From the NCBI GenBank assembly GCA_937858825.1, contig CALMAI010000025.1:1-53022 (forward strand): DNA of 53,022 nucleotides. Reading direction: 5' to 3'. The first letter of the stretch is position 1. Every line of letters starts with the position of its first letter. Below the pieces are notes generated by a model. That model did no database searches, had not been told where the DNA came from, and was given only the letters and a program-made list of their open reading frames with translations. This stretch comes from an uncultured Candidatus Peregrinibacteria bacterium (lineage in GTDB: Bacteria; Patescibacteriota; Gracilibacteria; UBA1369). Made by a program: the position numbers and the translations under genes. Shown here one piece after another: positions 1-53,022 of this stretch.

Positions 1-1310
1 TGAGGATTTTCATCAATTACCTCCTGGCAAATTTTTTCCAACTCCCCCTCATCGCTCATCTTTTCAAGTCCCTTTGCTTTCACGATTGCTTCAGCATCTT
101 TCCCGGTTTCAAACATCTCTTCAAACACCTCACCTTTTGCAATGTTCAGAGAAATTTTTCCATCAGCCACCAGTTTCACCAACTTGGCCAAATTTTCGGC
201 AGAAACCGGACTTTCATGCACTTCAAGCCCATTTTTTTTCAAAAATCCCAATAAAATTGTAAGCACAAAAGTCAAAGATCTCTTGGCATCACCGCTTGCC
301 TGAACCACCTGCTCAAAATAATCGGCAAGCTCAGTATCATTGCTCACCAAAAGCGCTTCAGCTTCGGACATTCCATACTCAGAAAGATATCGTTCTCTCT
401 TTTCAGACGGCAGTTCCGGCAGCTCTTTCTTCATTGCGTCGATAAAATCGGCCGTTACATTAATAGGCGGCAGATCCGGTTCCGGGAAATACCGATAATC
501 ATCCGCGCCTTCTTTATCACGCAAGAAGTATGTCTTCCCCTTCGCATCGGTCCACCCCACCGTAATCTCTTTTGACTGGGGATTCCCGTCCTCCCACAAA
601 CCAATTTGCCGATTAATCTCGTACGCAATCGCACTTTCAAGCGATCGAAATGAATTTAAATTTTTGATTTCCGCTCTTGGATACAGTTTTTCATCACCTT
701 TCGGACGAATCGAAACACTCGCATCAAAACGCATCATTCCTTTTTCCATATCCGCATTCGATGCATCAACCGATCGCAAAATCGCCTGCATTGCCCGCGC
801 GTAAGCTCCAGCCTCTTTGGCATTTCTCATATCCGGCTCACTCACGATCTCCATAAGCGCCACTCCACTTCGGTTATAGTCACAGAGCGTTCCATTTGGA
901 ATATGCGTCAACTTTCCGGCATCATCCTCCAGATGCAACCGGTGAATACGAATCTTTTTCTTTTCTCCATCCAGATCAATCTCAATCCATCCCGTCTCCG
1001 CCAATGGCTGATCGTATTGAGAAATCTGAAACCCTTTCGGCAAATCCGGATAAAAATAGTTTTTCCGGTCAAACTTCGACCATTCAGGAACTGTACAGTT
1101 AAGAGCCAGGGATGCTTTCACCCCTTTCTTCACGGCCTCTTCGTTAATGACCGGCAACTGTCCGGGAAAACCCATACAGATCGGACATACGTTCTCATTT
1201 GGCTCAGATTCAAAAGAGTCACTGCTGCAAGTGCAGAACATCTTTGATTGAGTGGCTATTTGAGCGTGGATCTCCAGCCCAATCACGGCTTCATATTTCG
1301 AATCATTCAT
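1..1310 (-). CDS. gatB: Asp/Glu-tRNA amidotransferase subunit B (3' end outside window)
   Basis: GatB is the kinase/transferase subunit of GatCAB, which converts misacylated Glu-tRNA(Gln) or Asp-tRNA(Asn) to the correct amide in the cytosol. I read it by translating the minus strand from ATG at 1310. The protein opens MNDSKYEAVIGLEIHAQ, the family's N-terminal signature, followed by the zinc-site pattern CTC then CPIC (about residues 27-44). Further on come FYPDLPKGFQISQYD and a segment ending YRYFPEPDLPP. About 436 codons are visible, with no internal stop, and the frame remains open at position 1, so the C-terminal YqeY-like tail is only partly present. It is the most downstream visible gene of a minus-strand run with coaE (34 nt upstream). 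There is no convincing Shine-Dalgarno site. Identification is secure. Confidence 0.95.
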   Translation of the reverse strand, partial: MNDSKYEAVIGLEIHAQIATQSKMFCTCSSDSFESEPNENVCPICMGFPGQLPVINEEAVKKGVKASLALNCTVPEWSKFDRKNYFYPDLPKGFQISQYDQPLAETGWIEIDLDGEKKKIRIHRLHLEDDAGKLTHIPNGTLCDYNRSGVALMEIVSEPDMRNAKEAGAYARAMQAILRSVDASNADMEKGMMRFDASVSIRPKGDEKLYPRAEIKNLNSFRSLESAIAYEINRQIGLWEDGNPQSKEITVGWTDAKGKTYFLRDKEGADDYRYFPEPDLPPINVTADFIDAMKKELPELPSEKRERYLSEYGMSEAEALLVSNDTELADYFEQVVQASGDAKRSLTFVLTILLGFLKKNGLEVHESPVSAENLAKLVKLVADGKISLNIAKGEVFEEMFETGKDAEAIVKAKGLEKMSDEGELEKICQEVIDENP

Positions 1311-1344
1311 AAGAGTGCATTACATTCCGCCCTATAATAGCGGA

Positions 1345-1920
1345 TTACCCCCGCTTATCCCACCATTTTTTTAAGTGATCGTACAACTCCTCAATCGTTC
1401 CGTTATTATCAATTTCTTCTGTCACACCTTTCGGCTTTTCCTGAACTTTTAATATTTTTTCAAAAAGATCCTCTTTCATCTTCCTATCCTCCACCACACG
1501 CTTCTTCAATGTTTCTTTATCAGTAGCCAGCCACAAAATATCCTTCACCAATCGCCCCAGATGTTCAGGTTTAAAATATGTTCCTTCCAGAAAAATCTTG
1601 GGGACATCCAAAGCATCAATTCTTTTCTGGATCTCCGCAGTAACAATCGGATGAATCAAATCGTTCACAATTCGCAGTTTATGTTTATCATCAAACAAAA
1701 AATCTGCCAGTTTCTTTCGATCGATTTCCCCGTTCTTCTTCAAAAAATCATCCCCAAAATAGTTCACCAGTTTTCGATACCCCTCATTCCCCTGCTGATA
1801 AAGATCATCCACGACTTCATCCGCATCAATAAAAGCTGCACCAAATTTTTCAAAAAAATGACCAGCTAATGATTTTCCTGAACCCATAAACCCAGCCAAA
1901 CCAATAATATCCTTTTTCAT
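1345..1920 (-). CDS. coaE: Dephospho-CoA kinase-like protein
   Basis: Likely catalyses the last step of coenzyme A synthesis, ATP-dependent phosphorylation of dephospho-CoA at the ribose 3' OH. The 191-aa length fits the family. A P-loop GFMGSGKS lies at residues 10-17, and the IDAD segment at 31-34 matches the acidic substrate-site motif. The middle helix region with LIHPIV and the lid region rich in Lys and Arg are also typical. It sits 6 nt from the membrane protein upstream and 34 nt before gatB, so co-transcription is likely. The C-terminal half is more divergent than in model bacteria, so another small nucleoside/nucleotide kinase of the P-loop family is the main alternative. Confidence 0.8.
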   Translation of the reverse strand: MKKDIIGLAGFMGSGKSLAGHFFEKFGAAFIDADEVVDDLYQQGNEGYRKLVNYFGDDFLKKNGEIDRKKLADFLFDDKHKLRIVNDLIHPIVTAEIQKRIDALDVPKIFLEGTYFKPEHLGRLVKDILWLATDKETLKKRVVEDRKMKEDLFEKILKVQEKPKGVTEEIDNNGTIEELYDHLKKWWDKRG

Positions 1921-1926
1921 AGAATG

Positions 1927-2328
1927 TTATAAAAGACCAAGATCCCGAAAAGCCCGCGCGAACTGCTTTAATGCACGCTCTCCCTCTTTTGGGGAAACCT
2001 TTGCATCCAGCTCATGCGCCAAACGATTTCGCAACTTATGCGCCGACCACACACCATTTAAATCAGAAAAAAGCGATCCTGATTTCTTCAATTTCTCACC
2101 CAGAGAACCCGAATATCCTTTATGTCCCAACAACCGATCCAGGAGTTTATCGGCATCCATAACAGCATGCCTTAAGTCAGAGTCATTCTTAATTCGACTC
2201 CACATGTCCAGATACTCTCTCTTTTGGACATCACTCAGACCACCCCCATTTCGCTTCCATAGAACAAAAGCCACCAAAAGTACATCAAACATCACAAACA
2301 GAATCAGCGCCCAAATCCAGAAATTCAT
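1927..2328 (-). CDS. Small membrane-anchored protein with HEPN-like motif
   Basis: A 133-aa protein of unknown function. Residues 3-25 form one hydrophobic segment, so it is probably anchored in the inner membrane with a cytosolic helical domain. Near the C-terminus the sequence KLRNRLAHE contains an R-x4-H pattern of the kind seen in HEPN domains, some of which are RNases and some of which are inactive helical scaffolds. It lies between a PH-domain membrane protein (9 nt upstream) and coaE (6 nt downstream), so it is probably one transcript. The link to HEPN is by motif only and may be coincidental in such a short domain. Confidence 0.7.
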   Translation of the reverse strand: MNFWIWALILFVMFDVLLVAFVLWKRNGGGLSDVQKREYLDMWSRIKNDSDLRHAVMDADKLLDRLLGHKGYSGSLGEKLKKSGSLFSDLNGVWSAHKLRNRLAHELDAKVSPKEGERALKQFARAFRDLGLL

Positions 2329-2337
2329 ACATCAGCA

Positions 2338-2949
2338 TTAACGAGTATTTTTTGTCTTGGCAGAAGGTTGAGGCTTCTCATCAGTTTTCCCATGATGTTG
2401 CCGCACCATTTGCGTCAACAAAGCCTTGAGTGTCTCTGAATCTTTAATCTGCTGATCCTTTAAAAAGTGTTCCTGGTACTCCATAATCTTTCGCTCAGCT
2501 CTTCGCGGATTTATAGCATCATTCAGAACAAGTGGATTCGTACCACCTCCACGTTGAACAGAAACCGTACCATAGTTCAAAAGTACCCGTCGCAAACCCC
2601 GGATCTCAGTCGTCACACCTTCCATCATATTGTATTCAAGACGTGTTGAAGATCGATCAAAAAAACCATGCCAGTACACATCAATCAAACTCATATTCGT
2701 TATAAGAATGGCATCGTGATACCAGATCATAAACTCCCGAACCATACGGATCCCACTCACAAGAATCCAAAGACTCAGCAATGGCCACATTTCCGGGAAC
2801 AAGTACCACAAAAAAACCGGTAGAAAGAATCCAATCCCAAGAATTGGCAAAGCATTTCGCCCAAAAACAATTGGATGACGATGGATGACCGCTTCGATCA
2901 CTTCGTCATTGTCCAAATACTGCTTAAATAAGTAGTCCGCCAAGATCAT
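2338..2949 (-). CDS. Bacterial PH-domain membrane protein
   Basis: A 203-aa protein. Two hydrophobic stretches around residues 31-65 form a membrane hairpin. After it comes a beta-rich segment (ILITNMSLIDVYW, then MMEGVTTEIRG and YGTVSVQRGG) that has the look of a bacterial PH (DUF304/bPH2-type) domain. The C-terminal 40 residues are polar and rich in Lys, Gln and Pro and are probably disordered. It is the first gene of a minus-strand run ending in gatB and is divergent from lepB. The role is unknown; family members are membrane-associated proteins without an assigned reaction. Confidence 0.7.
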   Translation of the reverse strand: MILADYLFKQYLDNDEVIEAVIHRHPIVFGRNALPILGIGFFLPVFLWYLFPEMWPLLSLWILVSGIRMVREFMIWYHDAILITNMSLIDVYWHGFFDRSSTRLEYNMMEGVTTEIRGLRRVLLNYGTVSVQRGGGTNPLVLNDAINPRRAERKIMEYQEHFLKDQQIKDSETLKALLTQMVRQHHGKTDEKPQPSAKTKNTR

Positions 2950-3028
2950 GAAAAAATGATACTATAGCCCCCAGCCCTTGTAAAGAAGGCACAAAAGGAG
3001 TAACATCGCTCCTGCATTTTGAATCACT

Positions 3029-3757
3029 ATGGAAGAATCACTCCCCAAAGAAACAGCGCCGAAGAAAGTGGCAAAAGGCAAAAATCAATCAACGGTGAAA
3101 ATCGCATTCTGGTTCGATATTTTGCTCAATCTTATCATTATCATTGGGCTGGTTTTCATTATCCGAACCTTTATTATTTCACCATTTCAGGTGTACGGAT
3201 CTTCCATGTGTGACACCTTTAACTATTTTGATGGTCGCTGCAACAACGGTTATGGCGAATATATTATTGTAAACAAATTCGGATATCAGAATATGCTGGG
3301 CTGGCAGGTGGGATTACCACAGCGCGGTGACGTTGTTGTCTTCCACCCACCACACAATGATAGCGAATTCTTTATTAAGAGAGTTATTGGGTTACCAGGT
3401 GAAACCATTAAAATCATCGACAATAAAATATTCATCTTCAACGATGAAAACCCTGACGGATTCGAACTGGATGAGGAGTATCTGAATCTTCGAAACAAGG
3501 ACAATACTGTCCCCCGTGAAGCCGGAAGTGTTTTTGAAGTCCCGGAAGGCAGTTATTTTGTTCTTGGTGATAACAGAACCGGCAGTTCCGATTCCCGAAG
3601 CTGCTTTAGAGAAAGTGTTAACCAGGGGAAATGTGGGGAAGGGCGCAACAGTCCATACTTAACACTTGATCACATTGAAGGGAAAGCTGCCATTGTTTTA
3701 TGGCCATTCACAAAGCTTTCTGTCATCTACAACCCAGAATATCAGGCAGAAATGTAA
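3029..3757 (+). CDS. lepB: Signal peptidase I
   Basis: Membrane-bound serine protease that cleaves signal peptides from exported preproteins. The 242-aa protein has a Lys-rich cytosolic N-terminus, a single transmembrane helix at about residues 29-47, then the catalytic Ser59 in GSSMCDTF. The general base Lys117 sits in FFIKRVIGLPGE, and the conserved GDNR box in FVLGDNRTGSSDSR. This is the Ser/Lys dyad architecture of type I signal peptidases. The insert with paired cysteines after GDNR is unusual (SCFRESVNQGKCGEG). The gene stands alone between a divergent membrane protein and a lipoprotein gene. It likely serves the many secreted and SLH proteins in this genome; lipoproteins need a different peptidase not seen here. 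Confidence 0.93.
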   Translation: MEESLPKETAPKKVAKGKNQSTVKIAFWFDILLNLIIIIGLVFIIRTFIISPFQVYGSSMCDTFNYFDGRCNNGYGEYIIVNKFGYQNMLGWQVGLPQRGDVVVFHPPHNDSEFFIKRVIGLPGETIKIIDNKIFIFNDENPDGFELDEEYLNLRNKDNTVPREAGSVFEVPEGSYFVLGDNRTGSSDSRSCFRESVNQGKCGEGRNSPYLTLDHIEGKAAIVLWPFTKLSVIYNPEYQAEM

Positions 3758-3790
3758 TGGATTTGGATACCGCGGGTTAGAGTAATCACA

Positions 3791-3814
3791 TGCCATAAAG
3801 GTATGGCAGTTTTG
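3791..3814 (+). terminator. Possible terminator after lepB
   Basis: A 7-bp perfect stem TGCCATA / TATGGCA with a 4-nt loop AAGG is followed by GTTTTG. The T tract is short, so termination may be weak. It lies 34 nt after the lepB stop and before the promoter of the next gene. Confidence 0.5.
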
Positions 3815-3853
3815 CGCGTTGACAAAAAGTCACAAAAATTATACAAATAACAC

Positions 3854-3882
3854 TTGACAAGTAGCGAAATAGTTTATACTAT
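3854..3882 (+). promoter_or_regulatory. Sigma-70-type promoter of lipoprotein gene
   Basis: Perfect -35 box TTGACA (3854-3859), 17-nt spacer, then TACTAT (3877-3882); TATACT at 3875-3880 is an alternative -10 with a 15-nt spacer. Transcription would start near 3889, about 40 nt before the ATG at 3928. Confidence 0.75.
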
Positions 3883-3927
3883 CCTCTCCTTAAATTACTT
3901 ATTACAAACTTTTAACCTCAATATCTC

Positions 3928-4866
3928 ATGAAGTTATCAAATACTCTTGGTGCAGCAACGCTCGCACTCGGACTCGCAACCGCCGGTTGCTCAAATGACA
4001 AAGTAGAGACTGGCGAACTCTCTGCTGAAAAAGCTGCTGACATGCAAAAACAAGCGGCTTCTGCTAGCGCTGCTCCTACTGCGGCTCCAGCTCCTCAAGT
4101 CATTAATAATTACTACAATACGCCAAATCCGGCAGCTCAGCCTACTGCAGCTAATGGACTCAGCAAGGAAGACCTTAAAGCACTCGATGCTTTCTGCGAA
4201 CCAAAAGATGCTGAAGGAAATCCTGTTCCAAAAAGTGGACAAGAACACATTGTTGTTGATGGTACAAAAGTATATCTCCTTTGTACTGACGGACACGACA
4301 AAGTTATGAAAGTTCTTGATCATGGACAGGAAACCAACGAATCAGCTCACGTAAAGAAGGCTTCTGAAAAAGAAGACGGTCAGGGAAACACCTACTATGA
4401 CCTTACTATGACATGGCAGGACCACTGTAAAGATGGTGATAACGTTGTTCTTCACGGTATGGTAAATGCCAATGCCAAGAACCAGACTTTCTTTGGTCAC
4501 CCACTTTTCAAAGGACTTGGAGTAGATAGCACCAAGCTACCATTCTCACCAAGTGCTCTTTTGGTTCCTGTAAGCGCAGACACCACTCCATGTGACAAGG
4601 TTGTTGCCAAGACAACACCAAAAACACATGTGCAACCAGTACAACCAAAGACTCCTGCACAGCCAAAAGGACCTTCAGAGCATGACAAGAAACAGGATGA
4701 AGCAATTGCTCAACTTGGTCGACGAATCGACGCCAACGACGCAGAAACTGCTGCATTGAAGGGACGTGTTGGAAAAATCGAAGACTGGGCTGTAACTGTT
4801 AAGCCGTCTGAAGACCAACCAGACTTGAATGCTGCTGCAGACCGACGCGCACAAGGAAAGAACTAA
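3928..4866 (+). CDS. Lipoprotein with Pro/Ala linker and C-terminal coiled coil
   Basis: A 312-aa exported lipoprotein of unknown function. The signal peptide ends in lipobox ATAGC, with the lipidated Cys at residue 21. A low-complexity Ala/Pro/Gln/Asn linker follows (about 40-75), then a folded region with paired cysteines (about 85-230), a Pro/Thr/Lys-rich spacer, and a heptad-like helical C-terminus from about residue 250 (DEAIAQLGRRIDANDAETAA), resembling trimeric or dimeric coiled coils of surface proteins. It has its own promoter and terminator, so it is a single-gene unit. The strong promoter suggests a well-expressed envelope protein. No Shine-Dalgarno site is seen before the ATG. Confidence 0.8.
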   Translation: MKLSNTLGAATLALGLATAGCSNDKVETGELSAEKAADMQKQAASASAAPTAAPAPQVINNYYNTPNPAAQPTAANGLSKEDLKALDAFCEPKDAEGNPVPKSGQEHIVVDGTKVYLLCTDGHDKVMKVLDHGQETNESAHVKKASEKEDGQGNTYYDLTMTWQDHCKDGDNVVLHGMVNANAKNQTFFGHPLFKGLGVDSTKLPFSPSALLVPVSADTTPCDKVVAKTTPKTHVQPVQPKTPAQPKGPSEHDKKQDEAIAQLGRRIDANDAETAALKGRVGKIEDWAVTVKPSEDQPDLNAAADRRAQGKN

Positions 4867-4892
4867 ATCTTCCTAAAACCATTGAGATATTG

Positions 4893-4926
4893 AAAAGACC
4901 CCGTCCGGCGTGATGGGGTCTTTTAG
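4893..4926 (+). terminator. Rho-independent terminator
   Basis: A 10-bp perfect stem AAAAGACCCC / GGGGTCTTTT (4893-4902 and 4915-4924) with a 12-nt loop, ending in a T run. The A-rich left arm makes it potentially bidirectional, serving both the lipoprotein gene and the convergent minus-strand membrane protein gene ending at 4940. Confidence 0.9.
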
Positions 4927-4939
4927 TTTTACATCATCT

Positions 4940-5317
4940 CTAAACCGGCTCTCTTGCCGCAAAGTAAAACTCCACCATCGTTACAACCGCAATCAAAAGC
5001 AATCCGGACCACCAGGTTAACACTTTCAGAAGCAAAAACGTTAAACACCCCAAGGCAATAACCGTTAACAAAACTGCCTGCCGAAAAGCGATATGGATGT
5101 GATTATAATAAATCTCGTTCTTATAAAGCCACATACGAAAATAAAAACCCACCACCGTAAACGTGCAGGTCAGCGCAAAAAAGAGACTCAGATAGAACAT
5201 TCCCAGCGCCAGCTCAGGTGACTGCATCGGATCCAGCTTGTTCAAAACCACAATCCAGGCAATCCAGCTCACAATGCCGGCCACACCAATAATCGATAAA
5301 TATTTATGATGAGTCAT
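4940..5317 (-). CDS. Conserved four-helix membrane protein
   Basis: A 125-aa protein with four predicted hydrophobic segments (about residues 7-25, 40-62, 80-98 and 102-118). It has no recognised catalytic motif. It lies 10 nt downstream of the uracil-DNA glycosylase gene on the same strand, so they are probably co-transcribed, although no functional link is evident. The function is unknown. Confidence 0.75.
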   Translation of the reverse strand: MTHHKYLSIIGVAGIVSWIAWIVVLNKLDPMQSPELALGMFYLSLFFALTCTFTVVGFYFRMWLYKNEIYYNHIHIAFRQAVLLTVIALGCLTFLLLKVLTWWSGLLLIAVVTMVEFYFAAREPV

Positions 5318-5327
5318 AGTGTCAACA

Positions 5328-5906
5328 TTATAGCGCCCCTTTACGCAATTGTTGAAGCAAAACCGGGATCTTCTTCATGTCTTCAAAAAGAACCGGTCTC
5401 ATAGCCCCATTATAGAGCGCTGAAGCCGGATGATAGAGTGGATAAATCACCTGTTTCTTGGAAAAAATCGATTTCACCCGTTTTGCCTGCCCATGGACCT
5501 TGGAAATCTGTAATCCCGGCATAAAACGATTCATGGCGTGCCGGCCCAAAGTCACAATCAAAAGCGGTTTTATAGCTTGAATCTGTTGGTCCAGATAAGG
5601 AAAGCAGGCCTCAATTTCATCATCTTTTGGATCCCTATTATTCGGAGGCCGGTGTTTTACAATATTGGTAATGAAAATATCCTCCCTTTTAAGATTAATG
5701 CTCTCCAAAAGTTCATTCAAAAACTTGCCGGCAGCACCAACAAAAGGCTCACCCTGAATATCCTCACTCTTTCCAGGAGCCTCTCCAATAAAAAGAATAT
5801 CTGCATCTGGATTCCCCTCCCCCGGCACCGCCTGTGTAGCCCCTTCGCACAATCGACAAAGACGGCACTTTAAAATTTTTTCTCTCAATGCTCCCAAATC
5901 TGCCAT
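5328..5906 (-). CDS. Family-4 (Fe-S type) uracil-DNA glycosylase
   Basis: Removes uracil from DNA as the first step of base excision repair. The 192-aa length is typical of family 4. Seen motifs are the N-terminal Cys cluster (C14, C17, C20), motif 1 GEAPG at 41-45, TNIVKHRPPNNRDP at 80-93, C101 in EIEACFPYL, and motif 2 HPAS at 159-162. In well-studied family-4 enzymes the third iron-sulfur ligand is a Cys in VKCRPP; here that position is His85, so either His serves as ligand or the cluster is altered. The gene directly abuts the membrane protein gene upstream (start at 5906, neighbour stop at 5907). Confidence 0.88.
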   Translation of the reverse strand: MADLGALREKILKCRLCRLCEGATQAVPGEGNPDADILFIGEAPGKSEDIQGEPFVGAAGKFLNELLESINLKREDIFITNIVKHRPPNNRDPKDDEIEACFPYLDQQIQAIKPLLIVTLGRHAMNRFMPGLQISKVHGQAKRVKSIFSKKQVIYPLYHPASALYNGAMRPVLFEDMKKIPVLLQQLRKGAL

Positions 5907-6857
5907 CTAACGATTCTTCATAAAGTGTCGAACCACCAACAAAATAACACCGGTTATCAAAAAGATAGCCCCGGCCTTATAAACTTCACCACTAAAGAGC
6001 CCCATCATATGGCTCATAAGGTTATTCAGGGATGGCGTATAAAGATCACCAAGACGCTGCTCCATAATCATTGGAACAAACAGCGTTATAGCAAACCCTA
6101 CAATCAATCCCACAAGGCCACTAAGCGTAAAGGCCAATCCTTCCTGCATCAACACTCTCGTAAAAGGCTTGTAGATAAGAAGCGCGATCAAAGCCAAAAG
6201 AACCAGCAAAATTCCATAGAACGCCGCACGAATAGAATCGAGCTGAATCAAAACACTAAACACTCCCAATCCCGCCTCCCCAAATGCCGAAACAATATCA
6301 AACTGCCCCTGTTCAGGAACCGCAGCATAAATATCCTTTTCAAACTGCATCGAAAGATCATCCGCAATATCTCCATACTCAATCCCCGACGGCACGCATG
6401 ATGGCAAACCATCCGAATTTTCACGCGGGAGTTCGCCCTCACCACACCTTGGCAAAGTCTGGAACATGCGAAACGCCAAATTATGCGCAAGAGTCAGTAA
6501 ACTTTCCCGATACGTATTCAGTTTGAATGTTAACGGTTGTTCCGGATCATCTTTCAGCGTTTCCACCTCCTCAATCACCTCCCGGACAGTCTTATCAAAA
6601 AGCTCTTTCGGGAAAACCCCTTCCACCTCCTCCTGCAACTCTTCCTCCAAAAAATACTTTCCAATTGGCCCATCACTCTCCTCAATACTCGAAACAGTTG
6701 TACTTACCAAAAAATCATAAGCCGGATCCCGAAGATCCTTCTCGTAAAAAGATGCGCGTAGAAAAGTATTCGACACAGCAAAAACCATAAACGCGGCCGC
6801 AGAAACAGCAATAAAAACAAACACCAGAAATGCGGCTAGAATACGCCGAAAAATCAT
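5907..6857 (-). CDS. Large-ectodomain membrane protein
   Basis: A 316-aa protein of unknown function. One N-terminal hydrophobic segment (about residues 5-28) is followed by a roughly 180-residue acidic, probably extracytoplasmic domain with two cysteines (RCGEGE and PSCVPS). Three more hydrophobic segments follow (about 213-232, 243-263 and 293-311). This topology, a big external loop between the first and second helix, recurs in uncharacterised bacterial envelope proteins. It is adjacent to the glycosylase gene downstream and 34 nt after the nrnA-like gene. Confidence 0.75.
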   Translation of the reverse strand: MIFRRILAAFLVFVFIAVSAAAFMVFAVSNTFLRASFYEKDLRDPAYDFLVSTTVSSIEESDGPIGKYFLEEELQEEVEGVFPKELFDKTVREVIEEVETLKDDPEQPLTFKLNTYRESLLTLAHNLAFRMFQTLPRCGEGELPRENSDGLPSCVPSGIEYGDIADDLSMQFEKDIYAAVPEQGQFDIVSAFGEAGLGVFSVLIQLDSIRAAFYGILLVLLALIALLIYKPFTRVLMQEGLAFTLSGLVGLIVGFAITLFVPMIMEQRLGDLYTPSLNNLMSHMMGLFSGEVYKAGAIFLITGVILLVVRHFMKNR

Positions 6858-6891
6858 ATCATCAAAAATTAAGCCATGCCATTATAGCAAA

Positions 6892-7887
6892 TTACACCAA
6901 TTTCGGAAGCGCAGTATTTGCTGGTAATTCCTCACTTGGAACAATCTTCCAGTGAAGTTCCTGATGAATGCGTCCCGGCATAGTAAATCCGGCGGCTTTC
7001 TTGTGCCCACCACCACCAAACTGCGCAGCCAGTGCGGCCACATCAACATCATCATTTTGTGTCCGGAACGACCCCTTCACATTGCCATTCTTATCTTCAT
7101 TCAAAAGGCAGGTATATTTTGCCCCCGGCACAGAATTCAAAAGATCAACAACGCCCGAAACCTCATCCGGTCCGGCGTCACAGTCACGGAAATCCTTCCA
7201 TGTCACCACCGAAACCGTCACCCCATCTTCATTCACTTTCGCGTTCTCCAGAATCCGCCCCCAGAGTCGTAAGGTCGAAACCGGTGTATTGCGGAACATC
7301 TTCTTCGCAACGAGCGAGACCTTTGCCCCCCGAGACACCAGATCCGCACAAATTTCAAAAACCTCCAATGTTGTATTTGAATGCATCAAGCTACCGGTAT
7401 CGTTATAAATACCGGTCAAAAGCGCTGTCGACATCTCTGCTGTAATCGGAATGTCATGAAACTGAAAAAATCGATGTAAAAGTACTGTTGTCGACGGACA
7501 GTTTGGATCTACCATATTGCAGGTCCCAAAATTATCGTTCGACGCATGATGGTCAACATTAATCACCGGCACATCTCCATCCCAAATATCCGGATACCGC
7601 TCCTGAAAACGGGTCATGTACGACGCACCCGCGTCAGACACCATCATCAAATCATAATCCCTAAAATCAAAATCGTGGATCACCTTATTCATTTCAGGAA
7701 TAAAGCTCAAACGCTCAGGAATCTCATCAATACAAGCTATATCCACCTGTTTCCCAAGCGATTTAATCCACAAATAAAGCGCAGATGATGCCCCTAAAGT
7801 GTCTCCATCCGGCCGTCTATGTGAAATAAGCAGAACTTTTTCCGCTTTTTCAACCATCTGTTTCGCTTCTATAAAGAGTGATTCCAT
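6892..7887 (-). CDS. nrnA: DHH/DHHA1 phosphoesterase, nanoRNase/pAp-phosphatase type
   Basis: Probably degrades very short RNA oligonucleotides (and possibly pAp or cyclic dinucleotide products) in the cytosol using Mn2+. The 331-aa protein has the DHH metal motifs in order: HRRPDGDTLGA (His23, Asp27, Asp29), an Asp in MVSDAG near 85, and VDHHASN (Asp112-His113-His114). It ends with the DHHA1 substrate-binding motif FGGGGHKKAAGF near residue 290. This layout matches NrnA and not RecJ, which is longer. It is divergent from fmt. CPR bacteria often lack oligoribonuclease, so a NrnA-type enzyme would fill that role, which is an inference. Confidence 0.88.
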   Translation of the reverse strand: MESLFIEAKQMVEKAEKVLLISHRRPDGDTLGASSALYLWIKSLGKQVDIACIDEIPERLSFIPEMNKVIHDFDFRDYDLMMVSDAGASYMTRFQERYPDIWDGDVPVINVDHHASNDNFGTCNMVDPNCPSTTVLLHRFFQFHDIPITAEMSTALLTGIYNDTGSLMHSNTTLEVFEICADLVSRGAKVSLVAKKMFRNTPVSTLRLWGRILENAKVNEDGVTVSVVTWKDFRDCDAGPDEVSGVVDLLNSVPGAKYTCLLNEDKNGNVKGSFRTQNDDVDVAALAAQFGGGGHKKAAGFTMPGRIHQELHWKIVPSEELPANTALPKLV

Positions 7888-7937
7888 GTGGATAAAATAC
7901 CAAATTTAAGAAGAGAGCTTATAGTAAAATGTGCACT

Positions 7938-7965
7938 TTGGCAAGCTTTTTAAAAATGTTACACT
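7938..7965 (+). promoter_or_regulatory. Promoter of fmt
   Basis: TTGGCA (7938-7943), 16-nt spacer, TACACT (7960-7965). Predicted start near 7972 leaves a leader of about 18 nt before the ATG at 7990, with no Shine-Dalgarno sequence. Confidence 0.6.
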
Positions 7966-7989
7966 AACGCTGTTACCTTATCTTCACTT

Positions 7990-8934
7990 ATGACCAAAGT
8001 TGTCTTCATGGGGACCCCCGAACTGGCCGTTACACCTCTTCAGGCCCTTATTATTCATCCTGATTTTGAAGTGGTTGCCGTTGTAACGCAAGAGGATAAA
8101 AAAGTGGGGCGAAAGCAGATCCTCACACCTCCACCAGTAAAAATTGCTGCGGAAGAACACAATATACCGGTCTTACAACCATCAACATTAAAAAACAATG
8201 AAGAGTTCCAGGAAGATCTGGAAAAACTGGCTCCCGACTTCTTTGTGGTCGTCGCCTACGGCCAGATTCTTCCAGCAGAAATACTCGAAATTCCCAATGA
8301 AAAACCTATAAACATCCATTTTTCACTTCTTCCTCAGTATCGCGGAGCCTCCCCTATTGAATCCGCCTTTCTTGCAAACGATCAGGAAACCGGAATCACA
8401 TTCATTGAAATGACACAAAAAATGGATGCCGGCCCAATCCTCCACCTGGAAAGAGTAAAGATTTCAAAAGAAGACAACGCCGAAACCATGCGTGAAAAAC
8501 TGAGTATCATGTCTGGGCAGTTGGTCCCCACCGTTCTGCAGGATATTCTTGATGAAGTTGCCATGCCAATCCACCAGGACGAATCCCACGCCAGCTATTG
8601 CCATAAAATTTCCAAAGAGGATGGAATAATCAATCTTCAAACCATGACAGCTCAGGAAATCCATAATCGCGTTCGTGCTTACACTCCCTGGCCATCATGC
8701 TTTCTATATCTTGGAGACAAAAAGCTTAAACTCATAGAAATCGATGTTGAAGAATCTGACTCAGCCCAACCAGGAAAGATCATCGACAAGGAGGAAGGGA
8801 TAGCTATCGGGACAAAAGCCGGACTCATCATCCCTAAAAAAGTTCAGCTTCAGGGAAAACGCGAAATGGATCTTCAGGATTTCTTGCGCGGCAACAGATC
8901 ACTACTCAACGAATTACTTACCACCCCCAGGTAA
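7990..8934 (+). CDS. fmt: Methionyl-tRNA formyltransferase
   Basis: Formylates initiator Met-tRNA using 10-formyl-tetrahydrofolate. The 314-aa length is normal. The N-terminal Rossmann-like start MTKVVFMGTPELAVTPLQAL, the active-site segment NIHFSLLPQYRGASPIESA near residues 105-122, and the aspartate in TQKMDAGPIL are all family features. The C-terminal OB-fold-like tRNA-binding domain is present. Its 3' end overlaps the convergent O-antigen ligase-like gene by 61 nt, so the two transcripts are antisense to each other there. It has its own promoter. Confidence 0.95.
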   Translation: MTKVVFMGTPELAVTPLQALIIHPDFEVVAVVTQEDKKVGRKQILTPPPVKIAAEEHNIPVLQPSTLKNNEEFQEDLEKLAPDFFVVVAYGQILPAEILEIPNEKPINIHFSLLPQYRGASPIESAFLANDQETGITFIEMTQKMDAGPILHLERVKISKEDNAETMREKLSIMSGQLVPTVLQDILDEVAMPIHQDESHASYCHKISKEDGIINLQTMTAQEIHNRVRAYTPWPSCFLYLGDKKLKLIEIDVEESDSAQPGKIIDKEEGIAIGTKAGLIIPKKVQLQGKREMDLQDFLRGNRSLLNELLTTPR

Positions 8935-10256
8935 AGAAAGAGCACTGCCTGCCCCGCGTAGAGCGTAAAAAAATAGTGATCGAAGAGCATAATAAAGGTA
9001 ATAACACCTAAAAGAGCAATCGAAATAGATGCAAAAAGTTTTGCATCCTCTTTTTCGAACTTTAAACCACGCAAAAGCTGGGCAAAAACAACGCAAAGAA
9101 GACCAATAAAAACTCCCCCCGCAAGAATTCCAGCCTCATTCATAATAAGCAACACAACATTATGAACCGGCTGCAGAAGCCAGGGGTCCGCACTCTGAAT
9201 CATGAAATCCTGCATTATAAAAGTAAAGTGTCCCAAGCCAATTCCAAACGGATAAGCCATAAGCATACTTTTCCCGGCATCCAGATATTCCAGCCGCTCC
9301 ACCGTGGCATTCGGATCATTCCCTCCAAAAAAACGATCAAACAAAACATCCTGCAAATTAAAAAGGACGACCAGAAAAAGCACCACGCTTCCCCAAAGTA
9401 GAACATGTTGAAACCGAATTTTTTTGTCACTCAAAGAAATAAAAACCAGTATACCACCACCAAGAGCCAAAAAAGCACTCCTTGAAAAAGAAAAAAGGAG
9501 GCCCAGAATTAAAAACGCGCCAATGCCAAGAAACACCATCATATTTTTCCTGAAAAGATAGTATCCCCACAAAAGAGCCATCGCCACCATTCCTCCTAAA
9601 ATATTTGGATGGCCAAAGGTTCCATAGCCACGCAAAAATTTTCCTCCGCTAAAGTCCACTTTTGCCACGCCAGGTTCTTGCGGAGAAAGATGTGCCTCTC
9701 CCAGAAAATGCAGCCCGACAGAAGATTGAAAAAGGTACTGCAAAAGCGCTAAAAAGCTTTGAAAAAGCATCCCATAAAGAAAAACACGTAAAATCTGCCG
9801 CCGATCCACAAGCTGATTCACCAATAAAATATACAGCCCAAAAAACTCAAGAAACCGCAGAAATTTCCAAAATCCCACAACCGGAAAAGCTGCGAAAGGA
9901 ATTGAAGCCATTAAAAGTCCCAAAAAAAGAATCAGCGTCAGTGTCACCGGCCATGAGCCGTACTGGATCTCTTTCACTTCCCCACGATAAAGCGCTACAC
10001 CAAATGCCAGGAATGCTCCAATCAAAGCAATATCGCTTAAATGAAGAAAAAACGCAGTGTACTCATTAAAGTTTCCCGTTGGAGTGAACGGCAGCTGGAA
10101 AACAAGAGTCCGAATCTGAAAGGGAAACAGCACCAAAAAGGTCAGCAAAAAAAAACGCGCCACTCCAGCAGCTGTAATCGATTTTGTAAAATCTTTTGCA
10201 TGCTCCAAGCCCTGCCGAACCAATTGTTCCATATGCTTGAATTGACGACTACGCAC
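8874..10256 (-). CDS. O-antigen ligase/polymerase-like membrane protein
   Basis: A 460-aa polytopic protein with roughly ten to twelve hydrophobic helices. A segment containing GTFGHPNILGGMVAM and later GIGLGHF in the larger loop is characteristic of the Wzy_C/WaaL superfamily, which ligates or polymerises glycan chains on lipid carriers at the outer face of the cytoplasmic membrane. It overlaps the sugar-type binding lipoprotein gene upstream by 8 nt and lies in a run with a GT2 glycosyltransferase, which fits surface polysaccharide work. The exact substrate cannot be told. The C-terminal 20 residues are encoded antisense to the end of fmt. Confidence 0.8.
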   Translation of the reverse strand: MRSRQFKHMEQLVRQGLEHAKDFTKSITAAGVARFFLLTFLVLFPFQIRTLVFQLPFTPTGNFNEYTAFFLHLSDIALIGAFLAFGVALYRGEVKEIQYGSWPVTLTLILFLGLLMASIPFAAFPVVGFWKFLRFLEFFGLYILLVNQLVDRRQILRVFLYGMLFQSFLALLQYLFQSSVGLHFLGEAHLSPQEPGVAKVDFSGGKFLRGYGTFGHPNILGGMVAMALLWGYYLFRKNMMVFLGIGAFLILGLLFSFSRSAFLALGGGILVFISLSDKKIRFQHVLLWGSVVLFLVVLFNLQDVLFDRFFGGNDPNATVERLEYLDAGKSMLMAYPFGIGLGHFTFIMQDFMIQSADPWLLQPVHNVVLLIMNEAGILAGGVFIGLLCVVFAQLLRGLKFEKEDAKLFASISIALLGVITFIMLFDHYFFTLYAGQAVLFLYLGVVSNSLSSDLLPRKKS

Positions 10257-11691
10257 TACTCTCCTCCTCTGCTGGCGGAGGGATCAAGCCTCCTGACGGC
10301 AGAAGATCATTCATCTCTGTTTCTGCTGTACGGATCGCATCGGCAACAGAACCGGTGGCCAATACAGAATCCACTGCTTTACTGAAAATATTCGCATAAG
10401 CATTCGCATCATAAATCGGGAAGCTCTCCGCAAATCCAATCTGCTCAGCATAAACACCATAAATTGGATCCAGTTTCTGATCTTCAATCATATCCCGCCG
10501 GCTGGTTGGTCGATGAGTTTCATCATTATAGTACTCAAGATTATCTTTTCGACTCATAAAGAGGAGGAACTCCCACGCGGCCCGTGCGTTCGGCGAAGTG
10601 CGGCTTACTGTCTCCGCGTAATAACTTGCCAAAGCGTCACGTTTTTCAGTAGAAGTTTCCGGATCATACACCTGCGGAACCATCGCGATTCGCACATCTG
10701 AAGGATCAATAGTATTCACACCTGTTGAGTCCAATTCCTGAATTTTATCCATAATCTGCTCATACATAAACGAGTAGCCAAAAACCATCGACACCTTTCC
10801 TCGCGCAAAAGTATCCAGCTCTTTTTCTGCAGATTGAGCGCTCGCCAGGAAAGAGTTCCATGAATAGTTCTTGTTTGCCGGAAGAGCAAAGCTGGTATAA
10901 AGCTCCAGGGCCTTCTCTGCCGGATTAATGCTCTGACCTGTCTCGGTCACAATCCGCTGCCGCGCAAACTCCGCGCCCGAAACATTATCATTATAGAGCT
11001 CAGTTCCATACTGCAACATGAGCATAAACAAAATATCCATCCAACGACTAATATTGTCAGATCGCCCCATCGCGATTCCCGCTAATTCAAAACGCTCAAA
11101 GCTATTATCCGTCTTGGAAAGCTGAAACACATCCTCCTGCAGCTCAGCCCATGTAGTGGCCGGACGCCCTCGTGACGGAAGCTTATCTTCAAACTGCGCC
11201 TTGTTGTAATAAAGTGCCAAAGTATCCACAGTTAGTGGAATTCCAAAAATTCGGGTTTGTCCATCACGCGGATCACGCAAGACCAGATCATTCGTAGCCA
11301 CATTCACAAACGTCGCCTCAAACTGTTCAGGGGTAGCCATATCACTCGGAAGCGGAGAAATCTTTTTTGTATTCCTCAAAAACCAATGGTTCGGCATTGA
11401 AAAAATATCCGGCCCTTCCCCTTCCGCCAACTCATTGATAATCAAATTCTCATACTCCTGTGGATCTTCAAACTTCCGGTACGTAATACTCACATTTGGA
11501 TGCTCCGATTGATACTGCTGAATAAGCGGACGAATAACATCCTCCCCATCAAAAAGTTTGTAATAAACCAGTTCAATCTTTTCATCATTCGTCTCCTCAA
11601 CCTGCCCCTGCGGACGAGAAATACATCCACTTAACAATGTGGTGGACATCACTCCCAGCGTCAAAACGGCAATAAATCGTTGAAGGTTCAT
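10249..11691 (-). CDS. ABC-transporter extracellular binding lipoprotein, family 1 (sugar type)
   Basis: A 480-aa lipoprotein with lipobox LLSGC, Cys at about residue 23. The mature part has the family-1 solute-binding pattern: an opening strand IELVYYKLFDGEDV, then EGPDIFSMPNHWF, GIPLTVDTLALYYNKAQF, a mid-region with GKVSMVFGYSFM, and a C-terminal part with AAWEFLLFMS. Members capture sugars or oligosaccharides outside the membrane and deliver them to an ABC permease. No permease or ATPase gene is present in the window, so the partner must be elsewhere or the protein acts alone. It is followed by the O-antigen ligase-like gene with an 8-nt overlap. Confidence 0.85.
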   Translation of the reverse strand: MNLQRFIAVLTLGVMSTTLLSGCISRPQGQVEETNDEKIELVYYKLFDGEDVIRPLIQQYQSEHPNVSITYRKFEDPQEYENLIINELAEGEGPDIFSMPNHWFLRNTKKISPLPSDMATPEQFEATFVNVATNDLVLRDPRDGQTRIFGIPLTVDTLALYYNKAQFEDKLPSRGRPATTWAELQEDVFQLSKTDNSFERFELAGIAMGRSDNISRWMDILFMLMLQYGTELYNDNVSGAEFARQRIVTETGQSINPAEKALELYTSFALPANKNYSWNSFLASAQSAEKELDTFARGKVSMVFGYSFMYEQIMDKIQELDSTGVNTIDPSDVRIAMVPQVYDPETSTEKRDALASYYAETVSRTSPNARAAWEFLLFMSRKDNLEYYNDETHRPTSRRDMIEDQKLDPIYGVYAEQIGFAESFPIYDANAYANIFSKAVDSVLATGSVADAIRTAETEMNDLLPSGGLIPPPAEEESSA

Positions 11692-11712
11692 ACAGATAGT
11701 ATAAAAGAAGGC

Positions 11713-12630
11713 TTACCGATTGTGAAGACCTTCCAAAAAGTATCGCTTTGAAAGCGCATAATAGTAGAAGTTCGTCACATGTCCCTGCGTCAAATCCCGA
11801 ATCATCCGTAAAACAGCCAAAGCCAAACGGTTTGAAAAAAGCCAAAACGCAAACTGTTTCATCTTTGATGGAACCTTGCCAAGTTCAGGATATTTCCCGT
11901 GAATAATCCATGCCGCTTTTCCAATGTTATACATGCGCTTTTTCATTGCCTCCTCCGTCAAAAAGTGATCGTGAAAGCCAATCGCATCTTTATTGTAATA
12001 AAGCTTCATTCCAGCCTCCTTGGTAAGACGATAACCCAGTTCAATATCTTCCCATCCATACCCCGAAAATGCTGGATCAAAAGGATATTTCTCAAGCAGT
12101 GATTTTTTTAAAGATAAGTTCGAGGTATAGAAAAAATTATAATCTGCCTCTGTCTTTTCTTCGAGCTTTTCATACGCAAACTGATGTCCACCAAATCGCC
12201 CCAAAACTGTTGATCCATTCGTCAGCCAGTTCATGAGTGGAGTTTTTTCCAGTCGGGGATGCCACAAAGTAAGCCCTAGAACAACTTCATGTTCGCCAGG
12301 ATGACGCAAATGCGTTCTTAAATGTTGCGTCAAAAAATCTTTTCGCACAATCATATCATCATTAATAAGGACGATGATCGATCCTTTTGCATGCTCAAAC
12401 CCCAAATTCCTGGCTTTTCCCTGGCCCTGATTCTCTTGATGAAAGTAGTGGATGTTATCATGTGCATGAACAAACCCTTCAGCCACCTCTTTTGTTCTAT
12501 CTTGACTCCCATCATCAACAACGATAACCTCATAGTCCTTCTTCGGAAGATCCTGCTCAACCAAAGCCTGAAGGCATTCTTGTAAAATAGACGACCGGTT
12601 GTAAGTAGGGATAACAACAGAAATTTGCAT
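11713..12630 (-). CDS. Family 2 glycosyltransferase
   Basis: A 305-aa cytosolic GT-A fold enzyme that should move a sugar from a nucleotide donor to a growing glycan. The N-terminus MQISVVIPTYNRSSILQECL, then VIVVDDGSQDRT, QGKARNLGFEHAKG and the metal-binding INDDM near residue 93 are standard GT2 elements. The later GYGWEDIELGYRL (around 200) is the acceptor-side ED motif. It sits 21 nt upstream of the binding lipoprotein and then the O-antigen ligase-like gene, which suggests a surface-glycan unit. The acceptor and donor are unknown. Confidence 0.88.
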   Translation of the reverse strand: MQISVVIPTYNRSSILQECLQALVEQDLPKKDYEVIVVDDGSQDRTKEVAEGFVHAHDNIHYFHQENQGQGKARNLGFEHAKGSIIVLINDDMIVRKDFLTQHLRTHLRHPGEHEVVLGLTLWHPRLEKTPLMNWLTNGSTVLGRFGGHQFAYEKLEEKTEADYNFFYTSNLSLKKSLLEKYPFDPAFSGYGWEDIELGYRLTKEAGMKLYYNKDAIGFHDHFLTEEAMKKRMYNIGKAAWIIHGKYPELGKVPSKMKQFAFWLFSNRLALAVLRMIRDLTQGHVTNFYYYALSKRYFLEGLHNR

Positions 12631-12639
12631 ACATGCAAA
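12624..12639. repeat. Palindrome over the GT2 start codon
   Basis: TTTGCAT-AC-ATGCAAA, two perfect 7-nt arms with a 2-nt centre, spans the start codon of the GT2 gene between two divergent genes. It could be an operator, but short AT-rich palindromes arise by chance. Confidence 0.3.
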
Positions 12640-12659
12640 GTGTAACCTAAAAACTCAAA

Positions 12660-13136
12660 ATGCAAAGCCCATCTAGCATAACCCGACGAGACACTCTTCA
12701 ACAAAGACGAGAATACTATGAATCTCTCCCTCAACCTGAGAACATTGACCATATCGGCATTTCTATCGAACTCATTTTTGAAATTAAGGAAAAAATTTCA
12801 ATTATAACAGATGACATTCGCGAACAGCTTACGCAAATAGCACGCTCATCAGGAGACACTATTATTCAAACCGAAGACTATTTATATGCCAACCTGTTTC
12901 CCAACAACCTCAGCCTGGGCATTCTACAGGATGAACTAAAAGAACAAGGACTTACTGTTTCTGAAGACCAAATTCGCCAGGCAATTTTGCATGTTAATCG
13001 AATACAAAATCCAAAACCAACCATCCTGAACATCCCGAATTTTTTCCCTCCTTACACGCATCTCTACACCATGCTGCAGCATAACAAACCTCTCCCACCA
13101 GAGGTTGTCAAACTGCTTGACCACTTTTCTTTTTAA
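12660..13136 (+). CDS. Protein of unknown function
   Basis: A 158-aa soluble, mostly helical protein with no signal peptide or membrane segment and no motif I recognise. It has a mixed charged N-terminus, a central helical part around residues 30-60, and a C-terminal Pro-rich segment (NIPNFFPPYTHLY) followed by a short helix. It is divergent from the GT2 gene and convergent with ssb; the stops overlap within TTAA at 13133-13136. No Shine-Dalgarno site is present, as for the other host-type genes. Confidence 0.6.
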   Translation: MQSPSSITRRDTLQQRREYYESLPQPENIDHIGISIELIFEIKEKISIITDDIREQLTQIARSSGDTIIQTEDYLYANLFPNNLSLGILQDELKEQGLTVSEDQIRQAILHVNRIQNPKPTILNIPNFFPPYTHLYTMLQHNKPLPPEVVKLLDHFSF

Positions 13137-13513
13137 GCAGTCTCTACCTCAACCAGTTGGATATCTTCTGTCTTTCCAACCTTTTTTGAGGTCAGAAAAT
13201 TAAACATATCCATCACAATCTCGGTAGAAAAGCGATCCACCCCGTTTTTGTCTTTATATTGGTTATTCATAAGTCGGCCCTCCATGTAAATTCCGGTTCC
13301 TTTCTTTAGATGCTCACCGCAGATTTCACCTAATTTTCGCCAGGCAATCACCCTATGGTAATCCGTCACCTCATGACGCTCACCATCCGCAGATTTCCAG
13401 TCCCGATTCGTCGCGACTTTAAAGTTCGCAACTGTGTGTCCAGTCGCCGTCTGCCGGATTTCCGGATCTGCCGCCAGATGACCAACTAAAATCACTTTAT
13501 TAACACTCCTCAT
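13133..13513 (-). CDS. ssb: Single-stranded DNA-binding protein
   Basis: Binds and protects single-stranded DNA during replication and repair. The reading frame extends upstream, but I chose ATG at 13513 because the protein then begins MRSVNKVILVGHLAADPEI, the canonical SSB start; this gives 126 aa. The OB-fold pattern follows: TATGHTVANFKVATNRDW, then VTDYHRVIAWRKLGEIC, and the strand KKGTGIYMEGRL. It ends soon after the OB fold (VEVETA) and has no acidic DDDIPF-like tail, which in other bacteria recruits partner proteins. It may therefore be a short paralogue or a tailless form. It is convergent with the unknown gene before it. Confidence 0.92.
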   Translation of the reverse strand: MRSVNKVILVGHLAADPEIRQTATGHTVANFKVATNRDWKSADGERHEVTDYHRVIAWRKLGEICGEHLKKGTGIYMEGRLMNNQYKDKNGVDRFSTEIVMDMFNFLTSKKVGKTEDIQLVEVETA

Positions 13514-13587
13514 AAATAAAAAGTTAAGAAATAAGAGTGCCTTCAGCATAGCCAGCCAGCATGATCCCTGGATAAAAAAATGATAAA

Positions 13588-13616
13588 TTGACTTTCCTCC
13601 CCTTCTCCATAAGAAT
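13588..13616 (+). promoter_or_regulatory. Possible promoter of ribE-ribH
   Basis: TTGACT (13588-13593), 17-nt spacer, AAGAAT (13611-13616). The -10 is weak. If used, the start near 13623 would leave an almost leaderless mRNA before the ATG at 13626. Confidence 0.4.
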
Positions 13617-13625
13617 ATCTCCGCT

Positions 13626-14258
13626 ATGTTTACTGGAATAATCAGACAAATAGGAACGATTAAAAACGTCACACCCCGTGACGAGCTTATCGTATTCGAA
13701 ATCCAATGCGCTGGTATGGAGAAGAAAAAGTCCGGCGATTCTATTGCTGTTGATGGGGCATGCCTCACCGTTGTACAAATCACCCAAGACGGATTCACCA
13801 CCGAAGCCATGCCGGAAACCCTTGAAAAAACCATCTGCAAAAACTATCAGCCGGGGACAAAAGTAAACATTGAAGAACCGCTTAAAATAGGCGATGAGCT
13901 GAACGGCCATTTTGTTTCCGGACACGTTGATTACGTTGGAAAAGTCCAAAATATGAAGGAGGACCAAAACACCAAGACCATCCACATAACTGTGCCCGAA
14001 AAGATGCAAAAATATTTCGCGCTCAAAGGATCGGTAACCATAAACGGTGTAAGTCTGACCATTAGCGACATTGGAACAGGTTGGTTTGGAGTTTCTCTTA
14101 TCCCGGAAACCCTCCAGCAAACCAATCTTGGCGCGCTCAAAAAAGATGACTCAGTAAACATTGAGGTGGATCTGATTAGCCGCTATCTGGACAGCCTTAT
14201 GAAAGACAAAGAAAAACAGGCATCGTATGAATTTTTACAGGAACGAGGATTTCTTTAA
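13626..14258 (+). CDS. ribE: Riboflavin synthase
   Basis: Dismutates two 6,7-dimethyl-8-ribityllumazines into riboflavin and a pyrimidine. The 210-aa protein begins MFTGIIRQIGTI, the conserved trimer-interface start, and consists of two lumazine-binding beta-barrel repeats. The first carries VDGACLTVVQ, the second INGVSLTISDI; GHVDYVGKV marks the join. It lies 9 nt upstream of ribH, which supplies its substrate. Genes for the earlier steps (GTP cyclohydrolase II, DHBP synthase, RibD) are not in this window. Confidence 0.95.
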   Translation: MFTGIIRQIGTIKNVTPRDELIVFEIQCAGMEKKKSGDSIAVDGACLTVVQITQDGFTTEAMPETLEKTICKNYQPGTKVNIEEPLKIGDELNGHFVSGHVDYVGKVQNMKEDQNTKTIHITVPEKMQKYFALKGSVTINGVSLTISDIGTGWFGVSLIPETLQQTNLGALKKDDSVNIEVDLISRYLDSLMKDKEKQASYEFLQERGFL

Positions 14259-14267
14259 TCTACTATC

Positions 14268-14762
14268 ATGAAAATTGAAAGCAGCAGCGCGAAAAATTTA
14301 AATGGAGAAGGACTCAAAATCGCCATTGTCCTCAGCCGCTTCAATGACTCCATTGGTAGCAAGCTCCATGAAAATGCCAAAGCCACCCTTATAGATCTCA
14401 ACGTGGAAGAGGCTAATATTTCCACCATCCGGGTTCCTGGATCACTGGAACTTCCACTCGCCTGCAAAACAGCTGCTGAAGCAGGCCAGTTTGATGCCAT
14501 CATTGCTCTGGGCATTGTTCTGCGGGGAGGAACCATTCACTATGAATTGGTTTGTAATGAGTCACATCGTGGCATTATGAATGCCAGCCTTCAAACCGGC
14601 GTTCCAATGATTTTCGGCGTTCTTACCGCTGAAACAAAAGAACAAGCCCTGGAACGGGCCGAAGCATCCGGCCTTAACCGCGGAAAAGAGTATGCCGAGG
14701 CCGCTGTAGAAATGGCTTTACTCATGAAGCAATTGCGCTCAAACAAAAAAGACGTAGAATAA
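14268..14762 (+). CDS. ribH: 6,7-dimethyl-8-ribityllumazine synthase
   Basis: Condenses the ribitylamino-uracil with dihydroxybutanone phosphate to give lumazine, the penultimate step of riboflavin synthesis. The 164-aa length is normal. Family motifs seen are IVLSRFNDSI near the N-terminus, IRVPGSLELPLACK (about 45-58), GIVLRGGTIHYELVCNESHRG (about 83-104, containing the catalytic His) and TGVPMIFGVLT. Adjacent to ribE in the same direction (9 nt). The C-terminus ends with a run of Lys after the last helix. Confidence 0.95.
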   Translation: MKIESSSAKNLNGEGLKIAIVLSRFNDSIGSKLHENAKATLIDLNVEEANISTIRVPGSLELPLACKTAAEAGQFDAIIALGIVLRGGTIHYELVCNESHRGIMNASLQTGVPMIFGVLTAETKEQALERAEASGLNRGKEYAEAAVEMALLMKQLRSNKKDVE

Positions 14763-14784
14763 GAACAACCATTAATTTCTGACC

Positions 14785-15972
14785 ATGAAGATCCGATCAA
14801 TCAAAAGCGTGGATGTTGATAGTAAAAAAGTTTTAATCCGCGTTGATTTCAATGTACCACTTGAAAACGGCCAGGTATCAGACGACACCCGCATTAAAGC
14901 CACCCTCCCAACCCTTCAACACCTGATCGATAATCGCGCAAAGATTATTATTATCACCCACCTTGGACGACCGGAAGGCAAAGTTGTGGAAGAGTTACGA
15001 TTGGATCCTGTGGCAAAAAAACTTTCCGAACTTCTTGGCAAAGAGGTCAAAAAAGTAAACGACTGTATTGGACCAGAGGTTGAAGCAGCGATTGAAGAAC
15101 TCCAGCCAGGACACCTTCTTCTTTTGGAAAATGTTCGATTCCATGCCGAAGAAACCGACAACAGTGAAGAGTTTTCCAAGAAGTTAGCAGCCTTGGCCGA
15201 TCTTATGGTTATCGACTCTTTCGGAACCGCTCACCGGGCACACGCATCAACCTATGGAGCAGCAAAACTCCTACCTGCCTATGGTGGATTTCTGATTGAA
15301 AAAGAGATCCAGGCCCTCTCACAAGTCATGCACGACGTAGAAAGACCGCTCACCATTATTATGGGAGGAGCCAAAATCGAAACCAAAATTGGCATTATGA
15401 GAAAATTTGTAAGCCAGGCAGATCATTTTCTTGTTGGAGGAGGATTGGGGAACACCTTTTTGGCGGCAGAAGGATTTGACGTAGGAGAATCCCTCTATGA
15501 AGAGGACAAAAAAGCCGTTGCCCAGGAAATTTTGCTCGAAGCAGAAGCCCTTAAAGATCAGTTCCATATTCCAACAGATGTTATTGTTGCCGACGAAGTT
15601 AAAGAAGATGCCAAGAAACTGGATATCCCCGCAGAAGATGTTATGGGAGATATGAAAATTCTTGATATTGGAGTAAACACCATTAAAAAATTCGAAGAGG
15701 TTATCGCCAAATCCAAGACTATTGTCTGGAACGGGCCATTGGGACTCTTTGAAATGGATGCTTTTAGCCGCGGCACCCGCCACATTGCCATTGCCGTTGC
15801 CAACTCCGAAGCAAAAACTATCATTGGCGGAGGCGATACCATTGATGCGATTAAAGAGTTTGGAATCGATTTGGAAAAATACGACCACGTTTCAACCGGA
15901 GGCGGTGCCATGCTTCAATTTCTGGAAGGAGAAGAGCTCCCTGGAATTGAAGTGATTCGTGAAGGCCACTAA
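14785..15972 (+). CDS. pgk: Phosphoglycerate kinase
   Basis: Makes ATP from 1,3-bisphosphoglycerate in glycolysis. The 395-aa length is the bacterial norm. The signature VLIRVDFNVPLENGQ lies near residues 19-33, the substrate-binding HLGRPEG around 61-67, the hinge GGAKIETKIGIM about 193-204, and the C-terminal nucleotide motif GGGDTIDAI and STGGGAMLQFLEG. The gene follows ribH by 22 nt, probably fortuitously in one transcript. It converges with thrC and the stop codons overlap by 4 nt. Confidence 0.97.
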   Translation: MKIRSIKSVDVDSKKVLIRVDFNVPLENGQVSDDTRIKATLPTLQHLIDNRAKIIIITHLGRPEGKVVEELRLDPVAKKLSELLGKEVKKVNDCIGPEVEAAIEELQPGHLLLLENVRFHAEETDNSEEFSKKLAALADLMVIDSFGTAHRAHASTYGAAKLLPAYGGFLIEKEIQALSQVMHDVERPLTIIMGGAKIETKIGIMRKFVSQADHFLVGGGLGNTFLAAEGFDVGESLYEEDKKAVAQEILLEAEALKDQFHIPTDVIVADEVKEDAKKLDIPAEDVMGDMKILDIGVNTIKKFEEVIAKSKTIVWNGPLGLFEMDAFSRGTRHIAIAVANSEAKTIIGGGDTIDAIKEFGIDLEKYDHVSTGGGAMLQFLEGEELPGIEVIREGH

Positions 15973-17186
15973 TTCTTCATCAACCGCTTCAGCTCTTTTT
16001 TGATTGCCCGTTCATCCTTTGGTTCGAACGTGGCGCTTTCAGGCAAATAGGTAAATGGGATCACCGGATCCTTCAGCCCATTTCCGGTTGCAATACAAAC
16101 AACAGAATCCTTTTCCCCAAGAAATCCAGACTCTTTTAATGGCTTTACCGCCGCCAAAGCCAAAGCCGAGGAATGTTCAGTAAAAATCCCCTCCCTGCTC
16201 GCCAACAAATGTTGGGCATGAAGCGCGTCCTGATCCGGCAACTTCACCGCTGTTCCACCCGACTCCATCACAGCTTTTACAGCCAGAACTCCATCATTTG
16301 GATCCTCCACATCCACCGCGCTACAGATTGTTTGCGTTTCATACCACTCCTTGTAAATAGGATCCTTATTTTCAAACGCCTCAACAATAACGGCCGCCCC
16401 TTGAGGCTGAACCGCAACCATTTTCGGAAGTTTTTGAATAATCCCCAACTTGTGATACTCCTGAAAACCTTTCCACAAAGCAGCAATATGTGTTCCCGCG
16501 CCCGTTGGAACAATAACCACATCCGGTGCGTTCTCTTTGCCATCAAGAGCCAAATCATCACAAAGTTCATACGCCAATCCTTTTTGCCCTTCCCGCCGAA
16601 AAACATAATCTCCAAGAGTGTACATATCAAACTTCGGCGCAAACTCATGCACAAGCCGAACGCAATCATTATACGAACCCTGAATCCGAATCACCCGTGC
16701 GCCATAAGAAACAATCTGCGCCAACTTTCCAAGCGGCACTTTCTGCGGCACAAAAACGTACATCGGAATACCCGCTTTCCCTGCATAAGCACTGCAGCTC
16801 GCCGCCATATTCCCGGAAGAAGCCACAATCAAAGACTTTGCTCCCAACTCTTTCGCCTTCGAAACCTCTACCCATGTACCCCGGTCTTTAAAAACACCTG
16901 TTGGATTCGCCCCCTCATTCTTTACAAAAAGGTTCTTCACACCCAGCTCCATCCGCAAAGATTCAACCTCATACAACGGCGTCCGCCCCTCCTTCAAACT
17001 CACCACATCATCTCCCTTCAACGGATATAAATGTGGTTTTTCTTTCCGCACATTCGTCCAGTCATACTCCACATTCAAAGCCCCCTCACATCGCGGACAA
17101 CGCGTATGAGAATCCTCCTCCTTCACTTCATTTTCGCAGTGGATGCATCGCAACTTGTACAAGTGCGGCTCAAAGCGGTCCAACAT
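15969..17186 (-). CDS. thrC: Threonine synthase (zinc-ribbon form)
   Basis: PLP enzyme expected to convert O-phosphohomoserine to threonine. The 405-aa protein has an N-terminal zinc-ribbon-like segment with C14, C17, C30 and C33. The PLP lysine is probably Lys100 in GVFKDRGTW, and the phosphate-binding ASSGNMAASCSAYAG and VVPTGAGTHIAALWKG are present. This is the class seen in archaea and many bacteria. No other threonine or homoserine gene is nearby, so the source of substrate is unknown; a related PLP lyase function remains possible. Only 9 nt separate it from the TraD-like ATPase gene upstream on the same strand. Confidence 0.87.
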   Translation of the reverse strand: MLDRFEPHLYKLRCIHCENEVKEEDSHTRCPRCEGALNVEYDWTNVRKEKPHLYPLKGDDVVSLKEGRTPLYEVESLRMELGVKNLFVKNEGANPTGVFKDRGTWVEVSKAKELGAKSLIVASSGNMAASCSAYAGKAGIPMYVFVPQKVPLGKLAQIVSYGARVIRIQGSYNDCVRLVHEFAPKFDMYTLGDYVFRREGQKGLAYELCDDLALDGKENAPDVVIVPTGAGTHIAALWKGFQEYHKLGIIQKLPKMVAVQPQGAAVIVEAFENKDPIYKEWYETQTICSAVDVEDPNDGVLAVKAVMESGGTAVKLPDQDALHAQHLLASREGIFTEHSSALALAAVKPLKESGFLGEKDSVVCIATGNGLKDPVIPFTYLPESATFEPKDERAIKKELKRLMKN

Positions 17187-17195
17187 AACAACATT

Positions 17196-19913
17196 TTATT
17201 TTTTATTTTTCTTTGTATCCGATGTTTGACTCTCTGGGCTCTTTGCCGGCAACTCAGGTTTCTTTCCCGAATCCAGACTCTTCTTTCCACTCTCACTCCA
17301 ACGACGAATCTTATCTTCCACCACTTCTCTATCTGTCGCATAACGTTCACGCGCCAGGCGGATAATTTTCTCACGCCGACCTTCTTCAAAATCCAAATCT
17401 GGCGGAGGCAAGGTATCCAGAGAAAATGTTTGTGACGGCATTCCATCAATCAAGAGCCGGCTATAAGCTGTGTATTTACTGAGAGAAACCAAATCGTTGG
17501 GCATCACCTCTTCTCCATACTGACCGGAAAGATATTCCGCATCATCAAACCCCACCTGGAACGACATAATCGTACCCACGTTACCAAATACCGCATCCCG
17601 AACCTCTTCCGGCATCTGCGCAATGTACTGGTTGGCCATAGTCAGATTGAGCCGATACTTTCGTGCCTCCGACAAAATGGTCGCAAACGAATCGGTGGCA
17701 AAGTTTTGGAACTCATCCACATAGAGATAAAAATCTTTTCGTTCTTTTTCAGCAATGTTGGCGCGACTCATCGCATCCAACTGAAACTTGGTAATCATCA
17801 TCGCACCCAAAAGCGACGATGTATCTTCCCCAATCTTTCCTTTCGAAAGATTCACTACCACAATCTTTCCCTTATCCATGGCAAATCGCAAATCCACCGC
17901 ACTCTTTGGCTGTCCCAAAATATTTCGGATAATCGGCGACGAAAGGAACTGTCCAACCTTATTCAAAATTGGAGAAATAGCTTCAATCCGCTGCCTTGGT
18001 TCCAGCTTATCAAACTCATTCTCCCAGAAACTTTTTACAATCGGATCGGTAATTTTTCGAACCACTTGTCCGCGGAACTTCGCATCCTGAAGTATACGAG
18101 GAATCCCAAGCATTGTGGTATTCGGATACATAAGAAGCGACAAAATCACGTTCCTTAAAATATGCTCCAATCGCGGCCCCCAACTCTGACCATAAATCTT
18201 CTTGAAAATACCCACCAATCCACTACAAACAATACTGTTCAAAGACGGATCAATATTTTCCAGCATGTTAAACGCAACAGGGAACTCTCGGTCAGATGGA
18301 TCAAAAATAACCACATCATTTGTCCGGTGTGATGGCACAAAATCCAAAACCGCATCGGCCAAATCTCCGTGCGGATCCACAACCGCGCAACCACGACCAG
18401 CCTGAATATCAGAAAAAATCATATTCTCCAGCAAGGTCGACTTACCCATACCGGTTTTACCAATAATGTAAATATGTCGCCGCCGATCCAGCGTTTTAAT
18501 TCCAAACGGCTGCCCCGATCCACGGAAATTTGTTTTTCCCAAAAGTGTAAGATCCTTTTCAGCAATCTCTTTAGGTGTTGGGAGATCACCAGGTGGTTCC
18601 AGTCGCCGTGAACGAACCCAATAAATGTTTGGCGTTGTTACCGTTATATTTGGCAAATGATACACCGTCGCCAACTCTTCCACGCTCATCACAAACGGCT
18701 TAATCAGTTCCCGATTCTGATAACGCTTCACAATCTCCTCTCCACTGGCAATACTCCCCAAAACAAATCCATTCACCTGAGGCATACTAAACTGCTTGAA
18801 GGAACCGGCTATCTCGCGCAACTTCACAAGCGCAACATCTTTATTTGCATGTTTCGGCACATAGACAATACGGATATTTGCTTCGTAAAGAAGTTTCCCA
18901 ATTTTATCCTGAGCACCCTGCAAGCCAGATTCCCGATCATGCGTTCGCGAGCTGTCGTCAGGAGCTATCGATCCAGAACTCTCTGTTGAGGCTCCAGAGT
19001 TCAACCCCTGCAATCCAAAAAGCCAGTAAACCGGAAAAAAGATAGTTCTCACAATCCGGCTACGCGTTGTGTAAGCCTTGGCGTACATTCCCTGCAGCCT
19101 GGCAATATTCAAATAAATTCCTTTATTGAGAATCCGGATACATTTGGTAAAAATGGATCGCCACTTGTCATCCAGCGGCCGAACCACCACCTGAATCCAT
19201 GCCTGCTCATCTGGATCATTAAACTTGGCCAGAGTAGAGGTTATGGCAGAAAGTGGATCCAGTTGAACCTTTGCTGTCTTATCCTCAAACTGAGGGTAGC
19301 GCTTAATTGGAAAAATATCCGGACTGCTAAAAGCCAGATCTGCTCCAATCGCATTTTTCAATTCATCAACAGCCATAAACTGCTGTTCCTGCTTTTTCTG
19401 AACCTGATTCTCCAATTTCACCAAAGCCTGAACCTCTCTCCCCTCTCCTGCTCCATTTTGAGCAACATTTTTCTCACTTACTTCCACCGGCTTTGGTCTG
19501 GCATAATCAGCAATCTCTGTAATTTCAACATTAGGATATTGCGCGTAAATTTGTCCTTCAATCAGATTTCTCAAACGGGTTGGAAAATGAGCATAAAAAC
19601 GAATGCTTCTATCGGTACTCGCAATTTCAAAACTCATTTTTTCCTGCGTCACCCCTTTTAATCGATCCCAAAAACCAACCGACTTGGCAACCCCATGAAT
19701 CGTTGAAAAAATCTGCTCAGCAACAATTGGTCCAGTTTCATTGTCTCGCGCAACCCGAATCAACAGCGTTGTAAAATCCTCTTTCTCCCAGCGTCTTTTT
19801 TGCTGAAAACGCACAAAATATTCCAGCGCCACCAGTGCGGCCACAATACCGACCACCAGTAAGAGAATATTCAGTACGATCGAATAGAAATTCATAGTTA
19901 TATTATACGTCAA
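17196..19913 (-). CDS. Membrane-anchored TraD/VirD4-like ATPase (DUF87 type)
   Basis: A 905-aa protein. Residues 7-30 form a transmembrane anchor. A roughly 400-residue N-terminal domain with a second hydrophobic stretch near 295 follows. The ATPase core has Walker A GKTGMGKSTLLENM near residue 485 and VDPHGDLADAVLDF shortly after. The Walker B-like YLYVDEFQNFA lies near 730, with the TraD/TraG-like SEARKYRLNLTMANQYIAQM directly behind. The C-terminus is a charged Lys/Ser/Pro tail. Such ATPases couple DNA or protein substrates to type IV secretion or a related pilus channel. No other secretion or relaxase gene lies in the window, so it may work with DNA uptake or cell-surface machinery instead. 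It lies between ruvX and thrC. Confidence 0.87.
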   Translation of the reverse strand: MTYNITMNFYSIVLNILLLVVGIVAALVALEYFVRFQQKRRWEKEDFTTLLIRVARDNETGPIVAEQIFSTIHGVAKSVGFWDRLKGVTQEKMSFEIASTDRSIRFYAHFPTRLRNLIEGQIYAQYPNVEITEIADYARPKPVEVSEKNVAQNGAGEGREVQALVKLENQVQKKQEQQFMAVDELKNAIGADLAFSSPDIFPIKRYPQFEDKTAKVQLDPLSAITSTLAKFNDPDEQAWIQVVVRPLDDKWRSIFTKCIRILNKGIYLNIARLQGMYAKAYTTRSRIVRTIFFPVYWLFGLQGLNSGASTESSGSIAPDDSSRTHDRESGLQGAQDKIGKLLYEANIRIVYVPKHANKDVALVKLREIAGSFKQFSMPQVNGFVLGSIASGEEIVKRYQNRELIKPFVMSVEELATVYHLPNITVTTPNIYWVRSRRLEPPGDLPTPKEIAEKDLTLLGKTNFRGSGQPFGIKTLDRRRHIYIIGKTGMGKSTLLENMIFSDIQAGRGCAVVDPHGDLADAVLDFVPSHRTNDVVIFDPSDREFPVAFNMLENIDPSLNSIVCSGLVGIFKKIYGQSWGPRLEHILRNVILSLLMYPNTTMLGIPRILQDAKFRGQVVRKITDPIVKSFWENEFDKLEPRQRIEAISPILNKVGQFLSSPIIRNILGQPKSAVDLRFAMDKGKIVVVNLSKGKIGEDTSSLLGAMMITKFQLDAMSRANIAEKERKDFYLYVDEFQNFATDSFATILSEARKYRLNLTMANQYIAQMPEEVRDAVFGNVGTIMSFQVGFDDAEYLSGQYGEEVMPNDLVSLSKYTAYSRLLIDGMPSQTFSLDTLPPPDLDFEEGRREKIIRLARERYATDREVVEDKIRRWSESGKKSLDSGKKPELPAKSPESQTSDTKKNKK

Positions 19914-19933
19914 AAACGGCTTTATTACTAGGC

Positions 19934-20362
19934 TTATGCCTCAATGAATCGCTCTAAAATCACCATAGCCGCCAACTCATGTGAATTGTATTTTTTCTTC
20001 AGATCTGGATCAGATATTGCCTCCCCTCCTTCAAAAGTACTAAACGCCTCATCCTGAAACTGAACTTTCATCTCTCCTTCAAAAAATGCTTCCAGTTGCA
20101 CTCCTACTTCGCGATACTCCTTTGTCCTTGCCGTTTCTTCCATATTCTCATCCAAAGGAACACCTATAACAATACCGGAAATTCTCTCTGCTTCGCACAC
20201 CTCTTTAATCTCCTCAAAAAGAGCTCCCAGGTTCGGATAATTCTCAATACATCCTCTACCAAAAACGAACTGGCGCGACTCATCGGTCACCGCCAGTCCG
20301 ACATTTTTTGCTCCAAAATCTATCCCTAATAATTTTCCTTTATTTTCCACCTTGAATATCAA
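19934..20362 (-). CDS. ruvX: Putative pre-16S rRNA nuclease / YqgF family
   Basis: YqgF proteins are RNase H-fold nucleases involved in 16S rRNA 5'-end maturation; the family was first called a Holliday-junction resolvase. The 142-aa protein has the opening GIDFGAKNVGLAVTDESR (about 13-30) with the first catalytic Asp, then IVIGVPLDENMEETART, and FQDEAFSTFEGGEA with the later acidic residues. It starts 23 nt inside the end of rplI, an overlap that suggests coupled translation. A short N-terminal extension before KLLGIDFG may mean a slightly later true start. Confidence 0.9.
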   Translation of the reverse strand: MIFKVENKGKLLGIDFGAKNVGLAVTDESRQFVFGRGCIENYPNLGALFEEIKEVCEAERISGIVIGVPLDENMEETARTKEYREVGVQLEAFFEGEMKVQFQDEAFSTFEGGEAISDPDLKKKYNSHELAAMVILERFIEA

Positions 20363-20786
20363 CTTTTATAGTCGCTTCAACACCTTCCGCCAAATGAATT
20401 TTTACATCGTGAGTTCCAGTGGTTTTAATATGTTCTTTCATTTTCACATCTTGCTTGGTCAGTTCAACTTTTGCATCACTCAAAACTGCTTCAATAAGAT
20501 CTTTTTCAGCCACAGAGCCATAAAGCTTTTCACCATCAGCCTTTCTGGTCATGGTGAACGTCATTCCTTCCAGTTTCTTTTTAATAGATTCAGCCTCCTC
20601 AGATAATCGTTCCTTGCGGACAACAGCCTGTTCCCGCATTTTTTCAGCCTGTTTGACCATAGAACCACTTGCCATAATAGCCAGCTTTTGAGGAGCCAGA
20701 AAATTTTGAAAGTATCCAGGCTTCACAGTTTTGATCTCACCCTTTCGCGCCACACTTCGAACATCTTGTAAAAAAAGTACCTGCAT
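20340..20786 (-). CDS. rplI: Ribosomal protein bL9
   Basis: Large-subunit protein that binds 23S rRNA near the L1 stalk. The 148-aa protein starts MQVLFLQDVRSVARKGEIK, then VKPGYFQNFLAPQKLA, the classic L9 signature. A long helical connector with many Lys, Glu and Arg (about 50-80) and the C-terminal domain (KLYGSVAEKDLIEAV, then HIKTTGTHDVKIHL) follow. bL9 is reported missing from some CPR lineages, so its presence helps to place the organism. No Shine-Dalgarno site is seen before the ATG. The end overlaps ruvX by 23 nt. Confidence 0.97.
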   Translation of the reverse strand: MQVLFLQDVRSVARKGEIKTVKPGYFQNFLAPQKLAIMASGSMVKQAEKMREQAVVRKERLSEEAESIKKKLEGMTFTMTRKADGEKLYGSVAEKDLIEAVLSDAKVELTKQDVKMKEHIKTTGTHDVKIHLAEGVEATIKVDIQGGK

Positions 20787-20854
20787 AAGTCATGTTTTTA
20801 GAATCTAAAGCCTTTATTTTATAGAAGAAATCGCCTCAATTGTCCAGAAATTCA

Positions 20855-20883
20855 TTGGAATAACTTCGTAAAAATGCTACAAT
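20855..20883 (+). promoter_or_regulatory. Promoter of secreted protein gene
   Basis: TTGGAA (20855-20860), 17-nt spacer, TACAAT (20878-20883). Predicted start near 20890 leaves a leader of about 23 nt before the ATG at 20913. Confidence 0.6.
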
Positions 20884-20912
20884 GAAAAGATATTATAAAA
20901 TAAAACTTAAAT

Positions 20913-21521
20913 ATGAAAACTAAGAACATTTTTGCTGTTGGCGTAGTTATTGTCATCCTTCTGATTGCAGTTCTGGCACTCAGTTACTCAAATGGAGTCC
21001 TTTTCCAGGGAGCCCTGAGAAATACAAGTGGCATCACCCGGACAACTTCATCTCAAGAAACTTCAATAGGCAGCAGTCCGGAAATCAACTACCTTGTTGT
21101 TCCAGAAGAAGAGACAACTCCAGAATGTTTGGGAAACAGCCAAGCCGGAACAATCGTTCTCACCAGCGATTCAACACCAGCAGAATTTTCCGCATTTGTT
21201 TCAGAACTGAATCAAGAGGTTGATAGCAATAATGGTTACGCCGATTGTCATTATCGTATGTATGTAACAAAGGGAAATACTATTGGAGATCACACAAACC
21301 AGGATCGGGTTCGCGTCAGCTGCCGGGGCAACATTGAAGCCGAAAACAACGAAATCCGTTGCACACGCTATGATCAAAACACCCCAAACGATACCAACTA
21401 TTTCCAAATAAGAATCCTCCCTGACGAAGCGATTGTAACAACTCACAGCACATACTACTCAGAAAGTATCAATCGTGTTGAACACTACAACACGTACTGG
21501 ATTGAAAATTCAGAAAAGTAG
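20913..21521 (+). CDS. Membrane-anchored extracytoplasmic protein of unknown function
   Basis: A 202-aa protein. Residues 5-27 form a single hydrophobic anchor or signal segment with no lipobox. A Ser/Thr-rich linker follows, then a domain with four cysteines (in ECLGN, DCHYR, SCRGN and RCTRY) that could make two disulfides outside the membrane. The spacing and the closing strand-rich segment suggest a small beta-rich fold. No family is recognised. It has its own promoter and converges with the peptide-type binding protein gene with only 3 nt between them. Confidence 0.7.
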   Translation: MKTKNIFAVGVVIVILLIAVLALSYSNGVLFQGALRNTSGITRTTSSQETSIGSSPEINYLVVPEEETTPECLGNSQAGTIVLTSDSTPAEFSAFVSELNQEVDSNNGYADCHYRMYVTKGNTIGDHTNQDRVRVSCRGNIEAENNEIRCTRYDQNTPNDTNYFQIRILPDEAIVTTHSTYYSESINRVEHYNTYWIENSEK

Positions 21522-21524
21522 TAT

Positions 21525-23432
21525 CTATTCACAAACAACACACCAGGCCGCAATGTTCGCAAACCGATCGCTGGTAGACGCCCAGTTATCAAACTGCACC
21601 CCCTGAACTTTGCGGTCTGTTGCAAAACTGTAAGTTGGCCGGTAAAGGAAAATCGCCGGCACATCTTTAGAAATTTCTTCAGCCAATTGTTTGAAGATGC
21701 CGTCTTTCTCGTCATTGTCAAAAGTGGATCGACTCTTTTCAATTAATGCATCCACGGCAAAACTCCTATAGTTCGACAAGTTCAAACCGTTTGCACCCGA
21801 TTGGCTCGAATGCCAGTACGAATAGGTATCCAGGTTATACCCAAGGCTTTCACCCGTTAAAAGCAGATCATAATTACGAGCCCGCACACGATCTCCAAAA
21901 ATATCCATTGGCTCAAACTGTGGCTCCACCTGAACTCCAACCGCTTTCCACGAATCCACAAGATAGTTCACCGTTTGCTCTAATTCAGCCGCGGCAACCG
22001 GGTTTTCATTCAGCATGCGAACCAACATAACCAGATGTAACGTCTCTCCATCAGAATTTTTTCGATAGCGCGCATTATCTTCCATATTTTCTGTCACATC
22101 TTCTGTCGCAGCCTCTTCCGTTACCGGCTCTGTTTCAGGTTCACCGGCTTCCTCAGCAGGTTGATCTTCTTCAGTATTTTCTTCAGAGGTTTCCTCCTCC
22201 GATGATCCTTCTTCCGATGCAGATTCCTCTTCAGTATTCTCTTCCGAATCCGCCCCTGATGACTCCTCCACCACATCCTCTTCAGGTTTTTCCTCCTGCT
22301 CATCTGCCTCATCATAACGATAACCTGCATCGTAAAGAGCACCATTTGCTTCATCAACATTTGATTGGTACAGCCATTCCGACTGCTCCAATCCCATCAT
22401 TGGAGTATCTACTCCGGTTTTATGAGGAATTTCAGCCAAAAGACCTTCTTTATTAATCGCTTTTTGTAAAGCAATACGGACTTTGTCGGTTGAAAGAACC
22501 GGTGAATCCATATTCATAAATACTGCTGTGTATTGAGGCAGTTCATAATTCACAAACTCAAAACGGGCATCATTCTGGATCTCTTCCAACACGTCATTTG
22601 GTGTTTTCGCCACAATATTCAACGTTCCCATTTCTGCCAGCATTTGCTGACTGTCAGGATAAATATGGAAACGAATATTCTGGATTGTTGGTGTTTGTCC
22701 GTAGTAGTGCTCATTAAGCGTTAACAAAAGTCGCTGTCGCCCATCATTCATAACCTCAAGAGGTGAATCCACCTTATAAGGACCAGTTCCAACCGGTTGG
22801 CTGTTAAAACTTGCCTGTGGCAGCTCTGCAACCGGCACTCCACTCAACAAATGTTTCGGTAAAATCCCAACATTCAAGTTCGTGATAAAGAAAGAGTTCG
22901 GCTCTTCCAGAACAAAATCAATACTCTTCTCATCAAGCTGTTTGATTTCCACTCCAGCAAAATTCGCCTTCAAAATAGGATTCTGAAAGTCTGAATGCTG
23001 AATCACATCATGAAAAGTAAAAAACACATCATCTGCAGTCAAAGGCTCACCATCATGCCATTTCACCCCATCTTTTAAAGTAAAACTATACGTCTTACCA
23101 TCTTCACTAATGCTCAATTCCGCCAGATCCTCAACAAAAGCTCCAACCTGAGGATCATACTTCGTCAATCCGCTAAAAATAAGACTCGAAATATCCCGAT
23201 TCGCCTCACCCAAATCCGCATAAACCGAGTTTAAAATAACAGGCTTATCGCTAATCAATCCCTCTGTATAAAATCCCCCACCACCGGCAAAAAACTCCGG
23301 ACGCTTAAAGATATCCACCACACTCTGAACCAAAAGCGCAAATACCACCACCACGAGCACAAGGCTCACGATCTTTTCTTCAATACTATACGAGCGTAAA
23401 ACTCGCCGAAACATATTGCCCGAAGAGGCCAT
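21525..23432 (-). CDS. ABC-transporter binding protein, family 5 (peptide type), with acidic insert
   Basis: A 635-aa protein of the OppA/DppA superfamily. The N-terminus is a single membrane anchor (about residues 18-42) instead of a lipobox. The folded part has the family elements SISEDGKTYSFTLKDGVKWHDGEPLTADDVFFTF and later VGTGPYKV and ILPKHLL. Between about residues 374 and 450 lies an insert made almost wholly of Glu, Asp, Ser, Thr and Pro. It separates the two lobes of the fold and is not a usual part of the family. The C-terminal lobe resumes with YRKNSDGETLHLVML. No permease genes are next to it. secG lies 9 nt upstream. The substrate is unknown. Confidence 0.85.
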   Translation of the reverse strand: MASSGNMFRRVLRSYSIEEKIVSLVLVVVVFALLVQSVVDIFKRPEFFAGGGGFYTEGLISDKPVILNSVYADLGEANRDISSLIFSGLTKYDPQVGAFVEDLAELSISEDGKTYSFTLKDGVKWHDGEPLTADDVFFTFHDVIQHSDFQNPILKANFAGVEIKQLDEKSIDFVLEEPNSFFITNLNVGILPKHLLSGVPVAELPQASFNSQPVGTGPYKVDSPLEVMNDGRQRLLLTLNEHYYGQTPTIQNIRFHIYPDSQQMLAEMGTLNIVAKTPNDVLEEIQNDARFEFVNYELPQYTAVFMNMDSPVLSTDKVRIALQKAINKEGLLAEIPHKTGVDTPMMGLEQSEWLYQSNVDEANGALYDAGYRYDEADEQEEKPEEDVVEESSGADSEENTEEESASEEGSSEEETSEENTEEDQPAEEAGEPETEPVTEEAATEDVTENMEDNARYRKNSDGETLHLVMLVRMLNENPVAAAELEQTVNYLVDSWKAVGVQVEPQFEPMDIFGDRVRARNYDLLLTGESLGYNLDTYSYWHSSQSGANGLNLSNYRSFAVDALIEKSRSTFDNDEKDGIFKQLAEEISKDVPAIFLYRPTYSFATDRKVQGVQFDNWASTSDRFANIAAWCVVCE

Positions 23433-23441
23433 GACAGCGGC

Positions 23442-23666
23442 TTAGATAACAAAAATGTGAGCGAGAGAGAGCAGGACAAAAAGAATAGCCAGCACTATAG
23501 AAGCACGGGCAACCACCTTTTCGGCTCCTCGCTTGGTTGTCTGAACTGTCGCGCCTGATTGCCCACCAATCGCGCCAGAAAAACCAGAATCTTTCTGTTG
23601 TACCAGAACACTCAGGATAAACAGGACAGAAACAACCGCTTGGAAAATAGTAAGAAATGTTTTCAT
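23442..23666 (-). CDS. secG: Protein translocase subunit SecG
   Basis: Accessory subunit of the SecYEG protein export channel. I chose ATG at 23666, giving 74 aa starting MKTFLTIFQAVVSVLF, because the upstream extension would overlap the next gene and lacks SecG features. Two hydrophobic helices flank the conserved cytosolic loop LVQQKDSGFSGAIGGQSG, the family hallmark. It sits 8 nt downstream of a holin-like membrane protein gene and just before the binding protein gene. Confidence 0.9.
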   Translation of the reverse strand: MKTFLTIFQAVVSVLFILSVLVQQKDSGFSGAIGGQSGATVQTTKRGAEKVVARASIVLAILFVLLSLAHIFVI

Positions 23667-23673
23667 AATTCGC

Positions 23674-24045
23674 TTATTTATTATGGACCACAATGTGGAG
23701 GATCCAGTTGGTAAGTCCGAACACAACAGCTCCAATTAAGTATGTCCATGGACTCCCCACCGAAACCGTAATATCAGAGATACTGATACCATTTATAGCT
23801 ACTACCGTCAACCAGAAGATCACCGCGTTGATAACGAATGTAAAGAGTCCAACCGTCATAAGCATGAGAGGAAAAGACAGCAGCTTCATAAGGGGCTTCA
23901 CAAATGTGTTCAAAGTCCCGATCACCAATCCACCGAAAGCAAAAAACTTAATGCCTCCCGTATAGCTTACATCAGGCACGAATTTGGTCACCACATAGAG
24001 CGCCAAGCCATTCAAAACAACGCCAATAATAATCTTTTTGAGCAT
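23674..24045 (-). CDS. Holin-like four-helix membrane protein (phage holin family IV type)
   Basis: A 123-aa protein with four hydrophobic segments and the pattern NTFVKPLMKLLSFPLMLMTVGLFTFVINAV that is typical of the widespread membrane family annotated as phage holin family or DUF-type integral protein. It is usually a chromosomal gene, not a phage lysis gene. Nothing phage-related is nearby. It is followed by secG after 7 nt, so the two are likely co-transcribed. The function is unknown. Confidence 0.75.
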   Translation of the reverse strand: MLKKIIIGVVLNGLALYVVTKFVPDVSYTGGIKFFAFGGLVIGTLNTFVKPLMKLLSFPLMLMTVGLFTFVINAVIFWLTVVAINGISISDITVSVGSPWTYLIGAVVFGLTNWILHIVVHNK

Positions 24046-24112
24046 ATGTGCAGGGTATCATAAACAGTCCACCTCTTCAATTCTCATATATTGATTGAAA
24101 GGAAGACGAGCA

Positions 24113-24141
24113 TTGACAAAATGCAGAATAAAAAGCATAAT
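24113..24141 (+). promoter_or_regulatory. Strong promoter of helical-protein gene A
   Basis: Perfect TTGACA (24113-24118), 17-nt spacer, CATAAT (24136-24141). The flanking GCATTGACAAAA recurs upstream of locus B near 27612, and a GATCTTTCACATC stretch downstream resembles GATCTTTAACATC there. Transcription would start near 24148, giving a leader of about 160 nt. Confidence 0.75.
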
Positions 24142-24191
24142 AACGCCTTTCTCAAAGATCTTTCACATCTCCCGCACAGTAGAGAGGCGCT

Positions 24192-24237
24192 TGCCGCTTT
24201 AAACCTTTCCCCTTATGGGAGAATCCGTTTAGCGGCA
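24192..24237 (+). promoter_or_regulatory. Structured 5' leader
   Basis: Within the leader of gene A an outer stem TGCCGCT / AGCGGCA (24192-24198 and 24231-24237) is extended by TAAAC / GTTTA after a short bulge, and encloses a smaller hairpin TCCC / GGGA. It could be a regulatory leader. An open frame starting near 24121 also crosses it and then overlaps the downstream gene in another frame; that frame is probably not a gene. Confidence 0.4.
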
Positions 24238-24296
24238 GACATTCTCTCTGTTTGCGGACACGCGGACAAAACCCAACCAATCCCCTCAGGAAAAAG

Positions 24297-24302
24297 AAGG
24301 AG
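24297..24302 (+). promoter_or_regulatory. Shine-Dalgarno site of gene A
   Basis: AAGGAG in a purine run, 3 nt before the ATG at 24306. The spacing is short, but the motif stands out in a window where almost no gene has one. It decides the start at 24306 over the upstream in-frame ATG at 24252. Confidence 0.6.
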
Positions 24303-24305
24303 AAT

Positions 24306-24704
24306 ATGGAACCCGTTAACATCGCAAAATTCTGGGCAATCGTCGATCCTTACAGCACTCACCTCTCAGATCACATCAACATCCTGTCCTTTCGGTTTTC
24401 TCAAACAAACCGTGGACATGTTCAGAACGTCGATCTACTCAGAAAGCATACTGCGCTGCGTTTAGTCTTCAGTGAGTTGAAGCAGGAGCCTTCGTCACAA
24501 GAAGCCACAAAGCTCTTTCCAGGAAAAACCCTGGACGAGCTGAAAAACAAGGTCAAAGAGCTCGAGAGCCTGATGAAAAGGGTGATGCACAGTTACAATC
24601 ATGGCTCAGTGGAGGTGAGCCTCTTCAGCGGCGCGCTGACCTGCCTTTCATGCATCACCGACGCCATAAACTCCATCAGCAGAAACGAACCCCAGTCCGA
24701 GTGA
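24306..24704 (+). CDS. Helical accessory protein A, unknown function
   Basis: A 132-aa soluble protein starting MEPVNIAKFWAIVDPY. It is predicted to be mostly helical, with a charged central helix (TLDELKNKVKELESLMKRVM) and a Cys-containing C-terminal part (SGALTCLSCITDAINS). I do not recognise a family. Codons are GC-richer than in the neighbouring host genes, and the gene carries a perfect -35 promoter and a Shine-Dalgarno site, unlike those neighbours. The 3' side has a 30-nt GC-rich hairpin nearly identical to the one after the helical genes at 27.7-28.7 kb. Horizontal acquisition is likely but unproven. Confidence 0.65.
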   Translation: MEPVNIAKFWAIVDPYSTHLSDHINILSFRFSQTNRGHVQNVDLLRKHTALRLVFSELKQEPSSQEATKLFPGKTLDELKNKVKELESLMKRVMHSYNHGSVEVSLFSGALTCLSCITDAINSISRNEPQSE

Positions 24705-24716
24705 ACCCAAACAGAC

Positions 24717-24746
24717 AGCGGGCCGCGACATCATGTCCGGCCCGCT
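24717..24746. repeat. GC-rich hairpin repeat, copy A
   Basis: Outer arms AGCGGGCCG / CGGCCCGCT enclose GACATCATGTC, itself a near palindrome. Copy B at 28683-28712 is the same apart from one base gained on one side and lost on the other, keeping the pairing. It lies 12 nt after the stop of gene A. It may terminate transcription, but there is no real T tract after it. Confidence 0.8.
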
Positions 24747-24758
24747 TCAACCTATCCT

Positions 24759-24786
24759 TTGATTTGAAAAAAAAACAAAGTATAAT
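24759..24786 (+). promoter_or_regulatory. Promoter of YbaY-like lipoprotein gene
   Basis: TTGATT (24759-24764), 16-nt spacer, perfect TATAAT (24781-24786). The start would be near 24793, downstream of the ATG at 24789, so the ATG at 24813 must be the real initiation codon. Confidence 0.8.
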
Positions 24787-24812
24787 AGATGAAATCTTTA
24801 ACTCTCTTAAAC

Positions 24813-25235
24813 ATGAAAAGAATCGCTTCACTTTTTGTCATTCTTTCGCTCTTCCTGAGTGGATGCAACATGTTTCAAACCGATTCCGAAAATATTGCAG
24901 AACAAGCAACTGTCAGTGGAACCGTAAACTATTTGACCCGCGAGGCACTCCCTGAAGGAGCAATCATAACCGTGACACTTGCAGACACCAGTCGTGCTGA
25001 CGCGCCTGCCACTACCATAGACGAAGTGATGATTCCCGCTGAAGGCAATCAGGTTCCAATCCCCTTTGAACTCACATACAATCCAACCCAGATTGATGAA
25101 CGATATACTTATACCGTACGTGCAAAGATAACACTTGATGATGAACTCATAAAAACCAGCACACAGGCATATCCAGTTATTACCAGAGATAACCCAACCG
25201 ACAATATTGTCATTATGGTTGAGAACGTTCAGTAG
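24813..25235 (+). CDS. YbaY/YscW-like lipoprotein
   Basis: A 140-aa lipoprotein beginning MKRIASLFVILSLFLSGC, lipobox LSGC with the lipidated Cys at residue 18. The mature part, with VSGTVNYLTREALPEGAIITVTL and then FELTYNPTQIDERYTYTVRAKI, matches the YbaY/YscW beta-sandwich family of small envelope lipoproteins, some of which assist secretin or outer-surface assembly. The role here is not known. The start at 24813 is fixed by the promoter position. It has its own promoter and terminator, and lies between the accessory helical gene A and a large lipoprotein. Confidence 0.8.
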   Translation: MKRIASLFVILSLFLSGCNMFQTDSENIAEQATVSGTVNYLTREALPEGAIITVTLADTSRADAPATTIDEVMIPAEGNQVPIPFELTYNPTQIDERYTYTVRAKITLDDELIKTSTQAYPVITRDNPTDNIVIMVENVQ

Positions 25236-25253
25236 AAACAAGACACTGATCTT

Positions 25254-25281
25254 AGCCCGGCTCCCAAAGCTGGGCTTTTTT
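25254..25281 (+). terminator. Rho-independent terminator
   Basis: AGCCCGGCT / AGCTGGGCT (9-bp stem with one G-U pair) around a CCCAA loop, followed by six T. It lies 18 nt after the lipoprotein stop. Confidence 0.9.
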
Positions 25282-25329
25282 CATATTCCTTCTAAAAATC
25301 GGCTTCATTAAAATATCATCAATATATAC

Positions 25330-25358
25330 TTGCATTTATGTCAAGAATGAAGCATAAT
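25330..25358 (+). promoter_or_regulatory. Promoter of Kazal-META lipoprotein gene
   Basis: TTGCAT (25330-25335), 17-nt spacer, CATAAT (25353-25358), followed by an AT-rich leader of about 45 nt. Confidence 0.6.
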
Positions 25359-25407
25359 ATATAGATATAAATTATTTTATTATCTCATTTTTTAAACCAA
25401 AACAAAA

Positions 25408-26937
25408 ATGAACAAAAAAATGTTTACCCTTTTAATAGGGCTTACTACTCTTTTTGTGGTTGCGGGATGCCAACAACAGCCAACCGCTCCAACACAGGAA
25501 GAGAGCACCGTTAGCGACGATTCCATGATGGAGGAGGACGACTCCAAAATGGAGGAGGACGACTCTATGATGGAGGAGGACGACTCTATGATGGAAGAAG
25601 AGGATGAATCTATGGAGGAGGACGATTCCACCATTGCTTGTATTGATGAAAGTAAAGTTGATCCAAACGGGATCTGCACATTGGAGTACGCTCCAGTATG
25701 CGGATGTGACGGTAAAACTTATGGTAACAAATGCCAGGCTACTGCTGCCGGTGTAACATCATTTACCGAAGGTGAATGTGGAACTGAAGGAATCATGATG
25801 GAAGCGACTGATGTCATGGAAGACGCCATAAACACTATGGAAGAAGGAACCACAACCATGACTCGCAGCGCAGCACCTGTTGCCGGAATAATGCGTGGCG
25901 CGGCCCCAGCCAACTCTCCATTCTTAAAAGGAACCACCTGGCGATGGGTGAACAAGTCACGATCAGGAAGTGAAACTGTAGCTCCTGAAAACTCTTATCA
26001 GTTCATCCTCTCATTCTCAGATGATGGAAGCTTTTCAAGCAGCACTGACTGTAACAATTTGATGGGATCATACACCTCTGATGGATCAGGAATCAGCTTC
26101 TCACAAATCGCATCAACTCGTAAATTCTGCGAAGGATCTCTTGATGAGCTTTACGGTGCAGCACTTGCAGAAGCAAAAACTTTCACCATCCGTGAAGGAG
26201 AACTTACTTTCACTCTTCAAAACGAAAACGGTGAAAGTACTGGAAACATGTTCTTCCAACAAACCGATCCACAACTCAAGAAAAACTCATGGAAGTGGAT
26301 CGAAACGACCAATAATGATGGATCAATAACCAGCAGCGACAAGAACGAAATGTTTGTTCTCAACTTTAATGAGGAAGGTAACATTTCAAGCTCAACCGAC
26401 TGTAATCAGATCATCGGATCATATGAAGTAGGAGCTCCAGGTCAACTCAGCTTTGGACCATTGGCTTCAACCCGTATGGCATGTCCTGGGGAAACCATGG
26501 AAGAAGCATACTCAGCCGCACTTCAAAAAGTAGCGTCATACAACCTTGAAAACGAAAAACTCACATTCAAACTCAGCGACGGTGGAAGCATGGTCTTCTC
26601 AAACATACTTGCTGACGCCTCATGGCAATGGGTTCGCACAAACATGAATGATGGAAGTTCTGCCCGTCCGGCAAGTCCAGAGTCATTTGTCGTTACATTT
26701 AGCATGGATGGAGATATTTCCACCACCACTGATTGTAACGACGGTAAAGGAACCTACAGTACCAACCTTCATAAGCTTACATTCAGCCCAATTGCTACAA
26801 CCCGTAAAGCTTGTGAACCAAAGAGCGAAGAACAAAACTACCTTCGACTCCTTCAGAACGTTACTTCTTACGATGTACGAGGAAACACATTGATCCTCTA
26901 CACCAATGAAGGAAACATGCAGTTCACCAAAGCCTAG
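25408..26937 (+). CDS. Lipoprotein with acidic repeats, Kazal domain and three META domains
   Basis: A 509-aa envelope lipoprotein. Lipobox VVAGC places the lipidated Cys at residue 21. Residues about 36-72 are an acidic repeat of SMMEEDD units. A Kazal-type inhibitor domain follows (about 77-123) with six cysteines and the hallmark APVCGCDGKTYGNKCQA. After a Met/Thr/Ala-rich linker come three META (HslJ-like) domains of roughly 105-115 residues each, at about 173-288, 292-395 and 402-508. Each repeats a TW/SW-W strand start, an S/T-TDCN element and a TR-x-x-C element whose two cysteines may pair. Kazal domains inhibit serine proteases; META domains occur in heat-shock and antibiotic-response envelope proteins. 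A protective or anti-protease role at the cell surface is an inference. Confidence 0.88.
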   Translation: MNKKMFTLLIGLTTLFVVAGCQQQPTAPTQEESTVSDDSMMEEDDSKMEEDDSMMEEDDSMMEEEDESMEEDDSTIACIDESKVDPNGICTLEYAPVCGCDGKTYGNKCQATAAGVTSFTEGECGTEGIMMEATDVMEDAINTMEEGTTTMTRSAAPVAGIMRGAAPANSPFLKGTTWRWVNKSRSGSETVAPENSYQFILSFSDDGSFSSSTDCNNLMGSYTSDGSGISFSQIASTRKFCEGSLDELYGAALAEAKTFTIREGELTFTLQNENGESTGNMFFQQTDPQLKKNSWKWIETTNNDGSITSSDKNEMFVLNFNEEGNISSSTDCNQIIGSYEVGAPGQLSFGPLASTRMACPGETMEEAYSAALQKVASYNLENEKLTFKLSDGGSMVFSNILADASWQWVRTNMNDGSSARPASPESFVVTFSMDGDISTTTDCNDGKGTYSTNLHKLTFSPIATTRKACEPKSEEQNYLRLLQNVTSYDVRGNTLILYTNEGNMQFTKA

Positions 26938-26958
26938 ACTTAACTGACGTATCTTATC

Positions 26959-26998
26959 AGGTCGCCCATGAAATCAACCTCATGGGCGACCTTTCTCT
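26959..26998 (+). terminator. Rho-independent terminator
   Basis: A 13-bp perfect stem AGGTCGCCCATGA / TCATGGGCGACCT (26959-26971 and 26980-26992) with an 8-nt loop and a TTTCTCT tail. Confidence 0.9.
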
Positions 26999-27006
26999 AC
27001 CAGACA

Positions 27007-27628
27007 ATGAACAAGAAAAGCATCTTACAAAAAGCTATCGCCCTGCTTGCCTGGACCGCGGTCATTCTTCAGTTCTACCTTATTATCGTAAATCGAAAGA
27101 TGTCGATCCCCTGGACCATCCTCCAGTTTTTTAGCTTTTTTACCATTCTCACCAACATCCTTACCGCCACCTGTTTCACCTTTTTGGCTTCAAAAAAGAA
27201 CACCCGACTCAAAAAACTCTTTTCCAAGCCACAGACCATTAACCGCCATCACTGTTTACATTCTCATTGTTGGAGCAGTCTACAATCTCATCCTCCGCGC
27301 GCTATGGGAGCCACAGGGACTTCAACTTATCGTTGATGAGCTCCTCCATTCCATTGTTCCTGTTCTGGCAATCCTCTACTGGTTTACATTCGCGCCCAAA
27401 AAAGGACTTCATTGGAAAGATGCTTTCAGCTGGCTCCTCTACCCTCTTATCTACATTGTCTTCATTTTTACTCGTGGAGCATTTATGGATGTCTACCCTT
27501 ATCCATTTATAGACGTTTCCACCATTGGATATCCACAGGCATTCACCAATGCCGGAGTTCTCGTGATTATTTTCTGGATCCTCTCCCTCTTGTTCATTGC
27601 CACCGCGAAGGCATTGACAAAAAAGTGA
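27007..27628 (+). pseudogene. Pr6Pr-like membrane protein, frameshifted
   Basis: A six-helix membrane protein related to the Pr6Pr family, split by a single-base shift. From ATG at 27007 the first frame gives three helices (ILQKAIALLAWTAVILQFYL, then FFSFFTILTNILTATCFTF). After residue 78 it would run into junk. Removing one T from ATT at 27238-27240 restores TITAITVYILIVGAVYNLIL and the family-like PQGLQLIVDELLHSIVPV, RGAFMDVYPYPFIDVS and a final helix ending at TGA 27626-27628. The rest of the frame is clean, so this is either a recent mutation or an assembly error. The last codons overlap the promoter of the next gene. Confidence 0.8.
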
Positions 27629-27641
27629 CAAAAGATAATAT
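27614..27641 (+). promoter_or_regulatory. Promoter of helical-protein locus B
   Basis: Perfect TTGACA (27614-27619) with TAATAT (27636-27641) at 16 nt, or GATAAT at 14 nt. The context GCATTGACAAAA is identical to that of locus A at 24111. It lies inside the end of the frameshifted membrane gene. Confidence 0.6.
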
Positions 27642-27672
27642 TCCCTCTAACTTCACGATCTTTAACATCAGC

Positions 27673-27678
27673 AAGGAG
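27673..27678 (+). promoter_or_regulatory. Shine-Dalgarno site before TTG start
   Basis: AAGGAG, 8 nt before TTG at 27687. Together with the promoter it supports TTG as the start; a weaker AAGGAAA before ATG 27795 supports a shorter product. Confidence 0.55.
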
Positions 27679-27686
27679 AAAGCTAC

Positions 27687-28223
27687 TTGTCAGATTTAAG
27701 ATGGTTGCCTTTTATGGCCGATCCTCTTAACTGGCAGATATACTTTCTGCTTGCGTTGAACACATCACACAGCTCTCCCGAAAGGAAAATTTCAATGTCG
27801 ATAGATGACGCGTCTTCTCAATTGATCTGGCAGCTCTCCCATGAGAATCTCTGCTTTGCTACCAACCATGCCCTGGCTTTGAGGGCCCAGGGCCCCACTT
27901 CCAACGGCAACACCCAAAATGTAATGAAGTTCCTGAAAAACGCGACCGACCTTTATGAAAGGCTGGTCAAACTGAGTACGCAGGTAGTGATTCTTTATCA
28001 ACGGGCAAAGGATCAGGGGCAACATCCCATCACTCACGACGACTGGAAGCAGGTCAACGAACCCGTCGTCGAAATCAGTGGAGCTATTCAGCTCCTGGAG
28101 GATGTCATACTCGAGAATTCACCACAAAACACGCTTCTTGAAGCGATAATTCGCTTCATCAACAATTACAAAGAGCACATTGAACAACTGAAAACCTATC
28201 AACCTCAGCACACCATCCACTAA
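27687..28223 (+). CDS. Helical accessory protein B1, unknown function
   Basis: A 178-aa protein from TTG 27687, or 143 aa from ATG 27795. The core from MSIDDASSQLIWQLSHENL is predicted helical, with TQNVMKFLKNATDLYERL in the middle and a C-terminal HIEQLKTYQP. It resembles the next gene's product over TQNIVSLLKTAVEMV, a central Trp and HIDYLRDSL, so the two look like tandem paralogues. Codon use is GC-richer than in host genes nearby. It forms an operon with B2 (13-nt gap). I know no family for it. Confidence 0.6.
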   Translation: MSDLRWLPFMADPLNWQIYFLLALNTSHSSPERKISMSIDDASSQLIWQLSHENLCFATNHALALRAQGPTSNGNTQNVMKFLKNATDLYERLVKLSTQVVILYQRAKDQGQHPITHDDWKQVNEPVVEISGAIQLLEDVILENSPQNTLLEAIIRFINNYKEHIEQLKTYQPQHTIH

Positions 28224-28230
28224 GGAAGGA
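28222..28230 (+). promoter_or_regulatory. Shine-Dalgarno site of B2
   Basis: AAGGAAGGA, overlapping the TAA stop of B1 and ending 6 nt before the ATG at 28237. Confidence 0.6.
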
Positions 28231-28236
28231 TTCAGA

Positions 28237-28665
28237 ATGTCGCAAACCCAGGATCGACAAAACATTTGGATTAGGAGCCGGAACGAACTCCAAAGTCTCG
28301 ACGAACACTTAACCTCGCTCTGCGTCATCGCTCACCACCATGGTGAAAGCAATGAGGAGGCAATTCTCTTATCTGTAAGAGAGACGCAGAACATCGTCAG
28401 CTTACTCAAAACAGCTGTCGAGATGGTCAGCCATGCCGAAACACAACAGACAGGCCTGATCGTCGAAAAAACATGGAGCAGCATCCTAAACCTTAGCAAA
28501 GAGGTTCAGGCCAGCCTGGCCAAAATCCATAAACTCTTAAGAGACGGTTCTTCACTTCGCACTCTTCTTCAGGGGGCAAAGCAGCAGCTGGAGCACTTCA
28601 ACATCCACATAGACTATCTAAGGGATTCGTTAAGCGCCCCAACCAAGCAACCCCCGGCTGCGTGA
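28237..28665 (+). CDS. Helical accessory protein B2, paralogue of B1
   Basis: A 142-aa soluble helical protein beginning MSQTQDRQNIWIRSRNELQS. Long amphipathic helices cover almost all of it, the first bearing a His cluster (IAHHHGESNEEA), then TQNIVSLLKTAVEMVSHAE and a C-terminal LEHFNIHIDYLRDSLSAP. Length and the order of conserved positions match B1, which suggests duplication. It ends 17 nt before hairpin copy B. Four-helix proteins of this kind can act in regulation, histidine relay or as scaffolds, but nothing in the sequence decides between these. Confidence 0.6.
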   Translation: MSQTQDRQNIWIRSRNELQSLDEHLTSLCVIAHHHGESNEEAILLSVRETQNIVSLLKTAVEMVSHAETQQTGLIVEKTWSSILNLSKEVQASLAKIHKLLRDGSSLRTLLQGAKQQLEHFNIHIDYLRDSLSAPTKQPPAA

Positions 28666-28682
28666 ACTTCAACCGCAGCAAC

Positions 28683-28712
28683 AGCGGGCCCGACATCATG
28701 TCGCGGCCCGCT
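28683..28712. repeat. GC-rich hairpin repeat, copy B
   Basis: Arms AGCGGGCC / GGCCCGCT around CGACATCATGTCG. It matches copy A (24717-24746) apart from a compensating one-base shift, and lies after the last gene of its locus in the same way. Confidence 0.8.
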
Positions 28713-28863
28713 TCAGGCTACAACAATCCAGACACCAATCTACGTATTCCTTTAAATTAAGGGATAAAATAGGAAGGTCTTAATCCCCTTCGCCATGAAA
28801 AAATTTTTCACCCTTACAGGAGTCATCAGCACTCACATTTTTCCTTTACATCACTTTCTTTCG

Positions 28864-29531
28864 CCACTTACGGAGCGTGCTCCAGCCACAGCGGTGTCAG
28901 CTGTTCAGCGCGTCGTCCGTGCTCTTGGAAACCCAGCTGGACACGCTATCAATTGGGCCATTGGCGCGAATCCCTTTCAGAACTGCGATTGCCTGGGAAT
29001 GGCCGCACGATTGCAGTCGCATGACGAATTCTACCACTGTCCCGCCTGCTCCCAGAAACTCGCGAACGGTTTCTCGCGCAGCGGCGAGGCTGGATGGTGG
29101 ATAGTTAACTTCCCACTTCAGATTGTAAGGATCTTCGTCATCAACTGGCCGTATGACGAGAGTTCCAGCCCCCCCAAAGACACAAGGCCCTTCGAGCCGC
29201 AGAGGTTCACTCGTAGAGCTGGTTCTCTTGAGATGTCTTGCAAGGTCGAAGTGGGTCAATACATCCAGAATAGACACATCCAAACACAGCTCATCTACTT
29301 CTGGATCCTCAGTCCACCCAGGCGCCACGTCGCACGCCGGAGCCATGCAACCATCATCGTGCAGGTGTTCGAGAAATGAGGTTAGGTGTCCGTCCTCCAA
29401 TGCACAGTCAAGCGCGGCATTAGGCCTCGTTGTGGCATCTGGCAGTTTCTTCATCCGGCAACGATTACAGACTAGGCAAACAGCCTAGCTGTTCACTGAA
29501 CATTCGTCAAGCTCTTGCGCTTCGCAAGTGG
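28864..29531. mobile_element. 668-bp GC-rich insert with imperfect terminal inverted repeats
   Basis: The ends are CCACTTACGGAGCG (28864-28877) and, on the opposite strand, CCACTTGCGAAGCG (29531-29518), 12 of 14 matching. The segment is visibly GC-richer than its flanks, holds one reverse-strand open frame, and interrupts an SLH gene. Removing it joins the two SLH frames in phase. No transposase is seen, so it would need help in trans. No clear target duplication is visible; TCG and TCC at the borders are the best candidates. Confidence 0.45.
28897..29454 (-). CDS. Cargo protein of the insert, unknown function
   Basis: A 185-aa reading frame filling the insert, beginning MKKLPDATTRPNAALDC. 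It is acidic, with several Cys in the first 60 residues, a beta-rich middle (GPCVFGGAGTLVIRPVDDED), YNLKWEVNYPP and a helical C-terminus. Amino-acid use looks protein-like, and the forward-strand alternative is interrupted, so I favour this strand. No Shine-Dalgarno or clear promoter is seen. A hairpin CTAGGC / GCCTAG (29472-29488) lies just upstream. It is not a transposase or recombinase by any motif I can see. Confidence 0.45.
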   Translation of the reverse strand: MKKLPDATTRPNAALDCALEDGHLTSFLEHLHDDGCMAPACDVAPGWTEDPEVDELCLDVSILDVLTHFDLARHLKRTSSTSEPLRLEGPCVFGGAGTLVIRPVDDEDPYNLKWEVNYPPSSLAAARETVREFLGAGGTVVEFVMRLQSCGHSQAIAVLKGIRANGPIDSVSSWVSKSTDDALNS

Positions 29532-30036
29532 TCCGACGGCAGTGTCATTTGCGTAGATGGATGGCGCAATTCCAGTGTCGGCTACAGCTCCATGGTCAAA
29601 TGCCAGGGCTACTCTATACCCTCTACTCCCGAACCAGTATTTAAAACAGAACCAACCCCTGTAGCCTCTAGGCCCTTCACCGATGTAACCATTTCATACA
29701 AATATGAACAGGCCGTTGAATATATGAAAGACAGCGGCATTGTAGAAGGATACAGCGATGGAACCTTTAAACCCTTCAACAAAATCAACCGGGCCGAATT
29801 CATCAAAATCCTCATGGAATACAAGTTCGGTAACGACTCCATGGCCAATCGAGATTGCTTCACAGATGTCCACAGCGAGCCGACGGCGCAACTATCCCCG
29901 AAGTCAGCGGCGAATGGTACAAGAAATACCTTAGTTACGCGGATTCACTTGGACTTAGACCTGACGAATGGAAAAGCATGGACTACAACATCACTCGCGG
30001 CGAAATGGCCGAGGCGGTCTGGAGGTTGAAATAAAA

Positions 30037-30183
30037 TCAATCCCCTCCCTTCCGCGGGATAAAGTAGAGAAACCAAAGTACCCACACCAGCCATAGTAGA
30101 GACGTCCAGTCTTGCGTCTGAAAATAGTTCAGACTATAAAAGGACATAAAACCCAGGAAACCAAGTGGCCATTGTTTTTTCAT
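30037..30183 (-). CDS. 48-aa membrane protein
   Basis: A short frame starting MKKQWPLGFLGFMSFYSL. The N-terminal Lys pair, the two hydrophobic segments and the end FIPRKGGD follow the pattern of tiny two-helix membrane proteins found in many bacteria. It starts 17 nt after the end of ileS on the same strand and could be its last operon member. It was chosen because it has a full start, a clean hydrophobic pattern and Trp-rich composition that is unlikely by chance. Confidence 0.55.
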   Translation of the reverse strand: MKKQWPLGFLGFMSFYSLNYFQTQDWTSLLWLVWVLWFLYFIPRKGGD

Positions 30184-30200
30184 AGTAGAAAAAGTTAAAA

Positions 30201-33200
30201 CTACCTCCTCACCGCAATCTTCACCTTCGCGCCGTCAACATCGGCTTCCACCTCTTTGTCCCATTCAAAGTCACCGGCGTCCTGAAGTTCCAACGCCAAC
30301 GTTTCACTCTTTATGTAATCCGCAAAAGCAAGGACAGAAGCCCCAATCGGTTCGGCAGCTTCAACATAGACATAAATGCGGTCGTCCACGTTGTAGTCTG
30401 CCTCTTTTCGCAAATCCTGAATTCGGCGGACAATCTCTCGAGCGTGACCTTCCTGCTTCAACTCATCGGTAATGGTTGTATCCAGAACCACAGACACACC
30501 ACCGGCGGAAGCAACATCGAACCCTTCTTTTCCGTGGAATCCAACCTCCACCTCATCCCCGCTCAACTCATACTCCCCAATCTTCACCGAACCATCTTCC
30601 ATCACTTCAAAATCTCCGGCCTTGGCCATTTGAATAATCGATTGAACCTCTTTCCCATATTTTGGACCGAGCACCCGCGCATTCGGCATGCACACCTGCT
30701 TCACAAACTCTCCGGCATCGGTCAAAATTTCCAGATCCTTCACATTTAATTCCTCCAGAATTACATCTTTTTGTGCCTGGATCATGCCATGATCCACATT
30801 TGCCGGCAGTCCAAGCTGGACCTTTGCCAATGGCTGGCGCACCTTAATGTTGGCAGCATCACGCACACCATGTCCGAGCGTCACAATCTGTCGGATCAAT
30901 TGATTCTCTTCATTCAACTCTTTTTTCAGGTACACAGAAAGTGGCTTTGGCCAATCTTCCAAATGCACCGACTCTTTTCCGGTCAAATTGGTATAGATTC
31001 CATCCGCCAAAAATGGCATAAACGGAGCCAGCAACTTACAAAATTCAACCAACACCGTGTAGAGCGTCTGGTACGCTTCGTTCTTGTCGCCATCATTCTC
31101 ACTCTTCCAGAAACGCCGGCGCGATCGGCGGATATACCAGTTGGAAAGACTATCCACAAAATCCTGCAACGGTCGCGTCGCCTTATTCAAATTATACGCA
31201 TCCATAGCTTCCGTCACCGTTCCAATCAAGGTGTGAAGCTCCGATAAAATCCACTGATCCAGCTTGTGCGATGGCTCAAAATCATCATCCATCTTTTTCG
31301 GCGTCCATCCATCAATATTGGCGTACGTCATGAAAAAGCTATAAGCATTCCACAGCGTCAGCGAAAACTTTTTCACCACCTCTTCCACGTGCGATTCACT
31401 AAAGCGAGCATCTTCCCCAAGCGGCGTTGTGCTCATATAGAGGAACATACGCATGGCATCCACACCCTTGGTTTCAAACAGTTCATTCGGGTCTGGATAG
31501 TTCTTTTTTCGTTTTGAGAGTTTTTCCCCGTCGGCTGCCAGCAAAATTCCATTCACAATCACATTCTCAAAGGCCGGCTTGTCAAAAAGGATCGATGCCA
31601 ACACATGAAGCGTATAGAACCACCCACGCGTCTGATCCAATCCCTCCGCAATAAACTGCGCCGGGAAGTTATCTTCAAACTCCTGCTTATTTTCAAAAGG
31701 ATAGTGGAGCTGCGCGTACGGCATGGATCCAGACTCAAACCAGCAGTCCAGAACTTCTGGAATGCGCTTCATCTCTTTGCCGCAGTTGCTACAATCAAAG
31801 GTCACTTCATCAATGTACGGTTTGTGCAGATCCAGTTCCCCATTTCGCTCCGGCAGTTTTCCACTTCGTTCCTTCAACTCCTCCACAGAGCCAATACATT
31901 CGGTATGCCCTTCTTCACACTCCCACACCGGAATTGGACATCCCCAAAACCGATTCCGCGAAATAGCCCAGTCGCGCGCGCCTTCCAGCCATTTTCCAAA
32001 CCGACCCTCCTGAATGTGCGGCGGTTGCCACGAAATCTTCTTATTATTCTTGAGCATCCGGTCCTTCAAATCGGTCACTTTAATAAACCATGATCGCGTG
32101 CTGTAGTTCAAAAGCGGCGTGTCGCATCGCCAGCAATGTGGATAGCTGTGCCGATAGTTCTCTTTCTTAAAAAGCCGGCCGTGATCCTCCAAATACTGCG
32201 CCACATTCTGATCCTGTCCTTTCACAAACTTCCCTGCCCAGTCAGTCACTTCATCTTTAAACGTTCCATCCATTTTCACATGTTGGATCATTGGTAGATC
32301 GTACTTTTTCGCCACTTCGTAGTCGTCCTCACCAAACATTGGCGCAATGTGCACGATTCCCGTTCCATCTTCCGTGGTCACAAAATCCGCCAACACAATC
32401 TTGAATCCTGGCTCATCTTTATAAAAAGGAAGGAGCGGTTCATACTCTTTGCCCTCCATTGCTTGTGGATCAACAGCATCTAAAACATTGTAGTTCATAT
32501 CTTTAAAAACCTTTTCCACTAACTCTTTTGCCACAATGTACACCTCCTCTTTTCCATCCTCATATTTCACTCCAACTTTCACATACTCAATTTCCGGCCC
32601 CATGCAGAGTGCGATGTTTCCTGGCAATGTCCAGGGAGTTGTGGTCCATGCCAAAACAAAAACATCTTCACCTTTCAATTTAAACTTGGCCGTCGCCGAA
32701 AGATCGGTCACATCTTTATATCCTTGCGAAACCTCAAAGTTTGAAAGCGGCGTTTCGCACCGAGGACACACATGCATACTCTTGTGACCCTGATACACCA
32801 TCTCTTTTTTCCAGATCTGTGAGAACACCCACCAGATCGACTCCATATAATCGTTATTTAACGTGGCATAGCTTTGTCCAAAATCCACCCATCGTCCAAT
32901 CCGTCGAAGCAACTGTTCCCACTCTTTCGTATACGTAAACACACTTTCACGGCAGGCATCGTTAAATTTCTCCACACCCATATCCACAATATCTTTCCGT
33001 CCAGCCAGCTCCAGTTTCTTTTCAATTTCATACTCAACCGGCAAACCGTGGCAATCCCATCCATTGGTTCGCGGCACATAGTACCCCTTCATAGTCCAGT
33101 ATCGCGTCACAGCGTCCTTGAGAGAGTTTGCCAGAATATGACCATAGTGCGGCAGCCCGTTCGCAAATGGCGGCCCATCAAAAAACACATACTTCTCGCC

Positions 33201-33311
33201 ATCCTTTCGCGCCTCTACAGACTTCTCAAACGTTTTATTCTTATCCCAGGCCTCTAGCATCTGGTGCTCAAGCTCTGGAAAAGACTGCTTTGGATCAACT
33301 GATTGAAACAT
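30201..33311 (-). CDS. ileS: Isoleucyl-tRNA synthetase
   Basis: Charges tRNA(Ile) and edits misactivated valine. The 1036-aa class I enzyme has the HIGH-type motif PPFANGLPHYGHIL (about 46-59), editing-domain segments such as TTTPWTLPGNIAL, the signature DCWFESGSMPYAQ, and the KMSKS-type loop KLSKRKKNYPDP near residue 605. The anticodon-binding helices and a C-terminal extension complete it. The motif set with SGSMPYAQ belongs to the IleS2 (eukaryote-like) clade, which in known bacteria is less sensitive to mupirocin; for this organism that is only an inference. Confidence 0.96.
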   Translation of the reverse strand: MFQSVDPKQSFPELEHQMLEAWDKNKTFEKSVEARKDGEKYVFFDGPPFANGLPHYGHILANSLKDAVTRYWTMKGYYVPRTNGWDCHGLPVEYEIEKKLELAGRKDIVDMGVEKFNDACRESVFTYTKEWEQLLRRIGRWVDFGQSYATLNNDYMESIWWVFSQIWKKEMVYQGHKSMHVCPRCETPLSNFEVSQGYKDVTDLSATAKFKLKGEDVFVLAWTTTPWTLPGNIALCMGPEIEYVKVGVKYEDGKEEVYIVAKELVEKVFKDMNYNVLDAVDPQAMEGKEYEPLLPFYKDEPGFKIVLADFVTTEDGTGIVHIAPMFGEDDYEVAKKYDLPMIQHVKMDGTFKDEVTDWAGKFVKGQDQNVAQYLEDHGRLFKKENYRHSYPHCWRCDTPLLNYSTRSWFIKVTDLKDRMLKNNKKISWQPPHIQEGRFGKWLEGARDWAISRNRFWGCPIPVWECEEGHTECIGSVEELKERSGKLPERNGELDLHKPYIDEVTFDCSNCGKEMKRIPEVLDCWFESGSMPYAQLHYPFENKQEFEDNFPAQFIAEGLDQTRGWFYTLHVLASILFDKPAFENVIVNGILLAADGEKLSKRKKNYPDPNELFETKGVDAMRMFLYMSTTPLGEDARFSESHVEEVVKKFSLTLWNAYSFFMTYANIDGWTPKKMDDDFEPSHKLDQWILSELHTLIGTVTEAMDAYNLNKATRPLQDFVDSLSNWYIRRSRRRFWKSENDGDKNEAYQTLYTVLVEFCKLLAPFMPFLADGIYTNLTGKESVHLEDWPKPLSVYLKKELNEENQLIRQIVTLGHGVRDAANIKVRQPLAKVQLGLPANVDHGMIQAQKDVILEELNVKDLEILTDAGEFVKQVCMPNARVLGPKYGKEVQSIIQMAKAGDFEVMEDGSVKIGEYELSGDEVEVGFHGKEGFDVASAGGVSVVLDTTITDELKQEGHAREIVRRIQDLRKEADYNVDDRIYVYVEAAEPIGASVLAFADYIKSETLALELQDAGDFEWDKEVEADVDGAKVKIAVRR

Positions 33312-33383
33312 AAATATAAGATATCAAAAACCTCAGAGAGTCTAAACGATTTTATGTTTCAAATCAAAGGAGAGCGAGCCCAA

Positions 33384-33411
33384 TTGAAATAAAGCAAAAA
33401 AGTGCTATAAT
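33384..33411 (+). promoter_or_regulatory. Promoter of 33436 gene
   Basis: TTGAAA (33384-33389), 16-nt spacer, perfect TATAAT (33406-33411). Start near 33418, leader about 18 nt, no Shine-Dalgarno. Confidence 0.75.
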
Positions 33412-33435
33412 TTACACGATTTTACCCCTCTTCTC

Positions 33436-34068
33436 ATGACTACTCTTTCATTCGGACCTTCTGAATTGAGCCCTGAAATAAAAGAACAATACCCATATTC
33501 TTTCACAGGCCAGTATCTTCAAGATTGGGCATCAAAAGGATCAAAAGATATTTTATTCCATGCATACATCCCAGGAATTGGACCAGCCAGAGGAGAAGTC
33601 ACCATCTTAAAAAAAGACAATGGCATGCTGATGATTCAGTATGGAGATTTTGAAAATCAATACGCTCTTTTACCCATCGGAACAAATGAACCGATCTATG
33701 TGAGCGAGACTACCATGAAAACTCTTGGACTGGATCCGGAAAAAGGACTGAATCACAACACCGAAGCCGATCGATTTGAAAGACAGGACATTTCAAGAGA
33801 GCTTGCCGTAGTAAAAGCTCATCGAGCATATGAAGAAGCCATAAGAAAAGGCGAAAAAAATGCAGATGAAAAGTATCAAATCTGGCAAAACCTGCGAAGA
33901 GAGATGTTCCCTGGAGAATATTTGGCCGATGAAATTTCAAGTGCCGTAGACACAGTAATTGAGGAAACCCCAGCACCAAGGAATAGCCAGGTTCAATTAA
34001 CTCAGCATGCAAAAAGGGATCCAACAAGTCCCCTTCCATGGAGCACACCTGACAAGAAAAGTTCATAA
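33436..34068 (+). CDS. Soluble protein of unknown function
   Basis: A 210-aa cytosolic protein. Its first half is beta-rich (GEVTILKKDNGMLMIQYGDF, then YALLPIGTNEPIYVSETT), which could be a small barrel. The second half is a long charged helix region (ERQDISRELAVVKAHRAYEEA) ending in a Pro-rich tail with KRDPTSPLPW. No family is recognised. The gene has a good promoter and the short, Shine-Dalgarno-free leader typical of host genes here. It is followed by a convergent accessory gene. Confidence 0.65.
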   Translation: MTTLSFGPSELSPEIKEQYPYSFTGQYLQDWASKGSKDILFHAYIPGIGPARGEVTILKKDNGMLMIQYGDFENQYALLPIGTNEPIYVSETTMKTLGLDPEKGLNHNTEADRFERQDISRELAVVKAHRAYEEAIRKGEKNADEKYQIWQNLRREMFPGEYLADEISSAVDTVIEETPAPRNSQVQLTQHAKRDPTSPLPWSTPDKKSS

Positions 34069-34100
34069 AAGAAAACCGACACCCCCTCGCAGGTGCCGGT
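34066..34100 (-). terminator. Terminator of the 34544 gene
   Basis: Read on the minus strand, ACCGGCACC / GGTGTCGGT is a 9-bp stem with one G-U pair, followed by TTTTCTTTT. In the plus direction the same stem has an A-C mismatch, so it is designed for the minus gene. Confidence 0.8.
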
Positions 34101-34127
34101 TAAGTGAGGAGCACACATCCAACGCTC

Positions 34128-34544
34128 CTAAGCGACGTTGGCGCGTCCTCCATAGAGGAGGTCACAAAGGACCCGAAAACTCAGCTCCTCGATCACAAGG
34201 CGCCCGTTGCTTCGGCGCCACTCCATGACTGCCTCCTGACGAAAGTTAATGACCTGCGCCCGATAATCGCACGCAACACCTCGCCCATCACGAATCACAT
34301 CCAGAATCTCCAATGTGAGATCCCGTGGCAGCTCAATGGTGTACGACCTTTTTTCTTTTGAAAGAGAAGCAAACAGCGCCTGCTCCCACCTCCAAAAGTC
34401 AAAAAGGGTACCTGTACGAAGAGCACCACTGCGGTTCGGCATGTAAGTATTCTTCACGAAATCCCGCCAGACAGAGCGGACTTTGGCCTTTCCTCCTTCC
34501 CACATCATGCGATAAACATCGCCAGCAGTGCCAAAAATCGGCAT
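34128..34544 (-). CDS. Accessory protein with strong Shine-Dalgarno, unknown function
   Basis: A 138-aa protein beginning MPIFGTAGDVYRMMWEGGKA. It is rich in Arg, Trp and Leu, with DFWRWEQALFASLSKEKRSY in the middle and a helical end (VIEELSFRVLCDLLYGGRA). No family is recognised. AAGGAG lies 8 nt before the start. Promoter TTGATT-17 nt-TATGGT is on the minus strand, and a terminator follows directly, so it is a complete single-gene unit. The Shine-Dalgarno and codon choice set it apart from neighbouring dcd and ileS and group it with genes A, B1 and B2. Confidence 0.7.
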   Translation of the reverse strand: MPIFGTAGDVYRMMWEGGKAKVRSVWRDFVKNTYMPNRSGALRTGTLFDFWRWEQALFASLSKEKRSYTIELPRDLTLEILDVIRDGRGVACDYRAQVINFRQEAVMEWRRSNGRLVIEELSFRVLCDLLYGGRANVA

Positions 34545-34552
34545 ATCAAACG

Positions 34553-34558
34553 CTCCTT
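34553..34558 (-). promoter_or_regulatory. Shine-Dalgarno site of the 34544 gene
   Basis: AAGGAG on the minus strand, 8 nt before the ATG, an ideal spacing. Confidence 0.75.
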
Positions 34559-34586
34559 GTTAAATTGTCGAAGACCGAGGAGTAGA

Positions 34587-34615
34587 ACCATAGTACAATT
34601 CGGCAAATCAATCAA
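34587..34615 (-). promoter_or_regulatory. Possible promoter of the 34544 gene
   Basis: Minus strand TTGATT (34615-34610), 17-nt spacer, TATGGT (34592-34587). The -10 is imperfect. Confidence 0.45.
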
Positions 34616-34671
34616 GTTTCCCATGAGGAAGCCTGGAAATAATGACCTTGATGAAAACGAGAAGAAAAGCT

Positions 34672-35274
34672 TTATGCTTTCTTCGCTTCATCCGCAAACT
34701 GCGGATCCAGCGCGATCCGGCTCTCTTCCGGATATTGTTGCCCCTGATACTTCTGGCTCTTTTTCATGTTGTATGGAACTTCTGCCGGAGAACTCATAGT
34801 TTCAAACGCCAGCTGGCACACCCGCATCCCCGGATACAAAGCCACCGGCATACGGTTGATATTGGTAATTTCCAAAGTGATAGTCCCCTCAAATCCAGCA
34901 TCAATAAATCCTGCTGTCGAGTGAACAATAATCCCAAGTCGCCCCAGAGAGCTTCGCCCCTCCACACGGGCAACCAGATCATCCGATAGTTTCACCGATT
35001 CTAATGTCACTCCCAAAACAAACTCCCCTGGCTGCACAATAAAAGGAGCATTCGCTTCGTCGATCTCCACCATATTCGTCACATCCTTAAAACTGTCCGG
35101 ATTTCGTGGATCCAAAACAGCGTGCTTCGCGTGGTTATAAACCTTAAAGTATCTTCCAAGCCGAAAATCCATAGAAGAAGCGCCCACATTCGGCATGTGA
35201 TCACCATCCGGTGATTTTACGACAATGTCCCCCTGCGCGATCCGCCCTTTAATGTCTCGGTCTGAAAGAATCAT
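34672..35274 (-). CDS. dcd: dCTP deaminase
   Basis: Deaminates dCTP to dUTP (or, in bifunctional members, to dUMP), feeding thymidylate synthesis. The 200-aa protein starts MILSDRDIKGRIAQGD and has the trimer active-site segment VEGRSSLGRLGIIVHSTAGF with ID-A-GFEGTITLE (about 113-145), as in the dCTP deaminase/dUTPase superfamily. The motif alone does not separate mono- from bifunctional forms. Its start overlaps the purB stop by 4 nt (ATGA), and it is the last gene of the purC-purE-purB-dcd run. A dUTP supply makes a uracil-DNA glycosylase (5328-5906) useful. Confidence 0.93.
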   Translation of the reverse strand: MILSDRDIKGRIAQGDIVVKSPDGDHMPNVGASSMDFRLGRYFKVYNHAKHAVLDPRNPDSFKDVTNMVEIDEANAPFIVQPGEFVLGVTLESVKLSDDLVARVEGRSSLGRLGIIVHSTAGFIDAGFEGTITLEITNINRMPVALYPGMRVCQLAFETMSSPAEVPYNMKKSQKYQGQQYPEESRIALDPQFADEAKKA

Positions 35275-36653
35275 GATGAAAAAAAGTCAGGTTTATATGA
35301 GTCCACCAGCTCTGTTGCCAGGCCAATATACGTTGAAGGTGTAAGAGATTTCAACCTCTTTTTATCAGCTGTTGGGATTGATAATCCATCAATGAACTTA
35401 TGAACAGTTTTTTTATTCACCTTTTTACCCCGAGTGAGATCTTTCAATTGCTCATAAGCATTTTCAACTTTATGTCGACGCATAACTGTCTGAATCGGCT
35501 CAGCCAAAAGTTCCCAGTTGGCATCTAAATCCGCAGCCATAACCTTCTTATTCAATTCCAGCTTATGAAGACCTTTCAAGCAGCTCTTATAAGCCAGGAG
35601 CGAATGACCAAGTCCCATTCCAATATTCCGCACAACTGTTGAATCTGTTAAATCCCGTTGCAGTCGTGAAATCGGAAGCTTTTCTGAAAAATGTTTCAAA
35701 ATAGCATTCGCGATTCCCAAATTCCCTTCACTATTCTCAAAATCAATTGGGTTCACTTTATGAGGCATGGTAGAAGATCCAACCTCCCCTTTCTTCAAGC
35801 GCTGTTTAAAATATCCAAGACTAATATAGCTCCAGACATCCTTATCCAGATCCATCAAAATAGTATTATACCGGGCAATCCCATCAAACATTTCTGCAAA
35901 ATAGTCATGAGACTCAATTTGCGTTGTGTAGTGATTTGTCGTAAGCCCTAAAAATTGTATAAATTTTGTACTCAAGTCGATCCAGTTTTCCTTTGGATAG
36001 GCCGATACATGAGCATTGAAATTTCCAACAGCTCCATTCATCTTTCCCAATACTTCTACCTGCTTCAAACTTCGCAACTGACGCTCCAATCGGGCCACGA
36101 CATTAACGAGCTCTTTCCCAAGAGTTGTTGGCGATGCCGGTTGCCCATGCGTCCGTGACATCATTGGAACCTTTTTATACTTTTTCCCCATTTCATACAA
36201 AAGCTCCGCCACACCGGTCATAGCTGGCAAAAGAACATTTTCCACAGCACCCTTTAACATCAATCCATAAGAAAGATTATTAATATCTTCCGAGGTGCAT
36301 CCAAAATGAACAAACTCCAAATACGGCTCGAAACCGGATCCCCGAAGCTTTTCCTTCATCAGATATTCAATTGCCTTCACATCATGATTCGTCGTGCTTT
36401 CGATCTCTTTCACGCGAGTCGCGTCCACCATGTCGAAAAACTCATAGAGCGACCGCAACTGCTTGAGTTCGGCTGGCTTCCATACTTTCGTTCCTTTCAG
36501 CTTCGCCTTATTACAGAGAAAAATAAACCACTCCACCTCCACCAAAAGCCGATGCTTCATAAGCGCCGCCTCAGAAAAATATGGCCGCAACTCATCAACC
36601 TTTAAACCGTAGCGGCCATCCAGTGGAGACAAATTGTTAAGAGGATCCCTCAT
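35271..36653 (-). CDS. purB: Adenylosuccinate lyase
   Basis: Cleaves SAICAR to AICAR and adenylosuccinate to AMP. The 460-aa protein begins LNNLSPLDGRYGLKVDELRPYFSE, has the signature loop GSSTMPHKVNPIDFENSEGN near residue 290-309, and the catalytic His in SRTHGQPASPTTLGKE. It closely follows the E. coli-type PurB length and motif order. It directly abuts purE upstream (start 36653, purE stop 36654) and overlaps dcd by 4 nt, so a single operon is clear. The TGA stop is shared with the dcd start. Confidence 0.96.
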   Translation of the reverse strand: MRDPLNNLSPLDGRYGLKVDELRPYFSEAALMKHRLLVEVEWFIFLCNKAKLKGTKVWKPAELKQLRSLYEFFDMVDATRVKEIESTTNHDVKAIEYLMKEKLRGSGFEPYLEFVHFGCTSEDINNLSYGLMLKGAVENVLLPAMTGVAELLYEMGKKYKKVPMMSRTHGQPASPTTLGKELVNVVARLERQLRSLKQVEVLGKMNGAVGNFNAHVSAYPKENWIDLSTKFIQFLGLTTNHYTTQIESHDYFAEMFDGIARYNTILMDLDKDVWSYISLGYFKQRLKKGEVGSSTMPHKVNPIDFENSEGNLGIANAILKHFSEKLPISRLQRDLTDSTVVRNIGMGLGHSLLAYKSCLKGLHKLELNKKVMAADLDANWELLAEPIQTVMRRHKVENAYEQLKDLTRGKKVNKKTVHKFIDGLSIPTADKKRLKSLTPSTYIGLATELVDSYKPDFFSS

Positions 36654-37127
36654 TTAGAGTGCGTCTTTAGAAAATCCAGCTTTCACCTTTTGAACGTGTT
36701 CAGATACTTTTGTTTTCATCTCACCAGATCCCAGCCCAAACATTCGCGCAATACTGTTGGCAACATTATTCGGATCCAAAACTGTAATCGCCGGAGTCTC
36801 TTTTGGCATCTGAAGCGTAGAATTAAGGTTCACAAGCATATCGGCTTTATCGCTGAATGGCGGACAGGCAATCACCGGGTGAATTGCAGAAGCCGAAGTA
36901 CAACCAGAAAGACCGTTACTCCGTCCTGCCATAGTGACGTAACAGAGCAATCCTTCAAATTTGTTATAATCATTAATCAGATCCACCAAAATCTCTGGCA
37001 CTTTGTGTGCTGAGACTACATGGATCTTACTCGGGATTCCCCATTTATCCAGCTCTTCAACAACTTTGTCAGCCCACCATTTATCAACTGAACTTCCAAG
37101 AATAATTGGTACTAACATTTCACTCAT
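36654..37127 (-). CDS. purE: PurE, class II-type (AIR carboxylase-like)
   Basis: Carboxylates aminoimidazole ribotide in purine synthesis. The 157-aa protein has the N-terminal GSSVDKWWADKVVEELDKWG and HVVSAHKVPEIL loops common to all PurE. Class I PurE has a GGAAHLPG loop; here the equivalent is VTMAGRSNGLSGCTSASAIHPV, like the carboxylase domain of animal PAICS (AGRSNGLGPVMSG). That points to class II, which uses CO2 directly and does not need PurK or N5-CAIR. The start overlaps the purC stop by 4 nt. purK is not in the window. The class assignment is from the motif and should be tested by phylogeny. Confidence 0.92.
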   Translation of the reverse strand: MSEMLVPIILGSSVDKWWADKVVEELDKWGIPSKIHVVSAHKVPEILVDLINDYNKFEGLLCYVTMAGRSNGLSGCTSASAIHPVIACPPFSDKADMLVNLNSTLQMPKETPAITVLDPNNVANSIARMFGLGSGEMKTKVSEHVQKVKAGFSKDAL

Positions 37128-38095
37128 AGGTATTGTTGTAAGTTATTGGTTAAGCGTTCCATTACATCACCAACCTGGGCCTCAAACGTCCGGCCGGTGA
37201 TAAGTTCATAAGCCTCAATGTAACGTCGGGCTGTTTCAGCTTTAATTTCATCTGGAATTTCCGGCACCTCTCCATCTCCACGGAAACCTTTTTCATTGGC
37301 CAGCCATACTCTTAAATACTCTTTATCGATCTTCTTTTGTTCTTCTCCAGCCTCGAATCGTTTTTGATATTCATCCGCATACCAGAATCGTGAAGAGTCT
37401 GGCGTATGAATCTCATCAATCAGAACAATTTCACCTTCCGGAGTCAAACCAAACTCATATTTGGTGTCTACAAGGATAATCCCCTGTTTCGCGGCAATTT
37501 CCACTCCTCTCTTATAGAGTTTCAAAGATTTTTCAGCAATTTCGTCGTACTGCTGTGGAGTCAAATCTGTCCGCTCCAAAATCTCTTCACGGGAAACCGA
37601 CTCATCATGATCCCCTTTCAACGCCTTGGTTGATGGTGTCAAAATCGGCTCATCAAATTTTTGATCTTTCTTCAAACCTTCCGGCAACTCATTCCCACAA
37701 AAATTTCGCACGCCCTTTTCATGATAGTTGTACCAGGCACTGGTCGTTGTTACACCAGTAATATAGCCACGAACCACCATTTCAATCGGCAAAGGTTTAC
37801 ACTCTTTGGCAATCACCACATTCGGATCCGGAAACTCAATCACATGGTTCCCCATAATATCCGCAGTCTGCTCAAACCAGAATTGAGCAATCTGATTCAA
37901 AACCTGACCTTTAAAAGGAATGAGCGTAATAATCCTGTCAAACGCGGAAAGCCTGTCGGAAACAATAATAAAACGTTTTCCATCTTTGGTGTAATTGTCA
38001 CGCACTTTTCCTTCATATTTTTCCCCGAGTGTTGGAAAATCAGTCCCCGCCAAACAGTGTTGAATTTGGGCGGTGATATCGTCAAGAGTAAGCAT
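37124..38095 (-). CDS. purC: SAICAR synthetase
   Basis: Joins aspartate to CAIR with ATP. I chose ATG 38095 (323 aa, MLTLDDITAQIQHC) over the upstream ATG 38161, because a good promoter (TTGATA-17-TATAGT on the minus strand) lies between them and transcription would begin near 38119. Motifs are GKVRDNY (ATP site), SDRLSAFDRI, IEMVVRGYITG and VDTKYEFGLTPEGEIVLIDEIHTPDSSRFW. At over 300 aa it is the longer PurC form. It is followed by purE in the same order as the two domains of animal PAICS. Confidence 0.95.
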   Translation of the reverse strand: MLTLDDITAQIQHCLAGTDFPTLGEKYEGKVRDNYTKDGKRFIIVSDRLSAFDRIITLIPFKGQVLNQIAQFWFEQTADIMGNHVIEFPDPNVVIAKECKPLPIEMVVRGYITGVTTTSAWYNYHEKGVRNFCGNELPEGLKKDQKFDEPILTPSTKALKGDHDESVSREEILERTDLTPQQYDEIAEKSLKLYKRGVEIAAKQGIILVDTKYEFGLTPEGEIVLIDEIHTPDSSRFWYADEYQKRFEAGEEQKKIDKEYLRVWLANEKGFRGDGEVPEIPDEIKAETARRYIEAYELITGRTFEAQVGDVMERLTNNLQQYL

Positions 38096-38125
38096 ATTGG
38101 AATTTTTCAGAATAGAAACAGCCCT

Positions 38126-38154
38126 ACTATAATGGAGGAAGCGGACCGTATCAA
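38126..38154 (-). promoter_or_regulatory. Promoter of the purC-purE-purB-dcd operon
   Basis: Minus strand TTGATA (38154-38149), 17-nt spacer, TATAGT (38131-38126). Leader about 24 nt, no Shine-Dalgarno. Confidence 0.75.
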
Positions 38155-38250
38155 GGTGCACATTCTTTCATTTATTTGTCACTATTATTAAATTGCGTAA
38201 AAACACAAACAAGAATTAATATCAGCCATAAAGTATCTTTATCAGAAGTA

Positions 38251-39312
38251 ATGGAGAGAGAAACCAAGCGCATTAAAATCCAATCAGTCCTCGCTTTAGT
38301 TCTTGAAGCGGCGAACAGCAATAACCTCCACCGCGACAGCATAAAGACACACTTTGCTTCGCGGCTGATTGATGAAGCCGAGACCATTCATGAGCTCATA
38401 CTCGCGCGGGAAAAAGCACTCAGCTGCGACCGTCAGGATCAAAACGTCCGGAACAACATGATGGCTATTGCTTTCACACTTAGTGATGTCATTGATTACA
38501 TGCAGAAAAAATTCCCATCTGAGCTCAGCAATGGACAGGGACAATTAACACCAGAAATCAAAGAAACGACAATCAATCATCTTCGCCAAAGCAAAAGACA
38601 GGAAAGACTCACCAACATTCGACCTCACCCAATAGTAGGAGTGGAAACAAACAATCCACCCGAACCAATTCAGCAACCTCAACCAGATGAAGCACTGGAA
38701 ACCCAAAAAATCCGCCAGGACACCATCCGGTCCATTAGAGGCAACATAACAGGAATTCACTCAAAGGCGGGTCGGCATCGGATAACTCAGCCCACACAAA
38801 TAGGACTCGGCAATCCGCTTTCTCCCGCTCCTCAACCGGACAGTAAACTTGATAGCGAACTGGATAATGCCTATCAGGAAGCAACACTCCTTCTAAGAGT
38901 ACTAACCATAAAAAAACAACTTCATCAGATTATTAAGAATATTGAAACAATGGGAATTCCAGTACTGAACACCGGAACTTCCATCCTTCAGGACATTCAG
39001 GCACTGGAAACAACCCTGGAATCCCAGGAAGGCATTCTTAAAAAATTACTCCGCCTCTTCTATCCCCAAAAAGATATTGAACTTCAAGTCTGTAAAATGG
39101 AACTGGAAACTGTTCGTTCCTCGATCATGAATGATCCCTCTATCGGCTCCATTAATGTCCAGGAAATGTGTGCCCGGCTGGCAAAAGCATTTCTCACTCT
39201 ACGCTCAAGGGCAACCGATCTATCATCCAATCGCGAAAGATTCAACAAAGCCAGAATGTTTTTTGCCAAATTCAATGAGGCCAACACAGTCCTGGACTCT
39301 TTAGGGGCTTAA
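38251..39312 (+). CDS. Coiled-coil protein of unknown function
   Basis: A 353-aa soluble protein from ATG 38251 (MERETKRIKIQSVLAL). An earlier TTG at 38176 is in frame but has no support. The N-terminal 100 residues are helical and charged. A Pro/Gln-rich linker (NNPPEPIQQPQPDEALE) follows, then a second helical region with coiled-coil character (DSELDNAYQEATLLLRVLTI, and later ALETTLESQEGILKKLLRLF). It has no motif I recognise. It is divergent from purC and likely its own unit. Such proteins are common in CPR and may act in cell structure, but nothing here shows that. Confidence 0.6.
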   Translation: MERETKRIKIQSVLALVLEAANSNNLHRDSIKTHFASRLIDEAETIHELILAREKALSCDRQDQNVRNNMMAIAFTLSDVIDYMQKKFPSELSNGQGQLTPEIKETTINHLRQSKRQERLTNIRPHPIVGVETNNPPEPIQQPQPDEALETQKIRQDTIRSIRGNITGIHSKAGRHRITQPTQIGLGNPLSPAPQPDSKLDSELDNAYQEATLLLRVLTIKKQLHQIIKNIETMGIPVLNTGTSILQDIQALETTLESQEGILKKLLRLFYPQKDIELQVCKMELETVRSSIMNDPSIGSINVQEMCARLAKAFLTLRSRATDLSSNRERFNKARMFFAKFNEANTVLDSLGA

Positions 39313-39389
39313 AAGCAATACAGAAAATTTTTCAAAACAAAACAGGTCCACTATAATAAGAACCACAGGCCTATCAAGATACGCATTTC

Positions 39390-40533
39390 ATGGACCATCT
39401 GCTTCTCTTTCTCGCCGGACTCTTCTTTCTCGTTTACCTTGGAGGACTTCTCCTTGAAAAGTTTCGAATTCCCTGGATTTTCGCGGCCCTTCTTCTAGGA
39501 CTCGGATTGGCAGCTTACAATCCTTTCACCTCTATCACTTCGGCTCCGACTTTCGAATTTCTGGCGCAGCTGGGAATGTACTTCCTCTTATTTATTATTG
39601 GGTTCGAAATAGATTTAAAAGAGATTCTCGGCTCCAACAACCTTGTCCTTAAAACCACCGCAGCCGTCATCCTGGCTGAATCATTCTTCGGATCCATCCT
39701 CATTCATTTTGTTTTTGGAACACCCTGGCCTATCAGCATTTTGGTCGCCACCTCTTTTTCCACTGTCGGCGAAGCCGTCCTCCTTCCTATTCTGGACGAA
39801 TTCAAACTTACCAAAACAAAACTGGGCCAAACCATTTTAGGCATTGGCGTACTGGACGATCTCGTTGAGGTGATAACCGTTATTGTTGCCAGCTTCTTTA
39901 TTAGTAGTGAGGTTGGACATGGAGATTTAAATATTACTTTTTGTTCTGGCTTTCGTTATTTTCCGATTCCACAAAAAAATCATCCCCTTTAAATATAAAG
40001 ATATCTCTGCCCTCTTCCTTTTACTCATTTTCATTATGTTTGTTTTCGTGGGAATTGGACAGTTTGTTGACGCAGAGGCATTAGGAGCACTCCTTGCCGG
40101 GATCGCGCTCAAAAATGCTATACCTCCAAAACTTCTCTCTTTCATTGATTCCGAAGTCAGAACCATGGCTTACGGACTGTTTGCCCCTATCTTCTTTGTC
40201 TGGGTCGGACTCGAAACCGACATTGGTTATCTTGTGCAGTTCCCACTTCTCATCCTCCTTGTTATGGCGATGAGTAACAGCACCAAAATGATCACCAGTT
40301 ACTTCATGACCCGTAAAGAGATCGGCCCAAAAAACGCACTCATTCTGGGTATGAGCATTACCGTAAAATTCAGTACCAGCATTGTTATTATTAAACTTCT
40401 TCTGGATAAAGGACTCATTCACGAACAACTCTACTCCGTTCTGATTGGAACTATGATTCTCTTCAAATTTATTATTCCGGTTCTTTTGTCTTACCTTATT
40501 AAAAAATGGAAAATTTCTCCGGAAAAAGCGTAG
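39390..40533 (+). pseudogene. Kef/CPA2-type cation:proton antiporter, frameshifted
   Basis: A membrane antiporter of about 380 residues split by one extra base. The first frame from ATG 39390 has five or six helices and the motif TILGIGVLDDLVEVITVIVAS, the CPA2 core. After GHGDL (39929) one A too many in TTTAAATATT puts translation out of frame; dropping it gives ILLFVLAFVIFRFHKKIIPF and joins MFVFVGIGQFVDAEALGALLAG and VWVGLETDIGYL to the stop at 40533. No TrkA-N domain follows, which is normal for short members. It may be a true mutation, programmed shifting or a sequencing error; no second lesion is visible. Confidence 0.85.
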
Positions 40534-40571
40534 CATCTTCCAAAAATTTGTACGATTCAAGAGTTCTGTGA

Positions 40572-41909
<1,338 letters not shown>

Positions 41910-41920
41910 CAATAGTTCTT

Positions 41921-42388
41921 ATGGACGATTTTCAAATAGTTCACATCCCGGAAATGTTAGTTGTAGGGATCGAAACCAAAATCAAAGGCGACAAAGAACA
42001 ACTGTATAAAGATGTTGAATCACTTTGGAGCCGATTTTTCCGTGAAGGAGTCATGAACAAAATCCCAAATCAAAAAGATAATGAAATCCTGAACATCTAT
42101 TCTGAATATAAAAAAGATAATCCCGTACCGCAAAACTGCATCATGGGAAAACGAGTTGAATTCATCGACAAAAAACTTCCAAAAGGAGTCATGAGCATAG
42201 AAATTCCAGCCGGAAAATACATGAAGTTCACGGCAAAAGGAGCTTTGCCAAATTGTGTCCGCGAAATGTGGGAGTTCATTTATGAACTGGAACCCGAATT
42301 CAGCTACGCCCCAAGCTTTGAAATCTACGGACCAAAAACTGCCGACCCCGACAACGCGGAGATCGACATTTATGTCGCGGTGAAATAA
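41921..42388 (+). CDS. GyrI-like / effector-binding domain protein
   Basis: A 155-aa protein of the GyrI-like superfamily, a small-molecule-binding SHS2-type fold found alone or joined to AraC-type regulators. The opening strand MDDFQIVHIPEMLVVGIETKI, then NCIMGKRVEF, PAGKYMKFTAKG, WEFIYELEPE and FEIYGPKTADPDNAEIDIYVAV follow the usual pattern with acidic residues at the pocket. No DNA-binding part is attached. It lies 11 nt after purA and 88 nt before the pentose phosphate cluster; any link to it is not established. Confidence 0.8.
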   Translation: MDDFQIVHIPEMLVVGIETKIKGDKEQLYKDVESLWSRFFREGVMNKIPNQKDNEILNIYSEYKKDNPVPQNCIMGKRVEFIDKKLPKGVMSIEIPAGKYMKFTAKGALPNCVREMWEFIYELEPEFSYAPSFEIYGPKTADPDNAEIDIYVAVK

Positions 42389-42441
42389 AGAAACATTCCA
42401 AAAAGTTCGCCAACAACACTGTACACCAGCGCTCAATTGCG

Positions 42442-42447
42442 TATAGT
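42442..42447 (+). promoter_or_regulatory. Possible -10 box of the pentose phosphate operon
   Basis: TATAGT 29 nt before the ATG at 42476. No good -35 is visible. If used, it rules out the in-frame upstream start at 42437. Confidence 0.45.
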
Positions 42448-42475
42448 GGAGACAGTAAATTTTCACAATCGCACC

Positions 42476-43129
42476 ATGCAACTTTTTCTGGATACTGCAA
42501 ATATTGAAGCCATTAAAAAATACGCTGCATGGGGTACCGTCGATGGAATCACCACCAATCCTTCGCTCATTGCCAAGGAAGGCGTTTCTCTTGAATCCCG
42601 AATTAAAGAGATCACCCAGGTGGTAGACGGACCAATCAGCAGCGAAGTCGTAGCCACCGACTACGAAGGGATGATCAAAGAAGGGCGTGAATATGCCAAG
42701 TGGCACAAAAACATTTACGTAAAAGTTCCACTGACCGAAGACGGATTACGCGCCTGCAAAACCCTTTCAAGTGAAGGGATTCCCGTGAACGTCACACTCA
42801 TTTTTTCAGCCGGACAAGCACTCCTGGCCGCCAAAGCAGGAGCAGCACTAATCAGCCCGTTTATTGGCCGATTGGACGATATCTCTCAAGACGGGATGGA
42901 ACTCATCGCAGAAATCGTCACCATCCTCGGCAACTACAACTACGATGCAAAAGTTTTAGTAGCGAGTGTCCGCCACCCAAGGCACGTTATCGACGCTGCC
43001 CAACTTGGCGCTGACATCTGCACCATGCCGCCAGAGGTATTCGACAAGCTCATCAAACATCCACTCACCGACATCGGACTGGAAAAATTCCTGGCCGACT
43101 GGGAAAAAGTAAAAGACCTTCAAAAATAG
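42476..43129 (+). CDS. tal: Transaldolase (small TalC/FSA type)
   Basis: Transfers a dihydroxyacetone unit between sugar phosphates in the non-oxidative pentose phosphate route. I chose ATG 42476, giving 217 aa starting [20 protein letters not shown], which is the exact family opening. [13 protein letters not shown], the Schiff-base lysine in [13 protein letters not shown] near residue 84, and [19 protein letters not shown] follow, then SPFIGRLDD. The length fits the short TalC/MipB class, of which some members are fructose-6-phosphate aldolases; the operon context favours transaldolase. Followed by pgi after 6 nt. Confidence 0.92.
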
Positions 43130-43135
43130 ACCCCT

Positions 43136-44410
43136 ATGATCACCCTCCACAACGAAAACCTTTCTCAAATAGCGAATGGACATGGCTTATCTGAGGGGGA
43201 AATAGAAAGAGAATCAGCACTCCTGGGAACCTACCTCAAACAAATCCACGAACGAAAACAAGGATTCTACTCCATCATTGAAGACGAATCACTTCTGGAA
43301 AAGGTCAACTCATTTGCTGCCAACGCAGAAGGAAAATATGATCATTTTGTCGTTTTAGGAATTGGAGGATCATCACTCGGGACTATCTGTTTACAACAAA
43401 GTCTAACCCACCTTTACGCAAAACCTCGACTGTTTGTCTTGGACAACATCGACCCTGTGATGATGAACGAAATCCAGGATGTCATTCAACTGGAGCGAAC
43501 ACTTTTTATTGTGGTCACAAAATCCGGAGGAACGCCAGAAACACTTTCGGAGTACATGTACTTCCGCAATCTCTGCAACAATGCCGATTTAGACCCAAAA
43601 GAACATTTCGTTTTTATCACCGATCCAGAAAACGGATTCCTTCGCAAAACAGCCAACGATGAAGGAATTATCAGCTTTGAAGTGCCACCCAACGTTGGTG
43701 GAAGATTTTCAGTCCTCACCCATGTGGGACTTTTGCCTGCCCGACTCATTGGATTAAAAGTCGAAGAACTGTTAAAAGGAGCAAATTCCATGAAGGATCT
43801 ATTCCTTAGTGATAATCCAGAAAAAAACCTCCCTTTCAAACTGGCAACTATCCAATATCTCCTCGCCAAAAAAGGAAAAACTATGCATGTGCTCACGCCA
43901 TACGCTCAAAAACTTATCCGCTTCGCCGATTGGTATCGGCAACTTTTAGCGGAAAGCATTGGGAAAAAAGTGAACAACAAAGGAGAAGAAGTTCATGTCG
44001 GCATCACTCCAATTAACGCGCTCGGCGCAACAGATCAACACTCACAAAGCCAGCTCTACAATGAAGGACCAAACGACAAACTCCACATTTTCATGCGGGT
44101 AAAAAACATGGGCATCGAAACCCCAATTCCTCATCTTTATCCAGAAGAAGAGTCACTCAACTACCTTAAAGGAGTCACGTTCAGCAAACTCATCCACACC
44201 GAAATGGAAGGAACCATTAAGTCCCTCACCCAAAACGATCGCCCAAACATCACTCTGGAAATAGATGAAATCAACGAACACACTTTGGGCGAACTCTTCC
44301 TCCTTTTTGAAGGAGCCACAGCATTCCTGGGTGAATTTTTCAACATTAACGCCTTTGACCAACCAGGCGTAGAACTTTCGAAGCAAATAACCAAAAAACT
44401 ACTATCATGA
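43136..44410 (+). CDS. pgi: Glucose-6-phosphate isomerase
   Basis: Interconverts glucose-6-phosphate and fructose-6-phosphate, linking glycolysis with the pentose phosphate route. The 424-aa length fits the shorter bacterial form. Motifs are VVLGIGGSSLGTI (phosphate site), VTKSGGTPETLSEYMYF, NVGGRFSVLTHVGLLPA and DQHSQSQLYNEGPNDKLHIF. The stop TGA overlaps the tkt start as ATGA, so translation is probably coupled. This TGA is direct evidence that TGA means stop here. Confidence 0.95.
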   Translation: MITLHNENLSQIANGHGLSEGEIERESALLGTYLKQIHERKQGFYSIIEDESLLEKVNSFAANAEGKYDHFVVLGIGGSSLGTICLQQSLTHLYAKPRLFVLDNIDPVMMNEIQDVIQLERTLFIVVTKSGGTPETLSEYMYFRNLCNNADLDPKEHFVFITDPENGFLRKTANDEGIISFEVPPNVGGRFSVLTHVGLLPARLIGLKVEELLKGANSMKDLFLSDNPEKNLPFKLATIQYLLAKKGKTMHVLTPYAQKLIRFADWYRQLLAESIGKKVNNKGEEVHVGITPINALGATDQHSQSQLYNEGPNDKLHIFMRVKNMGIETPIPHLYPEEESLNYLKGVTFSKLIHTEMEGTIKSLTQNDRPNITLEIDEINEHTLGELFLLFEGATAFLGEFFNINAFDQPGVELSKQITKKLLS

Positions 44411-46329
44411 ACATTCCGAAAATAGGAGAACAGCTCCAACCACAGCAGATTGAATTCCTTGATGTTGTTGCCAAATCGTGCCGCAGCACCATCATAAGCA
44501 TGCTCAAGCAGTCGCAGAGCGGTCACCCGGGAGGATCCCTCTCATGCATCGATTACCTTACACTCCTCTACAGTTTCATTATCAGCCAGACCGGCGAAGA
44601 GATTGTGGTTTCCAACGGACATATCTCGCCTGCTGTGTACAGCATTTTGGCAGAGATGGGCTACATCCCAAAAGATGACGTGATTAATACTTTCCGGCAG
44701 GTTGGAAGCATTTATGAAGGACACGTCACCCGTCATGTGGATGGAGTGCATTATGGAACCGGACCACTTGGAATCGGAGTTTCCGTTGCTGCATCGTTCG
44801 CGCTCGCAGAAAAATCGAAAGGCGGCGACAAAAAAGTGTATGCACTCATGGGCGATGGCGAAGCTCAGGAAGGTCAGGTCTACGAAATGACGCACTTTGC
44901 CAATAAATACAAACTCAACAACCTGATCCTTTTTGTGGACTACAACGAAGTCCAACTGACAGCCAGCCTGGAAGAGATCATGCCGCTGGATCTGCCGGCC
45001 ATTTTCAAATCGGCCCACTGGCATGTTATAGAAGTGGACGGACACGACTTTGCAGCCATGTGGAATGCCCTCGCTGAAGCCCACGGGGTGAAAGACAAAC
45101 CGGTCGTCCTGATTGGAAAAACCGTTATGGGGAAAGGGGTCGATTTCATGGAAAAAGAAGGAGAAGATTTAAAAGCCACCTGGCATGGGAACGCCCCAAG
45201 TCCGGAAATGGCCGACAAAGCATTGGCAGAATTGGAACTCTCTCCAACAGAGATGGAAACACTTGCCCACATCCAGGAAGTTGTAAAATGGAAACCGCCA
45301 CACTCAGACATAAAAGAGGACCTCATTCCCGTTGAGATCAACGCCGGTGAACCAATCCTCTACTCTGCCGATGAAGTCACCGACTGTCGCAGTGCATACG
45401 GAAAAGCTTTGCTGGATTTGGCCAAAAACAACAAAAACGTCGTGGCACTCGCAGCAGACCTAAGCGAATCGGTTAAAACCGCTGGCGTAGAAAAAGAGTT
45501 ACCAGCTCAACATTTTGAAACAGGAATTGCAGAACAGAACATGGTCTCCATTTCCGGCGGACTCAGTTTAAGCGGATTCATACCATTCTGTTCCACCTTT
45601 GGAGCATTCATGACCAGCCGCGCCAAAGACCAGGCCCGGGTCAACGACATTAACCGTACAAACGTAAAAATGGTAGCCACTCACTGCGGACTTTCCGTTG
45701 GAGAAGATGGACCAACTCACCAGGCCATCGACGACATGAGCTCATTCCTTGGAATGTTCCATACCATGGTCATCGAGCCAGCCGACCCCAACCAGACCGA
45801 CCGAATCATCCGCTACATTGCTTCCCATTGGGGAAACTTCTACGTGCGCATGGGCCGACACAAATTCCCAACCATCACCAAAGAGGACGGAACACCATTC
45901 TACGGAACCGACTACGTCTACGAATACGGAAAATCCGACACCATTCGCGAAGGATCCGATCTCACCATCGCCGCCAGTGGAGCCATGATTACCGAAGCAC
46001 TCAAAGCATGGAGCGAACTCAAAGCAAGCAATCCAGATCTCTCAATCGAAATCGTAGCGGTGAGTTCAATCAAAAAATTCGACAACAACCTTCTTGAATC
46101 GATCAAAAAAACGGGCAAAGTTCTCACCTGCGAAGACCACAACAACATTGCCGGGCTCTCATCCCAACTCGCAAAAGAACTCCTCAAAGAAGGAATCCAA
46201 CCAGAAGCATACGAAAATATTGCCGTCAAAGAGTACCAACTTTCAGGAAAAGCACTCGAACTCTATGAACACGCAGGAATATCATCTAACGCGATCAAAG
46301 AGACATGCCTCAAAATCTTGCAGAAATAG
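44407..46329 (+). CDS. tkt: Transketolase
   Basis: TPP-dependent transfer of two-carbon ketol units in the pentose phosphate route. The single 640-aa chain carries both halves. The N-terminal half has GGSLSCIDYLTLLYSF, SNGHISPAVYSIL and the TPP/metal motif GDGEAQEGQVYEM with VDYNEVQL. The pyrimidine half has GIAEQNMVSISGGLSLSG with the catalytic Glu, then HCGLSVGEDGPTHQAIDD. Overlaps pgi by 4 nt and gnd by 25 nt, tightly coupled. It resembles the split-type transketolases of archaea in sequence style but is fused, as seen in several bacteria. Confidence 0.95.
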   Translation: MNIPKIGEQLQPQQIEFLDVVAKSCRSTIISMLKQSQSGHPGGSLSCIDYLTLLYSFIISQTGEEIVVSNGHISPAVYSILAEMGYIPKDDVINTFRQVGSIYEGHVTRHVDGVHYGTGPLGIGVSVAASFALAEKSKGGDKKVYALMGDGEAQEGQVYEMTHFANKYKLNNLILFVDYNEVQLTASLEEIMPLDLPAIFKSAHWHVIEVDGHDFAAMWNALAEAHGVKDKPVVLIGKTVMGKGVDFMEKEGEDLKATWHGNAPSPEMADKALAELELSPTEMETLAHIQEVVKWKPPHSDIKEDLIPVEINAGEPILYSADEVTDCRSAYGKALLDLAKNNKNVVALAADLSESVKTAGVEKELPAQHFETGIAEQNMVSISGGLSLSGFIPFCSTFGAFMTSRAKDQARVNDINRTNVKMVATHCGLSVGEDGPTHQAIDDMSSFLGMFHTMVIEPADPNQTDRIIRYIASHWGNFYVRMGRHKFPTITKEDGTPFYGTDYVYEYGKSDTIREGSDLTIAASGAMITEALKAWSELKASNPDLSIEIVAVSSIKKFDNNLLESIKKTGKVLTCEDHNNIAGLSSQLAKELLKEGIQPEAYENIAVKEYQLSGKALELYEHAGISSNAIKETCLKILQK

Positions 46330-47723
46330 GAATTATAGGACTCGGAACCATGGGCTCCAACTTTGCCCGCAACCTTGCCACCAAAGGGATTGTCACCGCA
46401 GTCTACAATCGAACAACAGAGGTCACAGAAGAGTTTATCGCTGAACATGGAACCGAAAACCTAATTGGAACAAAAGACCTCCAGGAGTTTGTCCAGAGCA
46501 TTAAAATCCCACGGAAAATCATCATCATCGTAAAAGCCGGCCCCCCTGTTGATGCCGTTTTAGAAAGCCTGACTCCCCTCCTTGACCCCAACGACATTGT
46601 CCTCGATTTTGGAAACACCCACTTCAGCGACACCGAAAGACGCGAACAGAAGCTGAAAAAAAAGAGTATTCATTTTTGGGGATGTGGAATTTCCGGAGGA
46701 GAAAAAGGCGCGCTCCACGGCCCAAGCCTTATGCCTGGAGGACCCAAAGAGAGTTGGCCGGAAATTCAGCCAATTCTTGAAGCAGCAGCAGCCAAAGATT
46801 TTTCCGGCACTCCATGTGTGACATATCTTGGCCCGGGTGCCGCAGGAAACTATGTCAAAATGGTTCACAACGGCATTGAATACGGCATTATGCAAATGCT
46901 TGCCGAAGCTTATGACATGATGAAAACTCTCCTCGACATGCCTGCCCAAAACATAAGTCAGGTGTTCAGACAGTTTGACCGTGGAAAATTGAACGGATAT
47001 CTCCTGGACCTTGCTTCAACCGTCACCGCTCAAAAAGATGATCTTGGGGACGGCTATCTCATTGATAAAATTATGGATAAGGCTGCCCAAAAAGGAACCG
47101 GCAGCTGGACATCTGTTGATGCACTGCAAAAAGGCATCGCTCTCCCGACTATTACAGAAGCTGTTACCAGCCGTATTATATCCAGCTTTAAAGAACGCAG
47201 AAAAGATCTGGCAAAAGAGTATCAACCACAACCAATCCGCGACAACCTGGACACTGACCGCTTTATCGACCTTTTGGACGATGCTCTTTATGTTGGAATC
47301 ATCTGCGCCTTCGCCCAGGGACTTGAGCTCATTCAGGCAACATCAGATGAAAATGGATGGGATACAAACCTTGCCGAGGTAACACGCATTTGGCAGGGAG
47401 GATGCATTATCCGGATGATTCTGCTTGAAAAAATTCAAAAAGCCTACAAAGAATCCGGACAAAGTCACATCCATCTTCTGGAAATGCCATCAATTGTAGC
47501 CGAGATCAAAGGAAACATCGCCAGCCTTAAAGAGGTGGTTGAAATCGCTGCAAAAAACGAAGTTGCCATCCCGGCCCTTTCATCAGCCCTCAACTATTTC
47601 TATGCTATGACGCAAAAAAGAGGTAATGCCAACTTTATTCAGGCTCTCCGCGATGGATTTGGAGCCCACACATTCGAGCGCATAGATCGGGAAGGGATTT
47701 TCCACGCACACTGGAAATCATAA
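46305..47723 (+). CDS. gnd: 6-phosphogluconate dehydrogenase
   Basis: Oxidative decarboxylation of 6-phosphogluconate to ribulose-5-phosphate with NADPH formation. The 472-aa length is the full dimeric form. The start MPQNLAEIGIIGLGTMGSNF has the Rossmann GxGxxG, VYNRTTEV fits NADP. GCGISGGEKGALHGPSLMPGG, KMVHNGIEYGIMQ (catalytic Lys) and the C-terminal KRGNANFIQALRDGFGAHTF complete the signature set. It overlaps tkt by 25 nt and precedes zwf by 21 nt. Confidence 0.96.
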   Translation: MPQNLAEIGIIGLGTMGSNFARNLATKGIVTAVYNRTTEVTEEFIAEHGTENLIGTKDLQEFVQSIKIPRKIIIIVKAGPPVDAVLESLTPLLDPNDIVLDFGNTHFSDTERREQKLKKKSIHFWGCGISGGEKGALHGPSLMPGGPKESWPEIQPILEAAAAKDFSGTPCVTYLGPGAAGNYVKMVHNGIEYGIMQMLAEAYDMMKTLLDMPAQNISQVFRQFDRGKLNGYLLDLASTVTAQKDDLGDGYLIDKIMDKAAQKGTGSWTSVDALQKGIALPTITEAVTSRIISSFKERRKDLAKEYQPQPIRDNLDTDRFIDLLDDALYVGIICAFAQGLELIQATSDENGWDTNLAEVTRIWQGGCIIRMILLEKIQKAYKESGQSHIHLLEMPSIVAEIKGNIASLKEVVEIAAKNEVAIPALSSALNYFYAMTQKRGNANFIQALRDGFGAHTFERIDREGIFHAHWKS

Positions 47724-47744
47724 TAAAAATATCAACAACAAACT

Positions 47745-49166
47745 ATGAATATTTTCCGCATAAAAGATCCATTCACTCTTACAATCTTTGGTGCATCCGG
47801 AGATTTGGCCAAGCTTAAACTTTTCCCGGCACTCTACAGCCTCGCCGAACAAAAAAGACTCCCGGCAGACTTTTCAATCATTGGTTTCGCCCGAACAAAG
47901 AAAACCCAGAAGCAGTTTCAAAAAGAGTTTGAAACAAGCATCAAAAACGTTATAAAAAGTGATCTGAATCCCACGATTCTCAAAAACCTTTCACAGCATG
48001 TCCACTATTTCACCGGTCAATACAACAACCTTGAAAGCTTTCACGAATATAAAGCCTTCCTCAAAAAACTGACGAAAGGAAAAAAACAACCACACCTTGC
48101 CTATTTTTCCGTTCCTCCACAAGCATTCAAACCGATCATCCAAAACCTGGGTGAAAGCAAAACCAGCAAAAATGAAGACATCCGCCTTATTATTGAAAAA
48201 CCTTTTGGCCAGGACTCCAAATCGGCAACCCAGCTTTACCACTTCATTTCCCGATACTTTGAAGAAAAACAGGCATACCTGCTCGATCACTTCCTTGGAA
48301 AATCCGGTGTTCAAAGCATTCTAAACCTCCGTCAGACCAATCGCATCCTCAACATTCTTTTACGGGGAGCCGAAATCGCCAATATCCAGATCAGCGCGCT
48401 GGAAAGCATTGGCATCAAAGAGCGCGCCGGTTACTTTGACCAGGTGGGAATCATGAAAGACTGGATCCAGTCCCACCTCCTTCAGATCCTGGCTCTCACC
48501 ACCATGAATGTGCCTATCAGCGGTAGCGCCGAAAGCCTCCATCGGGAAAAAAACAGCATCCTTTCCGCCATCAAACTTCCAAAGGGCAACAATGTTGTTA
48601 TTGGACAATATGATGGTTACACCAAAGAAAATGGCATTCCAAAAGGGTCCAAAACCGAAACATTCGCGGCAGTAAAACTTTTAATCGATCAGGGCGAATG
48701 GTTTAAAGTTCCTATTTATATTCGAACCGGGAAAAAACTGCACAAAAAACTGACAACCGTTGTCGTTGAGTTCAAAAAACTCGCTTTCCAAAAAGATTCA
48801 GAAGAACCAAATCTTTTGGTGATAGAGGTGGGGCCGGAAGAAAGAGTTTCCATTAAACTCATGAATAAGTACCAAACCGGCAGCTCTCCATACGAATCTA
48901 TTACAACATCCAAATCTATCGCCTGTTCCGGAGACTACTGCCTCCCGCCTCACGGCCTCCTCCTCCTGGATGTTATTCGCGAAAACAAAAGCAGCTTCCT
49001 TTCCTTCCCGGAAATCATCGCATCATGGCATGTTACAGAAGCCATTCTTGACGCTATTAAAAGAAAAAAAATCCGTGTGGAAAAATATAAAGAAGGCAGC
49101 GAAGGACCAAAAAGCCAGCACAAACTTACTCGCCAGGATGGATTCATCTGGCATGATGATCCCTAA
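47745..49166 (+). CDS. zwf: Glucose-6-phosphate 1-dehydrogenase
   Basis: First step of the oxidative pentose phosphate route, making NADPH. The 473-aa protein has the coenzyme motif IFGASGDLAKLKLFPALYSL near residue 15 and the active-site YLLDHFLGKSGVQSIL (residue near 180, a variant of the usual RIDHYLGKE). NIQISALESIGIKERAGYFD and YIRTGKKLHKKLTTVVVEF follow. The substitution of Leu for Arg-Ile before DH and Phe for Tyr are unusual but conservative. It is placed 9 nt before pgl, whose product handles its lactone. Confidence 0.94.
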   Translation: MNIFRIKDPFTLTIFGASGDLAKLKLFPALYSLAEQKRLPADFSIIGFARTKKTQKQFQKEFETSIKNVIKSDLNPTILKNLSQHVHYFTGQYNNLESFHEYKAFLKKLTKGKKQPHLAYFSVPPQAFKPIIQNLGESKTSKNEDIRLIIEKPFGQDSKSATQLYHFISRYFEEKQAYLLDHFLGKSGVQSILNLRQTNRILNILLRGAEIANIQISALESIGIKERAGYFDQVGIMKDWIQSHLLQILALTTMNVPISGSAESLHREKNSILSAIKLPKGNNVVIGQYDGYTKENGIPKGSKTETFAAVKLLIDQGEWFKVPIYIRTGKKLHKKLTTVVVEFKKLAFQKDSEEPNLLVIEVGPEERVSIKLMNKYQTGSSPYESITTSKSIACSGDYCLPPHGLLLLDVIRENKSSFLSFPEIIASWHVTEAILDAIKRKKIRVEKYKEGSEGPKSQHKLTRQDGFIWHDDP

Positions 49167-49175
49167 ACAATCAAC

Positions 49176-49793
49176 ATGTTCATTCGCCTCTTTGATCGGG
49201 AACAGCATTTTATCGATGATTCTGTCGACCATATTGCCAACGCACTCCCACAAAACGGGACCATTGCTCTCAGTGGCGGATCCACTCCCCGTCCCGTGTA
49301 TGAAGCACTTCCGGATTTACCAGAAGTTCAGTTTTTCCAGGTTGATGAACGCTACATCTCCCTTGACGACGAAAATTCCAACAATAGATTAATCCGTGAG
49401 ACCATCAACCCACAGCACTTTCACTACTTTGATACCTCTCTTCCTATTGATGAATGCCTCAAAAAGTATCAACAGGAGCTCCCTTCCCAGCCATTTGACC
49501 TTATTGTTTTGGGGATAGGCCCAGATGGACACACTGCTTCACTCTTTCCAGGCTCCCCTGCCCTTGAAACAAAAGAGCCAGTCGCCCACACCACAACCGA
49601 AGAGTTTGCCGTAAAAGACCGGCTCACCATCACCTTTCCGGTTATTATGCAGGCAAAAAAGCTCTTGGTTCTACTCAAAGGCAAAGAAAAAGAAGAAATC
49701 CTCAACCGCATCACCACATCCAAAACCAATCTCCCAGCCCAAAAACTCCTGGAACATCCGAATGTTCACATCCATCTGTTCGTTCCAGTCTAA
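49176..49793 (+). CDS. pgl: 6-phosphogluconolactonase
   Basis: Hydrolyses 6-phosphogluconolactone, the product of Zwf. The 205-aa protein is slightly shorter than most of the family (about 230-240). Motifs are TIALSGGSTPRPVYEAL, VQFFQVDERYISLDDENSNN, the highly conserved VLGIGPDGHTASLFPGS and LTITFPVIMQAKKLLVLLKG. It closes the pentose phosphate cluster and lies just before the convergent tRNA-Val. It is the DevB/SOL type, not the seven-bladed propeller type. Confidence 0.94.
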   Translation: MFIRLFDREQHFIDDSVDHIANALPQNGTIALSGGSTPRPVYEALPDLPEVQFFQVDERYISLDDENSNNRLIRETINPQHFHYFDTSLPIDECLKKYQQELPSQPFDLIVLGIGPDGHTASLFPGSPALETKEPVAHTTTEEFAVKDRLTITFPVIMQAKKLLVLLKGKEKEEILNRITTSKTNLPAQKLLEHPNVHIHLFVPV

Positions 49794-49806
49794 CTGAAGG
49801 AAATTC

Positions 49807-49882
49807 TGGTGGACGCTGAGGGGCTCGAACCCCCGACCCCCTCGGTGTAAACGAGGTGCTCTACCAACTGAGCTAAGCGTCC
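49807..49882 (-). tRNA. trnV: tRNA-Val (anticodon TAC)
   Basis: A 76-nt cloverleaf on the minus strand. Acceptor GGACGCT pairs with AGCGTCC, D-arm GCTCAGTTGGTAGAGC, anticodon stem CCTCG / CGAGG with loop TTTACAC giving anticodon TAC, T-arm with TTCGAGC, and an encoded CCA preceded by A as discriminator. It is convergent with pgl and divergent from corA. Confidence 0.97.
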
Positions 49883-50004
49883 ACAGACAAACTAAAAATG
49901 CCAGAAAAAGTTAGCATACCAATTTGGACTTTTCAACTAGAATTAAAAAAACTATAGTAAGAAAGCGCCAAAGGCGAGAATTCTGCCTCTTTCCGTGAAC
50001 CCAA

Positions 50005-50952
50005 ATGTACAAAATCTACAAAACAGTACGTGGTAAACTCACCAATCCCCAAAAGCCAACTCCTGGCTGCTGGATTGACATAAACTCACCAACAGAGGAA
50101 GACCTGCAGGAACTCAGCCCATACTTTGAAATCCCTGAAGAGGTACTGGTTTCCGTACGTGACGTTGATGAAGTACCAAAAGTCGAAGAAGAAGAAGACT
50201 TCCAGTTCATTCTCATCCAAACCCCGCTCAACAAAGCCCGCAGTGCTATTGGTGAATACGCCGTTGTCCCCCTTGGCATCCTTTACAACAGGGATTATGT
50301 CATCACTATCTCTGATGGGAAGAACGACATCATGAACTACCTGCGCCTTAAACTGAAAAACTTCAGCAATAACAAAATCATCAACACCTCAAAGAAGCAG
50401 CAATTCATTATGAAGTTGGTTCTTTTTTCTTCAAAAATTTATCTCCGCTACCTTAAGGTTATCAATGCCGGAATTAATAGTGCTCAAAAAGATCTTGGAG
50501 ATCGCGCTCAAAACGAAAAAATCACGCAACTCCTGGACATTGGAAAATCTTTGGCCTACTTCAACCGATCCCTCCGATCCAATCGGTTTGTAATCGAAAA
50601 GCTCTCCAAAAGACGACTCTTTAAAGCAACAGAAGACGATGAAGAGCTGGTGGAAGATGCCATGGATGAAACCGTCCAGGCCATTGAAACCGTAAAAATT
50701 TACGAAAGGATCGTTATCGATACTGCCAATACTTTTGCCACTGTCATTTCCAACGAAGTAAACCGGACCGTAAAAACACTCACGTCAATCACCATCATCC
50801 TCATGATTCCCACACTCGTGGCCAGCATGTACGGAATGAACATCCCTCTCCCCTACCAAGACTCCCCTCACGCCTTCCTGATCGTCCTGGCCATGCTGAT
50901 AATTTCATCAGTAATAGGGATACTTTTCTTCTATCGATCCAAACTATTTTAA
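50005..50952 (+). CDS. corA: CorA-type magnesium transporter
   Basis: Pentameric Mg2+ (or Co2+) channel of the cytoplasmic membrane. The 315-aa protein has a large cytosolic N-terminal funnel domain with a long helix (about 140-250) and two C-terminal helices. The signature MYGMNIPLP sits at the end of the first, near residue 275, followed by the last helix at 289-311 and a Lys-terminated tail. It lies just after tRNA-Val and ends in a region with an inverted repeat. A possible -10 TATAGT is at 49953-49958. Confidence 0.93.
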   Translation: MYKIYKTVRGKLTNPQKPTPGCWIDINSPTEEDLQELSPYFEIPEEVLVSVRDVDEVPKVEEEEDFQFILIQTPLNKARSAIGEYAVVPLGILYNRDYVITISDGKNDIMNYLRLKLKNFSNNKIINTSKKQQFIMKLVLFSSKIYLRYLKVINAGINSAQKDLGDRAQNEKITQLLDIGKSLAYFNRSLRSNRFVIEKLSKRRLFKATEDDEELVEDAMDETVQAIETVKIYERIVIDTANTFATVISNEVNRTVKTLTSITIILMIPTLVASMYGMNIPLPYQDSPHAFLIVLAMLIISSVIGILFFYRSKLF

Positions 50953-50956
50953 CAGT

Positions 50957-50994
50957 TTTTTGTCATCCTTAGCTGCTTGCAAGGATGACAAAAA
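50957..50994. repeat. 14-bp perfect inverted repeat over a -35 box
   Basis: TTTTTGTCATCCTT (50957-50970) and AAGGATGACAAAAA (50981-50994) with a 10-nt loop. There is no T tract after it, so it is not a standard terminator. It overlaps the -35 (TTGCAA, 50977-50982) of the next gene and could be an operator. Confidence 0.7.
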
Positions 50995-51005
50995 TGTTTT
51001 ATAGT
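50977..51005 (+). promoter_or_regulatory. Promoter of the large surface protein gene
   Basis: TTGCAA (50977-50982), 17-nt spacer, TATAGT (51000-51005). It begins within the inverted repeat described above and gives a leader of about 65 nt. Confidence 0.6.
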
Positions 51006-51076
51006 ATACTGATGCCTTAAATTTTTGAAGGCATATCAACAAAAAATATATATAAACATTTTTACTTAAAACAAAA

Positions 51077-53022
51077 ATGAAAAGAAACTCACTCTTAGCA
51101 GCCGTCGCTGCAGTCGGAGCAAGCTTTGCTCTCGGTATCTTTACCATTGCCGGAGGAGCCAACCTCCTCAAGGCTCAACTCCTGAACAACCTCCTTTCAC
51201 CAGTGGTTGATAACGTTGTTGATCCTATAGTTGACCCGATTTCAGATCCAGTCAACAACCTTCTTGATCCCGTAAGTGGAATTACAGAACCGGTGCTTGA
51301 TAGCCTCGATGAAATCCTTGGAGGAATTGATGACATCTACCTTGGAGAAGATGTTGAAAACCTTCTTGTCACTGTTGAAGATGCAGGACTTCCACTTGAT
51401 TCACTTGTTCCAATCCAGGTTGAAGCTCCTCTTTATCTTGGAGAAGACAACTCTGTCACTCCAAGCCTTAAATTCTTCATTACCGAAGAGCAGCCTGTCG
51501 ATGTTGCTGTTAACTATGTCATTCATGGAAGCACATCAACTCCAGGAGAAGATTTTGTTCCACAAATCGGAACAGCCATTATTAAAGCTGGAGACCTTGA
51601 AGTAGAAGTTCCTTTCGACATCATTAATGATGCCATTGAAGAACCTCTTGAACAAATCCTTGTAACCGTCTTCGATCCGGTAAACGCTCTTCTTCCTGAC
51701 GATACTGCTCTTGAAATCAACCTTGAAGATGACGACTTCCTTGGTCTTTCAATTACGCCAACATGTTTGAACGTAAATGAAGGAAGTGGTGTTTACAATA
51801 TCAGCCTCACCGGGCAGCCAAACGATGTTGTGGTTGTTGATCTTGATCCTACTAACAACGTAAATCTTGATGTTTCATCAATCACTCTTTCTCCAGACAA
51901 TTGGGACATTCCTCAGCAGGTAACGATTGAAGCAATTGAAGGAACAATTTACGACACGGTTCACACCGGCGACGTTCTCTTTATTGCCGACTCTGCCGAT
52001 TTGGATTTTGTTGGGCAGGATGTTATTGGACTCGATGCGTTCTTCAGTGATGAGGGTGAACAAACCGGTGGAGGTCTTGCCAATCTTAACGGTTGTACTC
52101 TCCCACTCTCATGTGATCCAAGTGATCCTGATTGTGACCCAACACCTTGCGATCCAAGCGTTGAAAGATGCGGAGGTGGCGGTGGAGGCGGAACTGGCGG
52201 AGGTGGAGGTTCAAGCCACGGAGGATACTGCCTTGAATTCGTTGATGATCGTGACCTTACCTTCCTTGATCTCGATGAAGCCTTCCCAAACGAAATAGCC
52301 TACATTGATGCTCTCCGAAGAACCAGGGAAACGCAGCAGGAACAGTTTGTTATTAGTGGATATGCCAACCCTGAAGAACTGACAACTTCTGATCTCAGCA
52401 ACCCAGATGACTCATTCATCACTTACATTGGACCACGAAACAACATCGTCCGCCTTGAGTTGGCAAAAGTACTTCTTATTGCTCACTGTTATCCAATCCT
52501 TGATGCAACAACGCTGAACGAAACTGCTGACGGGCGTCCAATTGCTGCATGGAGTGATCTTCCACGTGTACACAATGACGATGAAATTCACGACGAGCTT
52601 GTCGACATTGCCTACTCAGCCAACTACTGGGGACTCTGGGAAGGATACCGTGACAACACCGTCCGTATCGGAAACGAAATCAATACCGCTGAAGGTATTA
52701 AACTCTTTGTCCGTATTGGAGAAATTGTTATGGAAGGATCCCCACAAACCTTTGATGATCCAAGTGATCAATGGTGGCAGAACTTCTATAACAAAGCCAA
52801 AGATGAAGGAACTGTTGTCCAACTCCGAAACATTATGAATGTCGCGGAGCCGGTACAACGTGGTGTTGGTATCGTAGAGCTTCTCAAAGGTATGCTAATT
52901 CGAAACATGTATCAGGAAGAAGACAAGTTCGAAGTGCTGGATTACCTCATCGATAACACAACCGGTGACCCGGATGCCAATGCTAAAATCACTGAACTTG
53001 AACCAGAAAAAGTGTTTGGAGA
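51077..53022 (+). CDS. Large secreted surface protein with Calx-beta and SLH-like regions (3' end outside window)
   Basis: At least 648 residues; the frame is open to the window end. A signal peptide (about residues 1-30) precedes a DP-rich repeat (PVVDNVVDPIVDPISDPV and on, about 42-75). A Calx-beta domain follows at about 125-215, with TPGEDFVPQIGTAIIKAGDL as its core, and may bind Ca2+. A second beta domain comes next (about 230-300). A Cys-rich stretch and a Gly-rich linker then lead to a helical region with SLH-like elements (NNIVRLELAKVLLIAHC, then YSANYWGLWEGYRDN). It is probably tied to the cell wall and exposed on the surface. The start at 51077 follows an A-rich leader without a Shine-Dalgarno site. 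Confidence 0.85.
   Translation, partial: MKRNSLLAAVAAVGASFALGIFTIAGGANLLKAQLLNNLLSPVVDNVVDPIVDPISDPVNNLLDPVSGITEPVLDSLDEILGGIDDIYLGEDVENLLVTVEDAGLPLDSLVPIQVEAPLYLGEDNSVTPSLKFFITEEQPVDVAVNYVIHGSTSTPGEDFVPQIGTAIIKAGDLEVEVPFDIINDAIEEPLEQILVTVFDPVNALLPDDTALEINLEDDDFLGLSITPTCLNVNEGSGVYNISLTGQPNDVVVVDLDPTNNVNLDVSSITLSPDNWDIPQQVTIEAIEGTIYDTVHTGDVLFIADSADLDFVGQDVIGLDAFFSDEGEQTGGGLANLNGCTLPLSCDPSDPDCDPTPCDPSVERCGGGGGGGTGGGGGSSHGGYCLEFVDDRDLTFLDLDEAFPNEIAYIDALRRTRETQQEQFVISGYANPEELTTSDLSNPDDSFITYIGPRNNIVRLELAKVLLIAHCYPILDATTLNETADGRPIAAWSDLPRVHNDDEIHDELVDIAYSANYWGLWEGYRDNTVRIGNEINTAEGIKLFVRIGEIVMEGSPQTFDDPSDQWWQNFYNKAKDEGTVVQLRNIMNVAEPVQRGVGIVELLKGMLIRNMYQEEDKFEVLDYLIDNTTGDPDANAKITELEPEKVFG

What the first reader, a model, noticed from the sequence alone, without database searches (positions are those of the whole stretch)
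28864..29531. 668-bp GC-rich insert with imperfect 14-bp terminal inverted repeats in an SLH gene
Seen: ends match in 12 of 14 inverted positions, the segment differs in composition, and removing it joins two parts of the SLH gene in frame. It has one reverse reading frame of 185 aa and no visible transposase. Inference: a non-autonomous cargo element. The chance of an in-frame join is one in three, so that point alone is weak.
Basis: partly seen in the sequence, partly recalled or inferred. Interest (0 to 1): 0.62.

Follow-up and report, generated by a model that had tools for sequence, protein, structure and literature searches.

The report
Foreign gene inside a dead SLH gene
A roughly 610-bp piece of GC-rich DNA carrying one orphan gene on the opposite strand sits inside a decaying surface-protein gene of a Peregrinibacteria genome; the 'inverted ends' that suggested a mobile element are a coincidence and are not kept in the sister species.

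Summary
The 14-bp ends exist as described (12/14, 28864-28877 / 29518-29531), but they do not bound the insert. The left arm lies inside the host SLH gene, next to and overlapping the codons of a cysteine motif (GACSxHxGVxCxAG...DGSVICxDGW) found in other Peregrinibacteria proteins. The motif is split in the window: its first half is at about 28869-28910, its second half starts at about 29526-29532. Removing about 609-612 bp (roughly 28911-29522) restores the motif (54-60 bits). Nothing supports mobility: one copy per genome, no transposase, no inverted ends at the true junctions, no target duplication beyond chance. What stands is an old insertion of GC-rich DNA (54% against 45%) that split the SLH gene, now a pseudogene in both species. 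Its 185-aa reverse ORF looks like a real gene (8 synonymous, 4 nonsynonymous codon changes; no indels) but has no relative in Pfam, NCBIfam, PHROGs, PADLOC, PDB, phage, plasmid or sampled genome collections. Real, but of modest interest.

The parts
28795..28910 (+). 5' part of the interrupted SLH-family pseudogene: signal-peptide-like start (ATG 28795), a frame change, then ...SFATYGACSSHSGVSCSA in the frame of 28863; contains the left 'TIR' arm
   Evidence: translation of the three frames; left-half motif profile has its only significant hit in six frames of the whole window here, E 7e-4
28911..29522 (.). the actual insertion, about 609-612 bp; junctions uncertain by roughly 10 bp on each side
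   Evidence: excision here restores the split motif to 54-60 bits against 36 without; GC 54.4% against 44.8%; same segment without indels in the sister
28897..29454 (-). 185-aa orphan ORF carried by the insert; its last few residues (about ALNS) and its stop codon come from the antisense strand of the SLH gene
   Evidence: 8 synonymous and 4 nonsynonymous codon changes against the sister, dN/dS about 0.155; P 0.019 against matched random substitutions, open length p 0.001 against shuffles
29523..30035 (+). 3' part of the SLH-family pseudogene: RKWSDGSVICVDGWRNSSVGY then an SLH domain, with a frame change near 29880-29890
   Evidence: Pfam SLH 2.2e-13; frames; most of the domain is deleted in the sister
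28864..28877 (+). left arm of the claimed inverted repeat (chance match, host coding sequence)
   Evidence: absent in sister
29518..29531 (-). right arm of the claimed inverted repeat, straddling the right junction (chance match)

Best explanation
About 610 bp of foreign, GC-rich DNA was inserted once into the Cys-motif loop of an SLH-family secreted-protein gene in the common ancestor of two Peregrinibacteria species, most likely by illegitimate (end-joining or microhomology) recombination of a DNA fragment. The SLH gene died and has been decaying separately in each lineage. The fragment's single reverse-strand ORF, probably cut at its 3' end and ending on a stop codon supplied by the antisense SLH sequence, looks kept by selection as a 185-aa orphan protein. 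Shown: the split motif, the shared insert, the decay, the substitution pattern. Inferred: the single event, the foreign source and the route of entry. The protein's biochemical role was not resolved.
For: Homologues in six other Peregrinibacteria genomes and a paralogue in the own genome (G000:C23) match the motif profile uninterrupted, with a 6-7 residue loop in those read. The window has both halves, one on each side of the insert, and excising about 609-612 bp rebuilds ATYGACSSHSGVSCSALRKWSDGSVICVDGWRNSSVGY. The sister has the insert at the same site, 612 bp aligned without gaps, with flanks decayed by its own deletions. The right SLH remnant shows 4 of 4 changes nonsynonymous, against 4 of 12 in the ORF. 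GC is a local extreme. Single copy.
Against: No genome with the uninterrupted gene at this exact locus was found; an adjacent marker gene is limited to this genus among 31 genomes, so the empty site is inferred from homologues. Only two genomes and 12 codon changes support selection on the ORF. No donor was found, so 'foreign' rests on composition.
Confidence: 0.72

Rival explanations
1. A non-autonomous transposon or cargo element moved by a transposase acting in trans.
For: 12/14 inverted match; a 9-bp direct repeat AGCTGTTCA at 28899-28907 and 29487-29495; the DNA strand at the right end folds better than shuffles, z -3.26.
Against: Left arm lies outside the junction and is absent from the sister; such inverted pairs are common by chance, and a direct repeat of 9 bp or more arises in about 3% of random placements; excision at the 9-bp repeat restores the motif poorly, 41 bits against 54; no other copy in the genome.
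Confidence: 0.08
2. The insertion happened, but the segment is non-functional filler DNA: the 185-aa ORF is a chance open frame in GC-rich DNA.
For: No homologue in any library or collection; no ribosome-binding site evident before the ATG (by eye) and no promoter above chance; AlphaFold confidence only 41.
Against: Substitution pattern (P 0.019) and open length (p 0.001) favour coding; no indels in 612 bp while the flanks lost pieces.
Confidence: 0.17
3. A gene cassette of integron type inserted by an integrase.
For: Size and single-ORF layout resemble a cassette (sequence).
Against: An attC site would have to follow the ORF's 3' end, but the ORF runs straight into the SLH gene, leaving no room.
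Confidence: 0.03

Closest known systems
SLH-domain secreted proteins of Peregrinibacteria with an N-terminal GACSxHxGVxCxAG-loop-DGSVICxDGW motif (SLH: PF00395)
   Same: both halves of the motif and one SLH domain are present at the locus
   Different: here the gene is split by about 610 bp and carries further frame changes, so it is a pseudogene
MITEs / non-autonomous TIR elements
   Same: short DNA segment, no transposase
   Different: no inverted ends at the true junctions, no convincing target duplication, single copy, claimed ends not conserved in the sister
ORFan genes gained by horizontal transfer
   Same: composition differs from the genome, no detectable relatives, appears under selection
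   Different: donor unknown; entry disrupted a gene, and its stop codon appears borrowed from that gene

Membership tests
Non-autonomous transposon (MITE-like, TIR-bounded) | terminal inverted repeats at the element's ends | tested here: not met
   the left arm is inside the host gene and is missing in the sister
Non-autonomous transposon (MITE-like, TIR-bounded) | target-site duplication | tested here: inconclusive
   9-bp direct repeat, but chance about 3% and poor motif restoration; the 4-bp GCGC at the better junction is chance level
Non-autonomous transposon (MITE-like, TIR-bounded) | several copies in the genome or other sites in relatives | tested here: not met
   one copy in G000, one at the same site in G001, none in the other relatives and phylum genomes sampled
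SLH-domain protein | SLH domain profile match | tested here: met
   PF00395 2.2e-13
SLH-domain protein | intact reading frame | tested here: not met
   split by the insert, plus frame changes at both ends
Integron gene cassette | attC site downstream of the ORF | tested here: not met
   no space between the ORF stop and the host gene; judged from the layout, no attC model was run
Protein-coding gene (185-aa ORF) | purifying selection | tested here: met
   dN/dS about 0.155, P 0.019, from two genomes only

The most novel reading that the evidence does not exclude
The 185-aa protein is a new functional family that entered the lineage on a small mobile unit without inverted repeats (for example one whose ends are hairpins, as the folded right end might suggest), leaving only this one copy.
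Probability: 0.06. Interest if true: 0.5.

Novelty: new member of a known kind. Interest (0 to 1): 0.2.

Why it matters
It is a clean example of a small foreign fragment breaking a surface-protein gene in a reduced-genome bacterium while its own gene seems to be kept. It also warns that inverted-repeat calls made without homologues can misplace an insertion by tens of bases: here a conserved protein motif gave the true boundaries.

Tried and rejected
TIR element: rejected. 9-bp direct repeat as target duplication: not favoured. Death-domain resemblance of residues 126-167 to NF-kB p105 (2dbf, E 0.17): chance level, not pursued. AlphaFold model: mean pLDDT 41, not used for a fold search. Viral scan hit L049: a 17-residue coincidence in a long, unrelated ORF. 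Scans of viral contigs, genome contigs, plasmids and phages: no relative but the sister. Rfam: nothing credible.

Full report
Setting. The window is contig C25 of a 1.32-Mb genome. Its nearest held relative is a same-genus MAG (G001); G001's contig C74 matches, by length and content, JAGQLQ010000029.1, 'Candidatus Peregrinibacteria bacterium isolate HKST-UBA20'.

Observation. The claimed arms read CCACTTACGGAGCG and CCACTTGCGAAGCG (12/14). Inverted 14-mer pairs at least this good, 300-1000 bp apart, occur 159 times in the window, and 2.25% of random placements with +-50 bp freedom yield one. The segment is truly GC-rich for this window (3 of 1049 windows as high).

True boundaries. Translating all frames shows ...LSFATYGACSSHSGVSCSA up to 28910 in the frame of 28863, and ...LRKWSDGSVICVDGWRNSSVGY from about 29520. 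In other Peregrinibacteria SLH and related proteins, and in an intact paralogue in the same genome (G000:C23), these are two halves of one motif, GACSxHxGVxCxAG-loop-DGSVICxDGW, with 6-7 residues between C and DGSV in the sequences read. A profile of the left half alone has its only significant hit in six frames of the whole window at about 28869-28910. The left arm of the claimed repeat lies on these and the preceding codons, so it is host sequence. Scoring simulated excisions, removal of about 609-612 bp with junctions within roughly 28903-28922 and 29513-29535 gives 54-60 bits. The 9-bp-repeat excision gives 41 bits.

Sister locus. In G001 the insert is present at the same place, 612 bp aligned with no gap and 14 substitutions. 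The left flank there has lost the left arm, and most of the SLH domain is deleted. Only the right arm of the claimed repeat is found there. The SLH gene is a pseudogene in both genomes: frame changes in the window, deletions in the sister. The lower divergence of this stretch (2-6%) than of ileS and beyond (7-8%) is shared by its neighbours and is not special to the insert.

The ORF. Between the two genomes the 185-aa frame has 8 synonymous and 4 nonsynonymous codon changes (dN/dS about 0.155), the fewest nonsynonymous of all six frames. Matched random substitutions give so few in 1.9% of trials, and the open length exceeds shuffles at p 0.001. The adjacent SLH remnant has 4 of 4 changes nonsynonymous. 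This favours a real gene, on thin data. Its last residues and stop codon lie in the antisense of the SLH motif, so its original 3' end was probably cut off on entry (inference). No relative was found in Pfam (even at E 10), NCBIfam, PHROGs, PADLOC, the PDB, viral contigs, 84,980 species genomes (close relatives only), 380 genomes of the phylum, plasmids or phages. A structure prediction from two sequences was not confident.

Mechanism. The simplest account is a single old insertion of a foreign fragment by illegitimate recombination. The best junction shares only GCGC, which is chance level. No transposase, second copy, inverted end or room for an attC site supports a mobile element. Not tested: transcription, translation, and the donor.

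Noticed in passing
24717-24746 and 28683-28712: A 30-bp near-perfect palindrome (AGCGGGCC..GACATCATGTC..GGCCCGCT) occurs exactly twice in this genome and twice in the sister at matching places, each just after a short orphan ORF; absent from two other genera tested.
   Followed up: partly
24252-24704, 27687-28223, 28237-28665: Three short, probably helical ORFs (by eye) with faint mutual similarity (15-21%); for the last, no relative outside the genus among 31 genomes.
   Followed up: partly
24756-27577: This 2.8-kb stretch, with a Kazal plus META-domain gene (25408-26937), is absent from the sister contig.
   Followed up: no
29470-29530: Three short palindromes in a row (CTAGGC/GCCTAG, TGTTCA/TGAACA, CTTGCG/CGCAAG) at the right end of the insert, upstream of the reverse ORF; the DNA strand folds with z -3.26, the RNA only -1.6. 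Could be an operator or chance.
   Followed up: partly
L041-L047 (other Peregrinibacteria genomes): The GACSxHxGVxCxAG..DGSVICxDGW motif, in several cases next to SLH domains, has no Pfam family.
   Followed up: partly
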